A stretch of DNA of 64,000 nucleotides from Acanthamoeba sp. SK_2022b (taxonomy: Eukaryota > Discosea > Longamoebia > Acanthamoebidae), in the NCBI GenBank assembly GCA_027943245.1, contig JANDJZ010000161.1:28279-92278 (forward strand), read 5' to 3'. The notes under the pieces are model-generated. The model ran no database searches. It was given only the letters and a program-made list of their open reading frames with translations, and had not been told where the DNA came from. The position numbers and the translations under genes were made by a program. Of this stretch, positions 1 to 64,000 are shown in pieces (positions within the stretch are counted from its first letter, which is position 1; every line of letters begins with the position of its first letter).

Positions 1-51
<51 letters not shown>
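1..51. repeat. (CA)n microsatellite at window edge
   Basis: Twenty-five perfect CA units begin the window. By analogy with the other tracts here it probably lies in an intron of the minus-strand oxidoreductase gene that runs off the left edge. Confidence 0.95.
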
Positions 52-52
<1 letters not shown>

Positions 53-310
53 TATACAACTGAGGGCAGGCGCGCTGCGAACGAGATTGGGCGCGTGCCA
101 TCGGATAGCCGGTGTAGTTGTGCGTGAGGCCAAAGGGCAAGCCGGTCTGCTCGACCAGCTGCACCAGCTTGACGGCGTCGCTCACATTCTCGGTGAGGGG
201 CTTATCCGACAGCACCGGAATGCCAGCCTGAGGTGGAAAGAGGATTGTGTTCAGGCTGTCGCCTAGCAGGTCGAGCGTCCTTATTTTCATACATGTATGT
301 AGATAGATTG

Positions 311-382
<72 letters not shown>

Positions 383-910
383 AAGAGAACTGCTCACCTC
401 GAGGAACGTGCGTGAGACATCAAAGTGAAGTGGATTGGGGGTGACCACCACCACAAAGTCGATGGCCTCGTCTGCGCAAGAGAAGAGGCGCAGACGCCGA
501 TGGGAAGGGACAGTGGAATGTAAATAGGACCAGAGTATGAGCACCAGCGCGTCAAACCGGCATCGCCGTTTGCCACCACGTACCAGCGCCCTCCTTGCGC
601 AAGCGCGCCTCCTCGCTGGCCATCGCCTGGTAGGTGGCGTACACACGCTCCGAGCGCAAGCTCAGGCTCGCCCCAAACGTGCGGTTCACCTCTGCACGCG
701 ACGAAAACGCACCTGCCACCAACTGCATCGTAATCAGCTTTGTGCGATTTTGAGGACATCTTGTAAAGGATTGAGCATTGGGTGACCCAGCCAGGTACGT
801 ACCTGAAGGCGCCCAACCAGGGCCGCAGCACGTCGGTGGGCTGCGCCAATCCACCCGGGCGGACCGCCCCCCACCATCCCAAACCTCAACTGTCGCTGCT
901 CTGTCGTCAT
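1..910 (-). CDS. Gfo/Idh/MocA-family NAD(P)-dependent oxidoreductase, N-terminal part
   Basis: A four-exon 5' portion of a sugar/inositol dehydrogenase-like protein; the 3' end lies outside the window. Exons 910-803, 722-584, 471-398 and 227-about 51 join in phase. Exon 1 starts MTTEQRQLRFGMVGGGPPGW, the Rossmann glycine-rich loop. Later exons give LVAGAFSSRAEVNRTFG, then IDFVVVVTPNPLHFDVS, and finally PVLSDKPLTENVSDAVKLV with HNYTGYPM. The D-K-P triad and the HNYTGYPM motif are diagnostic of COG0673 proteins, in which the Lys of (E/D)KP is catalytic. Here the usual EKP is DKP. Substrate cannot be inferred. The third intron carries a (TC)n(AC)n tract. The gene is on the same strand as purH but is separately transcribed, with a 277-bp gap. 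Confidence 0.85.
313..382. repeat. (GT)n(GA)n compound microsatellite
   Basis: About 25 GT units followed by about 10 GA units, entirely inside the third intron of the Gfo/Idh/MocA gene. On the gene strand it reads (TC)n(AC)n just after the donor GTGAGC. Confidence 0.95.
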
Positions 911-1187
911 CTTGCTTCAATTTTTACAATACATCGTTAACCCGAGTTGTTTTGGTAACGTTGTCCTGTTTGTGTTGAGAATTGCTGCCTAAACTTCCAT
1001 GGCCACCACTGATGCATGTGCCATCCACAACACCCTCCAATTGGCAAGTCAACGATTCCTCACTTCGGTCTCTCTTGGACTCCTTCCAAGAGCTCTACAA
1101 CCACCTTGAGATCAATGAACCTGCGCGTGATATAAGCCTCCTCGCCTCAGTTTGAATATTTGCATCTTTTTGTAAGCTGTGAACCCA

Positions 1188-1662
1188 TCAGTGCTTGAAG
1201 TGGCGCTCGCCGGTGAACACCATCACGAGGCCCAGCTCATCGGCCTTGGCGATGACGTCCTCGTCCCTGCCATGAGACGACGGTTGTGAGCGTGTGGTGC
1301 GTGTGGGCGTGTTCGTAAGGGGCGAGGAGAAGCACGAACCTGATGGAACCGCCGGGCTGGATGACGGCGACGACGCCGGCCTTGGCCGCCTCCTCGATGC
1401 CGTCGGCAAAGGGGAAGAAGGCGTCGGAGGCCAGCAGGCTGCCCTGTGCCTTCTCGCCGGCCCGCTTGGCCGCCTGCACGACCGAGTCGACCCTGTTGGG
1501 CTGGCCCGTGCCGATGCCCACCGTCGAGGTGCCCTGCACGAGCACGATCGCGTTCGACTTGACGTGCTTCGACGCCAGCCACGCGAAGGCCAGGCCGGCT
1601 TCGATCTCGGGCGTCGGCTGCTTCTTCGTCACCACCTTCCACGAGCTCCTCACCTCCGTCCC

Positions 1663-1726
<64 letters not shown>

Positions 1727-3440
1727 TGTGAGAGCGAGTGGGTGAAGCCACCAGTGGAGGGAGAGGCGGGCGCCTACCCTTGTTGTCAGGGGTCTGCACG
1801 AGGAGGCCGCCAAAGACGCTTCGGATGACGAGGCTGCCCTCCTGGGTGGCCTGCTGCTTGCGGATGACGTCGTTCTTGGCGATGAGCACGCGGCAGTTCT
1901 TCTTCTTGTTGGCCAGCCACTCGAGGGCCTCTGGCGTGTAGCTGTGCGAGACCAACACCTCGAGGAACAGCTTGCCTGCACGCCCACACAACCGCAAAGT
2001 TCGCTGTTGATGAACAAGCTGCACTGTCTCGCACGCGTTTACTACACATAGGCACGTACCGATGGCCTCGCAGAGCTCGACGGTGATCTCCCTGTTGATG
2101 GCAATGATGGAACCGAAGGCAGACACCGTGTCCGACTCGAACGCCTGTCGTTGTGTCAATTTAACAGAATTAATAATCATGAGTAAAATAATTGTAAACC
2201 TAATTCCTATTTTGATAAATAAAATAAAGAATAAACAATAAACAATCACCTTCTGGTAGGCGGTGATGATGTTGGGGTCGGTGGCGATGCCGCAGGGCGT
2301 GTTGTGCTTGATGATGACGACGCACGGGTCGCTGTATTCCTGGACGATAGTGTAGGCCACGTCGAGATCCAGGATGTTGTTGTACGACAACTCCTTGCCC
2401 GACACCTGCTCGAACGGGGCGTCGGCGCCAGTCCACCGATACAGCGCGCCTGCCCCACCCCATACCAACGCTGACGTCAGCCACAGCCCCATATAATGTC
2501 GACATGCACATGCACGCATGTGTGGCCGTTACCCTGCTGGTGCGGGTTCTCGCCATAGCGGAGCGTCTCCACCTTGTCCGCCGTGAGCGCGATCTGTCCA
2601 GGCAGTGACTGCATAACACCGAATAAGATTCGTGTCGAGCGTGTGTCAACCAATGGCTGGTCAAGTTGGATGGGCGTGTGTACCTCGCTCTTGCCCTCGT
2701 CGAGCGAGCCCGAGAGCCACTGCGAGATGGCGCTGTCGTAGGTGGCAGTATGGCGGAAGGCCTTGAGCGCGAACCGCTTGCGGTCGGTCGTCGGCACGCC
2801 CTGGTCGCCGCCCCGGAGCTTCTCCAGCACGCTCGCGTAGTCGGCAGGATCGCACACCACCAGCACCGACTCGAAGTTCTTGGCCGCCGCGCGCAGCAGC
2901 GTAACGCCCCCGATGTCGATCTGCTCCACGATCTCGCCCTCCGTGACTCCCTCCTTGCGCACAGTCTACGTGCGTGTGGTGGTTAGCCATCGTCTTGATT
3001 GCCTGGCCCAGGTGTGTATGTGAGTGCACGCACCTCCTGGAACGGGTAGAGGTTGCACACGACGACGTCGATGGTGGACAGGTTGTGCTTCTTGAGCTCC
3101 TCCAGGTGCTCCGGCGTGCGCTTGGCCAAGATGCCTCCGTGAATCTACAAAAAATAAAAGAATTAAAATACAGGAAATAAATAAACTCAATAAATAATAG
3201 ATACTAAATACTAAATAAATCCTAAAAACCACGTACAGCAGGGTGGAGGGTCTTGACGCGTCCGCCTAGGATCTCAGGGAAGGAGGTGAGCTGAGCCACT
3301 TGGACGACGGGCACGCCCGCCTTCTCGAGGGTGGCGTGGGTGCCGCCCGTGCTGACGATCTCGTAACCGAGGTCAGCCAAACCCTTGCAGAAGTCCACCA
3401 AGCCGTCCTTGTTGTGCACTGATACCAATGCGCGCTTCAT
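1188..3440 (-). CDS. purH: Bifunctional AICAR transformylase / IMP cyclohydrolase
   Basis: Catalyses the last two steps of de novo purine synthesis: formylation of AICAR by 10-formyl-THF and cyclisation to IMP, in the cytosol. The ATG at 3440 opens [20 protein letters not shown], the MGS-like IMP cyclohydrolase domain. Exon 1 (3440-3237) ends at TLHPA and exon 2 (3144-3034) resumes IHGGILAKR, exactly as in the family. The transformylase half shows LRYGENPHQ, the catalytic [11 protein letters not shown] with its Lys-His pair, [13 protein letters not shown] and [17 protein letters not shown]. It ends [11 protein letters not shown], the canonical C-terminus. At least seven short introns interrupt it; one (about 1660-1725) holds a (CA)n tract on the sense strand. 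No truncation or missing key residue was seen. The name ATIC is used in animals. Confidence 0.97.
1664..1722. repeat. (GT)n microsatellite in purH intron
   Basis: Roughly 28 perfect GT units (CA on the gene strand) inside a purH intron. Confidence 0.95.
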
Positions 3441-3989
3441 CTTCTGTGTTGTGAATGATTTGAGATCTGCAGAAGAGGAGAGAAGTAATGATTAGATGAA
3501 GCGTGAAGAAGGTAGATCGAGTGTGCTCTACAGCGCTTGCACCAATTAAATGGTGCAAATCACTTGAAATCGTCTCTAATTGTGAGATCGGAGTGAAATG
3601 TTTCTATCAGTAATAGTGTTGTGGAGGTTTGGTCCCCAACATGTGCGTACCGGTTGGGCGAAGTGATGGCAGATTTTCAGACGCACAACGTGCACAAGAT
3701 GCAAACAAAAAGCAAGTGCAAGGTGAGCTGTGCACGTTGGACACGGCGGAGTGGCACGTACCACAGACTCTCCGGAGGGTGTGCTGCCGTGTGCGGTGTG
3801 GTCGAGATAGACGGAAGAACACTCTCCGCAGCCGCAGAACCGCAGACGAGAACTGGACGAACAAGAAGCCAAGCCAAATGTCCCGGATTCGCTGTTCTTC
3901 GTAGAGACGCCAAGACAAGTTCCACACATGACGTCAGCCAAGTGGTGGCCTGAAAATAAATATATTTGTGCATTTTAATTATCAGACAA
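3441..3989. other. Intergenic gap between purH and ABCG
   Basis: About 550 bp with no supportable coding region. Open frames of up to 121 codons exist on both strands but they overlap each other, lack conserved motifs and show no coherent splice structure. The part next to 3440 must contain the purH promoter and 5' UTR; the part next to 3989 the ABCG 3' UTR. A possible 5'-UTR intron acceptor (CACAG) lies just upstream of the purH ATG. Confidence 0.5.
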
Positions 3990-6900
3990 TTATCTGTTCT
4001 GGTGTCGCACAAACTTGATCGTCAGGACAATGCCGACCAGGAAGGCTATATAGAAGCCGAGGAAAACCAGACCGTTACGAAGCATGTTGTCCTTGTCAAA
4101 GTCGACCTAATGGTGCGGCAACTAGTTTAGCGCAGCAGTCCCAAACATCAACGACGGCGCTTGCACGTACCGAATTCAAGAAGTCACTTCCGTCGGTTAT
4201 GGGGCAGTAGGGCATGGTGTTGTCGGTTCCACTGATGGGGACCTGCACGTACTGGCTGCCCGTGCAGTGCAGCTTGAGCCCGTCCATCTCGTTGGCCACC
4301 AGTAGCTCCAGCGGGTACATGTTGATGTCTACAACAAACAAGGAATGCATGTGGTGAGTGTTCGACACGCACACACACCAACACCAACCGCGTACGAGCT
4401 ACATACCCAGATAGTGGACCCATATGAAATACTTTGGTATGTTGTCGCGCGAGATGAGGAAGCCGGAGAAGAGCGCGAACACGGTGAAGGCAATGGCGCA
4501 GAACGAGTTGGCCAGGATCATGTTGGGGGCCAGGAGGGCCAGCACCTGGACCAGCGCGAACGAGATCATGAAGTTGAGCAGCAACACCGCGAAGAATATC
4601 CAGAACTTGCCCGCGTCGTATTGGAAGCCTGTGATGAAGTAGGCCGGAATGCTGTGCGTTGTTGTTGTTGGGGTCAGAAAAAGGCAGCCAGCGTGACATT
4701 CGTTTGGGCGTGATAGCGTACATATAGAGGACAGTGGAGATGAGGCAAAAGGGCCACTCGACCACGATGATAGTGATGGCGTAGGCCAAGCTGTTGTAGG
4801 TTCGCGAGGCGTTCTCACGATAGAACACCGCGCGGTTCATGATGACTCCGGCCAGCAGCTCTGCACACCAGAACCATGACGCACCTTAAGCGAATGCGCG
4901 CATAAGCCTCGAGACGTAGGGGAGCGTACGCATGGACGTGAGATTGCAGATGATGAGAGAGAAGTAAATGACTGCGGCGCGCTCCGTGGCGCCTACCTGA
5001 TCGTTGTCCAGCTGCAAGAACAGTGTGCCCTACGAGCAGGTGAACCAAAGCGTGAGCCCACAGGCATGTCGACATCGGAGCCAAGGGAGGTTGAGGGCAT
5101 ACCATGATGAGGCCCATGATGAGCGGGGACATGATCTTGCCGATGAAGTCAGGCGGGGTTCGCCAGTACTGCAGCGCCGAGCGCTTGATCAGCTCCCACA
5201 GCTGTACATAGAACGGCGTAGCGTAGCGGCCCTGCATCTTGGACTTCATCTCCTTCCACTTCCTACGCATCCTACCCGAGGACTCGTGGTGTTCGGAGTC
5301 CATCGGATAGATGCCTCGCTCGAGGGCTGTGTGCGAATGAATCGGAGTTAAAACCCACGTGTGCTAGCAACATGTGGGAGTGGCTGCAGCGCTGCGCACC
5401 TTCTTGCGTCTCCCTGTTGAAGCTGGACTCCCTGAAGGCCGCCACGGCCGGATCGTCTTCTCCCGTCTTTGGTTGGATCTCCTGGCCATTCTCGTCCTTC
5501 TTCTTCTGCGCTCCGGAGATGCCTGTTTTCAATTGGAGCGAGGAATCGTCAGCAGCGTGTGCACGAAAGACGGCCAGCGCGAGGCGTCCAATCGCGACGC
5601 GACACGAACCAGCTCCGGTCACTTCGAGGATGAACTCGGCCGGGTTCTGGAAGGGCTTGAGTTGGCGGCCCAGCGCGTTCGAGAAATAGTCGAGCATGAT
5701 TGAGCAGTCTCCCGGGCGCTCTCCGATCGGGCCAAAATAAGTGGTGTATCCACCTGCGTTGGTGAGGGCATGAGCACTGGCCATCCAAGCCTGAATAGCT
5801 CAGCGCGTAGGCCATTACCTTTCTTGAGGAGGAGTAGATGGGTGAACAGGCCGAAGATGGTGGCCGATGGCTGATGGATGGTGCACACCACGGGCGTGCC
5901 ACGGGACGAGATGTTCTGGACGGCCTTCATCACGCGCTCGGCGCCGAACGAGTCGAGTCCCGACGTCGGCTGCCATTTTGGTGGAACGTCAGCGGTGATG
6001 TTGATGTTAACCACGATGGAAGGAAAGAGGAACAACGATTGGGGTACCTCATCCAGGAAGAGGATAGCCGGATCGGCGGCCATCTCGACGCCCATCGTGA
6101 CACGCTTACGCTGATCGGCAGAGATGCCGTCCTGTGCACTGTTGCCGATCACCATGTCGGCCTGTTTCTCCAAACCGAGGATGGACAGCAGGCTGCGCGC
6201 GTATTGCTTCTTCTGCTCCACCGGAATGGAGTGCGGCAAACGACACTGCACAAAATGGGAAAATGGTCAGTAACCAAGGTTCAACAAAATGAAGAAAAAA
6301 ATGATATTGAACGGCGAAAACGCACGATGGCACTGAACTCGAGCGCTTCGAGGACAGTCTGGGAAGGGTTGTGGATGTCCTGCTGCTCGACGTAGCCGAT
6401 GATGCGGTTGAGGCTGCTGTCGGCCTTGCGGCCGTTGATGAGGATCTCGCCCGTGATCTTGCCGCCAGTCTTTCGGCGCGCGAGCACGTCCATCAGAGTG
6501 GACTTGCCAGCGCCCGAAGAACCCTAATCGATCGTCGAATCGTTGAGCGATACAAGCTCCCTCACCACGGCAACGAATGGTTCGGGTGTACCATGAGGGC
6601 AAGCATCATCCCGGGCTTGACGTAGCCAGAGACATCATGGATCAGCTGCAGCTCGTTCTTCTTGAGGCCCTTCCGCACAAAGACGGAGTAGTTGAGGTTG
6701 CTCCACGACAGGTAGGCCCCGCTCTCCACCGGCGGATCGCGCTTGCTCTTCCGCCCTGCATGGGAGAGTCAGCTCTCCCCGCTCGCTTGTCATGCGTGTC
6801 GTCGGCCAGTGCCGCACCCTTTTTGCTCATCCGTTTGGAGATTGCGTCCTTCTTGACCTGCTGGATGTTGAAATCGGCCAGCTCCGAGTCCTTGACTTCC

Positions 6901-8597
6901 TTCTCCTTCATGCGCGGAGGAGGAGGTGGAGTGTGTCTGCGGCATGTGGTGGCGAGGTCAGCTTAATGGGTGATGTGACACGACAGGTGAAGCAGCGGTA
7001 AAGCACCTGACAAAGGCGAGAGCCAAGAAGGCAAGGACGGTCCAGATGAGCCAGTAGCAGCAGATGACAGCCAGGAAGACCCACTTGATCCACGAGTAGT
7101 CCCACACGTCAAAGTTATTGACGGCGTAGTCGGTGCCGCTGGTGATGCCGCACGCCTGGTTTCCTGTATGTTACGAACTGACGGTCAGTTTTCTTCCGCG
7201 ATGAAGCTATTCCGGGGCGGCGAGTAGTGGTACCGGCAAAGCCCAGAGGGTAGGGGAGATTGAAATTGGGCGTATCGGTGGGTGGGCTGAGTTGGTCAGG
7301 CGAGCACTCGTACGAGCTGCCCCAGAATTCGTTTGCGACGAGTCCCTGGAAGCCGTAAATCTGCATATAATCAAAGTGAAATGAGGTGAGCCATGTCCAC
7401 AACCAGCAATGAGCGTTACGTGTGGATGGCGTACAGCTGGATTTCCCCAGTAGAACCAGATCCACCACCCAGGTATTTGCGTCTGTTTCACCACACCGAT
7501 ACGTTAATTGTTTAGGGTCACATGCGCTGTTTGTTGAAGAAACAAACGTACCCTAGTGATCATGTAGCCACCGAAGAGGATGGAAAGGGCAGTAAAGACC
7601 GGAGATATGCCCTGCGCCGCGTTCAGATCCGGCGCAATGCACGCCACAAAGCGGTTGAAAGCGCGAGTCATCTGTGCAATGTAGATGAGTGAGTCTCTCG
7701 ATTGTGAAAAGAGAAGGCGAAGCTGCGTACGAAATAGTAAGCGCCGCAGATGAGGAGGAAGAAGATGAAACGATCGCCGCCCGAGTTCAGACCAGTCATC
7801 CAATAGGTGATGCTACAAAAGATGAGCGTTTCGATAACTGTCATCGGAATCTGGGGTGGGAGAAAGAAGCGAAAGCCGTGAGATGGCGGCGGGGTGGCCA
7901 CTCAAGAGCAGTCGACGTGTCGTACCTCTGCAAGAATATTGGACATGAGGTAGGGCAGCGGCTTGTAATATTTGCCATCGCGCTGGTAGTAATACACTGC
8001 GCGGTCGGCGATCACGCCCGGCAGCGCATTGAGCGATGAGAACGAGAAGTAGGCCATAATTGTGAACACCAATCCCAGCTTCGTTCGGGCATCATCCTGT
8101 AATGTGACTGGTCAGTATACGCACGCTCACTGGATCGCTCCCACCGCTCATTATTTAGACGTGCCTGGTTGTTGCCGAGTCGAAGGAAGAGCAGGCCGGT
8201 GATGACGGAGATGAGGACAGCGCTCATCACACGCGACCGGTTGGTGGTCATGTCACGCCACTCCTTAGTAAACGCCCTCTTGGAGAGAAGCAGGAATTGC
8301 TTGAGGCCCGACGTCGAGTACATGGGCTCCTTGTACTCATCCTCGCTGTTGGACAGAGGCGATGGCGAAGATGCCCCTGTCTTCTTCTCGAGCTCGGCCT
8401 CGGTCCGCTGGTAGTACTTGGACTGCTTGTAGGCGTCGACGAACTCGGCGGGCGTGAGCCAGTGGAAGTCATCGTAGTCGTCGCCCTTCTCTTCGTCGTG
8501 CTGGGCATCAGCCCGGTACTTGAGCGGGTTGGCCACCATTCCCGCTCCGCTCTCGGTCACCTCCTCTGCATTTCACATTCATCTTGTCAGGAGCCAG

Positions 8598-8657
<60 letters not shown>

Positions 8658-9958
8658 TGACAGTACGAAGAAACTCGGCCGGGTTGGTGTTCTCCGAGCA
8701 ACTATAGCCCAGGCTATTGTAGTGCTCCATGGCCTCTTGGCGTGTTCCGAAGAAGGCCACCTCGCCTTGCGTGAGGATGAGCACATTGTCGAATAGACTG
8801 AAAACTTCGTAGCTGGGCTGAAGGAGAGACGCCAGCACAGTGGCTTCCATGTCGGCCAACAGACGCACTGCGCGCAGGACGTCGTACGAGGCCGACGAGT
8901 CGAGGCCAGTCGTGGGCTCATCGAGTAGAAAGATGGAGGAGTCCTTGACCGCCTCCACTCCGATAGTCACGCGCTTCTTCTCACCGCCCGACACTCCTCG
9001 CAGGAGCGCGTCGCCCACCACGGTGTTGGCCCTGTGCGAGAGGCCCAGCACCTGCAGGATGGAATCGACACGCATCGCCTTTTCCTTGCGCGACAGCCAC
9101 GAGCCCATCTGGCAGTCGGCGCTGAACCGGAGCGTCTCCTTGACCGTGAGCTGCGCTGTATGTGTATATCGTCAAGGTGAAGGTGTGTTATTAAAAGCAT
9201 TGAGTGGAAGATAAATGTTAAGATGCTTTAAATATATATATATACCAATGTGAGTGTCCTGCTGGGGCACGAAATTGACAGATCGGTAGTAGTTGTCCTC
9301 CCGCGGGTTCTTGCCGTTGAACAGGATCGTGCCCTTCTTCTTGCCGGCCTTCATTGTGCCATAGAGCAGCTTCAACAGCGTGCTCTTGCCACAACCTGTC
9401 ACCGAACAGAACAAATTTTTGGTTAGCGTCTATTTTGCTCTGAAAATCATTTGCCGTGATCGGATAAAAGGGACGAACCGGGAGCACCGAGCAATAAGGT
9501 CATTTGGCCGGGCTTGAGAAAGAAGCTCACGTCGTGTAGGATATCGATGGGCTCCTTCTTCTTCTTGGCCTGGGCCAGGCAGTTGAGCTGGGTAGCTACC
9601 GTGGTCTGGGTCGTCTGCGGAGGCGGGGCCTTGACGGTGCAGGTGAGGTGCGACACCACCACCTCGATCGGGCGGTAGTTGGGCGCAGTGACTTTCTTCT
9701 GCTCGGCGATGTGGTCGCGCAGGAGCACCGTCTGGTCGTTCACCTGAATGCGCAGCTCCGAGTCCTCGTCCTGTGCATTACAAGCGAAACGTTATGACAA
9801 AGAGGTGCAGGCTCAAGATTGCGTCTACGTACACTCGACTCTTCGCCACCGTGCGCCGCCGCAGAGATACCGGAGGAGTCACTAGAGCCATCGTCAGAGG
9901 AACTTGACTCCTCGGACTGTCGCGTAAGGGTGGGCTCCTTGCCCTTTTCTTCTTCCAT
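3990..9958 (-). CDS. Full-size PDR-type ABCG transporter (NBD-TMD-NBD-TMD)
   Basis: ATP-driven membrane exporter of the ABCG/pleiotropic drug resistance class; substrate unknown. The ATG at 9958 opens an acidic Ser-rich leader. NBD1 (about 9740-8590) has a Walker A split by an intron (GAPG, then [10 protein letters not shown]), signature [12 protein letters not shown] and Walker [17 protein letters not shown]1 follows (about 8560-6910). NBD2 (about 6900-5550) has [15 protein letters not shown], signature [13 protein letters not shown] and ILFLDEPTSGLDS. TMD2 ends with a hydrophobic helix and RHQNR at the stop codon 3992-3990. The architecture matches Dictyostelium and fungal PDR proteins of roughly 1,400 residues. 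The NBD2 signature lacks the S-G-G core, a known feature of this subfamily. Some 20 short introns interrupt it; one carries a (CA)n tract (8600-8655). Confidence 0.95.
8600..8655. repeat. (GT)n microsatellite in ABCG intron
   Basis: Twenty-eight GT units (CA on the gene strand) in the intron directly after the NBD1-encoding exon that ends [10 protein letters not shown]. Confidence 0.95.
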
Positions 9959-10255
9959 AACTGTCTTTACCCGGTTCGCTGTGTGCGCGTGTGGTGTTAT
10001 GCTAGGCTAACTGCACCAGCAAAGCTCCCAGTTTTTCTATAGGCGTTCGTAGGCTTCTCCACCAACAGCACCCTTTCGCTCGTTTCCTGATCAGCCGGCC
10101 AATCAACAAACAAAAATGCAAGATGGAAAATGGCGAGGAACCAATGGCAAAAGAGGCTAGCCTTCTTTTCCATTTGCGCATTTAAGGGTACCCGCGCGGG
10201 CGCGCCCCGGCGGACTTGCGCGGTGACTTACGCTCTTGATCTTGGGCTCGCTTCT

Positions 10256-11031
10256 TTACGTTCTCACCTTACGGTCCTGCCACTCCGGAAGGAAGTACAA
10301 GAGGTCCAGCTGGGGCCATTCTGTGCATAGGAGACCGTGCTGTCAGTCAGAGGAGGGTCTGGTCGCCACAGAGACTAGAGCGCACCAATGCCAAGACGGG
10401 TGAACGCAGCGCTGAGCTGACCGCGGTGGTGCGTGCCACTACGCAAGTCATCGGGTGAGATAATGGCGCTTTCCACGACTAGAGGAGGCATGTACTGGTT
10501 GAATACGTGGTCAAGCACCTCCCCGCGAAGACGAGTGAGTTCGTGGCCTTTGGTGTCCCTGTAAGTGAACGGGTCCTGGTGACCAGCAAGGGTGAGCGTC
10601 GGCCATTACAGCGTGCAAAGGCTTCTCACCTGAAGCTCTTTGTCCGAGAGTGCGGTCACCAGCTCGATCCACTTGATTCCCTGCATTGCAGCGCACGACA
10701 TGAGTGCGAGTGGAGTGATGATAAAGAAGATAAAGAACAACCTGCTGCAAGAGTGCCTCATGCAGCTGTTGACGGTCGGCTATCAGTTCCTGGTCGAGCC
10801 CAGTCACACTTATCTGCTGTCCGACGAAGCGGCCATACCACAGGCGATCGGCCAGCAAGATATCTGCGGCAACAAGCTCAACACTTAGCGAGTTGCAAGG
10901 GAATGGCGTGAGAGCGATGCGCACGGTTGAGGGTGCCGTGGATGGACTTGAAGAAAAGTCCTTGGTCTTGGCGGTAGGCATCATCTGGCACAGATTTTAC
11001 CGCTGCCAGCAGCTTGTCCAGCGCTAAACTG
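10256..11031 (-). CDS. DinB-family protein (start not resolved)
   Basis: DinB/YfiT-like four-helix metalloproteins use three His residues to bind a metal; bacterial members act as thiol transferases or are DNA-damage induced. The conserved pieces recovered by splicing on the minus strand are LDKLLAAVKS, FFKSIHGTLN joined to HILLADRLWYGRFVG, GIKWIELVTALSDKELQ, DTKGHELTRLRGEVLDHVFN, then HGTHHRGQLSAAFTRLGI and WPQLDLLYFLPEWQD. The stop is at 10258-10256. Two junctions confirm the model: an intron (60 bp) splits the His codon of FNHGTHHRGQ, and another splits the Asn-His of TLNHI. All three expected metal-ligand positions (H of TLNH, H of VFNH, H of THHRGQ) are present. No initiating exon was found; upstream sequence is a repeat-rich stretch with a MITE, so the 5' end may lie beyond it or be lost. 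Confidence 0.75.
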
Positions 11032-11246
11032 CACAGTTAGTTGACCCCCCCCAAAACGGGGAGGTAGTAACCGTGGAGGTAGTACCCCAGTGATGGTAGT
11101 GAGCCATTTGAAGAAAATGGCGATGGTAAGGGCTGACAGGAAGGCTAGCAGGTGGTAGGTCCATCGTTGGGACACAAGGTGCTGCCATTAGCACTCCGGA
11201 GGCCACGGTTCTCTTTTCATTTTTTCCACATAATTTATGTCTTACC

Positions 11247-11388
11247 GTTGGGGAGCGACCCAGCAACGGGTTAGCTAAGGGGGTCGAAATTTCATCATCT
11301 TCCACTACTGCCAAGAGTGTAACTCTTGCAGAAGTGGACGAAATTCGGACCCCCATAAGGGCCAGCACCGGCTGGGTCGCTCCCCAAC
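11247..11388. mobile_element. Palindromic MITE-like element, 142 bp
   Basis: Perfect 18-bp terminal inverted repeats: GTTGGGGAGCGACCCAGC at 11247-11264 and its reverse complement at 11371-11388. The interior is also imperfectly palindromic (for example CCACTACTGCCAAGAGT against ACTCTTGCAGAAGTGG near the centre), so the whole element could fold into one long hairpin. No coding capacity. No clear target-site duplication is visible immediately outside the ends. Consistent with a non-autonomous DNA transposon (foldback/MITE). Confidence 0.6.
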
Positions 11389-11689
11389 TTATATGACTGA
11401 ATCTTTGTGAAATGTATGTGTTCAAAAGTTGAATTACCATAACTTTTGGGCGCATGCCCTTTCTGCGATGTCATTGTTGGTGCTCAATTGGGTAGCCACT
11501 CTTAACTGAGTGTTCAGGAAAATGAGACACTGCCCCTTCTCTTGTCCATCAGCTTTGCTGCCTCCATTGGCCTTGGTGGGCATGGCTGAGTTGCACCACA
11601 AGAGCATTAACTCCTTTTTGATGTGTGCCATTACCATGGTTGGAGCCATGATGCTGAGCACTGTATTGGGCCACATGCCTGCACCCACA

Positions 11690-11800
11690 CCTGCACCTGC
11701 ACACCTGCACACCTGCACACCTGCACACCTGCACACCTGCACACCTGCACACCTGCACACCTGCACACCGGCACCCACACCCACACCCACACCCACACCT
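11690..11800. repeat. 8-bp minisatellite (ACACCTGC)n
   Basis: About eight to nine near-perfect copies of ACACCTGC, then degenerating into CCCACA repeats. It generates artefactual open frames on both strands (Cys/Val/Arg-rich or His/Thr/Pro-rich). Confidence 0.9.
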
Positions 11801-12115
11801 GAGCATTGCCCACTTTGTTCCAGCTTTGCTGGTGGAGCTGGAAAAACAGGAATTCAGATAGATGTAAGTCAAGGTCTTAGTAAAGTTGTGTAACCACATA
11901 ATGTGAGTGTAAATGGATGCTCACTCTGTGAGGTTGTCCTGCACTAATTAGGCTTAAACATCTTCAACTCAAGTGATAACTTATAAGCACGCCTAGCCAG
12001 CATCTTAACCTACCACCAGTGTTATTTTTATTTATTTATTTTGGGTGTAACATTTTCCACAAAACACAAACAGAAAAAAACTTGGTTGCTCCCTCAAGAT
12101 GAGGAAGTGCCACAG

Positions 12116-15100
12116 ATGGAGACAAAGAAGCACCCACCACTACCCTCAATCAAGATTGTGCTTCCCCTTTTCTGTAGTGCAGCACTTCCCCCAGCACTCT
12201 TGGAGAAAAGATCAAAACTGTCCCGCCGGAGGGAAAAGGGGGCGCAAGACCCACTGCCCCCATGGACTGTTTGGGAGGAAGAGGGCAGCCAGACAGAAAC
12301 TGAGGATAAGCCCCAGGGGGGTGACAGTGTGGAGTCTTATGAGTTGTACAGACAAGGTGACTTTCTGGCCATAATGCCGGAGGGGATAGAGGTACGTCCA
12401 ACGCGGAGCACCAACGTGCCACTCCTCTCACCCGCCCTGCACAGGAGTTCTGGTTGTGTAGAGTGGAGAAGGATGTCAGTGTGCCCAGGGACCAAGAATG
12501 CTTACTTGACGTGCAATGGCTCGAGCTTCTGGGTATGCAAACTACTGAACAGCAAGCGCCACTGACCCCTCTGACGACTTCGTATAACCTCAGAGAACCA
12601 GTACCTCCTGTACGAGCTCCTACCAGAGAACGTTGGCGAGGTGTCCAACCTCTCCGTCATCTGCAAGGTGTCTCCAATCGAAACACAAGGTGGCTATCTG
12701 TACGGACTCCCTCATTCTTCTTCTTCTGTGTTGTTTTGTCGTTCCTGCACGACTTGCCTGGACGAGTTCATAGGGAGGCCTCGGAGCTTGACCACGCAAG
12801 CCCTTCTTTATCAGGCAACTGCCTACCGAGGAGCGGAGAGCGATCTCGCAGCTGCGGGAGGACTTCTACGCCCCGCCAGAGGTGCACCTGCTGGGCGATT
12901 GCTTCCACGTGGAGAAGATCGTAGACGACAAGGGCAACTGCGTCTCCGAGAAGCTCTTCTTTCCTGCCGTCAATAAGGGCGGTCAGGTCTTCACCGTCAA
13001 CGACTGCGTGCAGGTTGCTCCTCCCCGCGTCTCGTCTGACCCCATTCTGCACTCACACTCGCTTCTCGCTTTACCTTTGCGCAACGCACACCCCAACGTG
13101 TACGCTTAGGTTAGAGGCATGCGAGGACAGCAGAAGGTGGCCAACTTCGCCCGCCTGGTGGGCATCTTCGACGACACCAGCGGTATTCCAACCGGCCCGC
13201 TTGATCAATGCAAGCCCCCTCACTCGCATTTCTTCCAGACAAGACGATCAAGGTCAGGATTCAATGGTTCTACGAGCAAATCGAAGCCACTTTGCAGGAG
13301 CCCTGGGCTGTACTTTACCTCTCCCTCTGCTTCTTTTGGTTTCTCGGTAACTTGTTGACCAAGATCGCTCATCCTCGCCCCGGACTCCTTGCTGCGCAGT
13401 TCAAACACAAGAACGAGCTGCTGTACTCGGAGACCTTTACCGAAACTTCGGCCCGCAACCTCATTAGCAAGGTGCGAGATCCATTCGGCCATCGAGTGAT
13501 GTGCGTGTATGTGCTTCATCTCATGGCAGTGACTGCGCTCAGTGCACGATCTTTTACGAGCCACCGAACGCATGCCGCTTTTGCCAGCGCAGGCACGAGG
13601 CCAAGCGCTATCCATTCCCGCCGCTGGTCGATAGCTCGCAGATGATAACAGACGACGCTCCCGGCACGCCCAGCGCCTCCCCCAGTTCCATCGGCCCAAA
13701 GGCGGGGAGCACGCCGCAGCCGCACGTGTGGCGCAAGGTGCTGTGTCCCGACAAGGGCGTGCTGTACGACCAGCCGCTGCTCGACCTCGACCTCCTGGAG
13801 CGCGACCACCACGACAACGTTTCAGCCAAAGCAGAGATAGAAGAAGAAGATGTAGATGGAGACTACGAGGAAGAGAGGGAAGAGCCGCAGCTCAATGAGG
13901 TGGTCGACGACGTGTGGAAGAGCGTTCGAGTGCTTCGCTGTGTGGGCGACGCATCAAAGCTCAGCAAAGATGAAGAAGACGATGAGGAGGAGGAGGACGA
14001 GCAAGGTGAAGAGGAAGAAGAGGACAATGGTGAACATGAAGGGAGGAGTAGGAAGAGGAGGAGGCGCACGTTCGGCGCGGTGGAGCTGCGCGTGCAGTGG
14101 GAGCGCAGCGGTCGACGAGAAAAGGTGTCGCTGGCCAAGGGCGACTGCGTCATGATGCGCGACGAGAACGGCCGCCCCTACTTCTCCCGCGTTGATCGCA
14201 TCCGCAGCTGCCGCGATGGCGCTGACGACGACGACGATCAACACGAGTCCGGCATACTGCTCGATTGCAGCTACTTCTACGCGGCCGATCAGACCGTAAT
14301 GGGCGCGGCGGGGCGCAAGATCGTGTCGCACGAGCGCGAGGTCTACGCGTCGACCGACGTCGGGCGGCACGAGCTCGCGTGCGTACTGGCCAAGGCCGAC
14401 GTGCGCTACATCGACGACGTCACCGATTGGACTGAGCTCTGCGGCCTCTCGCCCGCGTCGTCGTCGTCGTACTTCTATCGATACGTGTACAGCGCGCTGA
14501 CGCACGTGTTTGTCGACGCCAAGCGATGGAGCCGCGGCGGCGAAGAGGCGGACAAGAACGACGAGGAAGAGGAGGAAGAGGAGGAGAGCATCGAGGACTA
14601 CTTTGGGGAGTACGACGAGGTCATCCAGTCCCGGGAGGCCTCGATGATGCGATGTGGCCGATGGTCTGGGCACGACTCCGTCTCCCACTCCCAACGAACC
14701 CAGTACGTGCGTGGGTGGGCTTGCCTGTGTGCTGTGTGCTGTGTACTGTGTGCTGTGTGCGTTGCTGATGTCTCGTTCATGTGTTTTGGCAGGGCTGTGC
14801 TGACGCAAGAGGGCGAGAAGGTGACGCTGCATAGAATCTCCTATGCCTGCTTCTCATGGCGCGGCCGGCGCTTTGCGACGGGCCAGGGCGCCTTCGTATG
14901 GACTACCCCGCTCGAGCGTACGACCAACCACCTGCCGCTGTGCAGGTGCGTCGTGCGCATCGAGGGGTTCTGGGTGGACCCGCAGAGCGGGCAGCGTTGG
15001 ATACAGGGCAGGAAGATGTACCACCACACCGACTCCCGCTTCTACACGGTCGTCCACGGCGGCTTTCTCAACTCGAGGCGCCACGACATGAACAAAAGAA

Positions 15101-16031
15101 CGAAAGCGAAAGCGAAAGCGAAAACGAAAGCGAAGCAATCCTCTACCGATAGCGCGGAGGATAGTGAAGCTGAAGGAGAGAACGAGACTAGCGAAGACGA
15201 CGAGGACATGTACGTCGACGTAGATGGCGACTACACGGACAGCGGAGAGGACGAGGAGAGCGACTACGAGGGCGAAGAAAGGGAGGAGAACGTGGCGGGC
15301 GAGGCGCCGACGCCGCTGTTCCACGTTAACGAGCTCTTCGAGTCGCGGGAGGTCGAGTACCACCCAATCGCCCTCCTCTACGAGCCCTGCCACATCAACT
15401 TTGTCCACGTCCCACTGAGCCACGAAAACGAAAGCGATAGCGAAAGCGGTGACTCCGATGCGGGCAGGCGATGCCCCAAGCGATTCCATCGCGAGCGATG
15501 GGCGGTGTGCAAGCGCATAGACGATGAGTTGGCGGACACGCACGGTCGCGACGCGGCCAGGACCTTCTACTGCGCGCAGCGATTCGATCGCGCGAGCGGC
15601 GGGCTCGAGCGTCTGAGCCAGGATCAGGTCCTGTGCCGCCAAACCCGATCGCGCATCATCAAAGAGGAGGAGGAAGGCGACCCGTTTGACTTCGTGCCCG
15701 ACGAGGGCGCACGCAGGGGGGAGCAGCAGAAAACGAACATGACGGCCTTCGATCTCTTCTGCGGCTGCGGCGGCATGTCGCTCGGTCTGGAGATGGCCGG
15801 CGTTGACGTCAAGTGGGCCGTCGGTAAGACTCACAAAACCCACAAGCATTCATGGAACGCTCTGCTGACGGCGTGTTGTATTCTTTAGATGTCGACGACC
15901 ATTGCGTGGAGACCTACAGGCGGGCGCATCCGCGGGCGCGTGTCTACCACGAAGATGCGTGGGACATCCTGCGCAAAATGAAGCAGGGCTTGGACGACTC
16001 CTTGCCCAAGCCCGGCGAGGTATACACCGCG

Positions 16032-16095
<64 letters not shown>

Positions 16096-16241
16096 ACGAG
16101 CTACTCTTCCAACGAAACGTGCGCACGCATACAGGTCACTCTCCTGGCCGGCGGGCCTCCGTGTCAAGGCGCTGCCCTCCAGAACAGGAACCGCGCGCTC
16201 TCCCACCCTCAGAACAGGTGACCAACGCAACCTCAATTCTG

Positions 16242-16332
<91 letters not shown>

Positions 16333-17593
16333 CGCACACTTCACACTCACACGCATGCGCGATAGGAACATCAATCTGTTCCTGCAGTTCGTCATCCACC
16401 TACAACCGCAGTACGTGCTGATGGAAAACGTGATGGGCCTGGTCACCCTGGGCGAGGGCTACCTCGCTCGCAGCCTGGTCGCCCACATGCTCCAGAACGA
16501 CTACCAGGTCCGCGTCGCCTGCGTCCAATGCGGCCAGTACGGCCTGGCCCAGGACAGGTAACCACGTGCCCATTGTCGACAACAAAATGGCCACCACACC
16601 ACGGGCCTGACGCGATGTGTGTGCAGGTGGCGCTTCTTCATGATCGCGGCGCGTCGTCCGCTGAGGCTACCGCACTTCCCGAGACCGACGCACTCCTTCC
16701 CGTCGCGGGTGGTGGGCAACTTTCAGGTGAGCCAGCTCCCGGCCGACCTTCGGCTGCTGGTCCACAACTCTTTCCCCACCATCTTCCCGCCGCTCACCGT
16801 CATCGAAGCAATTGGCGACCTGCCCGCCATCACCGAACAAGAAGTCGAAGCGGATAACGAAAGCGAAAGCGAAAGCGATGTCTGGGACGAAGGTGACGCC
16901 GACGATGAAGCCGAATCCTACGATGAGAACAATGGCGGCGGGGCGAATAGAACGAAAGCGATCAAGAGAGCGAAGACGACAGCGCAACGATTGGCGGATG
17001 AGGTGATGGAGCTGGAGAACGAGGACAAGGACGGTGTGCCCTACTTCTGCCCGCCGTTCTCGCCGTACCAGCGCTTCATGCGCTCCTGGCGGTCCGAGGG
17101 CGCGGAAGAGTCGGCCGAGGGCCGCGGGCTGGTCTACAACAATCAGTCGACGACGCGACAGAACATGCAGCACAGGGCGCTCCAGTGGGAGGGCAAGTTC
17201 CACACGATCAAGACCACGCCCGACGTCGAGCGAGGCCGAGTGCTCCACCCCACCGGCGCTCGAGTAATCAGGTGAGCTCTTGCCCCCCTCCAAGACTGGG
17301 TCGTCGCCGTAGCCCAAGCTGAGCTCGGCTTGGCCCACCGTAGTGTGCGCGAGTGTGCCCGAGCGCAGGGCTTTCCCGATTACTTTCGCATCAGCGGCGC
17401 CCTGGCCATTCAGTATCGCCAGATTGGCAACGGTTCGCTCCATGCTTCCGCTTTCGTGCTCTCTTTCGTTCTTTCGTTTCTCACCTCAGGCCACGCAGCT
17501 GTGCCGCCGTTGGTTGCCAAGGCCATTGGCGAGAAGATCGTGTCAGCCAGCCACCGCCAGCGGCGAGCAGACGTCAGGAGTGAGCAAGTGTGA
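12116..17593 (+). CDS. DNMT1-like DNA (cytosine-5) methyltransferase with three BAH domains
   Basis: Transfers a methyl group to C5 of cytosine in nuclear DNA. Order: BAH-a (about 12940-13600; [29 protein letters not shown], then LISKC) and a Cys pair ([11 protein letters not shown]). A long acidic linker follows, then BAH-b (about 14080-14530; [19 protein letters not shown]) and BAH-c (about 14840-15430; [25 protein letters not shown]). The catalytic domain has motif [14 protein letters not shown] and motif [17 protein letters not shown] with the catalytic Cys. It continues with LMENVMGL (VI), [11 protein letters not shown] (VIII), [26 protein letters not shown] (IX, quoted in halves: [26 protein letters not shown]) and IGNAVPP (X). 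All catalytic motifs are intact. No RFTS or CXXC domain was recognised. The first exons (12116-12689; [27 protein letters not shown]) have different codon use and may belong to another gene, so the start is uncertain. Two introns hold (CA)n tracts. Confidence 0.9.
16033..16092. repeat. (CA)n microsatellite in DNMT intron
   Basis: About 30 CA units in the intron just before the exon encoding the PCQG catalytic motif. Confidence 0.95.
16242..16329. repeat. (CT)n(CA)n compound microsatellite in DNMT intron
   Basis: About 14 CT followed by about 29 CA units, in the intron between the motif IV exon and the motif VI exon. Confidence 0.95.
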
Positions 17594-17707
17594 AGGGCGG
17601 AGGTCGAACAAATATGGTGTACAGAGTGGACCAACAAAACAGTAAATAAAAATCGAGCAAATAAATAATTTACTTTATGGCCATGGTGGTTGATCCCACA
17701 TGCGGGA

Positions 17708-18918
17708 TCACTCAAAGGCGTTCTCCAGGTCGGCGGCAAACTGAAGCGCCACCTTGATCGTGCGCTCCAGGTGGCTCTTGTTGACGGCTACCCCTTCGGT
17801 CTTGGCCAGCGCCAGCGCGAGTCGAATGATCGTCCTGATCTGACGACTGTACCCACACAACGTCAGCGTCCGGGCCCGCGTGTGTATCCGTGTGCGTGTG
17901 CGTATGTGCGGCAACATGTGGTGGAATGTACCCGTTGAGGTCGTAGTTGCAGAGCTCCTCGGGCTTGATGTCGTTGATGTTGGCTACCTTGAGCAACGTA
18001 GCCCAGATCTGCGTGCGCGAGTCGACCCGCAGGTCCTCGTACTTGATAGCGATGCTGATGCGCGAGTGGAAGGCCTTGTCGAAGCACTTGACCCGATTCG
18101 TCGTCAGGAAGCTACGAAGGGGAGAGAACAAGGGTTAATATTTCATTTAATTTTTAATTCTAGAAATAGAAATTTTTTTAAGCCTTTGGTTATTTTTGTC
18201 TATTAATAAAAAATAAATAGGATTAAAATATAAGTAAGTTGAGTATGTCGTACAGCACGCCCTGGTGGTACTCGAGCAGGCGCAGGAAGATGCCCACCAT
18301 CGCATTCCTCTTCACGTCGTTCTCCGTGCGCTTCTCCAGGACTGCCCACCAACACACATGAGCGACACACGACAGAGGGCTTGTTGGAGGGAGGAGGGGG
18401 GGGGCAGTAGCGTACAGACGTCGGCCTCGTCGAGCAGGATGACGGCGTTCCACGAGCTCGAGACCTCGAGGATCTCGGTGAGCTTCTTCTCGAGCTCGTT
18501 GGTGTCCGTGCCCAGCTCGCCCACGCTCACCGAGTAGAGGGGCCTGTGCAGCAGCTCGGCCACGGACTCGGCCGTGAGGGTCTTCCCCACGCCCGGGCTG
18601 CCGTGCAGCAGGAAGATGCAACCGCCGCCCTTGCCGCTGATGATGTCGGCAAAGTCGGCGCTGTTCTCCACCAGCGAGCGGATCAGGACCTTCTTCTCCT
18701 CCGGCAACACCAACCTGGTCGATCATTTCGTGTGTGTGCGCGCGTGCGGTTAGTGGGATCCGACTACACTACGCGTGAGGCGCGGGGGGGGGGAGAGAGA
18801 AAGCAGTACTTGTGGAAGGCCTGGTCGTCAAACTTGACTTCGGCCAGGCTGTCGACAGCAAACTCGCCCCACTTCTTGGCACTGAACGAGAAGCCCAGGA
18901 TCGTCGGCCACGCCTGAC

Positions 18919-18979
<61 letters not shown>

Positions 18980-20524
18980 GGGGGGGAGTGTTAGCGGAAG
19001 CCGATAGAGCAAGTGGGGGAGAGGGACAACGCAGCGCTACCATGAACATCTTCTCCTCGGGGATGGCCTCGAAGCTGTTGGTCTGCTGGTTGTACTGGTC
19101 CTGGCTGAGGTCGCCCGTGAGGTCGGCCGAGCGCGAGTTGGGGTTGAGCCGGTTGAAGCTCACGCCGTCGAGCATGCAGCGGCCGTCGGCCTTGTAGAGC
19201 TGGTAGCCCCACCAGCCCTCCTTCTGGGCCAGGTAGCCCTTGTACCTCTGGTAGTGCACGCCCACGGCCAATCGCGCAAACTTGTCGACACACAGAGAGA
19301 GAGAGAGAGAGAGAGGTGAGCCACACGGATAAGCGCAAAGGCCAGTGGGCCACTAGCGGCGCACCTTGCGTCCGCGCTCGGTGAGGAGCGCTTCGGTGTC
19401 GGCGTCGAGCAGGCGCACGGGGAGCTCGTCCAGCGGCTTGGTGCCGGCGTAGGGCAACACCCGGAAGGACTGCGACGTCGTGTAGAACTACGGGCCAACG
19501 CGCGCGTGCGCGTGTCAATGGCGGGAGGGAGGAGGGGGGAGAGTTTGGGGGGGGAGCGCGCACCTCCTTGCCGTTGGCCTTGATCACCGAGCCCTGCACC
19601 TCGAAGCTGGGGAAGATGCCGCCGCGATAGTGCGAGCTGGCGACCTCGGCGCCCACCGAGTAGTTGGTGTCGGTCTTGCCCATGACCTTCTTGCCCTTGG
19701 TGAAGATGTACCACAGGGCCCGGTAGCTGATCACGCCCTGTCAAGCCAAGCAAGGCGCCCAAGCGTCAGCGGTCCGCGAAACGTGTGCGTGCGGGTCATG
19801 TGGGTGGGTGGCGACGGAAGGCGGGGAGGGGAGGGGGCACCTCGGACAACATGTTGTCGTAGCGCTTGATCATGTCGCCATAGAGAGTGTCGAGGAAGGT
19901 GACCACCTCCTCAATGCTCTCGACACCGTGGAACTGCTTGAGCTCCGTCCTAACAAAACGTCCCAGGAAGCGCTTAGCAGAGGGCACAGCGGAAGCGCTA
20001 AGCACGAGGAGGGGCTCTCGTAAGAGCAAGTAGAGGTCCTACCTGGCCTGGAACAGCTCGTCGGCTTTGGCCGTGGGCGGGTCCGAGTGCAGCGTGTCTA
20101 CATGCTGTGCACAAAACACAAAAATTCAATATTAAAATATTATTAACTTTAAAAAAATAGCAAAAATTAAAATAAATAAATAAATGTCACAGGTGGGCCG
20201 CACGACAAAGCCACGGAGGTAGGTGACGGGCTCCTGGTTGGTGAAGGTGACGACGTGGTCGTAGTCGATGATCTCGTTGGTGTGGGCATGCCGCACTGGC
20301 ACCTTCTTGACCTCGAAGTTCTCGTACTTCTGCTCGCCCTCGGCCCCAGCCCCGTCGGTGGTGGCCGACTTGACCGCTTTCTTGTCCTTCTTGTTCATGC
20401 GCTCGAGCAGGAGCTCGTTGAGCTGCCGCAGCTTGGCCAGCTCGCTCTCCTGCTCCTTGAGCTTCTCCTTCAACTCATTCACCTCCTCCTCCTTCTGCGG
20501 CTGCTCGTCGGTCTTCGCTTCCAT
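17708..20524 (-). CDS. DUF7025-type AAA+ ATPase
   Basis: A cytosolic or nuclear P-loop ATPase of a family best known from filamentous fungi, function unknown. The ATG at 20524 opens a Lys/Glu-rich coiled coil (about residues 5-45, EEEVNELKEKLKEQESELAK). A middle beta-rich region has YYRG-type elements (VHYQRYKGYLAQKEGWWG, GRCMLDGVSFNRLNPN), typical of the N-terminal domain in this family. The C-terminal AAA+ module has Walker A FLLHGSPGVGKTLTAES, Walker B AVILLDEADVFLEKR and sensor 1 FLTTNR, followed by SRISIAIKYEDL and a helical lid. It ends ADLENAFE and a TGA at 17710-17708. All nucleotide-binding residues look intact. It is followed downstream at 115 bp by the convergent DNMT gene. One intron contains a (TG)n tract (18919-18977). 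Confidence 0.85.
18919..18977. repeat. (CA)n microsatellite in AAA ATPase intron
   Basis: About 29 CA units; on the gene strand it reads (TG)n, ending a few bases before the acceptor TGTCAG. Confidence 0.95.
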
Positions 20525-20659
20525 GTTGTGCGTCGCCAGTGAGTTTGTGTGGGCGTTGTGGTGGGGGAGTTGAGGTCTTTTTAAGTTGGCAGTACAGTGA
20601 AACCACCACTTTAAGCGAACAACCATTCGCGTGCGGCCGAATGACAATGGGCGATCCTC

Positions 20660-22541
20660 TCATTGGTTGGAGCCTGCCACCAGGCAGCTGTGGTAGCCGC
20701 CGACGCCAATGGCCGAAACGCAGTAGCCGACATCGAGCCGATGTGGCTCTTGATGCGGGTTGACCGGCACATCAACCCTCTCGTTGCCAAACTGGTCGTC
20801 TCCACTCACATACACCTGCACAGGAGCGTGGCGTCAGCACGCACACTACACACGCGCACGAGATGGAGCACAGTCTGTATATACGTGGCCCTCTCGCGTC
20901 AGGTAGAGCGTATGCTTCTTGGCAGCGGCAATGTCGATCACGGTCAGGCTGTCCTTCCGCTGGCTGAAGAAGGGAACCCTGCGCGGCTTCTGCGCCACCG
21001 GGCCGCACTCTTCGCCTAGCCCGAGCTGGCCCAGTTCGCCCACGCCCCAGACCCACACGTCGCCCTCATCGTCCACGGCCACCCCGTGGTCCTTTCCTGG
21101 AAACGTGGATGATGACGTCAGACGATCGACAGAGAGCAGAGTTAGACAGCGAGAAGGCCACGACCCACCACAGCTTATGGCCATGACCCGCCCCGCTTCG
21201 ATGCCAGCGATTCGAGTCGGCCGAGCAGAGAATGGTTGGTCACCGCCGGCGGAGAGCGCCAGCTGGCCCGAGTCGTTTTCGCCCCACGCCCACACCCCGC
21301 TCTCTCCGGGGCCTAGATCGCCGTCGTCGGCCACCACCACGATGGCCATGTTCCAGTTGAAGTTCGATGATATCGCTGAAACGCGTCTGCCCTCCAAGCC
21401 CTTTACCTGCAGCGGCGCTGGACAGAAGCGCGAGGTCTCCCCTGTTTGACCGACAGCGGGCAAGGCGAGAAGCGGCGTTAGTCGAATGGCCTGGGCTGTC
21501 GAGAGCTTCGTTACAGCGTTGGTGCACCTTGCCCGCACTGGCCTGTGTAGGTGTGTATTGAAGAGGAAAGAGGAGAGCGAGTGAGTGTGAAGGGCCGGGT
21601 AGTCACGAGCAGCGGGAGGACACCTTCTGCGTTCTTTCCCCATGCAAAGCACTGGCCCTGCGCGGAGAGCGCTATGGCATGCAGTTCTCCGCAGGCCACA
21701 TCGATTACCTTCACTGCGCTTGCAAACGGCACCTACCAATATTGGCCGCGAACACAGCAGTTGGTTGTGTTCAAGCATACGATGCACGGTAGAGGCGAGC
21801 CTCAATGCTTACCAAGGTGGGCAGGGACAAGTGGGACTCGGTGGGCTGCCCCGTGGCATGGAAGTAGCCGCAGCCCATCGTGTAGACGTTGCCTTCCCGC
21901 GTCACCACGGCGCTGAAGTTGCCGCCACCCGAGCACGAGATGGCCTTCCCGTCCTGCCACACCGCATCACATGCGCGTCAAGTCTGAGTTACAGGTAGTC
22001 CCTCCAAGACGAGGCAAGCCCTCTGCCAGCAGAGTGCATGGGGTCGTGCCAGCGGCAGCTTGTGCGGGTAGTAGCGGTCTTCGTCGTCGCCAACGCCGAG
22101 TTGACCGAGGTAGTTCTGAATCCGCCCACGCAATTGAGTGCCAGCGCTGATAGGCTCGAGGGCGATTGCCATGTCACAGCACCTTGCCAAAGGCTATGGC
22201 GTCGCCACCGGCAGTCAAGGCCAGCGTGTGGCCAGCCCCGCCACGCACCTTCACCACCAGACACAGATCGGGCACTCTGGTGGGCACGGCCCTATGTTCA
22301 GTGTCTCCCAACCCACAGCGCCCTTGTCGCATGGGAGAGTCAGAGAGCTTGACCAAGGACCAGAAGGCAAAGTGAGGAGCCTACCATAGTCGTTCCTGCC
22401 CCAGGTGTAGAGCCTTCCGCTCGTGTTGGTGTCTTCTTCGCTGCTGGCCAGCCTCAACGGACGTTGCATTGCAAGTGCCGCCGCCAGCGGTTGGGGGGCG
22501 GTCCGCGCTGCCCGAGCCGCCAGTAACGCCTTTAGGTCCAT
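20660..22541 (-). CDS. RCC1-repeat protein
   Basis: Predicted seven-bladed beta-propeller of the RCC1 superfamily; members include Ran exchange factors and unrelated scaffolds, so the role is open. The ATG at 22541 opens MDLKALLAARAARTAP. Blade signatures seen in order: LYTWGRNDYG, YLGQLGVGDDEDRYYP, VYTMGCGYFHATGQP, CFAWGKNAEG, VWAWGENDSGQLALS, VWVWGVGELGQLGLGEE and VYVSGDDQFGNERV. Between blades the typical I.CG..H..A pattern appears (VIDVACGELHAIALS, VIDIAAAKKHTLYLT). The protein ends SCLVAGSNQ with a TGA at 20662-20660. There are about eight introns. No extra domain was recognised, which favours a plain propeller rather than a HECT or kinase fusion. Same strand as the AAA ATPase gene, 135 bp upstream of its start. 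Confidence 0.85.
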
Positions 22542-23605
22542 CCTGCCCCCCCAGTGAGATGGAAAAATAAATCAAAGGGAAACCAAAAACTTTTTTTCTT
22601 GCCAACACAAAACAAAAAGATGTGAATGCTGAAAATATTTATGTCTGAGAATGAGTAAAGGTGAGCTTTGTGCTGATCAATGCCAGATCTAGTGGGCTAG
22701 CTAAAGCAGGATAAATGTAGTGTTGGGAAAATGTGGAACTCAATCAACAAATATCAAAATGGGGGGAGGGGTGTTGAACTGTTCTGTTTGTCCCCTACGA
22801 TATGCAAGGGAGCTGGACAGCATCCACAAATTGAGATGTTAAAAGGTGAGGGTAGTGAGGAGAAAGTTTGAGGGGAGTCAGCACCAAGGCTTCATTGGAC
22901 ACAATAGACACAGGTTCAAGTTATACATCCAAACTCCATACAAGACAAGGGAACAACACAACAGCTAATTAACTACATCCCTCACCCACACCACTCCCCA
23001 TTGCTTAACAACACAAGGACAATGATTCCAAAAACAGTGCAGATGATGTGCTTATATGTAAGTCATGTTAAAAAAATGGTGATGGCACCTTTGCCAGAGC
23101 AACATCCCAACTTGGCAGTGGTCAGGCGTGTGGCTGCTGTACCAACACCACACACCCACCACAGGCGGGCCATAGGCCCTACCTCAATTTGGGAAGGGGT
23201 CCCTCTGGGGGTGGGTGGGTGGTGATCAAGCTTCGAACAACACGCCATTGGGCCAAGATATAACGCAACTCGCCATAGGCTGGATACCAAGTGCCAAAAT
23301 TAATATCTACAAATTAAACAAATTCCTTGATTTTGTCTCTATTGCCTCTGCCACAAGACAGCACCTCTCATTGTGTTCGCCAACGTTGACGGGGTATTAG
23401 CCAACCACAAGGCTGCGTTCTCTTGGCGACACGCCTTGCGCGCCTACCCCTGTCTGTTCTTGTTTACTTCTGCCCTGCTCGGAGGAAACGAACGATAGCT
23501 TGTAGTCTATTGTATTACCCACGTATTGGGCCTCGTTCGTTCATTCTCTGTACGAGCTCTCAAGAGGTCTCTTTCCATTCTCTCCTTCTTGTTTATTGAG
23601 CTTCA
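22542..23605. other. A/T-richer intergenic interval
   Basis: About 1.06 kb between divergent genes (RCC1 on minus, homeobox on plus). GC is lower than in the exons, frames are short and none shows family motifs or splice-consistent exons. It must hold the promoters of both genes. Possibly contains decayed transposon sequence, but no terminal repeats were found. Confidence 0.5.
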
Positions 23606-25905
23606 ATGCAAGCCCCGCTAGCTTCCCCACAAACGAACAAAAGGTGCGAGGGACGCTCTTCTTCTTCGGAGATGAAGATGGTGGGCGGGGAAGAGGGAAG
23701 TTATGAAGAGGAGTTTGGTTTTCGTTAACCTGACTCAACGCCTTGGCCACGTTAATCCAGGAAACGAACCGATGATGAGACTGGTGCAACCTCTACAGGC
23801 CAGGGGGCGACGAGTTCGGCTCTGTCGTCGGTAGTTGCACCGGCGGCGGCCCCAGCCCCGACGAGTTCGACCTCGCCAACCTCGCCCACGGCAACGCCGA
23901 CCACCACGACAACAGCTGGATCGTCGACGCCCACGACAGCGGCGGGGTCGGTTACGAAGAAGACCGAAGGAGGTCAAGGCTCGGACATTATCCTCTCCAC
24001 TCTTCAGCGCATCGCGACCCGATCGCCTCTTACCCTACCGAATGGCGGAGGCCTCAATCGCTCATCCTCGCCACATTCCTTTCTCGGAGGGCAGCATCCA
24101 TCTTCGATTCCCGCTACCTCGTCGCAATTGATGATGGCGCCCGACGTGATGGGGAACGGCTACGGTGAGGGTTCGACTTGGAACCCCGTGCCTCCTCAGT
24201 TGCCGCCCCAGATGCAGCCCCCAACCCAACAGCCTCAAAATCACCACCACCAACATCAGCAGCAGGCGCATCTTCAACACCAACCACAGATGCAGCAGAT
24301 GACGAGCCAACAGCAAATGGCGCAGCCCCAAGGGATGCAACCACAACAGCTGACGACGCAGCACCAGCACCAGCATCAGCCGCAGCAGACGACGCAGCAC
24401 TACGTCGTGCAGCATCACCCCGGCCATCCGCACCATCAGCACCACTACCACCCCCAGCATCCCCATCACCACTTCAACCCCCACAGCCAGCACCATCACG
24501 GTACCGCCCTACTTCGCCTTGGTGAGAAAATTCTTTTTAAAATGATTTTTGCTTTTTTGCCGACCTCACGCTATTGCTATGCGACGCTACGTCGTTTTTG
24601 GGATCGCGCAGGTCGGGTCTACAAGCCGCGGCCATCGCCCATCCCGTTCGATGACGGCCAGATCCTGCTGCCGTCCTTCGTCTCCTCGCTCTCGTCGGCG
24701 TCTGCCCGTTCGTCGTCGCCCCGCTCGTTCACGGCGTCTACACTCCTCTACCCGCTGCCCGAAGACGAGGAGGCCATGCTACAGGTGCTCGAGATTCCAC
24801 ACCTGCCCAACGACGCCGCCTCCACCGCTGGCAGCGGCAACAACAACCAGCCGCCGATGCTGAACAACGGCGGCAACGCCCCAAGCAACGACGGGGCCGT
24901 CGCCTCGTCGACGACCGCATCCGGCATGCCGGCCGACTTTGGCGTCGGCGACCCGTCGCAGTTCGTGCCGTCCCAGCACTCGGCCTTCCGGACGCCGCTC
25001 AGCAGGCCCATCGCCAAGAAGCCCGACGGCGGCGGTCCTCACCAGCAGGCGATGCGGCCCCACTCGCCCCAACACGTCATGCCCTCGGGCGCGGGCGGCG
25101 CCACGCACGCCCACCAGCAGCACTTCCAGCAGCACCAGCACATCCATCACCAGCATCAGCACCAGCACCACCAACACCAGCACCAGCACATCATGCAGCA
25201 GCAGCACACGAACGCAGGCATCTCGCCTCACCAGCTTCAACTGCCTATGCAGCAGCAATTCCAGCAGCAGCCGTCGCAGCAGCCGCAGCCCCAGCAACAG
25301 GTTGTGATGCAATCTCCGCAGCAGCAGCCGCGGCCAGTCGTCCTCGACCGGGAGCAGCAGCTGCAGCAAGTCGAGGGCATCCTTCGAGACGCGCACACCG
25401 ACAACTCGAGCGCGTGTTCGAAGAAGGACATCGAGATCTTCACCCATCACGTGGCCATGCAGCGAATGGCCCACGAGAGCATCAAGAAGCGAATCCAGCT
25501 CCACAATCAGCAGCAGCAACAGCAGCAGCAGCAGGGCCGGTCTTCTCCCAGCTCCTCCTCCTCGCCCGATATCGGTCAGGGCTCCGACGGACAGCCCGCC
25601 GCGAAGAAGAGCAAGAGGTAACACAACACACAGAACACACACAACGCAACATGCTGACGCGATTTCTTGCTTGGCGCAGCAATCGGAGTCGAACGGACCA
25701 GGCGCAGTACCAGCAGCTGGAGGAGGTGTTCCTGAGGGACCCGCTGCCGTCTCGCAAGACCAAGGAGCGGCTCGCCCAGGAGCTGGGCCTCACGGCGAGG
25801 AAGGTGCAGGTCTGGTTCCAGAACCGAAGGGCCAAGGAGAGGCGGCAGCTGCGCGAGATGGGCATCAACGACTCCACCATCCTGCCCAACCCGTGGGGCG
25901 AGTGA
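23606..25905 (+). CDS. Q/H-rich homeodomain transcription factor
   Basis: Nuclear DNA-binding protein. Exon 1 (23606-23643, MQAPLASPQTNK) joins exon 2 at 23761 in phase 2, rebuilding a basic KRKRTDDE sequence. A Ser/Thr/Ala/Pro-rich stretch and long Gln/His-rich tracts follow (about 24220-24490 and 25110-25310). The homeodomain lies in the last exon (25680-25850): RTDQAQYQQLEEVFLRDPLP, then helix 3 ARKVQVWFQNRRAKERR with the invariant W, F, N and R. The upstream exon ends KKSK and splits a Ser codon (donor GTAACA). Two further introns: 24522-24611 (T-rich) and about 25619-25679. It ends TILPNPWGE, stop 25903-25905. Poly-Gln and poly-His suggest transcription-factor disorder as in Dictyostelium. 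A typical 60-residue, non-TALE homeodomain. Confidence 0.93.
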
Positions 25906-26211
25906 GTCCCTCATGCCCTTCTCTCTACCCTTCTTCATGGCGTTACCACTCGCCGTCTTTGTTGTTGTTGTACTCTACCTGTTGCCACGCTTACTTGTGC
26001 CAACTTTCCCAATGTACATTCATACTTGCCTTTTATCTGACGATGCGTTATTTCCTTATTATTTTTGGTTGCTTTTTTTTCCATTTCGAACCTGTTTTTC
26101 TTGCTGGGACTTGCCGCCTCCCCAACCCGCAGGCCATCCTCATTTATCTCTTTCCAAGCATAATCAAGGCCACAAGTGCACTTGCACGAATCTTCGAAAT
26201 CAATAACCATA
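25906..26211. other. Short intergenic gap
   Basis: 306 bp, T-rich on the plus strand, between the homeobox stop and the isomerase start. No coding exon seen. Contains the promoter of the isomerase gene. Confidence 0.5.
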
Positions 26212-27493
26212 ATGGCTGCGAAGGACTTTGGCTTTGGTACACCTTCTCTTTGTTTTTGTTGTATACAATTACACTATTTAAATATTTTTTATTTTTTATT
26301 TTCTTTTCTTTGCACAATATTTATGCATTTATTCTTTTTTTTCCCAGGCGTATCGGTGCGTGCGGCCGAGGGCGCAGAGGGTGTGTTCATCCTGCACATG
26401 ACGGCCAACGAGAACCGCTTCAACCCCGACTTCATGGTCGCGCTCAACCGCGCCCTCGACTACGTGGAGCAGTGCGCATCCACTCTACAACTCCTTCAGC
26501 TTCTTGTGTTGTTTTTTGCCTTACTCCGCCCCTGCGCGCACAGGCACGATGGACCCACCGCGCTGGTCACCGTCGGTGAGGGCAAGTTCTACTCCAACGG
26601 TCTCGATCTCGACTACGTGGGCAGCCACACCGATCAAGTCGAATCCTTCATGAACCAGTATTCTGCATCTCTACCTACCTGTATACATTGCGTGTTGCAT
26701 GGACTGATGACGATCGTGATGATGCAGGTACATGGCCCTCTTGGCTCACTTCCTAATTGCGGGCGTTCCCACCGTGGCCGCGGTTAACGGCCATTGCTTC
26801 GCCGGTGGCTTCCTCATGGCCCTCTCCCACGACTACCGAATCATGCGGTGCGTCGATTGCAGTCGTCTTGGTCTTGGACCCTCATCGCTCACCGCCATCG
26901 CTCCCAGGGAGGACCGCGGCTTCTGCTGCCTGAACGAAGTAGACATCGGGCTCAACCTCTGCCCCGGCATGGCTGCGGTCGCGAGGGCCAAGCTGGAGCG
27001 CACCATCTTCAGGGACTCGATCCTCAACGCCAAGCGCTACTCGGCCCCCGAGGGCGCCAAGGTTGCCTGCCCCTCCTAAGCACTAAGGGAGGCGTGCTGC
27101 TGACTGCGGTTGTTGGCGCGGTCAGGCGGGCTTCATCGACGCGGCGGTCCCCGAGGCCGAGGTGCTGTCGCGCGCCGTGGCGTTGGCCCGGAAGCTGGCA
27201 CCGAGGGGCGCCAACAAGACCATCCTCAGCCAGCTCAAGCAGGTAAAATGAAGGAAATGCCCTGCTTGAACTCTGGAGAGAGCCAGCACTGACGTGTAGT
27301 GGCAACAACAACCGACAACAGGAGATGTACATCGACGCCTACGACAAGCTGACCAAGGGCGGGTGCGTCGTCTCCTGCGCTGCCATCGCCCTTTATAAAA
27401 TTTTATGAACTGATCCCTTCTCCTTTCGCTTGGCTGGACGACATCAGGCTCGGCTTGGCTGCTGGCAAATTCGGTGGCAAGGCCAAGCTCTGA
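26212..27493 (+). CDS. Peroxisomal enoyl-CoA isomerase/hydratase family (ECI-like)
   Basis: Crotonase-fold enzyme, most like plant delta3,delta2-enoyl-CoA isomerases that handle unsaturated fatty acids in peroxisomal beta-oxidation. Exon 1 encodes MAAKDFGFG (26212-26236) and splices in phase to GVSVRAAEGAEGVF at about 26349. Oxyanion-hole motifs: GKFYSNGLDLDYV and VNGHCFAGGFLMALSHDYRI. The stretch CCLNEVDIGLNL carries the acidic residue expected for isomerase chemistry. Later exons give AGFIDAAVPEAEVLS and MYIDAYDKLTKGG. The C-terminus GGKAKL ends with AKL, an acceptable PTS1 peroxisomal signal. Stop 27491-27493. About 280 residues, normal for the family. Isomerase versus hydratase cannot be settled by eye. 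Confidence 0.88.
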
Positions 27494-27992
27494 AAACAAC
27501 ACTCGTTGAACACGACGAACGTCTTGTCTTGACCCAATCTCAGAAGTTTCGTATGACACTGCGCAGTCAAAACCAGAATTGGCTCCACGCTAGGGCTGCG
27601 TGGGCTGGCGGGTAGCACAGCGGTAAGCACATTTCTTTCCTGCACATCAGAGTCGCCGGGGACCTTTTCCTGTTCTGCGGGGATATGCGCCCACAGTCTC
27701 AGGCCTGCTCGCTCGCCACAGTATTGCTACAATCCCTGGAGCGATTCACCAACTTGCGGTGGGCGTGAGGCAATCCATTCTCAAGCAAGAGAAAACTAAT
27801 CTCAACGGGAAAACTTTATCTAAAGGGTTGACTCTCCAAAACGATCGCTTGTGGCCACCAGGTTCGTTGCCGGCGGCCTACAGTCGGTCGTGCTTTAAAA
27901 ATGGGTTGGGTTGTTGTGTGTAGGACAGATATCTATCTATCGTGATCACGTTGCAGCCCAGCTACCTGCCCCAGGCAGGATAGTTGGGACGC
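27494..27992. other. Intergenic gap with tRNA-like A-box fragment
   Basis: About 500 bp between convergent genes. No coding exon. At 27605-27665 a segment GGCGGGTAGCACAGCGGTA resembles a tRNA D-arm/A-box, but no T-arm or complementary acceptor stem follows, so it is not called as a tRNA; it may be a decayed tRNA-derived SINE. Confidence 0.4.
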
Positions 27993-28422
27993 TTAGAAGA
28001 AGGAGAAGGGAGCGAGGCCAGAGGCGGCGGAGGTGTCCTCGTAGTCATAGTCGATGTAGGCCACGGGGGTGACGGTGGGCAGCATGGTGGGCACAACAGT
28101 GGGCACGAGGGTGACCATCACGGTGGGGCGAGCCTGTCAATGCAAACACATACGTTAGCTAAGTCGTTCAGCTCATTCGACGTGCTGGAACAGGCGATGA
28201 GCTTCTCTGAGGGTTGCTGCATACGTATTGGAGGCCGGCGGAGGCGGTCTGGGTGATGGTGGTGGTCTTGGTGATGTCAGTGACCGCCGAGGTGGAGATG
28301 GCCGTTCCGACGACGTTGCTGCTGCTGCTGGAGGATCCCACAATAGCGCCGTTGTTGATAGTGTTGCCAAAAGCAAGGGTCAGGCCGAGAAGGAAGAAGG
28401 CGAAGGCGACGGCGAACTTCAT
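27993..28422 (-). CDS. Small secreted Ser/Thr/Val-rich protein
   Basis: Unrecognised short protein of about 110 residues in two exons. The ATG at 28422 opens MKFAVAFAFFLLGLTLAFG, a textbook signal peptide with a charged n-region and a hydrophobic core, probably cleaved after AFG. The mature part is rich in Ser, Thr, Ile and Val (GSSSSSSNVVGTAISTSAV). After a phase-0 intron (donor GTATGC, acceptor GACAG) come ARPTVMVTLVPTVVPTMLP, a TV-P repeat, and an acidic-aromatic tail YIDYDYEDTS ending APFSFF. Stop at 27995-27993. On its strand a TTAAATA element sits about 110 bp upstream of the ATG (28532-28540) and could be a TATA box. It may be a cell-surface or encystment protein, but nothing here proves that. 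Confidence 0.75.
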
Positions 28423-28992
28423 GTTGTCGATTGGAAGGCAAGTGATCGATTGGAGAGTGCGAGTGAGAAGGGGTGGTAGAGCGCCTTGTGTTGGAGAGAG
28501 TGCTGATGATGGTAAAGGGAATGGGCGAGTTCAGTATTTAAGAGACCGCCAGGTGATGGCTTGACGGCACGGTTCGCTCCGGTGGTCGCCACGACCCGGT
28601 AGAAATCCGGCCGAAATCTTCCACAAAAAATGTCAACTTTGCGACATTTCTGGTTGGTCCTTTTTTCACTTGTCTTTCCGGCCAAGCGGACCCCTTCCAT
28701 GGATCACTTGACCACGGTCCTGCTCCGCCCAATCGTGCTCGCTGGGTTTGAATGGAAGTTCCCTTTGCAATCATCGCCAACACTGGGGCTGCTTTTTGCA
28801 GGGAGCTGCAAGAGCAGCTGATCGACAGGGAATGAACCTCAAAAGTGATGCAGCACTGCGTATTGGTCAAGCTTCAGTTTATTGAAGTTCTGATTTGGTT
28901 TGCTTGCTAAGTAAAGGTTGATCCCTCAGGCCTCGTTCGCTCTTCAATCGGCTGGAAGTTCGCCATCAGGCTTGTGAGGTCAATACTTTGGG
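28423..28992. other. Intergenic gap
   Basis: About 570 bp between two minus-strand genes. Apart from the candidate TATA-like element of the secreted-protein gene (28532-28540) nothing specific was found; frames on both strands lack motifs. Confidence 0.5.
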
Positions 28993-29478
28993 TCAGTCTT
29001 CTGCGTTGAGGGGCTTGCGCATCATCCGCGGCGCTCCTGTGGTTACGTCCCTCACCATCTGAAGAACACGCTAAGCCACCAGCCAACGCAAGGCAAAGGG
29101 AATGCACTGCAGTACCTCTAAATACGCCTTGTTGGAGTCTTCATCAGGATGGTGTACATAGTGATCGATATCGGTGGATGGCACGTTGTGGTATTTGTGA
29201 AGGCCCGACCCAATGCCAGTGTCCGGCAGGTCGACCTTCCGGTCTAGCAACACACCTTGAGTAACTCGCGCATGCAGAGCTGAGCAACTCTACCTACCTG
29301 AGAGGATGGGTGTGTGGAAGGGCGGATCCTCGCGCTCCTCCTCCATTAGTGTTTCCGTGAGGTCATCCCCGGCAAGCTTGACCCCAGTCAAGTGGTCCTG
29401 TCGCTCCAGCGCTCTTATGTTGTCCTCATACCTCAGGGGCAGCGGTTTTCTTCTCTCCCTCGTCTCCTGGTCGGCCAT
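28993..29478 (-). CDS. Small hypothetical protein, three exons
   Basis: Not recognised. The ATG at 29478 opens MADQETRERRKPLPLRYEDN, a charged hydrophilic start. Exon 1 ends HTPILS with a split codon (donor GTAGGT); exon 2 gives RKVDLPDTGIGSGLHKYHNV and DIDHYVHHPDEDSNKAYLE; exon 3 gives MVRDVTTGAPRMMRKPLNAE and a final Asp, with TGA at 28995-28993. About 120 residues, no signal peptide and no membrane segment. The splice phases agree at both junctions, codon use is GC-biased like the neighbours, and the start lies 277 bp from the divergent DUF4385 gene, all of which argue that it is real. Confidence 0.65.
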
Positions 29479-29755
29479 GATGCTTGTGTGGTCTTCTTTC
29501 TGTCTGATGCCTCCGACGCTGGTTCGCTTGGTTGCTTAGCCAGCTACGGGAAACTAAACGAAACCAGGTAGCGATTTCGATTCGGGAGCCTTGGGAATTT
29601 GATCATGAGCTCCAGGGCGTTGATCATCGGGCTGCTCGACGTGGAGAAGACGAGAGCGCATACCCACAGCGCAAACTCCACAATTGAAGCAGCGCATGCG
29701 AAGACGCTGCTTCACTCCTTTGACCTTCCAGTCTCTCCCTTACACCTCAGTAGTC

Positions 29756-30623
29756 ATGAAGAGGAAGCAAACAAGTCTCACTAGCTATCTAAACTCAAAG
29801 AACGAAAGCGAAGGAGACGACCATCGCGACATTCCTGAGCCTGAACCTGAACGGAAGAAGCTGGCCAAGAACAACAAGAAGGCAGGATTTGACTACTCGC
29901 TTGACTTCAAGTCGCTCAACATGCGCGAGCATCCGGAGCTGTACCAAGTGGGGAGGGGCGAGCAGGGCGTTCTGTCGGTGGAACCCTACAAGTCAGAGAT
30001 CCTGCCCCACTGGCGTTTCCGCACTCCGGACATCGCCGCCAAGAGCGCCGACGCCATACTCGAGCTCTACAACGGCTACAAGCAACACAGCGACTTCGTT
30101 GGTGCGCAAGACCTCCCTTTACTTAAGTAGTAGCGGTTCTGTCGCGCGATGTCTGACAGGCGACCAGGAATGGACATGAGCAGAAAGTTCTTGCAAATGG
30201 GCTTCACGCGCTCGAGGCGCTATGCCAACCACCGCACTGGGCGCAAGTACTCCACGAAAGACAGAGAGGGTACTGAAGCCTTGCCTCTGGGCGTTGTCTG
30301 GGGAGGAGCTACGAACTGACGAGGGAGGCGAAGGGCATACGATGACGGAGGCGGAGAAAGAGGACGTGATGGCCAACTCGGAGTTCAAGGACGAACGCAA
30401 TCGAAGGCACACGATCAAAACTCGTACCAAGGAGGTGCTGCCCCTGGATCACGATCCGGTGAAGGCGCGGAGCGCGGAAGAGTTCCGCCAGCGGCTGGAG
30501 GTGGTCAAGGCCGACCCCGACTACGCCCGCATGAAGGAAGAGCACCAACACAAGTACGAGGGTAAGCAAGCTCCCAAAGCTAGGTCTTCCAAGCCTGCCC
30601 CTCTTACTCCCAAAGAAAGGTGA
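29756..30623 (+). CDS. DUF4385-family protein
   Basis: Member of an uncharacterised family found mainly in bacteria and some protists. The ATG at 29756 opens a basic, charged N-tail (MKRKQTSLTSYLNSKNESEG). The core motif follows: FDYSLDFKSLNMREHPELYQ, VGRGEQGVLSVEPYKSEILP, HWRFRTPDIAAKSADAIL. A phase-compatible intron (about 30102-30169) leads to GMDMSRKFLQMGFTRSRRYA. The final block has LPLDHDPVKARSAEEFRQRL and VKADPDYARMKEEH. The stop used here is 30621-30623; an alternative is a donor at 30560 (GTAAGC) joining an exon near 30862. One intervening exon boundary (about 30240-30330) is uncertain. No signal peptide. Function unknown; the very high sequence constraint suggests an enzyme or binding protein. 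Confidence 0.8.
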
Positions 30624-30878
30624 ACCTTCACTCACCGTAGGCCAACGGAACTCTTTTTTATAATCATTTTTCTCCAATGGCATAAATATCGACAAAAATG
30701 CAACAGGATGTTTTCTTGCACTTTTCTTCTGCGGAAGAGAGAACGCACAAGAGCGGGAACACCACAACTTCGGTTGAACCTCTGCCAAGCCAGGCAAGCA
30801 CAAAACGGGCCCTCTTGCTTGCAACTAGGTTTTAATTGCTGTTCGCACAGCACACAACACAGCAAAAAAGTACGAAAG

Positions 30879-33800
30879 ATGGAAAAGGAGGCGAAGGAAG
30901 ATGAGGACACACTGTGGGAAGGTCCTGGCCGTGGTGAGGACGAAGCCAGAGGGGAACAAGAGGACAACCTAGAACAGATGGAAGAGGAGCCTCCCAGAAA
31001 CTTGGGAACCGTCCTGTTAGGAGAGGAGCAGGAAGGTCTGCCCTGGGAGGTGCCCTGGGCCACCACTGCCACCTCCTCGTCCTCCTCCTCGTCTTCCGCT
31101 CCACCAACGATCGTGCAACACCTTGACTGGGGCTTGCCAAGCTTTGTACGCGCCTCTTCTTCTTTTTTTGAGTAATATTATTTATTTTATAATTTTGACG
31201 GCCGATTACCATCCTATCCTAACCCACATTATTTATAATATAAAAATATACAAATGCTCCTCGCATCGTTCAAAGCCAACGGCACCCCCGCAGCCTGCTC
31301 CGTTCCTCTCGCCCGCACCTGCGCCACTGCCCACGTCGTCGACATCACACCCTCCCACTCCTCCCACTCTCTTGTCCAGTCCGGTGTTGCCGCAGACGCT
31401 TCTGGCGCGCTTGCCGCAGGCTCACTCGCCCCAACCGCAGCAGCCACAGCACTCGCCCCAACAGCAGCTTCTGATGCCCCGACGTCGGCGCATTCGCGCG
31501 CTGGGCATCGATCCTCTCGCCGGTCTGGACTTTGAGTATCGGCCTCGCCACCTTCGCGGCGACCTAACGCGATCGGACGACGATGGCGACGACGACGATT
31601 CCGACGACGACAGCGAGGACGGGTCGATCGCAGCCCACGGCCTCGGCAGCGGGCCTTTCTGGGTGACGCACCGGCGTCGGAGGGACGAGGAGGGCGACCA
31701 GCTCGCCCTGGCCGCATCGCGCCACTTCCAGGCAGCTGTACCTCGCCTTTCCCCACATTGCCCTGCTTCTTCATCACATGGTGTCCGTTCTCCTTACCCG
31801 TCTGCTGTCGCGTGTCACGCGATGCGTGGTGAAGTTGGGCAAGGAGGCCCAAAACGTGGAGGTGCGCACATGCCATGCATTCCAACAATCGATGGTCGTG
31901 TGTTGTTGACGGTGATCATTGGGGGGGGGGTGTTGGTGCTGTAGGAACACAAGCAGGAATGGTGGAAAAAGGAGATCACAAAGCGGGACTGGACCACGGA
32001 GCTCACCCACACGTTCCTCGATCCCACGCTCTCGCCCGCCCAGGTACGCGACGAGCTCTCTCAGTGGTCATGTGCCATCAGTCATGACTTACTGCTCGGC
32101 TTCGTTTTAACAAAGCAGAAGAACGAACGCATACTCAAGCTGCGCGAGCAGTTCATGAACTGCGTGCGATCTGCGGTCGAGGACATCCTCACACACAAAA
32201 ACGCGCTCGTGCTCGGCGCGTACGTGCACTCTCTCTTTGCTTTTGCTTTTGCTTTTTCTTTTTCATTTTCTCTGTTGAGACCCATGCCGTTCGTGTGCAG
32301 GAGAGTCAAAAGAGATCCGGACGTGTACGTGATGGAGGGCATCCGATATCAGCAGGTCGATTCGAGCGCCGAGGCCAGCCACTTCTTCAGGGTCAGGCAA
32401 GAGGTGCTGAACAGCAAGGTCAATGGCCTGCTGGTCCCCCTGGTACGCGACGTGTCGTCACCGCGTGTCTCAACGGCTTCCCTGCGCGCTCTGACTCTTA
32501 TCATGTCCCGCGGGTTATGTTGCGCTTTGGGCATGCGCGCGCGTATCCTAACGTGCGATCGTGCACACGCCAAGTCGGCCGTGGCGGAGTACAAGGGCCG
32601 CTTCGTTTGCGCGACCGCGCTCTTCCCCGTGGAGAAGGAGCTGGTGCTTGGCGGGACCGACGGCGCCCCATCGCCCGCCCAAAGCGACGAGGACAGGCTC
32701 ACGGGCAGGATCCTGCAGCTGGCCAAGGGTACCCCGTGGCACAGCAGCATTGCTGCAGCATTTCTGCTCCACCTTGACATTCTGCGTGTCGACACGCAGT
32801 GCTCAACATGAGATGCGATTTCAAGAAGCTGGTGACCGTTAACGAGTCCAACGTCATCCTCCGATCGCAACCGTGGCCTCTCAAAGGTGCGCCCGCACAT
32901 ATTTTCAAGCTTGACCATGACATGGGCGTGGCCATGGTGACCCTTCCCGACAGGCTACAAGGGGCCGGCCAAGGACGTCTACGTTCTCGCCGACATCGAG
33001 GCGCTGTTCCCCGACGGCGTGCGGCCAGAGTTGGTCAAAGACCTGCCCCGGCCTTACCGGTACACTACTCACGCTTGTGCGCAAGCGCGCGCACGCTCGG
33101 GGGCTCACATCTTCTCTCTTTGTCGAGCGACAGGCCGCCGCTGCTCTGCAGCCAGGCGCACGACGCCACCGGTCGACGGAAATACCTGAGGACCGTGCGG
33201 AGCCTCATGCGCGCCAAGGTCGCCGACGTGGCCCTGGCGCTCGACGCCGCCTGCCTCGGGAAGGACGGGGCCGCGTTCGCGCTGTCCTCGCAGGCCATCG
33301 CCGGCCAGCTCCACCGGGCCGGCCTCAACATGAGGCACCTCGGCCAGGTCTACGCGAGCCTCCAGGGCGACCTGGCGCGGCGCGAGGTCATGCGCGAGAT
33401 GACGCAGCGCGCGATCAAGGCCATGGTGCGCGAGGCCATCGCCGCGATGGACGCCACGAAGACGCAGCCGCTCAAGGGTGTCCTCAACTCGGTCTTTGGC
33501 AGCGAGGCGCTGCCGCGGTCGGGGGCGAGCTCCGTGTGGCACGCGGGCCGCGCGATCCAGAACCGCGTCGAGGCCAAGTTCTTCCTCGCGTGGCCGGGCG
33601 CCCGGTTCGTGAGCGATCTGGACGAGGAGGAGGCCGAGGCGATGGCGGAGGCCAACTCGGCCATCGATGGCGGCGAGGGCATGAACGTGGACGGCACCAC
33701 CACGACCACCCCGACCACCACGACCATCACCACCATGGCCACGACCATCCACGGGCAAATGGTCAACGACTGCTCGTGGTCCTTGGCGAGGTCGCCGTGG

Positions 33801-36493
33801 GCCGAGACGGCGATGACGCCCGTCGATGCCACGCTGTGGCAGACGCTCCACTCGCGACACAAGCGGAAGCAGCGCGAGAACGGCGGGCAGAAGGAAACGG
33901 AGTCGCCCCAGGCCAACGCGGACAAGAAGGCCAAGAGGCGCCGCTTCGAGCTCGTGTCGCTCGAGGAAGCCCTCAACCAGGTCGAAGAGGAGAAGGACGG
34001 CGAGAAGGCCCAGCGAGACGACGATGTCGTCGGAGACAACGACGACGACGACAACAACGAAAACGACAACGACAATAACACCATCAGCGGCGGCAACAAC
34101 AACAACAACAACAACAACGACAGGAGCGAGAGCGTCAAGGGGAAAGAGAAGGCTGACGACTGCCTTGGCGAAGAGGCGAACGTGCCGCGCGGCCGAGTGC
34201 TCGTAGGCATGCGGCAGACCGGAGGAGAGGGGCGCCATCGCCATCGCCGTGGGCAGAGTGAAGACGACAAGGACGACGACAACGACGAGTCTGTGGGCAT
34301 CGAGCTGCGCTACTCCCGCGTCAAGATCTTTGGGGAGGCCTTCGCCAAAGACCGGGAGCACACCATCAAGCTGCTGGGCATCGATCTCGCCCAACTCTTC
34401 CTGCAGCTGAGCAGAGATCTCGGTGCGCTCATAGATCGCGACGGGAGCTTGGCATGAAGCTCACTCCAAGCCCCCCGCCCCTTGTGCCCACACCACAGGA
34501 ATCGACACGCCGACGAGGACCATCACGGCGCCCGATTGGGCGCGCAAGTTTGAGAGCACGGGCACGCCCTTCAACGATCTGAGGCTGAGCTTGAAGCCCG
34601 TGATCACCCACTGCACGACCTACGCCGTGCCCGAGGCCTCCACGTACGTACGCTCCGGAGGCGGCTCGCTCGCCGTGGGCGTCGCCCTTTTTCCCGATGC
34701 TCACCTCACCGTTTGATTTGGCCGCAGCCACTCGGCGCTGAGCTTGGGCGGCGCGCTCAACAACAGCGAGTTCTCTGACGTCAGGTTCGTGTTTCCCGAC
34801 GAAGGCGTCACCTGCTACGGCCACAAGGTGCGGTGCCTTCTGCCAACTTAAGGAAGGAACACGCGCAGCCACCTTAAGTTAGTTCGCGTTGGGGAGGGGG
34901 GGGCACGGAATCAGGTGGTCCTGGCGTCGCGTTCCGAATACTTTGGGCGGCTGTTCTCGTGCGGCCTGCGGGAGAGCCGCGAGGAGAAGCCCGTGGTGGA
35001 GATCAAGGAACTCAACTCGCACACGTTCCTGGTCCTGCTCAAGTACGTCTACACCAACGACGTCGACTTTGCCGATCGTGTACGCCCCTTACCCCCTTTT
35101 GTTTTTGATTTATTTTAATTCTATGTAGTTTTATTTTTTTAATTCATTTTTTAAATAAAAAACGAATATATATGGTGTGTGTAGTCGATCGATTTGGTCG
35201 AATTGCTGTTGGCGGCCGAGCGGTTCCAGTTGGGCGGGCTCAAGGAGCTGTGCGAGGAACGGCTCACCTCGTCCTTCTCCCTGCCCACCGCCATCCGCCT
35301 CCTCACCGCCTTCAACATCTCCGAGGAGCTGCGCCACCAGGTACTCGCGAGCGACCAGGGAGCTCAAGTCATACATGAGCGATGATGACGCGTGTCCGTG
35401 CCCTGACTCTCTTGGATTTGGCGCGCGAAGTGCATTTCGTTCGTGCTGGCGCATTGGGGAGAGCTGGAGAAGACCGATGAGTTCCGGGACCTCATGCTCT
35501 ACTACCCCGACCTGCTCCAGGAGATCTACGGCTCCCTCACTATCGAAGGTTTTTCCCCTTTTACCGCTGCTTTTGATTTTATTTTAAAAATAGCTAATTT
35601 TTAAATTGTTGATTTATTTTACGATATGTCGCGCAGAGTGCGACATCACGCAGACCGACAACCCAGTCTTGATCGAGAGCAAGCTGCGCGACAATTACAT
35701 GAAACCCTCGTCGGCCGCCCTGCGCCTCCGAAACGATCAGCAGGAGCTGCACGAGCACCCTCTCCCGGTGGGCTCGCGCTCTCTCTCCTCTCCTCTCCTC
35801 TCCTCTCCTCTCCTCTCCTCTCCTCTCCTCTCCTCTCCTCTCCTCTCCTCTGTTGAAGTCTTGCTCGATTGGCCGAGCTGACGGGGCGATGTGATGCAGG
35901 ACGTCAACGCCATCCAGGACAACCTCAACCCGCTGATGTGGACGGCCAAGGTCAGGTCCCTCATGGGCGAGGAGATCGAGGAGGGCCTGTCGGCCTTCAC
36001 CCTCCTCTTCAACGACAACTACCCCAACGACCCACCACGTACTGGCCTTGGCCCCGCCTCCGCCCCCTCCCCGCCTATCCTGCTCCGCCGCTTCAAGTAC
36101 ACGCAGCCCTTGACTGGGCTGGGCCCGCAGTGGTGCGGTTCAAGTGCAACAGGAGCCACCCGAACGTGTTCTCGGACGGGTTTCTCCACCACGGCGTGCT
36201 CTCCCTGGGGTGGAACTGCACCCACACGGTGAAGGACATCCTCCAGAAGGTGTGTATTCCTTTCTCTCTCGTAATAACTCTTTAGTAAAGCAAAAGATAT
36301 TTATCTCAATTATAAATAATATATAATTATCTAATGGCTGGTCTAGGTCGTGCAGGTGATCCGCCAGCCGATGGCCGAGTACCCGGCCAACCTGCACTGT
36401 TCCCTCCCCACCGGCATGGACGCCACACAGCCTGAGCAGCAGCAGCAGCGCGAGGAGGAGGAATCCTCCATGCACGAAGCGCTGGAGCTATAA
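30879..36493 (+). CDS. CLU-like / BTB / inactive-E2 (UEV-like) fusion protein
   Basis: Large multi-exon protein of over 1,000 residues. Start ATG 30879 (MEKEAKEDEDTLWEGPGRG); an A/T-rich intron leads to a Pro/Gln-rich stretch (about 31260-31480) and an acidic segment. A helical region at 33130-33480 has QLHRAGLNMRHLGQVYASL, resembling the GIN(V/M)RYLG signature of CLU-type proteins; a disordered Asn/Asp-rich insert follows. A clear BTB domain runs from about 34730 to 35340: NSEFSDVRFVFPDEGVTCYG, KVVLASRSEYFGRLFSCG, LLKYVYTNDVDFADR. The C-terminal domain (35895-36475) has an E2 ubiquitin-conjugating fold pattern: FTLLFNDNYPNDPP, VRFKC, then HPNVFSDGFLHHGVLSLGWN. The catalytic-Cys position is His. 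It ends EESSMHEALEL, stop 36491-36493. Likely a cullin-3 adaptor or ubiquitin scaffold; inferred. Confidence 0.8.
35783..35851. repeat. (CTCTC)n pentanucleotide repeat
   Basis: About 13 CTCTC units within an intron of the CLU-like/BTB/E2 gene, downstream of the exon ending ELHEHPLP. Confidence 0.9.
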
Positions 36494-37012
36494 CAACTGG
36501 CATGCTGGTGTGATGACGATGAACGTATCAACCATCGTGCTGGTGAATAAATGCGTCAGGTTATGAATGAGGCTTGCTATCTATCTCCACGCACCTAGGG
36601 TTATTCGGTCTGAAAGTCGTTAAACAATTGGAAAAAGTCGTGCGGTGCCAAACATATGGTGCAATATACGGGTGCAAGCCCAGGGAGTTCAGGGCTATAT
36701 AGTGCTGGGCTCTTGGGTAGAGATCATACTCTTCGAGCTGCAGCATTCCAAGCGTGTCTGCCCCTCGAGCAGAGAAATTTCCCTGCTCCATTTCACGCCA
36801 AAATCTGGCTGTGGAAGGAAAAAGAAACAAAGGGAAAGTCGTTACAGGCCAAGTATCAGCCAAAACCACAGTTCATGATGCCAAGACTTGCGGGTTTTCC
36901 GCGCCAGCAACGGAGTGTCTCTGACTGGTGCTTTCGGAGCTGATGCTCCAATGGAACTGTTACAACGCAATCCTCGAACTCCTTTGGAGCTGCCGAGAAC
37001 CTTCTGGGCAGG
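36494..37012. other. Intergenic gap
   Basis: About 520 bp without recognisable exons; ends at a strong TATA element. Holds the 3' UTR of the fusion gene and upstream sequence of the TATA-driven locus. Confidence 0.5.
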
Positions 37013-37020
37013 TATAAAAG
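37013..37020 (+). promoter_or_regulatory. TATA box (TATAAAAG)
   Basis: A consensus TATAAAAG sits in GC-mixed sequence, 77 bp upstream of the first ATG (37090). It predicts transcription start near 37045. It is the clearest TATA element noticed in the window. Confidence 0.6.
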
Positions 37021-37089
37021 GGTCTTGTAGCGTTCGGTCGTTTGCCATTCAACGTTTTACCTACCTGCCAGCACCAACCTTGTACACAT

Positions 37090-38299
37090 ATGCCACCCCT
37101 TCCCGCCAGCTACTTCACAGTTCCCGTAAAATGCTCCACATACAAACCTACTAACAACCAATTTTTTCCATCCCCTTTTGAACCAAAACAGACTTGCCCG
37201 ACCTCAGGAAGACCTGCCCAACCTCTGCGACGCCCAGCCAGACGACCCAAGCCTACGACGACGACGATGACCCCCAAGCCTACGCCGAACGACCCGAGCC
37301 CATGATGACGACTCCAAGCCTACGCCGAACGACCCAAGCCTACGACGATTCGACCCGAGCCTACGACGACACTGACCCCCAAGCCCAGGGGTCGACTAAC
37401 TTTCTCTCCCCCTTTGTGCCGTGCGTGCAGGTACCCCCTTTATGCTGCTGCGGTGCCTCTCTTGAGGTACGATGCGTGCCCTGCCCCTGAGCCTCACCCA
37501 ACTTGTCCATCATGGCTGACCTGTGTGTGTCTGCAGACTTCTACGATCGGAGAGGCGCCGAGCAGCAGAGGCCACACCACCGTGTGGTCTCGGGAGGCCA
37601 ACCACCGCCACCCCAACACGAGAGATCGATCCCCAACAGCGGGCGACCTCGGCGGTGTTCGTTGCGCCCTCCCGCATGGCTATTTCCCGTGGTCATCCCA
37701 GGGTAAGAACGCTTTCTCCTTGCTTTTCTTCATGCCCTCACTGACGTCTCTCGCTTTCTCTTTGCACGGACAGCGAGCAAGACCTCATTCGCTGACCTGA
37801 AGCAGGGCCACGGAAGTGCCGCCGTCGCTGACAAGCAGGCTCGTGCCATCGGAGCACGACCTCGGGTGACGGCAGCAGCAGCAGCAGCAGCAGCAGCAAC
37901 CACCGGCCCAGCGCCCAAAGGAGGCGATCTGGGCGTGGTTGCAACAGGAGCGACCACCAGCCCGGCGTCCTACGGGACGATCCGGCGTGGTCGCAAACGA
38001 GAGCGGTCCCCAGCGCAGGCGCCCCTACGGGGGCGACCTGGCGGGACCGCCGACGAGAGGGGCGAGGGGGCCACCGGTCCAGGCGCCAGAGAGCGACCTG
38101 GGCGTGGCCATCCCTCCCCCACCCACCCCCCAACCGCCGGCAGGAGCCGGCAAGCCATGTACTTGGTCTTTGGAAACAAACAAAGACACATTCATCCTCT
38201 CTTGGTTCTGGTTCGTCGCGATCATCCTTTGGCTTCTCTTCTCCGCAGTAGCAAAAGCAAACAAGGCACAAGGCAGAGCGATAACATGCCGAAAGTGAA
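37090..38299 (+). other. TATA-driven low-complexity locus, coding frame unresolved
   Basis: Downstream of the TATA box a good intron (37126-37190; GTAAAA, CTAAC branch point, CAG) separates MPPLPASYFTVP from TCPTSGRPAQPLRR. Imperfect tandem repeats of about 24-33 bp at 37225-37390 encode PKPTTT in one frame and TQAYDD in another. From 37860 onward a CAG-type tract and Pro/Gly/Arg-rich sequence stay open in several frames. One frame ends with a single hydrophobic helix (FILSWFWFVAIILWLLFSAV) and a short basic tail, stop about 38299, which would suit a Pro-rich single-pass membrane protein. Because all frames are open and low in complexity, no CDS is committed. Confidence 0.35.
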
Positions 38300-38566
38300 T
38301 GGGAATAGAACCAGGTATCCAACCGAGCACCGCTTACTCCTTGGCTGTAGGGTCTTGCGCACGGGCTTGTCCAGCCCTTGGCCTTCTCGTGACGCACGCG
38401 GACTCAATCCTGGTCGTGAATGGTCTCAGCAGCTCGGCGAGGAGGTCACGCATGTAGACGTCCATCCTCGACGGTGTGAAGATGGATGGGTTTACACTTG
38501 AAATATAAAAAGAGATTATTACAAAAACGCCTGTGATCGATCGTTCCGCCTTGCTCAGCCCTGGGA

Positions 38567-39768
38567 CTACTGCCCCTTTTTAACGCCGGGCTCGCCTGCT
38601 CCGGTGGCGACCGGCACTCGGCGCCGGGACTTGGGCATGATGAACACGGGAGGGAACACGTAGCCTGCCGGGCAAGTGAACGCGAGATTAGCGAAAGGCA
38701 TCCTTTGGAAGGGAGTAAACGGGGCACCTGTCTCGTTGGCCACCATTAGGGCGGTGCCCACGTAGAGGGCCAGGAGGGAGGAGATGAAGAGGACATAACC
38801 TCCCACCCTGTTCACCACCACAGTGTAACCGCTCACCTTATGAAGAGACAGCAAACGTGAGCGAACCACCTCTTGAGCAAGCACAGGTGGGTGGGGCACA
38901 GGAGGTACCCAGTTGCCCACGGCGAAGAGGGTCGAGGCCAGCGCGAGGGTGCCCAACACTGCCGCCAAGCCTATGCTTTGCGTTAGGGACAGGATCGTTC
39001 CTGGATGCCATAATTGGAGGACGACAGGGTGAGCGCTCTACAGCAGAACCAGGAAAGAAGGAGTTGGTGGTTACCGATCCAAGTGATGGCGGCCAGAGGC
39101 ACGAACCAGATGGCGAACGCCCCGAAGTTGTCGGGTGGAGGCGCCAGCAGCCCAGTGCCTGCCATCAGTGCACAAGTCATGTTTAAGTGGCCACTCGCAG
39201 GGGATCTGTGTGTTCAAGCTTCGGCGAACCAATCAGCAGCTGCAGAAAGCCGTAGGCAGTCCAGTACGAGCCCCATGCCGAGTGCATGCCGACAGCCAAA
39301 GCGTCCCTGCGAACCAACCACATTGAGCCATTGGAAATCCAAGGTCATGTGCGCCTGCAATTGGCTGATGGTGGCCACGCATCGTAATAAGGCCAATTGC
39401 AGGTACGTGCCTTGCTCGGAACGCCCAGAGCGCGGCGAGCAGTTGTATGATTCCACCGTACAGCAGCACGAACGGAGCAAAGTAACTACGACGTGCGGAC
39501 CGAAAGTTGAGAAAGAATGAACAAGACCAAAAGAACGAAAGCGAAGAACGAAACGCACAATGGAGAAGTGGCATCGCCCCACCACCCAGCGAGCCACGAT
39601 CCTGTCACCATTGCCGCGGATCCGTAGCCATACAACCCCATAATGGAAGGGGCTTGAAGGAAACAGCTGAGACGGAGGCATTATGTGAGGGGAGGGCGGA
39701 CAGCGAGTACCTGCAATTGGACTAATTACGATGCGTGTCTCCGCATGAAGCTCTGGCTTGGGATACAT
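38567..39768 (-). CDS. GPR1/FUN34/YaaH (acetate uptake) family membrane protein
   Basis: Six-helix acetate/ammonium transporter-like protein of the plasma or organelle membrane (SatP/Ady2 family). The ATG at 39768 opens MYPKPELHAETRIVISPIA. The next exon gives APSIMGLYGYGSAAMVTGS, matching the family motif NPAPLGLFGFG. Further exons give SYFAPFVLLYGGIIQLLAAL and WAFRAR (family FYGG.AQ..AG.WEFR), MHSAWGSYWTAYGFLQLL (family T.F.SYGAFW) and NFGAFAIWFVPLAAITWIG. Helices 5 and 6 are AVLGTLALASTLFAVGNW and VGGYVLFISSLLALYVGTAL. It ends TGAGEPGVKKGQ, stop 38569-38567. The motif positions are recognisable but divergent: the E of the WEFR motif is missing. Exon boundaries in the middle are approximate. 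Confidence 0.78.
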
Positions 39769-40290
39769 CTGTTCTAACTAAAGTATCTTGTATTGCTGAA
39801 GTTGCAGACCTTGGCAGACCTTACGGCAGTTGGCTCCTCCTGGTCTCTATTCCGTTCTTTATAATGACCTTTTACAGGGTGGAGAAACACGGTCACGGGT
39901 CATACAGGCGTGGTTAAACCACCTGACATTGCCCCAGGAATCGCGTGAAAGTAGTGTGGTTTTGTTCTCACACCAGGAACGCAAACCGGTCGAAATTTCT
40001 TACTTCTCTTCTTGTCCGTGGAGACCTCATCTTTGACCTCGTCTGCACAGTCCTTTTTCCCTTCAGCTTTTTACTTGTTGTTCTTGTCTTGATAAGGTGT
40101 GGCCACTGGTGGTGTACGGGCGGATATCTTGGTCATCCCTGCACGAGGTTGACAAAGCAAACTTGGCAACATGGAATAACTCCAGGGATCTACTTGAAAG
40201 AAGTGGTGCTCTCGAATTCAAAACGAAATCGTTTACCCTCTACCCTTTATGTACATGTATTGCCTGTGTTTTCCTCAGTGCGTCCGTGTA
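39769..40290. other. Intergenic gap
   Basis: About 520 bp upstream of the acetate-transporter gene. The long open plus-strand frame here has no ATG and no motif. Presumably promoter sequence of the transporter. Confidence 0.45.
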
Positions 40291-40560
40291 CTACGACTGG
40301 CGCTCGTGCGAGCCGTAGGTGGAGGCGCGCCACAGGCTGTAGGCGTAGAGTTGCTCTTCCTTACGCTGCACCGCCACTTGGGAAGCCACCGGGCGCCTCC
40401 GTCGTCGTCCGGCCGCCATGCGTTCCTGCCACCACCGGAGGCTTCTCACCGTCCCTGCATTTTCCTGCGCTAGCTGGTCGCGCTCTGCCTCCGGCTTGCT
40501 TGGGTGAGATCGGTCGTGCCCCTGAGCGTGATGGATAGACCGTGAGTGCAGAAGAGGCAT
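40291..40560 (-). CDS. Small basic hypothetical protein, single exon
   Basis: An 89-codon intronless ORF from ATG 40560 to TAG 40293-40291. It is Arg/Gln/Glu-rich with a predicted helical middle (PEAERDQLAQENAGTVRSL, RWWQERMAAGRRRRR, then VAVQRKEEQLYAYSLWRA). GC-ending codons are used as in neighbouring genes. No family was recognised. Size and composition would suit a small mitochondrial or ribosome-associated protein, but a chance ORF cannot be excluded. Confidence 0.4.
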   Translation of the reverse strand: MPLLHSRSIHHAQGHDRSHPSKPEAERDQLAQENAGTVRSLRWWQERMAAGRRRRRPVASQVAVQRKEEQLYAYSLWRASTYGSHERQS

Positions 40561-40815
40561 GGCTCTGTTGTGGTTGAGTTGTCGGTCGAGTCGATGGATA
40601 TCTTACGCTGGAGGCCTCTCGCCTTTTTGGCCACGAGAAGGACAGTTACTCGAAAGGCACGGCGAACTGATCGGCAGTTCCCCTGAAAACACCCTTGTTC
40701 ACCAATCGGGTGAGGCCCTCAGATTGTCCAATCGGAAGACCGCGTCTATTCGCAAGCCTCCAAGAGGCCTTCCCGCAATTGACGGCGCAAGCGTGTATTT
40801 GGGCCCAGACAGCAG

Positions 40816-42266
40816 CTATTGGACCAACGGCTGCTGTTGCGAAATGCAATGCATGCCGCCACCGCCAAAGTTGACGTTCTCGCAGTCGATTTGAACGATC
40901 TTGTGGGCCGGGAAGGCGGCCTGGAGGATGTCCCTCGCGGCGTCGTCCGTTCGCTTGACGGCGTCCGACCGGCCCTCGGCGTAGTAGCGCGGCATCAGCA
41001 CCACGCCGTTGGAGATCAGGAAATTGCAGTAGCTGGCCGGCACCACGGCTTCGACCTCGATCGGCGCCGCAGCGTCGACGCCGCTCGCGCGCCTTCGCTC
41101 GGCCAGGATCTGCTCGAAGGTCTGGCCGTTGCTAAAGGTGATGGTGCCGTACTCGGCGTAGAGGCGGTCGGTGGGCTTGACCTTGACGACGTCGATGGGC
41201 GGCAGCGGGATGCGAATGACCGTGAACGGATTGCCGTCCTGGTCGGTCTCGCCGGCCAGTATGCGGTAGTTTTCCTCCAGGCGCTGGTGGCTGATGCGTC
41301 CGATCGGGTGGTCGCGGTCCTCCTCGCGCACCTCAGCGAGAAGGATTGTGCTCGGGCTGACGAACCGAGCGTACTACATCCACACCACGGGTGAGCCAAC
41401 CTCGTTTTTTGTATATTTTATTTATTTATTGAAAAAATGATATTTCGTTATTTTTTTCTATTTTTTTGACCTTCACCAAAGAGAGAGATAGAGAGAGAAG
41501 GGCGCAGAGCTGTTACCTCATCGATGTGGCCGCCGGTGCAGGGCATGTTGAAGACACCGCCGGGCAGGGGGCCGTCAAAGATCTGATCGTCCTCGGCCAC
41601 GCCCCGCTTGAGCCAGATGACCTTGCGCACGTTGAACACGCTCTTGAATCGCTCGGTGAGCTGCTCCTTGGTCAGGTGCGGGTTGCGCTGCAGCTGCACG
41701 GCCTCGGTGACCATCAGCGTGCCCTTGCCGTTGAACTCGCGATCGCCGCCCTCCGACACGAAGTCCGTGGCGTCCACCGTGGCCAGAGACAGCGCTCGCG
41801 CTACTCGCTGCGCCACGCCGCCGTCGGCCTCTATCATCTCGGTGTAGTCCTCCGGGGACATGATCTTTTGCAGACCGTCGGCATAGCCCCACACGCTCCA
41901 GCCGAAGGCGACCACCTTGAGGGGCAGGCTAGCATCCTTCTGCGATTTGACAAAAATGGGACCAAAATCTCTAATCCAGACGCTGTCGTGCTTCACGAGA
42001 TGGAACTCGAGGCTCTGTCCGCCACTGGCGCTCTGTTCGCCCCGCCTGCGCTGCAGCGCATCCTGGATGTGGCGCTTGTCTTCTTCGTCATTGACTATGA
42101 CCGCCACCTTGATGTGCGGCAGAAGCGATTCGATCATGTCGATCAGGACCGTGCCGAACGGACGCCCTTCTAGCATCTCCTTGGGGTCTCGCGGCCAGCT
42201 CAGCCACACACACTCCTGCGGCTCGAACTCGGCCGGAAACACGTAGTGCGCGAGGCCGCCTTCCAT
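40816..42266 (-). CDS. Agmatine deiminase
   Basis: Hydrolyses agmatine to N-carbamoylputrescine and ammonia, the arginine-decarboxylase route to putrescine; cytosolic. Two exons: ATG 42266 opens MEGGLAHYVFPAEFEPQECV, with the typical W-L-S-W-P near residue 25. Active-site landmarks of the guanidine-deiminase fold are all present: SVWIRDFGPIFV, FVSEGGDREFNGKG, MPCTGGHIDE and, at the C-terminus, GGGGMHCISQQQP with the catalytic Cys. One intron (about 41515-41376; donor GTAACA, acceptor TGTAG) joins GGHIDE to YARFVSPSTILLAEV, exactly as expected. Stop 40818-40816. About 430 residues, normal for the family. The enzyme is typical of plants and bacteria, and patchy in protists. It is divergent to the AAAP transporter gene across 273 bp. 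Confidence 0.95.
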
Positions 42267-42539
42267 CTCACCAGGGCGAAGAGAGCAAACAAATATTTTT
42301 CTTTATTATTTCTTTATTCTTTATTTTTTGCTGCTGGCTTTCTGATCTCTTTTTTGTCGTTGTTTGCCTCCGTTGAAGACCCTGCCGGGGTGCGCTTCCG
42401 GACGTGGGAAACACGAAGAAGGACTGAACCCTCTCTCGCCTCTTCGCCATTTCCATTCCTCGCTTTCCGTCATATTGGCGTGCACTTCATTCTCCGATCC
42501 ACTTTTCCTCGCTCAGCTGTTGTCGCCTCCCTCGGCCAA

Positions 42540-43413
42540 ATGTGGCATTCCTCTTCCTCCTCTTCCTCCTCTTCTCCCGCTGCCGCGGGCTCCTCGTCCA
42601 CCGCCCACACGCGCAGCCGAGCAAGCCACACATACCTTAAATTCTCGCCCAACCACGCCCCACAACCAAACTACGCGACCTTCTCCTTGCCACACCACGA
42701 ACAGGCAGTGTGCGTGGACGGCGACGACGACGGCGAGCGTGGCGCGGGTCCTGCTCGGTACATGACCTCGCAAATCACACAACGGCCGCAGAGAAGTGTC
42801 AAGGGCTCGAAGAAGAACTCCTCGCCCTCCCTCTCGTCCTCCACGTCGTCGCTCCCCCTGTTCGATCCACAACATCTGCCCTCCCGGTCTTCTTCGTCCA
42901 ACAATCTGTTCGAGATGGAAAGCATGTCAGCGGCAGAAGATGGAGATGGACTCGACCTGCCGGCGACGACTGCAAGTCGAATAAGATCCTCATCTTCCTC
43001 ATTCGCGTATCCCGGCGCCGCCGGCTCTATCCCTGCATCTTCCTCGCCACCAGTGGTCATCGACATGACTCATGATTTGGAGAAGGTGAGCGATTCGGTG
43101 GGCGGCCAGCTCCCTTTCAAAGAGGAAGCGGGAGAGCGAGTAGAAGACACGGCCGTGGTCTACCCCAACTGGGCCTACAACCCCGTGGGGCGGGCCGTCT
43201 TCGCCGGCTGGCTCCTCCTGCTGGGGCTCTTTGGCGACGGCAGCGTCGGCGCGTCCATCTTCGTCCTGCTGAGCGCCACCCTCGGCGCCGGCACCCTGGC
43301 CTTCCCCTTCGCCTTCAAGGAGTGCGGCTGGGCCCTCGCCCTCGTTCTGATGGTAACTGTCGCCCTTCGTCTTCCCCCGTCTGCTCTCACGCCTTACCTT
43401 TTGTCGTTTGTGA

Positions 43414-43485
<72 letters not shown>

Positions 43486-44250
43486 CACATACAACACACA
43501 CACGCACACGTGTGACTATGCCACTGTGTTGTGTGCGCTGGTTTGGTCGAAACGTTTCTGGTGTTGTCGTTGTTGATACGTTGGCGGTGGTGATCTGCAG
43601 GTGGTGTGCGGACTGGCGGCGTTCTATTCGATTTATCTGCTTGTGGTGTGCTCGATCATCACCGGCAAGAACTCGTATGAGGAGCTTGCCCATTCGGTCT
43701 TTGGACGCACCACGGAGATCGCGGTCGACATCTCCATCATCATCTTCACCTGGGGCTCCACTGTCGCCTACATGGTCATCATTGGTTGCTACCACCTTCA
43801 TCACCATCCTCTTCTTCGCCCTTGCCTTGCGATTGATGATGTCAATCAGGTTTATCGTGCTCACCACATTTGCGTGTTTCTGGTGGCGCGCAGGTGACAC
43901 GCTGCCGCCACTGATGGAGCTGTTCGGTGCCGGGGACACCATCATGTCCGAGCGGTGGTTCCTACTGGTGTTCTCCACCATCTTCATAATCTTCCCTCTC
44001 ACTCTCCTCTCCCGAATCAACTCCCTTAGGTAACCGCCCCGGCCCACCACTTCTAATTACTGTAGTATTTAAATAGCAATATTAACATATATATATTCTT
44101 TTGCACAGACACACTTCTGTGCTCGGTTTTGCGGCTACAGCGTATCTGCTTGTGGTGGTCATTGTTGAGACATCGCGAAGCATCGCCGATGATGGTATGC
44201 TCATACCGCTCCCTCTCTGCACATTCTCACGAGCGCTGCGCGACTAAACA

Positions 44251-44284
<34 letters not shown>

Positions 44285-45440
44285 GTTTGGATTAATTAGG
44301 ATTGGGCTCGGGTGTCCGCGCGGCCAACTTCAGTTCGCGCATATTCGTCGGTCTGCCCATCATCTTCTACGGGTTCTCCAGCCACGTCAACATCTTTTCC
44401 ATCTACCGGTACGTCTGAGCCAAGCCCCTGCGGGCACCGTTTAATGTTGAGATTGCATTTATTCACCAAAAATAAATAAATAAACGTGCAGGGAACTGAA
44501 GACACCCACGCTGGCCAAGGCCACGCAGGTGATCGCGGGCAACATCACCATCGCGTTCCTGGTCTACGGCACGCTGGGTCTATTTGGTTACCTGGCCTTC
44601 CTCGAAAAGACCGACGGCAACATCTTGGAGAACTACGCACCCGACAATATCGCCATTCAGCTTGGTACCACACACGCTCATAGACAATCACATCACCCAC
44701 GCGCTTATGGCTGACGCTGAGCTGTCGTTTGATTCCAGGCGCGCTGGCTATGACCGTGTCCGTGGTGTTCTATATCCCATTGAACACCCACCCGTGCCGC
44801 ATCACGATCGACTGGATGGTCACTTCCTTTTTCAAAGAGCTTGCAAAGGTCTTCGCTCCCCCCACTTGCGCGCGTTCTCTTCTCGCCAGACGCCCAGGAT
44901 CCCACCATGTGTGTTGTCGTTCGTCGTTCTTTGTTGCAGGTTGATATCACCGTGCGATATGTGATCGAAACGATCATCATGGACGCTCTGGCGCTGCTGA
45001 TCGCCATAGCTGTGCCCAACGTCGTAGTGGTACGCCGCGCCCCTGGCATATTCCACTTGCACCCTTTTGACCACAACAAACAACATGTCGCACGTGTCTG
45101 TTGCAGGTGTTTGGTTTGTTGGGTGCCACGGCGACAGCGCTGTGCTGCTACGTCATGCCAGGACTCCTCTACATCAAAGCGGCCAACCTGGCCTGGACCT
45201 CCAGAGAGGCCTTCTTGCCTCTCTGCCTCGTCACTGGCGGAACGTACGTTGTTTATTATTAATTTATTTATCCTTTATTTATTCACGCGATTTTGCTGTG
45301 GTCTGGTTTGCTTGGTGTGGTGAGCGACTGGCTGTCCTAACAACGAGCCCGTTGCTTGGCTGGCCCACAGGCTGTGCGGTCTAGTCTCGACCGTCGTCAT
45401 CATTTTCGACATGTTAGAGAATCCTTCGCAACTTGAATAG
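42540..45440 (+). CDS. AAAP-family amino-acid transporter (SLC36/38, AVT-like)
   Basis: About 11-helix proton- or sodium-coupled amino-acid transporter. The ATG at 42540 opens a 200-residue Ser-rich cytosolic tail (MWHSSSSSS). Helix 1 starts GSVGASIFVLLSATLGAGTL and AFPFAFKECGW, the family hallmark. Further exons give FYSIYLLVVCSIITG, SYEELAHSVFGRTTEIAVDI, WFLLVFSTIFIIFPLTLLSR, GFAATAYLLVVVIVE and IFVGLPIIFYGFSSHVNIFS. The remaining helices are NITIAFLVYGTLGLFGYLA, TVSVVFYIPLNTHPCR and FGLLGATATALCCYVMPGL. It ends MLENPSQLE, stop 45438-45440. Introns are numerous; one has a (CA)n tract (43415-43482) and another an (ATT)n tract. The long hydrophilic N-tail suggests regulation or sorting, as in vacuolar AVT proteins. 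Substrate cannot be told from sequence. Confidence 0.92.
43415..43482. repeat. (CA)n microsatellite in AAAP intron
   Basis: About 34 CA units in the first intron of the transporter, after the exon encoding the first helix. Confidence 0.95.
44251..44281. repeat. (ATT)n microsatellite
   Basis: About ten ATT units in a transporter intron, between the exons encoding RSIADD and SGVRAANF. Confidence 0.9.
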
Positions 45441-45598
45441 TTTGCTCAAAAGAAGACCACACAGCTTCATTTATCCTCCTCACGGCATCTCCGTGTCCTT
45501 AAACATGATCGTGAATCGTTGATGACCGGAACATGACGGTCCTTCCACCTGTTCATCGCTCGGTTTCCAGCTTCGGGTCTTTTCTCGTCGGCGTTTTC

Positions 45599-46252
45599 TT
45601 ATGAGCGTGACGCGCGGCAAGCCTCGCAAGCGAACCATCTTGACGACGAACCCTCTTCCTTCTGTGGGCCCAACCGAGCGCCGGTCCCCTTGCCACACCT
45701 CCCGCACCGCTTGGGTCGGTGCCTCCTTCGCGCCTCTGCGGTATCCACAGCACGCGCAAGCCGAGGTTGAGTGAGACTACCCGCATCTCGTTGGCACTCA
45801 AGAACTGCTCGGCAACAGGATCAACACGTTGAACCAGCACGTGCCCTTAGAACCCGGTGCCAGAGAGGGAGCTACGTACGGCATGCAGAGACACCTGGTC
45901 GGCGTGAGGAGGAGGCTGTGGGGCTCATGTGCAGACGCAGCTGCAGCCATGGCCCGCGCATGGCCTCCACGTGCTCGAGCATGGCGTTTGCTCTCTCGGG
46001 GCTGTGGCCGTCCTGCAGGGACTCCTGTGCCAACGCCTCTATCGTCTCTGCCAATGCGGCCAGCTGCGGATGATCTTCAGTTGGCCACTCTTGCGCAAGA
46101 GCATGCAGAGGTGGCGTTGTACCTCGCGGAGAGCGACGTTCGCGGCGGGATGGAGGGCCACGTAGGCTTGTGTGTGTCGGTGCATGTGTTAGTTGAGTTA
46201 AGAAACTTGTCAGGCGGTCTCGCCAACTCGTAAGCACAAGCCGGAGAGCCAT
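45599..46252 (-). CDS. Small hypothetical protein with C-terminal zinc-ribbon-like Cys pairs
   Basis: A four-to-five-exon model assembled from splice phase. ATG 46252 gives MALRLVLTSWRDRLT, splicing to YVALHPAANVALRE (intron with a CTAAC branch point), then WPTEDHPQLAALAETIEAL, AQESLQDGHSPERANAMLE and further. The last exons give LLECQRDA, EARRRHRPKRCGRCGKGTG and SSSRWFACEACRAS with TAA at 45601-45599. The C-G-R-C and C-E-A-C pairs about 25 residues apart could bind zinc. No family was recognised. The divergent BTB/SPRY gene starts only 140 bp away. Confidence is limited because competing open frames overlap. Confidence 0.42.
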
Positions 46253-46391
46253 TGGCTGCAGAAGTTGCCGTACAACTTGCCCGGGTTACCACTCTGCTAT
46301 TTGCGGTGCGAAGCGACACAGAAAAATTGAGAAAACTGTTTTTTTATCTTTTCTCCACCGGTGAAGAGAAAATTGTCAGGTGAAGCGAGAG

Positions 46392-47531
46392 ATGAGCACG
46401 CCTACAGCGAGCCTATCCGAGCAGCACCAAGAACGGGTGCACGCCTTCAAGGTGCACGCCTTTCCTTTCCTTTGCCAAGTGTATTCACGGCCCCTGAACC
46501 TTAACAAATAATAAAGAAATAGGAAATAATTTATTTCATAATACTTAAGTATCACGCTGGCAGGTTGTTTGCCAATGCGATGACCGCACGGCGCTCTACT
46601 ACCTCCTCACCCACGACTGGTCCATGCGGGTACCGCTGCCTCCCTCTGCCGGTTTGTGTCCCCGTTCTGACCCAACCCGCACTGTTTGCTTGCCGTGCCG
46701 CAGCGAGCCACGGACCAGTACTACGACGATGGTTGCGTACGTCGGCCACACCTCGCCCATCACCATCATCATCACCATCATCATCACCATCACCATCACC
46801 ATCAAACCCCAGTTCCTCTCCCTACACCCTCACACCTCACCGCCGCCCGCTGTGTGTTTCTGCGTATAGCGACCCAAGAGCGCCGCCGACGTCGAACCGC
46901 TGCTGAAGCAGAGGTAACGCGTGCACGCGCTCTCCCACAGATCCACGACGCTTCGGGCTCACGCACGCTGGCTGGGCGCGCCTCTCTCCGCAACACACAG
47001 GACCGGTCCGGCCGCCGAGGAGGAGAAGGAGCGCGAGCGCGCGGTGATCTTCAGGCCCGCGCCGTTTGGCGCGCACGTGCAGGTCGCCATCTCGCGACTG
47101 TTCGCGACCAAGGAGCTGAGCGACGTCGTCCTCGTCCTCCCCGGCGCACGCATTCCTGGTGAGTGCCCACGATTTTCTCCTTTTTTTAAAAATTTATTAT
47201 TCTTTTCTTTCATTTTCGACTGACTGGTGGCCTTCCTTCTCACGTCTTTACTCGCAGCGCACAAGCTCGTGTTGGCCAGCTGCTCGCCTGTGCTGGCGGC
47301 TGCCTTGCATTCTTCAGGTTCGGTCTTTGCTCCCACGCAGCGCACGGTGGCTGGACCGAACTTGGCTGATGGACACGTGTGCATGTGTGCTGGGCGTCGA
47401 TGGGCAGGCGAGGGAGCGCAGGAGCTGAGGCTCGACAACGAGACGGACGAGGCGGCCTTCAAGATCGTCCTCGCGTACATGTACACCGGCCAAGCGTCCA
47501 TCGCTGCTGACCGCGTGCTCAGCGTACGCTG

Positions 47532-47596
<65 letters not shown>

Positions 47597-47988
47597 GCGT
47601 TGATCTCATATCGTCATTGTGTGTGGGACCTGCAGGTGTTGATGTCGGCGCATCGTTGCGGCGTGGACGCGCTGAAGGAGAAGTGCGGCGTCTACCTCTT
47701 CCGACGCCACGTGGAGCGCGCCAAGCAACGCAAGGCCGCCTCCAGGAAGGGCAAGGAGAAGGACGGCGGCGATGGCGTCGTCGAGATGGAGGCGGAGGCA
47801 GAGGAGGAGGGGCGCGCGGACGAGGGCGTGGGCCGTCTGCTTCGGCTGGCGCAGACCTACGGCTGCCGCGAGCTCGAGCGACTCTGCGCCGAGGACCTGG
47901 CCTGCAACTTCCTCAACCTCCACGAAGCGGTACGAATCGCTGTGCACGCCCTGAGCGCGTGCGTTTCGTTTGTGCGTGCATGCGCGTG

Positions 47989-48057
<69 letters not shown>

Positions 48058-49850
48058 GTTGGCTGACCTGGCGCTACGACGATCGACCGCAGGGCAAGCT
48101 GAACACGCTCCCGCTGTCGACGTTCATCGAGCTGATCAAGAGCGAGAAGGTGGCGGCGCTCGAGGAGGAGGTCTTCGCCGCCGTGGTGGCCTACGTCGCG
48201 TTCCAGAAGGAGGCCAAGGTAGGCCAACCGACTCTCGGTCCCCGCCCCAGCGCTGCCCCGCAGTGTGGCTTACTCAGCGCTCCAGGGGCTCGACGAGGCC
48301 GAGCTGTTGAATCAGCTGCTGCTCTACGTGCGGTTCCCGTTCATCCACAGCCAGCTGCTGGTCAAGGAGGTCGAGGGCCACCCCCTGGTCGCGGGGCTCG
48401 CGCTCACGGGCGAGCTGCTGTTCGAGGCCTATCGATACAACTTCTACCGCCGCTTCTACAATCAGGTGATTGCGCGCGTGTTGTGCTATGTGCGTGCGCG
48501 TGCTGAGCTGTGCTGACGTGGCATTGCGTGTCGTGACCCCACACAGGAGCTGTTGAGATCGGGAAAGCGAAAGAGGAGCGGCGTGTCGCTCGCGGACGAG
48601 GAGGAGCGCCCTTCCCACGCAGCAGGGGCCACGCAGTCTGCGACGACCTCGCCGGCCAGCTTCGTCTTCACCTCGCACCTGCCCCACTTTGAGCTTCGCT
48701 GCTCGCCCCGAAGCGGCGGTGCGCGGCTGGCCTCCCCCCCCTCGACCACCAACCACATCGTGACCTCACCGATCGGTGATGAGCTCACCGCGCGACAACT
48801 GTTTGGGGGGGGGGGGCGCAGGCGCGGTCAGGTGGAACATCGCCAGGAAGTCGCACGACATTGGCCTGTCCAACAACCTGCTAACGGCCACCCACAAAGG
48901 CACCTCGTCTGTCTGGTACGACCATCGCCGTCCTTCATATTTTATTTTATTTTATTTGTTAAAAATGATTTTTTGCTATTTAAAAAATATTAACTCTTTT
49001 TATATGAAAACAAATTGTTTCGTGGCTTGGCGCGCTACAGGGTGTCCGTGGTCGCCGACGTGCCCTTCAGCGACCACCTCTCGTCGGTCTACCTTCAGAT
49101 CGACCGCAACGCCAGCAACTGGATCTACATCGGTACCGTGCTTGCCCTTGCCCGCGTGCGGTCGCTGAGTGTTTGGCGTGGGGGGGGGGGTTCGGTCTTC
49201 TCCCCATAGGAGTGGTAGAGGAGCAATGGAGGGAATACGCCGAGACCAACAACTATGTGGTACCACATCACACACACTCTATCTCTCTCTCTCTCTCTCT
49301 GCAACAGCGCTTCTCGTCTCCCTTGCGAGTGAAAGCTCTCCCTAACCTCCGAGTTCTCTCTCGCTCGTGCGCTGGCGCACAGGGAATCGGGCCGGGGAGC
49401 TGGGCCCACGGTTCGGCCACGGGCTACGGAAAGGTGCACAAGGGCGCCAATGCCATTTACGGCTCTCCGTTCGCCACGGGCGACACCGTCGGTACGTGCG
49501 ACGTTTGCAGTTGCTTCTTGCTAATGGTCATGTTTTATTTAATATTTATTACTTTTTATTATCCTTATTATCGATTTATTCGTATATGAATAAATCAATT
49601 CCAAGTCTCTGACCTCTCCTGCTGCGCCGCTCGGGCAGGCGTGCACCTGGACGTCGAAGTGGGCGTGCTGTCGTTCTCTCGCAACGGCCACAACCACGGT
49701 ACCCTTTACCGGCACCTCCCGGCCTGGTTGATGTAGCCGCTCACTCCCCCTCCCTCTCTCTGTAAAGGTCCCGCGTTCACAGGCTTCAGGGCCAGCAGGC
49801 CCGTCTACCTGGCGGTCACTTTCTACCACCACGACGACCAGGTACCATTC

Positions 49851-49923
<73 letters not shown>

Positions 49924-50155
49924 TGGTGGTGTGTGTGTGTGCGCGCGCGCGCGCGCGGCCTCGGAGGCGAGGCGACGCTCACCCGAGATCGTTTTGTCGC
50001 GTGGGCCACAGGTGACCCTGCTCAGGGCGAGGCCCAGAGGATACGGCGAGGAGACGGAGGACCCCACGGCGGAGAGAGCGGCCCCGCCGGCGCCAACCGT
50101 TGGGGACGACCTCGACGGCGACGACCCCAACGTCTGCTTCGGCCTGTTCGACTAG
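46392..50155 (+). CDS. UBA-like / BTB-BACK / SPRY domain protein
   Basis: Probable cullin-3 substrate adaptor. ATG 46392 opens MSTPTASLSEQHQERVHAFK; the next two exons (VVCQCDDRTALYYLLTHDWS, then RATDQYYDDGC) form a UBA/TAP-C-type helical domain. The BTB domain (about 47040-47640) shows FATKELSDVVLVLPGARIPA, HKLVLASCSPVLAAALHSS and FKIVLAYMYTGQASI. BACK-type helices follow (LLRLAQTYGCRELERLCAED, then LSTFIELIKSEKVAALEEEV). The C-terminal SPRY/concanavalin-like domain (about 48830-50050) shows DIGLSNNLLTATHKG, RNASNWIYIG, GVHLDVEVGVLSFSRNG and PVYLAVTFYHHDDQVTL. It ends DPNVCFGLFD, stop 50153-50155. A poly-G tract near 48805-48815 lies at an exon/intron junction. Three introns hold CA/TG tracts. 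It converges with the RhoBTB gene, 172 bp apart. Confidence 0.85.
47534..47595. repeat. (CA)n microsatellite in BTB/SPRY intron
   Basis: About 31 CA units between the two BTB-encoding exons. Confidence 0.95.
47991..48056. repeat. (GT)n microsatellite in BTB/SPRY intron
   Basis: About 33 GT units in the intron that separates the BTB and BACK exons. Confidence 0.95.
49853..49957. repeat. (TG)n plus (GC)n compound repeat in BTB/SPRY intron
   Basis: About 34 TG units, a GTGGTG interruption, a further TG run, then a (GC)9 run, in the last intron. Alternating purine-pyrimidine over about 100 bp, a potential Z-DNA former. Confidence 0.9.
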
Positions 50156-50327
50156 AAAGAAAGAAAGAAAGAAAGAAGATGATGAACAGGAGCACACACA
50201 CACACACACACCTCCTCCCACCATTTTGTGTTTGGCCTCTCTTCATTTTACAAACAACACAGGTCTCCTTGTCTCCTTTACTACTCTCTCTCTCTCTTCT
50301 CTCACACGAGAGAGTGAGCGACGCCTG

Positions 50328-50635
50328 TCACATGCAGATGCACTTGGCGTCCTTGTCGGTGAGCTTGAGGGACTTCTCGTAGACGGCCAGCTCCTCCAGG
50401 TAGGACTTGGGCGGCCACTGCGTCGTCGTTCGGTCAGGGGGAGGGGCCAGTGGGAGAGGGGAGCGAGGCTTCGCCACACGTACCTGGTTGGCTTCGATGT
50501 ACTCGAGGTTGTCGCCGGTGAGGGTGGCGAATTCGGGGCGCTTGCTCATCGGCTGGTAGTTGGACGCGATGAAGTGGCGGCAGAACTCTGTGCGCGAGCG
50601 AGCGAGCAGCCGCGGTTAGTGCGCTCCGTGTGGTG

Positions 50636-50712
<77 letters not shown>

Positions 50713-51689
50713 CAACGTTACCGACGAGCTGGTTGGCGTTGTGCTGCTCGGCGAGGTGGAGCAGGCCCACCACGTCGATGTCCGCCTTCTCGATTCCGTC
50801 GCTGCCACACACCGCATGTGAGTTGAGGCCTACCACCGAGCAGCACAGCACGAGCAACCAAAACAACCTCACATGTCACGGTGGGGGGAAAGGGGAGGAC
50901 GGACCTGGTCGCCGTCTCGACCTCCTTGGTGATGTAGAGCTCGCACAGCGTCACCAGCCGTGGCAGTCCTGTCGTTGTCACAGGGAGAGGGGACAGTCAA
51001 CAAAAAGAAAAAGGAAAAGGAAAAGGAAAATGAAAAGGAAAAGGAAAATGAAAAGGAAAATGAAAAAAGGGAGTAGTAGGCTTGGCACCGAAGCGGTTGG
51101 CCAGGATGAGGATGCCCACCGAGTCGCCGCTCTCGCAGATGGGCGAGTGGTCGGTATAGAGGAACTCGAGGAACGCCAGGAAGCTCTCCAGCGACGCGTC
51201 GCCGATCGGGATCGTCTGTTTCGCCCCCCCCCCCACACACACACGCATGAGTTTGCAGTGTGCGTGTGCGTGTGCGTGTGCGTGTGCGTGTGCGTGTGCG
51301 TGTGCGTGTGCGTGTGCGTGTGCGTGTGCGTGTGCGTGTGCGTGTGCGTGTGCGTGTATGCACAACTCGTACCTCGAGGGAGTCTTCGACAAAGAGGCCC
51401 GAGAACATGGCGGCCAGCACCTTGCATCGGCCCATCAGGATGGCCTTGTGCGCGCGGATGCGCTTGCCTGGGAGAATCGACCCGAACCGGTTTGATATCA
51501 GTCACAACACAACACGCGTTGTGGGTGCGTGCGTGCGTGCGTGCGTGCCAACAAAGTCAACAGGAGGATGGAGGGCTACCTTCGACCTCAAAGGCGACGT
51601 CGGAGAAGAGGGGCTTGTTGAGGAACAGGTCCTTGGCCACCTTGCCCGCCTCGTCGTTCAACCACGTGCCTGTTCTCGAGACGATGTTG

Positions 51690-51739
<50 letters not shown>

Positions 51740-52078
51740 GTTGGTTGGTTGGTTGGTTGGTTGGTTGGTTATATGATGATGATGGTTGGTTTTCATGAAA
51801 TCGTCAGTCCATCGTTCGCATTTGCATCGCATGTGTCAATGAAGGGGGGAGAGAGGGGGAGTGGAGGGGGGCAAGCGCACCGATCGAAGGGTTGAGGAAT
51901 TCGTTGTCCTCGAGCACGTTGCGGCAGATGGTGGCCAGGTGCTCCAGCTCGAACAGCTCCGCCGCTGCCAGCAGGTCCTGCACCCCGTCCCTGTCCCCAT
52001 CGACGACGCACAAGGCGTGGAGCGAACGCATCGAGTTAGACCACTCATCAGACAGCACCCACACAACACAACACCACA

Positions 52079-52155
<77 letters not shown>

Positions 52156-52296
52156 CGTACAGTTTGTCGCGGATGGTAGAGATGCCGGTGTAGAAGAACT
52201 CGAGCACCCTGACGAACACGGCATAGCTCACGCGCTTGCTCACCCCGATCGTGTACAGCACACCGTCACCCGCCTGTGACTCTGCGTTGCGCCCAC

Positions 52297-52375
<79 letters not shown>

Positions 52376-54911
52376 CACACAACGACGTCGAATCGCGGGT
52401 CAGCCGCCCTATGCCGAAGGAGGAGTGGCCACGCGAGGCTGAGGCGTACGAGCGCGGTGGATGGAGGAGAAGCCGGGGACCTGGCCGGCGCTGATCTGGC
52501 GATGGAGAGGCGGCAAAGGGCCCTCGTCCGCCGGCTTCTGCTTCGACTCCTCTCCGTCGTCGTCTTCGCCCTCGTCACCCTCGTCGTCGTCGTTGTCGTC
52601 ATCATCATCGCTTTCGCTCTTCTCCTGGTCGTCGACCGCGGGCTTGGCCTGGGGGGCCTTGGCCGCGCCCTTGCTGTCGAGGTAGTCCTTGATCTGGGAC
52701 CGCACCAGGTGGTTGGGGATCAGCGCCTTGTTCTCCAGCTCGGCGCCCGTGATCGGCGCGGTCGAGTGGGTCTGCAGCCATTCGGCGATGCTCGTGCGCT
52801 CGTACGTGTGGCCGTCGCACGTCAGCACCGGGTCTTTCTGCACTCACCCGCGCGCACCACTCGTCAGCGTGCGTGTGCGTGTGTGTGCGCGTGTGTGCGT
52901 CGTGTGTGGCGTGGCCGGTACCATGATTTCTTGGGTGATGGGGCACAGGAAGTGCTCGGGCACCTCCTCCTCGCCCGCCTCGTTCTTCTCGGCGCTCTGT
53001 TTGTTGTCGACATCACCTTGCTCGTGGCTCCGGGCCTTCTCGGTCTTCTTCTTCTTCTTGGCCTTGGCCTTCTTGTGCTGCTGCTTCCCCTTGGCCTTCT
53101 TCTTCTCGCCGCCCCCGCCGCTGCTGCTCTTGGCCTTCTTGGTGGACTTGGTGGAGACCGCTTTGCCCCCCGCGAGCACCGCGGGGTGGGGCTGAGAGGC
53201 CTCGGCCTCGAAGATGCGTCGGAAGAGGGCCGAGTTGGCAGCCAGCACCACCCTGTGCGCCTTCACCGCCCTCTCCTCCACCACGAACTGCCACGTCACG
53301 CCACGTCACACACGCATGGAGAGGGAGAGAGGGAGAGAGAGGGAGAGGGGGGAGAGGTCAGCCGACAGATGCTCGCGCAGGGCAGGACGGACGGGCGCAC
53401 CTTGACGTCGGCCTCGGCCGACGACTCGAGCAGGCCCTTGAAGTCCTCGGCAAAGGTCGACGTCTGGATGTTGGTCCACGGCGCGTGCGTGGGCTTGGGC
53501 AGCACCTGCGCGCCACCAACAGCGCCGCGACGGCGGCCTTCAGCGTCTCGCGAGCATCGAAAGCGGAGATCGACGGGAGAGAGGAGAGGGGGGGGGGCTA
53601 CCGGAGGCACGGGGACGGGCTTGTAGTCGTGACCGCCCTTGCCCGACTTGCCGCGGCCCTTGCCCTTCTTGGCCGACTTGAAGGCGCCCCCGCGGTCGCT
53701 CATGGCCACGCGCATGATCACGTCGAACGCGTTCTTGAGCCCCGCCTGGGTCAACGCGCTGGTCTCGACGTAGTGCGACGCGCCCAACTGGACACCGACA
53801 CCACGCGTCGCAGTCGCGTGAGTGCGCATAGAGAGAGATGGGAGGAGCGACGACATGGCGGTATGTGTGGAATGTGGAATGTGGAATGCGCACTCGCTTG
53901 GCCATGGCGGCGCCCTCGTCGTAGGTGATCACATGCTGGCCTCTATCCCGCAGCCGAGAGCTGTAGCGGAGAGAAAGCGGGGGGAGCGGGAGCGGGAGTA
54001 AGGCACTGCCAACATCGCGGGTGGCGCAGAGGGAGAGGCGTGATACATGATGCTGTCGTCGTCGCGCAGGTCAATCTTGTTGGCGCACAGCACGATAGGC
54101 ACCTCCGGACAGTGATGCCTGTGTCACATGCATACGTCAGCAAGTCGGGACTGGTAGCAGTAGTAGGTCGCTGGGCGGGACCACGACGCCGCGTCGATAG
54201 AGCAAGAAGGAGAGACGGAGAGGAGAGGAGGTGGTGAGTGGTGAGTGGATTACGTGATTTCGGGGACCCACTTGGCCAAGGTGTTCTCGAGCGAGGCTGG
54301 GCTGGCGACGGAGAAGCACAGGACGAACACGTCGGTCCCGGGGTAGCTCAGCGGCCGCAGACGGTCATAGTCTTCCTGGCCAGCCGTGTCCCTACGATTC
54401 GTGCGGTGAGGCGACATGACAGCATGGCCACGCGCACTTGCACAGGGGAGGAGACGTCGTGCAGGAAGGCGGTACCAAAGGCCCAGGTTGATTGGCTTTC
54501 CATCGACCATCACATTGGCACTATCGGCACCACCACACCTGGTCAGGTCAGGCAAAGAAGGATACAAACGAGAGAGAGAGAGAGAAAGGTGTTCACTCAG
54601 GAGTAAAGGTTAATGTGGAAGGGAAGGCGAACGAGTAATTGTCGAACACTGTCGGCACGTATTCCCCGGGGAAGCTGTTGGTCGTGTAGGAGATCAACAG
54701 ACAACTCTTGCCCACCGCTCCATCGCCAATTACCTACCCATATCACGCGTGTACATTATGGCACTGGTAAATAATTGATTTTTCCTTTTATATTATCCAA
54801 TAAAACAAGATAATTATAAATGTGATTTTTCCCTTTATAAATAATAATTATTATTATCCAATAAAAACAATACGAAGATGGGAAGCGTACAACAGCTTTT
54901 ATGTTCTGCAT
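50328..54911 (-). CDS. RhoBTB-type protein with U-box inserted in BTB1
   Basis: Atypical Rho GTPase (Dictyostelium RacA/RhoBTB class). ATG 54911 (MQNIKAV) splices to [21 protein letters not shown]1; then [29 protein letters not shown] (G3, Gln retained), [12 protein letters not shown] (G4, NKID) and YVETSALTQ (G5). No CAAX box. BTB1 first half (about 53450-53215): [20 protein letters not shown]. After a Lys-rich linker comes a complete U-box (about 52970-52650): [54 protein letters not shown]; then an acidic stretch and BTB1 second half ([20 protein letters not shown]). BTB2 (about 51680-50900): [43 protein letters not shown]. It ends with the RacA-like tail [17 protein letters not shown], stop 50330-50328. 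Probably couples a Rho switch to both cullin-3 and U-box ubiquitylation (inference). Confidence 0.92.
50637..50709. repeat. (GT)n microsatellite in RhoBTB intron
   Basis: About 36 GT units; (CA)n on the gene strand. Confidence 0.95.
51006..51068. repeat. (AAAGGA)-like purine tract
   Basis: Polypurine AAAAGG/AAAATG repeat in a RhoBTB intron; on the gene strand a pure pyrimidine run before the acceptor. Confidence 0.85.
51259..51358. repeat. (GTGTGC)n hexanucleotide repeat
   Basis: About 16 units of GTGTGC within a RhoBTB intron; open in all frames and a source of spurious ORFs. Confidence 0.95.
51691..51771. repeat. (GAT)n(GGTT)n compound repeat
   Basis: About 16 GAT units followed by about 8 GGTT units in a RhoBTB intron; encodes poly-His/Asn-Gln-Pro-Thr in artefactual frames. 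Confidence 0.95.
52081..52153. repeat. (CA)n microsatellite in RhoBTB intron
   Basis: About 36 CA units; (TG)n on the gene strand. Confidence 0.95.
52299..52374. repeat. (CA)n microsatellite in RhoBTB intron
   Basis: About 38 CA units; (TG)n on the gene strand, in the intron following the acidic linker after the U-box. Confidence 0.95.
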
Positions 54912-55122
54912 TGTGGTATGTCGCGTCGCTGGGCTTTGTGTTTGTGCTTGGGTCTCCGCCCAGAGCCCCTATCCGTTGCTGGTGTCCTGGCGAAGAGCAG
55001 CAGAGGCGAAAGTGCCTACCATCACCTTCGCCGAACCTATGTCTGTAAGGTGGCTGCGTGACGTCACCAGAAAGATAATTCTTTTTAAAATCAATTTGTT
55101 CGGCCACCACCAAAGGTGACGC

Positions 55123-56207
55123 TCACTTCTTTTTCTTCTTCTTGTTCTTGTCGGCGGCCTCCTTGGCGGCAGCGAGAGCGGCCCTCTTCTCGGAGTCCTC
55201 CTTCTTCTTCAGGGCGGCGGCAACGTTGGCCATGTACTCCCGCTTGAAGCGCATCCACTCCTCCTCCTCCTCCACAGTCTCGACCTCTGCAGAGCGGCGC
55301 GGCGACGTTAGCCCACCATGGCCACTTACCACACGCGAGAAGCAACCGAGGTTCCGCGCAAGGAGAGGGCAACGAACCTGCTTCGACCACTTCCCTCACA
55401 GGCGGATCGGCCCGCAGCGACTCTGCACGATCGCGAGAAGAAGGCGACGACGTTGATGGTTAGACCAGACACGAAGGAAAGGCAACACAACACCAGCAGC
55501 AGCAGCGGCAGCAGCAGCATTACCGAATCTTTCCACGGCGAGAGGCTCGACCTTGACCAGATGGTTGATCTGTGATTCGCGATTCGACCGAGTTAGGCAT
55601 AGCAGCAGCAGGGACGAGCGACGCGCTCGCGTGCAGGGATCGCGGCTGAGGGGAGAGGAGGGGAGGGGCAATGCGCACGGTGGTGATCATGCCACGGATG
55701 GGTCCGATGTCCCTCTGGTAGGCCACGGGCTGACGGGTGCTGAGGCCCAGCTTGCGCACAAAGGCGCGAACGGAGGCGGGCTCGTCGGTGGCCGGACGCA
55801 CGAGGGTCAGCTCGAGCCACGGCCCGAGGTCGGGCACCGGAGTCGGCGCGAGCTCGATCTGAGGCAGCTTGTCGGTCCTGAACAGGCCGCGTCGCTGGTC
55901 TCGCTGCAGCACGGTGCCCAGCACAACTGCAAAATCAATCCGAATTCAGCACCGCGAATGCGCGTGTAGCCGAAAGCTCGAGCAATTGAGAGGTTGAAAC
56001 GTACGCCGCGAAGAGGCAGCGGAAGTGAGATGCTGAACGCTTGCCGGCCTTCGCACCTACAAGGGGGAGAGATTAAATGACCGGGGGGGATGCAAACAGT
56101 GCTTGCGAAAATGAAAATAGCTTATGCTAGCACATCGCGATGTTGTATGCGGAGGTGGTTTGAGAGCGTACCAGGCAAGACGCGCCCACAAAAGCCTGTC
56201 TCTGCAT
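55123..56207 (-). CDS. Mitochondrial large-subunit ribosomal protein uL30m
   Basis: Component of the mitochondrial large ribosomal subunit. ATG 56207 gives MQRQAFVGASCL, splicing to VRRPASVQHLTSAASSRR and LVLGTVLQRDQRRGLFRTDK: an Arg/Ser-rich, acid-poor mitochondrial presequence. The uL30 core follows: LELTLVRPATDEPASVRAF, VRKLGLSTRQPVAYQRDIGP, IRGMITTV joined to INHLVKVEPLAVERFG. The bacterial-type L30 pattern (LGL near the middle, then P.RGMI..V.HLV.V) is clear. A C-terminal extension of about 55 residues, EEEEEWMRFKREYMANVAAA and a Lys-rich tail, ends at TGA 55125-55123 and is absent from bacterial L30. Four introns, one with a CAG-type trinucleotide repeat (about 55494-55520). Lies head-to-head with the methyltransferase gene, 98 bp apart. 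Confidence 0.85.
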
Positions 56208-56305
56208 CTTCGGGCCTTTGTTGATTTGATTTTTGTGGTTGCGGACTGAAAATATAAGAAATCATTTTCTTATGATTTATCAGGTCGTTTTATTTGTAAA
56301 AAAAG

Positions 56306-57573
56306 ATGAAGAGGGTGGGAGGTCGCATCGGCTCCCCTTCCGGCAGAGCGCCGGAGAAGGCGGAGAAGGTGAGGCAGTTCATCATCTCGCGATCTACTGC
56401 CATCTCGCTCCTACGGACCCGGCATCGGCTGCTGGCTAAACGTCTGGCACATCGGGGACAAGCTTTGCAGGTGCCTGCCTCACCTTCTTGCCTCTTCTAA
56501 CTGCCGCTACGTTCGTATCGTGTTAATCCGAGCTGATTAAGAGGCGGCCTGCTTGTCCCGTTGGCAGACCACGCCTACGGTGGCATCGGCGCCGGTGGAC
56601 TTCCACAAGCGACAGCTGGACTTCACGTTCGATCCGACAACGCCGCTGCCCCGACCAGCCTGGAGGCAAGACAGCGCACTCTCTTGCTCCTCTCACTCAC
56701 GCGTGAGTGGGCACGTGGGGCCGACGGTTTGCTCACTCTCTCTCTCTCTCTCTCTTCGTCCAATGCGTGCAGTGGCCATGAGCTTTCGATGAGCGTGCTG
56801 CTGCAGGCCATGAAGGAGAACATCTCCTACGAAGTCTTCGTGTCTCAGCACGGCAACGTGTGGCCCTTTGCCTCGATTTGCGCTGCGTGGCAATGATTGT
56901 ATGCTCGACAGCTCACGGCTCTCTCCCTCTCTCCCTCTCTCTTTCTCTTTCTCTTTCTCTCTCGAGTAGACCGAGAAGCTGGCCTACAACCCGCTCCGAT
57001 TTTCGTCGGTGGACGGCTCGGTGTTCATGCTGAGCGAGGCCTGGGAGACCGCCGAGCGAGACATGAGCCAAGCTTCCTTAGCGGAGCTCATCGACCGCGC
57101 GGAACGCGACGACTACGCGTATGGGGAAAAGGCCCCAGGCGGCGGCGGCGACGGCGGCGACGAGGAATGGGGCTCCGCCGAAGAAGAGGCGCTGAAGCGA
57201 CACGCCAGGGAGGGCAAGATCCTCGAGGACTACGGCAAGGAGAACGAGTGCATCGGATCGCTGCTGTACATGTCCAACATGAAGGTTAGCCGTCGCGGCG
57301 CGAGTAGTGAGGCCTCGGTCGTGCCACTGAGTGACTGAATGCGTTGTGTGCGCGTTGTGTGCGCGTGGTAGATGCACCGGACCAAGGGCTACGCCACCAC
57401 GACGGACTTCTCCAAGGAGTTTGCCCGCGCGGCCGGCGTGAAGGAGGGCCACGTCACGCTCGACCTTTTCCTCGGCCTCGGGTGTGTGACATCTCCACTC
57501 CGTTCCACTGATCATTCGCCGCGACCAAGCTGTGCTCATTTGAACACAACACACACACAACACACACACACAC

Positions 57574-57638
<65 letters not shown>

Positions 57639-58286
57639 CACACACAGTTACGTATCGCAGGAGGCGCTCAACTTGGGCGCGGAGCGAGTCGTGGCGTTTG
57701 AGGTACAGAGCACGTTGCTTGCTTGCGCGCGCCACCAAAACCGCCTTCTTAAGGTGCTGGTGTTGTGGGGGAGGAGCAGAAATACCTCGCCGTGCAGAAC
57801 CTCGTGCGACGCAACCCGTGGAGCTTGGACATCGACGACCCGTCGCTCTCCCACCGCTTCACGCTGCAGACGCTCGACGTGCAGCGGGACAAGTCGCGGC
57901 CGCTCTTCCGCTTCTTCGAGGAGTACCGGCAAAAGGGCATCATGCCCTCGGCGTTCAACAGCGTCATCCTCGACCCGCCCAAGAAGAAGGTGATGCTCTA
58001 CGTCTACTCCAAATACTTCCTAGAGAACCTCGCAGGCACGCCGCCACGCCCCCCCCCCCTCTCTCCTCCCCCAATTCGTGGTCTCACGGTCGTTGGGTGG
58101 GGCGGTGGTGTAGAGTGGACGAAGAAGGGCGGCGTGGTGGCAGCCTACATGCCGCCGGGCGGGCTCTCGCCCAAGTTCGCCCAGTGCCGAGAGGAGCTGG
58201 TGCAGACATTCGAGGACACACGCAAGTTTGAGTTCATTGACTGTTGGGACGAGGAGAAGATGATTTGGCGCTTCCGGCGACGGTGA
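56306..58286 (+). CDS. SAM-dependent methyltransferase of the archaeal COG2521 type
   Basis: Predicted class I methyltransferase; target unknown. ATG 56306 opens MKRVGGRIGSPSGRAPEKAE, then TTPTVASAPVDFHKRQLDF, GHELSMSVLLQAMKENISYE and LAYNPLRFSSVDGSVFMLSE. The catalytic part begins MHRTKGYATTTDFSKEFARA, and motif I is VTLDLFLGLGYVSQEALNLG with a following acidic FE. Then come VRRNPWSLDIDDPSL and motif IV SVILDPPKK. After a short intron comes EWTKKGGVVAAYMPPGGLS, ending MIWRFRRR, stop 58284-58286. MHR.KG, the GLGY loop, NPWS and DPP in this order match archaeal COG2521 proteins. The N-terminal 150 residues are not seen in the archaeal form as I know it. Two introns appear to use GC donors (56666 and 58036). 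A strong GTGAGT overlaps the stop, so one more exon cannot be excluded. Confidence 0.75.
57544..57656. repeat. (CA)n microsatellite in methyltransferase intron
   Basis: Over 50 CA units with a few AACA interruptions, just upstream of the acceptor before the exon YVSQEALNLG. Confidence 0.95.
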
Positions 58287-58825
58287 GTCGCTCTGGACGC
58301 TCATGACATCACTTTGTTCGCTGCTACTTGCTATTGGCGCATGTCATCTCAAAAATGGTCGCACCATCCATAACACGCAATTAGTGGAGAGGAAACATCC
58401 AAAAAAGGGGTTGCAGAGCAACTGCGGCGTGGCAGATCAGATTTCAGAGGTCGAAGATAGGCATTCTGAAGTAGGACAATGTTGATCGGCTCCTTTCCAC
58501 CCAGACAGATGCCTGAGACATTCTGCACTGGACAACTGCTGGAGACCAGAGATATTGGCATGTCACACAGGAGGCTTTCTGTCCTTCTTGTTCCAGGTGA
58601 GACCTGGAGAAGGCGTGGTCGAGCACGTCTCTGAGGTAAGGCGTCAGATTTTGTATCTGTACGTGATGAAGACAATGCCACCGCAGCCTGCCCCAGCAAG
58701 TCTGCCCGCTGAAGGGGCAGAAAGCGGGTCGACAAATTTCCTCGAACACCGAAGCCCGGCTTCGGCGCACACGGCACAACATTCGGCCGCAGAATTGATT
58801 CCGACATACACATACACACAAATCA
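58287..58825. other. Intergenic gap
   Basis: About 540 bp between two plus-strand genes. Open frames on both strands (up to 161 codons on minus) have no motifs and mixed codon use; may be decayed repeat sequence. Includes the Tim17 promoter. Confidence 0.45.
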
Positions 58826-59726
58826 ATGGACGCCTTCAGAGATCCCTGCCCTTCCCGTATCGTCACAGACTGCGGCAGCGCCTTTGCCATGGGAGCAATC
58901 GGCGGCAGCCTTTGGCACGGTGTCATCATGGGCTGGCCTCAAGCGCCACGAGTACGTGAGCCATCGTGCATCAAATCTTACCGTTTCGTGCCATCTTTCA
59001 TGCTTTCACTCGCATCTCGCCAGTATAGTGGCCAATCTCAGCATTCCTCCGCCACTGAGATTTTCGAGGAATCGCTAAGATTTTGGTCTCCATCTGCAGG
59101 GGATGCGCATGTCCTCGGCCATTACTGCGCTCAAAACGAAGGCACCAAGCCTAGGCGGCAGCTTTGCCGTTTGGGGTGGCCTGTACTCGAGCTTCGATTG
59201 CACATTCGCTTATCTTCGAGGGAAGGAGGACTTCAAGAACTCGATTATGTCGGGTGCTGCCACTGGTGCGGTTCTCGCTGCGCGAAGTACGTCCATCTCC
59301 TTGACGTTGCCTGATTTTGTCATATCTCTTATGAATCTCATCAAATCTTGACGAATCGCAGCGGGATGGAAGGGATCTCTCAAGAGCGGTGTGGTGGGCG
59401 GTGGTTTGCTGGCTTTGATCGAGGGTATCGTCTTCGTGATCTCGCGACAGAGCCCAGGCCAGCAGCAGGACTTCGGCTACGCACCGCCACCTCCGCCCCT
59501 CGAGGACGTGCTCGACGTGGAGGAGAAGGGCGGCTTCTTCTCCAGCCTCTCTGGCCTCTTCGCAAAGAAGGAGGAATCGAAACCCTCCTTCGAGATGGAA
59601 GAGGAGATGGGCATGGACGAATTCGGGCTCGAGAAGGAGGAGGACTTTGGCGACATCTTCCAGCCACCGCCCTCCACGTCGTGGGGCGACGACAGCTGGA
59701 ACACAGAAGAGAAGGAGCACTCGTAA
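58826..59726 (+). CDS. Mitochondrial import translocase subunit Tim17
   Basis: Core of the TIM23 presequence translocase in the mitochondrial inner membrane. ATG 58826 opens [20 protein letters not shown], then [20 protein letters not shown]; the conserved Cys in REPCP-type context and the VDDCG-like VTDCG are present. An intron from a GTACGT donor joins [60 protein letters not shown] and, after another intron, [20 protein letters not shown]. These match the four-helix Tim17 core, including both cysteines of the intermembrane-space disulfide. The tail is a Pro-rich then acidic extension (about 85 residues, for example [19 protein letters not shown]) longer than in yeast or human. Stop 59724-59726. 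Confidence 0.95.
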
Positions 59727-60072
59727 ACACTCTTTCTCGCTCTCTCCCCTTCTACTTTTCCCTATCTCTTTTCCTCTCCTCCTCTTCTACTTCTACTTCA
59801 TTCATGCTCGACCACAAGGCCCTCCTTCATCATGGCTCTGTGGCGGGCAGAGGATCAGCAAAAAAACGAACAAAGGCTCCCTTGCCCACCATCCAACACC
59901 TTCTTCTACTTCCACTACATGACTAGTTCATGTTGTGCTACGCGAGGGATGTACATTACTTGACGTGTCTGTTCAAGGAGGTGATGTGGGTCCACAAACT
60001 ATTTGTGGTCTTCTTGGTCTTCTTCTGCGCCACTACTGCGGCCACTTTCCTTCTCTCTCTCTCGAGCGTTGT
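59727..60072. other. 3' intergenic gap between convergent genes
   Basis: About 350 bp, pyrimidine-rich, holding the 3' UTRs of Tim17 and the convergent minus-strand gene; no exon seen. Confidence 0.5.
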
Positions 60073-61548
60073 TCACTCGATTACCATGTTGCCGTTGTTG
60101 AGGATCGTCGTGAGGGTCTCCTTCAGGGCCGGGTTGAGGCCCTCCCCGGTCCAGAGCTCCGTGACCTTGAGCGATGAGCTCGTCAGGTCATTCATTTTTC
60201 TGTGTGGCCCACGCAGCGAGGGAGAGGGGGGGGGGGGTGAGACGACGACACGCACGCACACACAACGCACGCGTGCAAGAAGGGGGAGGAGGGAGAGTCA
60301 TGCACACCTATCGAAGACCATGACGAGCTCCCACCTGAACCAAAACTGCTTCTCGTCGGGCTTCACCGAGACTGCAGGCACAGGAGGCGAACGAGAGATG
60401 TGTGTGAGCCGAGGGAGGGGAGAGCGAGACGGGGGAGAAGAGCAGAAGCCCGCGGGACGCACCGAGCGGCAACTCCTTTCTCGTGTGCGTGATGGTGACC
60501 GCGTCGCGGTCGATCACGATGCGTATCTTCCAACCGTCTTGGCTCGTGTCGTCCTGCCGCAGCGTTCATGAACAAAAATATTATTATTATTATTATTATT
60601 TAAATATAAATAAATAATAAATAAGCAGCAGTACCTTGGTCATGACGTGCGATTTGGTGATTTCGGTTTTGAGGATGATGATGGGAATGAAGATCACGCT
60701 CTGATTGATCATCTTGAACACTCTCGCCGTCTTCGAGTCCTGTCCGATCGACTGTGTGCATGCGCGCGCGCGTTGATTGGTTGATTGTCGCGTGGGCGCA
60801 GTCGCGAATGGGTCGGTGAACGGGCGTTTTTTTTTTACCTTGGCGAACAGGGACCCGGTCATCAACTCCATGTCGCCCACGTAGTTCACCTCGACCATTT
60901 TGTGCAGCCTGCGCAATCAACCCCCCGAATCCATTGGCGAGCGCGGCGGTGAGTGGAGACCGCGTCACACGCATCAGTCACGCCCACGCCCCGGTTGCCG
61001 TCGTCGGTGAGCGGGCCGCACCCTTCCGTGATCTCCTCCAGCTTGGCCGCGTCCTCCATGCGCTGCGCCACCTGCGCGATGACCTGGCGCATGACCTCGA
61101 GCTGGCTCAGCTCCAGCTCCTCGGGCTTCTTCTCCTCGGCGCTCTTGAGGAAGTGCTCGGTCGACTTGAACAGGAGGCTGGCCGTCTCCGGGTCCTGTCG
61201 AGCGACGGCGCACGCCGATTGGACCGATCATGCGTGAGAGGGCGGCGCGAGCCAATCCCCGCTACTCCTCAGGAGGGGGAGGGAGGGGGAGAGCAAAGGC
61301 GAAGGCGTACGCGCAGGTCGCGCTGCGACACGCCGACGTTGTTGAGGAAGCGCAGCGTGGCGTGGTCGACGGAGGGCGGCGCGGTGATGGCGGCGAGGGC
61401 GAGCTGGAGCTCTTCCCGCTTCTTGCCGTGCTCCTCCAGGGCCGCCAGAAAGGCGGTGCTGTCGGTTCTCATGTTGAAGGCAAGCCCCGCGTACTCCTCC
61501 ACGCCGCCTGCGCATCCAGGCGTGTGAGGCCATCACTCACAATCGTCT

Positions 61549-61580
<32 letters not shown>

Positions 61581-62289
61581 TTACCGCCCAGCGACTGGAT
61601 GACAAAGTAGCGAGTCGAGTCGGACACGGTGAAGACCTGGGAGATGGGCACCGAGTACAGGAGGCGGTCGTCCTCGCGCACGTCCACAAAGGGCACGTGC
61701 GAGGTGCGCGTGGAGGAGGGGCTGGGCGCGTCGACAGCGATGGAGAGCGTCACGATCCGCCACTGGTCGACCCATGTCCGAGCCCTGCGCGTGTGGCGAC
61801 GGCAGCCGTCGTGAGCAGGAGGCCCACCGTGGGGTTACCCCGTGCGCGAGACAGCCAGGAGCTGGAACGAGGTACCTGAAGCGGTCCTCGTCATCTGGAA
61901 GATTGCTGTTCAGCCAGACCTCGAAGACCTCCTTGCGTGTCTCCTCTACGACGTTCTGCCTCGGCGACTTGATTTCAGGCTCGTTCACGATCACTTCTAT
62001 GCGCCTGATAAGGCCTGCAGCGGTGCACGCAGGCAGATTGGAAACGTAAAGTAAATACTTGTAATCGCAAACGTGAGCTCTACAATAAGGATTGGAGGGT
62101 TTTCGTACGCGGAAGGTCCTTGTAGACAGGCAGTTGTGTGATGGGCGTGCGCCAGAGGTGGAGCAGCTTTTCGTATAAACCAAATGAGGCTGTTCGCACG
62201 CCAGGAAGGAATGAAGGATCTGGGCGTGGCTTTTGATCATCTTTCGATTTACCCTTTTTCTTCGACTTTGCCTTGCGTTTCGAAAACAT
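60073..62289 (-). CDS. Unrecognised multi-exon protein with basic N-terminus
   Basis: I do not recognise this family. ATG 62289 opens a Lys-rich tail (MFSKRKAKSKKKGKSKDD), then TASFGLYEKLLHLWRTPITQ. A beta-rich region has GLIRRIEVIVNEPEIKSP, VFEVWLNSNLPDDEDRF, WRIVTLSIAVDAPSPSS, LLYSVPISQVFTVSDSTRYF and VIQSLGG. A helical region follows (FLAALEEHGKKREELQLALA, LRFLNNVGVSQRDLR, DPETASLLFKSTEHFLKSAE, then a coiled-coil-like MRQVIAQVAQRMEDAAKLEE). The C-terminus returns to beta strands: MVEVNYVGDMELMTGSLFAK, SVIFIPIIILKTEITKSHVM, DGWKIRIVIDRDAVTITHT, FWFRWELVMVFDR. It ends NNGNMVIE, stop 60075-60073. An in-frame ATG at 62433 could extend it. About 480 residues; no signal peptide or membrane span. 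Confidence 0.72.
60582..60601. repeat. (ATT)n tract
   Basis: Short ATT repeat in an intron of the unrecognised gene. Confidence 0.8.
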
Positions 62290-63056
62290 AGATGAGGTTG
62301 TGAGACAGAGGTCACGGCACACCTCTACTGCTTGTTTGGTCGTTGTTTTAATTTGAATAAAGGAAATAAAAGCAAAATGACTCAGAGGGTGGCCGGTTTT
62401 TTCCCTTTGTGCCCTGATCCTGCCCTTGTCCATTTACAAGTCACTTGTAAACCTCTCTAGAGGAGGTCACAAGAGGAAGTAAAGTGTTCAAATAGATGGA
62501 AGACCCCTTGTTGTCTGGCACAAGAACAACTTTACTTCCTCTTGTGACCTCCTCTAGAGAGGTGTGAGCTTGCTGGCTGGGGGCACTGTTGTGAGGAGGT
62601 TGGCAACCATCATGATGTTCATGGACAAGTACCACTTCAACACCTCTCACAAACAATTAGTTCATGCACATAAATCATAGAAAGGACAAACATCCTCCTT
62701 GCTTGTTATCAAACCCTCCCTTTACTTCATTTATTCTGGTCTTTCCCAACCAAGACATCACAACACCACATGTGCTCCTCAATAAGCAGCAGCAAAAGCA
62801 AAGACATTGTGATGCAGAGGAGTATGTTGAACACACCAGTCTAGGATTGATCAACAGATGGGCACAGTCTGCCATTCGCTTGATCCACAGCTATCGAGAA
62901 GAATGATGACCAACGGGAAAAGACCAGTTCAAAGAGCTCTTGGAGTTGCTGCCCACCGCACAATTAAGCAGAATTGTCTGTCGACAAAACAGTTTTATTT
63001 TAGTTTCAGTTGGTGTGTGCTCGCAACACTTGCCTCGAGGGTAGGGTGGCCAGCCG
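62290..63056. other. Intergenic gap containing a hairpin element
   Basis: About 770 bp between divergent genes, A/T-richer than exons. Contains the long inverted repeat at 62452-62562. No coding exon recognised. Holds the promoters of both flanking genes. Confidence 0.5.
62452..62562. mobile_element. 111-bp hairpin/foldback element with perfect 33-bp arms
   Basis: The left arm 62452-62484 (begins CCTCTCTAGAGGAGGTCACA) is matched base for base by the reverse complement at 62530-62562. The loop is 45 bp, and pairing continues imperfectly into it (TGTTC against TTGTTC). No ORF. May be a MITE, a foldback transposon remnant, or a structured RNA source; sequence is unrelated to the element at 11247. 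Confidence 0.6.
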
Positions 63057-64000
63057 ATGAATTTAAAAAAGAAGGTTCGGAGCGCGGTCTCCAAAGATCG
63101 CATCCGATTCAATGACAAGAAGCATAATCTCGATTTGTCCTACATCACCAACAACATCATCGGTACATCAATTAATTCAACAAGACTTGTTGGGCAATGT
63201 GCTTTTAAATTTTAGTGCCCATGGTATTTTAATTTATTATAGAATTTTAATATTTTTGTCTCTTTTAGCGATGGCCTTTCCGGCTACGGGAATCGAGGCC
63301 ACCTATCGAAATGACATCGATGAGGTTTCGCGTATGTTGCACACCTACCACAAGAACAACTACATGATCTGGAACCTCAGGTACTGCAGCCCTCTGCCAC
63401 CAGAGCACCTCCACCTTCTCTTTTATCCACACCAACGCGTGAACGCAACCGCAACGTGCAGCGGCCGCCTGTACGACTACGCCAAGTTCAACCACCAAGT
63501 GCTCAACTTTGGCTTTCCCGACCACCACTCGCCACCGCTCGACCTTCTGTTCCAGATCATCGTCTCCATGGACAACTGGCTCAGCGCCTCGCCCGAGCAC
63601 GTCGCCGTCATCCACTGCGTCGGCGGCAAAGGTCCAACCCGCCCTGTTCTTCGCGGCGATGCGTCAACGTGGTGCCTCATCCCACTTTCTCCCTCTCCCT
63701 CTCTCCCTCTCTCTTCTCCCGCTTCTGCAGGTCGCACGGGCACGGTGATCAGCTGCTACCTGATCTTCACCGGCTACTTTGCCGACCCGCAGGAGGCGCT
63801 GCTCCACTTTGCCTACATGAGGTCCATGAAGGAACGGGGCGTCACGCAGACCTCGCAGAAGCGGTTCTCTCCCGCTCTCCCCCCCCCCCATTGCAACCGT
63901 TCTCCACTCGCTCTGTCCCTCCCCTCCCCCCTGACCTCTCCTCTCGGTTCAGCTACGTTACCTATTTCCAGAACATTTTGCGCAACACGGTGCGGCCGCA
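63057..64000 (+). CDS. PTEN-family phosphatase, N-terminal part
   Basis: Dual-specificity/phosphoinositide phosphatase domain; the C2 domain would lie beyond the window. ATG 63057 opens MNLKKKVRSAVSKDRIRFND, resembling the PTEN basic N-terminus and its PIP2-binding region. Next come LDLSYITNNII, AMAFPATGIEATYRNDIDEV, YDYAKFNHQVLNFGFPDHHS and the P-loop IHCVGGKGRTGTVISCYLI, which is split by an intron within the Gly codon after K. The TI-loop/GVT motif is GVTQTSQKR, followed by YVTYFQNILRN at the edge. The catalytic Cys and Arg are present. Relative to PTEN's HCKAGKGRTG the first P-loop Lys is Val, while the second Lys is kept. The WPD loop is FPDHHSPPL. Introns are short; donor and acceptor phases agree throughout. 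Confidence 0.9.

Follow-up and report, generated by a model that had tools for sequence, protein, structure and literature searches.

We identified, in a 64,000-nucleotide window of Acanthamoeba sp. SK_2022b DNA (the whole stretch that was analysed), a gene whose predicted product carries a U-box inside the first of its two BTB domains (BTB1 and BTB2). That a single gene encodes the Rho switch, the split BTB1, the U-box and BTB2 is well supported by the sequence, as is the assignment of this gene, from its domain order, as the RhoBTB of an Acanthamoeba. We lean towards a reading in which the protein would act as a GTPase-controlled ubiquitin ligase that has given up cullin-3 docking at BTB1 and gained direct E2 recruitment, with BTB2 perhaps still binding cullin-3.

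Domain architecture of the Acanthamoeba RhoBTB

The gene was assembled exon by exon from the sequence, and its 19 exons join into a single open frame of 789 residues on the minus strand, with start (54911) and stop (50328) both exact. Domains were called by Pfam profile search on the whole protein and on separate pieces, giving the following features, in the order of the protein:

50328..54911, minus strand: whole coding region, ATG to stop; single frame, 19 exons, 18 GT-AG introns, no N
53701..54911, minus strand: Rho/Rac-type G domain, residues 1-177, exons 1-7 (Pfam Ras, 1.5e-49; 123/177 identical to Rac3 chain 2c2h)
53440..53700, minus strand: linker, residues 178-232, basic then proline-containing (VPVPPVLPKP), exons 7-8 (from sequence and the RhoBTB family description)
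53198..53439, minus strand: BTB1 first half (BTB1a), residues 233-275, profile 2-45, exons 8-9 (36.5 bits)
52964..53197, minus strand: end of the BTB1 loop (A-S-Q, 275-277) and lysine-rich linker (286-353, net +12) (alignment, charge count)
52922..52963, minus strand: first 14 U-box residues, 354-367, in the exon shared with most of BTB1a (Pfam)
52670..52837, minus strand: U-box residues 368-423, exon 10 (Pfam)
52450..52669, minus strand: acidic linker, residues 424-496, net charge -16 (charge count)
52282..52449, minus strand: intron 10, containing 42 copies of a dinucleotide repeat; if read through, translation would stop at TAG 52411-52409
51903..52237, minus strand: BTB1 second half (BTB1b), residues 512-566, profile 57-109, exons 11-12 (32.2 bits)
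50928..51622, minus strand: BTB2, residues 590-691, F-V-E at 629-631, exons 13-16 (Pfam, alignment)
50502..50770, minus strand: BACK-like stretch, residues 710-754, exons 17-18 (26.0 bits against a cut-off of 20.9)
50331..50342, minus strand: C-terminal C-I-C-M, CAAX-like (from sequence)

The Ras, BTB and U-box profiles, which the original prediction had proposed for an HMM search, all matched. Ras was found at residues 5-175 (E=1.5e-49), and BTB reached E=1.1e-38 for the whole protein over three stretches, the best being 590-691, which scored 77.9 bits as a separate piece. The U-box match at residues 354-423 (E=7.2e-20; 71.4 bits, cut-off 21.4) spans profile positions 1-71 of 73, so that the full U-box claimed for the BTB1 insert is indeed there and a chance match could be rejected on its E-value. 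When the flanks were searched as pieces, residues 211-286 aligned with BTB profile positions 2-45 (36.5 bits) and residues 497-574 with positions 57-109 (32.2 bits), both above the BTB cut-off of 20.5. Because the two pieces cover different parts of the profile, the alignments place the U-box between two stretches that complement each other within one BTB domain, as expected from the predicted long insert. Exon 9 runs without interruption from BTB1a, most of which it encodes, into the first 14 residues of the U-box. Towards the C terminus, a BACK match covers profile positions 2-46 of 103, with 26.0 bits as a piece and 22.5 in the whole protein (cut-off 20.9). RhoBTBs carry a proline-rich linker after the G domain (PMC4931677); the proline-containing VPVPPVLPKP stretch found here is short and falls within residues 178-232.

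BTB2, not BTB1, retains a cullin-3 docking motif

BTB domains dock cullin-3 through a hydrophobic-X-(D/E) motif in the alpha3-beta4 loop, which in A55 is not absolutely required for binding, and in A55 and KLHL3 a hydrophobic contact six residues before the motif's hydrophobic place matters (PMC6484134). In mammals, cullin-3 binding has been assigned to BTB1 of RhoBTB (PMC4931677). BTB2 of the Acanthamoeba protein reads F629-V-E631 at the motif (aligned with M-E-E of SPOP) and thus retains it, like the cullin-3 adaptors SPOP and KBTBD4. Unlike these adaptors, BTB1 is divided by the U-box and lacks the motif, reading A275-S-Q277 (aligned with L-K-E of KBTBD4) in alignments at the edge of the split domain; the Pfam match of BTB1a ends with this Ala, at profile position 45, and the KBTBD4 alignment extends a few residues further. 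Six residues before the hydrophobic place stand Ala 623 in BTB2 and Arg 269 in BTB1. Because human RHOBTB2 also has a charged residue at the place equivalent to Arg 269 and yet binds cullin-3, this Arg alone proves little about lost binding.

Closer inspection of the genome revealed cullin pieces, one of which, on contig C643, is far closer to cullin-3 (189.6 bits) than to other cullins (top scores of 80.9 for cullin-4B and 58.0 for cullin-1). Given that a cullin-3 gene exists, a cullin-3 route through BTB2 is possible, and BTB2, with its F-V-E, may still bind cullin-3; BTB1, without the motif, probably does not. The original prediction of two different ubiquitin-ligase routes thus finds only partial support: the U-box, the F-V-E of BTB2 and the cullin-3 gene agree with it, but the A-S-Q of BTB1 does not. 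Since BTB1, the cullin-3 binder of mammals, here lacks the motif, the U-box may stand in for the BTB1 route instead of supplementing it.

We consider it rather unlikely that the protein remains a cullin-3 adaptor as in mammals, acting via BTB2 or a dimer, with the U-box mainly self-ubiquitylating or adding chains. The cullin-3 gene and the BTB2 motif would suit such an adaptor, as would the finding that human RhoBTBs are substrates of their own cullin-3 complexes, but the mammalian binder is BTB1 (PMC4931677), the very domain without the motif here.

The inserted U-box and its flanking arms

Placed on the BTB profile, the U-box enters at or just after the BTB1 alpha3-beta4 loop. The whole inserted segment is about 236 residues long and could supply a cullin-3 contact of its own. 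Its linkers are oppositely charged, +12 before the U-box (residues 286-353) and -16 after it (424-496), and these basic and acidic arms could pair and hold the U-box off the BTB core.

Among the best-scoring solved matches to the U-box were the PUB-type entries 7c96 (59.7 bits), 1t1h (57.1 bits) and 7xed, which we take to be plant U-box proteins; the U-box of such proteins is not known to lie inside the BTB domain of a Rho protein. In RavN, compared with CHIP, an Ile is among three E2-interface residues (PMC5819833). The Ile of the CPI motif is kept in the Acanthamoeba U-box. We presume that this Ile occupies the place of the RavN interface Ile. The E2-interface Pro of RavN and CHIP, at the place where we assume it to fall, is a different residue in the Acanthamoeba U-box, and this Pro is also absent from all four paralogues reaching the place (L002, L004, L005 and L006) and from the solved 7c96 and 1t1h.

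These positions bear on an alternative that we regard as improbable, in which the U-box has kept its fold, lost its activity and serves for binding or as a spacer. After insertion a domain could drift without constraint, and of the E2-contact positions that can be placed, in part tentatively, the Ile is kept and the Pro is not; however, the same Pro is missing from the paralogues and solved U-boxes just named, and the domain scores 71-75 bits and matches 71 and 70 of the 73 profile positions.

Genome homology searches were run exon by exon, scoring the best candidates only. At least 15 U-box matches exceeded the Pfam cut-off, pieces of one gene being counted apart. A recent copy of the U-box from elsewhere in the genome was rejected, the best long match (contig C870) being 42-43% identical; on contig C831, the first 27 U-box residues are 78% identical and the remainder 40%.

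Continuity of the gene across the insert

All 18 introns have GT...AG borders and the gene contains no N, the splice sites having been picked to preserve the frame and the continuity of the expected domains. Together with the one open frame, these borders agree with the correct splice phases predicted across the U-box insert. The junction with the most freedom is that of exons 10 and 11, where donor 52449 and acceptor 52281 of intron 10 agree in phase and score 8.1 and 7.5 (3.8-9.1 and 3.4-11.5 in the other 17 introns), and where an alternative pair, donor 52480 (7.7) and acceptor 52273 (5.6), also keeps the frame; the weight matrix was built from the other 17 introns of the same gene model, so these scores are a consistency check and not proof. 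We also searched 113 of the 157 bases of intron 1 against the genome, skipping simple and very common words; they matched only themselves, and a repeated element in this intron was rejected.

If intron 10 is retained, the exon 10 frame reads on to a stop, which raises the question of two products. One would be a short Rho-BTB1a-U-box protein that stops at TAG 52411-52409; the other, BTB1b-BTB2, would be made separately or only via splicing. We judge such a division very unlikely. The intron 10 sites score like those of other introns, BTB1b supplies the part of the profile missing from BTB1a, and downstream of residue 496 the gene model has no Met until residue 615, within BTB2. Nor does the open frame preceding BTB1b contain a Met; a separate gene would therefore require a further exon or a different start. 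A separate U-box gene was likewise rejected, since frame and phase fit and no Met precedes BTB1b in that frame.

An assembly error fusing a U-box gene with a RhoBTB gene is hardly credible, even though the assembly is fragmented (1129 contigs) and at least one near-identical 2.1 kb stretch occurs on two contigs, given that one exon free of N carries the second part of BTB1a together with the opening 14 residues of the U-box, that both BTB1 halves flank the U-box, that third-position GC is 0.93, 0.94 and 0.85 in linker, U-box and linker, and that no other near-identical match to the BTB1 halves or the U-box was found in the genome among the best candidates scored.

A Rac-like switch and a candidate GTP-controlled ligase

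Compared with Rac3 (chain 2c2h), the G domain has 123 identities over 177 positions. Of the key positions for nucleotide binding, hydrolysis and effector contact, 9 of 11 equal those of Rac3; the predicted complete Rho G domain (G1-G5) holds to that extent, the exceptions being Ser for Thr at position 17 and Asn for Thr at position 115. Mammalian RhoBTB1/2 deviate more, for example in having Asn where Ras has Gly 12, and RhoBTB3 binds ATP (PMC4931677). In contrast to the Asn of RhoBTB1/2, the Acanthamoeba protein keeps Gly at position 12. Switch I equals that of Rac3 except for Val in place of Ile before PTVFDNYS. The GTP form of Dictyostelium RacA binds PAK and WASP proteins in two-hybrid assays (PMC8305917), and because switch I is near-identical to that of Rac3, the Acanthamoeba protein is likely to have similar partners. 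In the genome search, three Rac-like genes with a match in a single stretch had 67-68% of residues in common with the G domain described here, a level at which a fresh copy of a genomic Rac was rejected.

The protein ends in C-I-C-M, a CAAX-like tail in which a Cys stands where CAAX usually has an aliphatic residue. The CAAX motif is reported missing from Dictyostelium RacA (PMC8305917), and among human members a CAAX end is described only for RhoBTB3 (PMC4931677). The C-I-C-M end is thus a difference from RacA, to which the original prediction had likened the C-terminal tail.

In the ligase reading that we favor, the U-box would bind charged E2 and make the protein an E3 by itself, and the Rac-like switch would set when and where it acts, either by binding effectors or by freeing the G domain from BTB1. 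For human RhoBTB, contact between BTB1 and the G domain has been proposed as an off state, or autoinhibition (PMC4931677); the same contact would here also control the U-box. Dimers would form through BTB contacts, and the C-I-C-M end, if prenylated, would tie the ligase to membrane. A GTP-loaded dimer, perhaps membrane-held, would then bring bound proteins to the E2 on the U-box, and BTB2 with its F-V-E may in addition recruit cullin-3. More tentatively, and with less confidence than in the ligase itself, we suggest that the ligase type changed within one family, the BTB1 cullin-3 loop being given over to the U-box and a cullin adaptor becoming an E3 with a GTP switch, direct E2 recruitment and possibly a membrane tether, to which BTB2 may add a cullin-3 ligase. 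If its parts work as suggested, the protein unites a Rho switch and a ubiquitin ligase, and would offer a direct test case for the control of one by the other.

Comparison with known RhoBTBs and relatives in the genome

BTB1 of RhoBTB is described as a two-part domain whose insertion is 'of unknown function' (PMC4931677); a recognisable enzyme-recruiting domain at this site suggests a possible use for it. The Acanthamoeba protein resembles human RhoBTB1-3 in its Rho G domain, proline-containing linker, split BTB1, BTB2 and BACK-like end, and differs from them in the U-box of its BTB1 insert. Dictyostelium RacA is likewise an amoebozoan RhoBTB with two BTB domains and G1-G5; unlike the Acanthamoeba protein with its U-box and C-I-C-M, RacA, compared here by description, has no U-box named (PMC8305917). 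A 2021 blastp survey of Rho genes in NCBI proteins of 12 amoebozoan species lists five genes for A. castellanii, only Rac and Cdc42 members (PMC8305917). Searches of open-licence literature yielded no RhoBTB with a U-box, though automatic database annotation may exist, and the U-box-bearing protein appears new as a variant of RhoBTB.

Among the best candidates scored, one RhoBTB was found in the genome, with all near-identical matches on this contig and no near-identical second match to either BTB1 half or the U-box. Other contigs matched the BTB part at 27-39% identity; only C797 and C253 matched the G domain as well, at distances of about 59 and 19 kb, and a second RhoBTB was rejected. Six search words, two of them from low-complexity linkers, found no relatives among viral and prokaryote contigs, which says little. 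Besides a coactosin-like gene, the same genome holds one that marks it as probably that of an Acanthamoeba, a two-exon ADF gene whose product is identical at 133 of 137 residues to actophorin 1ahq, presumably from Acanthamoeba castellanii.

The U-box insert and other U-box loci

The lysine-rich linker, which joins the first half of BTB1 to the U-box in the RhoBTB gene, is encoded in part by a short tandem repeat:

53044-53106, 27-base tandem repeat, coding for part of the linker preceding the U-box

This repeat comprises 2.3 copies with 77% matches, and it may hint at how the lysine-rich arm of the U-box insert grew. When the RhoBTB U-box was compared with that of another locus in the same genome, L005 (contig C831), the first 27 residues matched at 78% and the remainder, as a separate stretch, at 40%; the L005 U-box coding sequence is also interrupted at a different place. 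Two further U-box loci, L003 and L004 (contigs C766 and C829), share 2081 bases at 97% identity; either the locus was duplicated recently, or the assembly carries both haplotypes separately.

Non-coding features in and near the RhoBTB gene

Long simple repeats with a period of 2 or 6 bases lie in introns of the gene and beyond its end, with the dinucleotide repeats reaching 42 to 51 copies and a 6-mer repeat 16.7 copies at 100% match. Their positions, and those of two other features, are:

49853-49941, 50628-50709, 51258-51357, 52056-52153 and 52299-52381, simple repeats
54890-54734, minus strand, intron 1, 157 bases, AT-rich
55395-55123, minus strand as for the RhoBTB gene, upstream open frame

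Intron 1 has a GC content of 27% vs 57% in the window, and 113 of its bases, compared with the genome with simple and very common words skipped, yielded only self-matches. Two stretches of this intron resemble one another, and a TATA-like motif (TATAAAGG and TATAAAAGG) is present in both. The upstream open frame has a lysine-rich tail and terminates about 210 bases 5' of the RhoBTB start codon.
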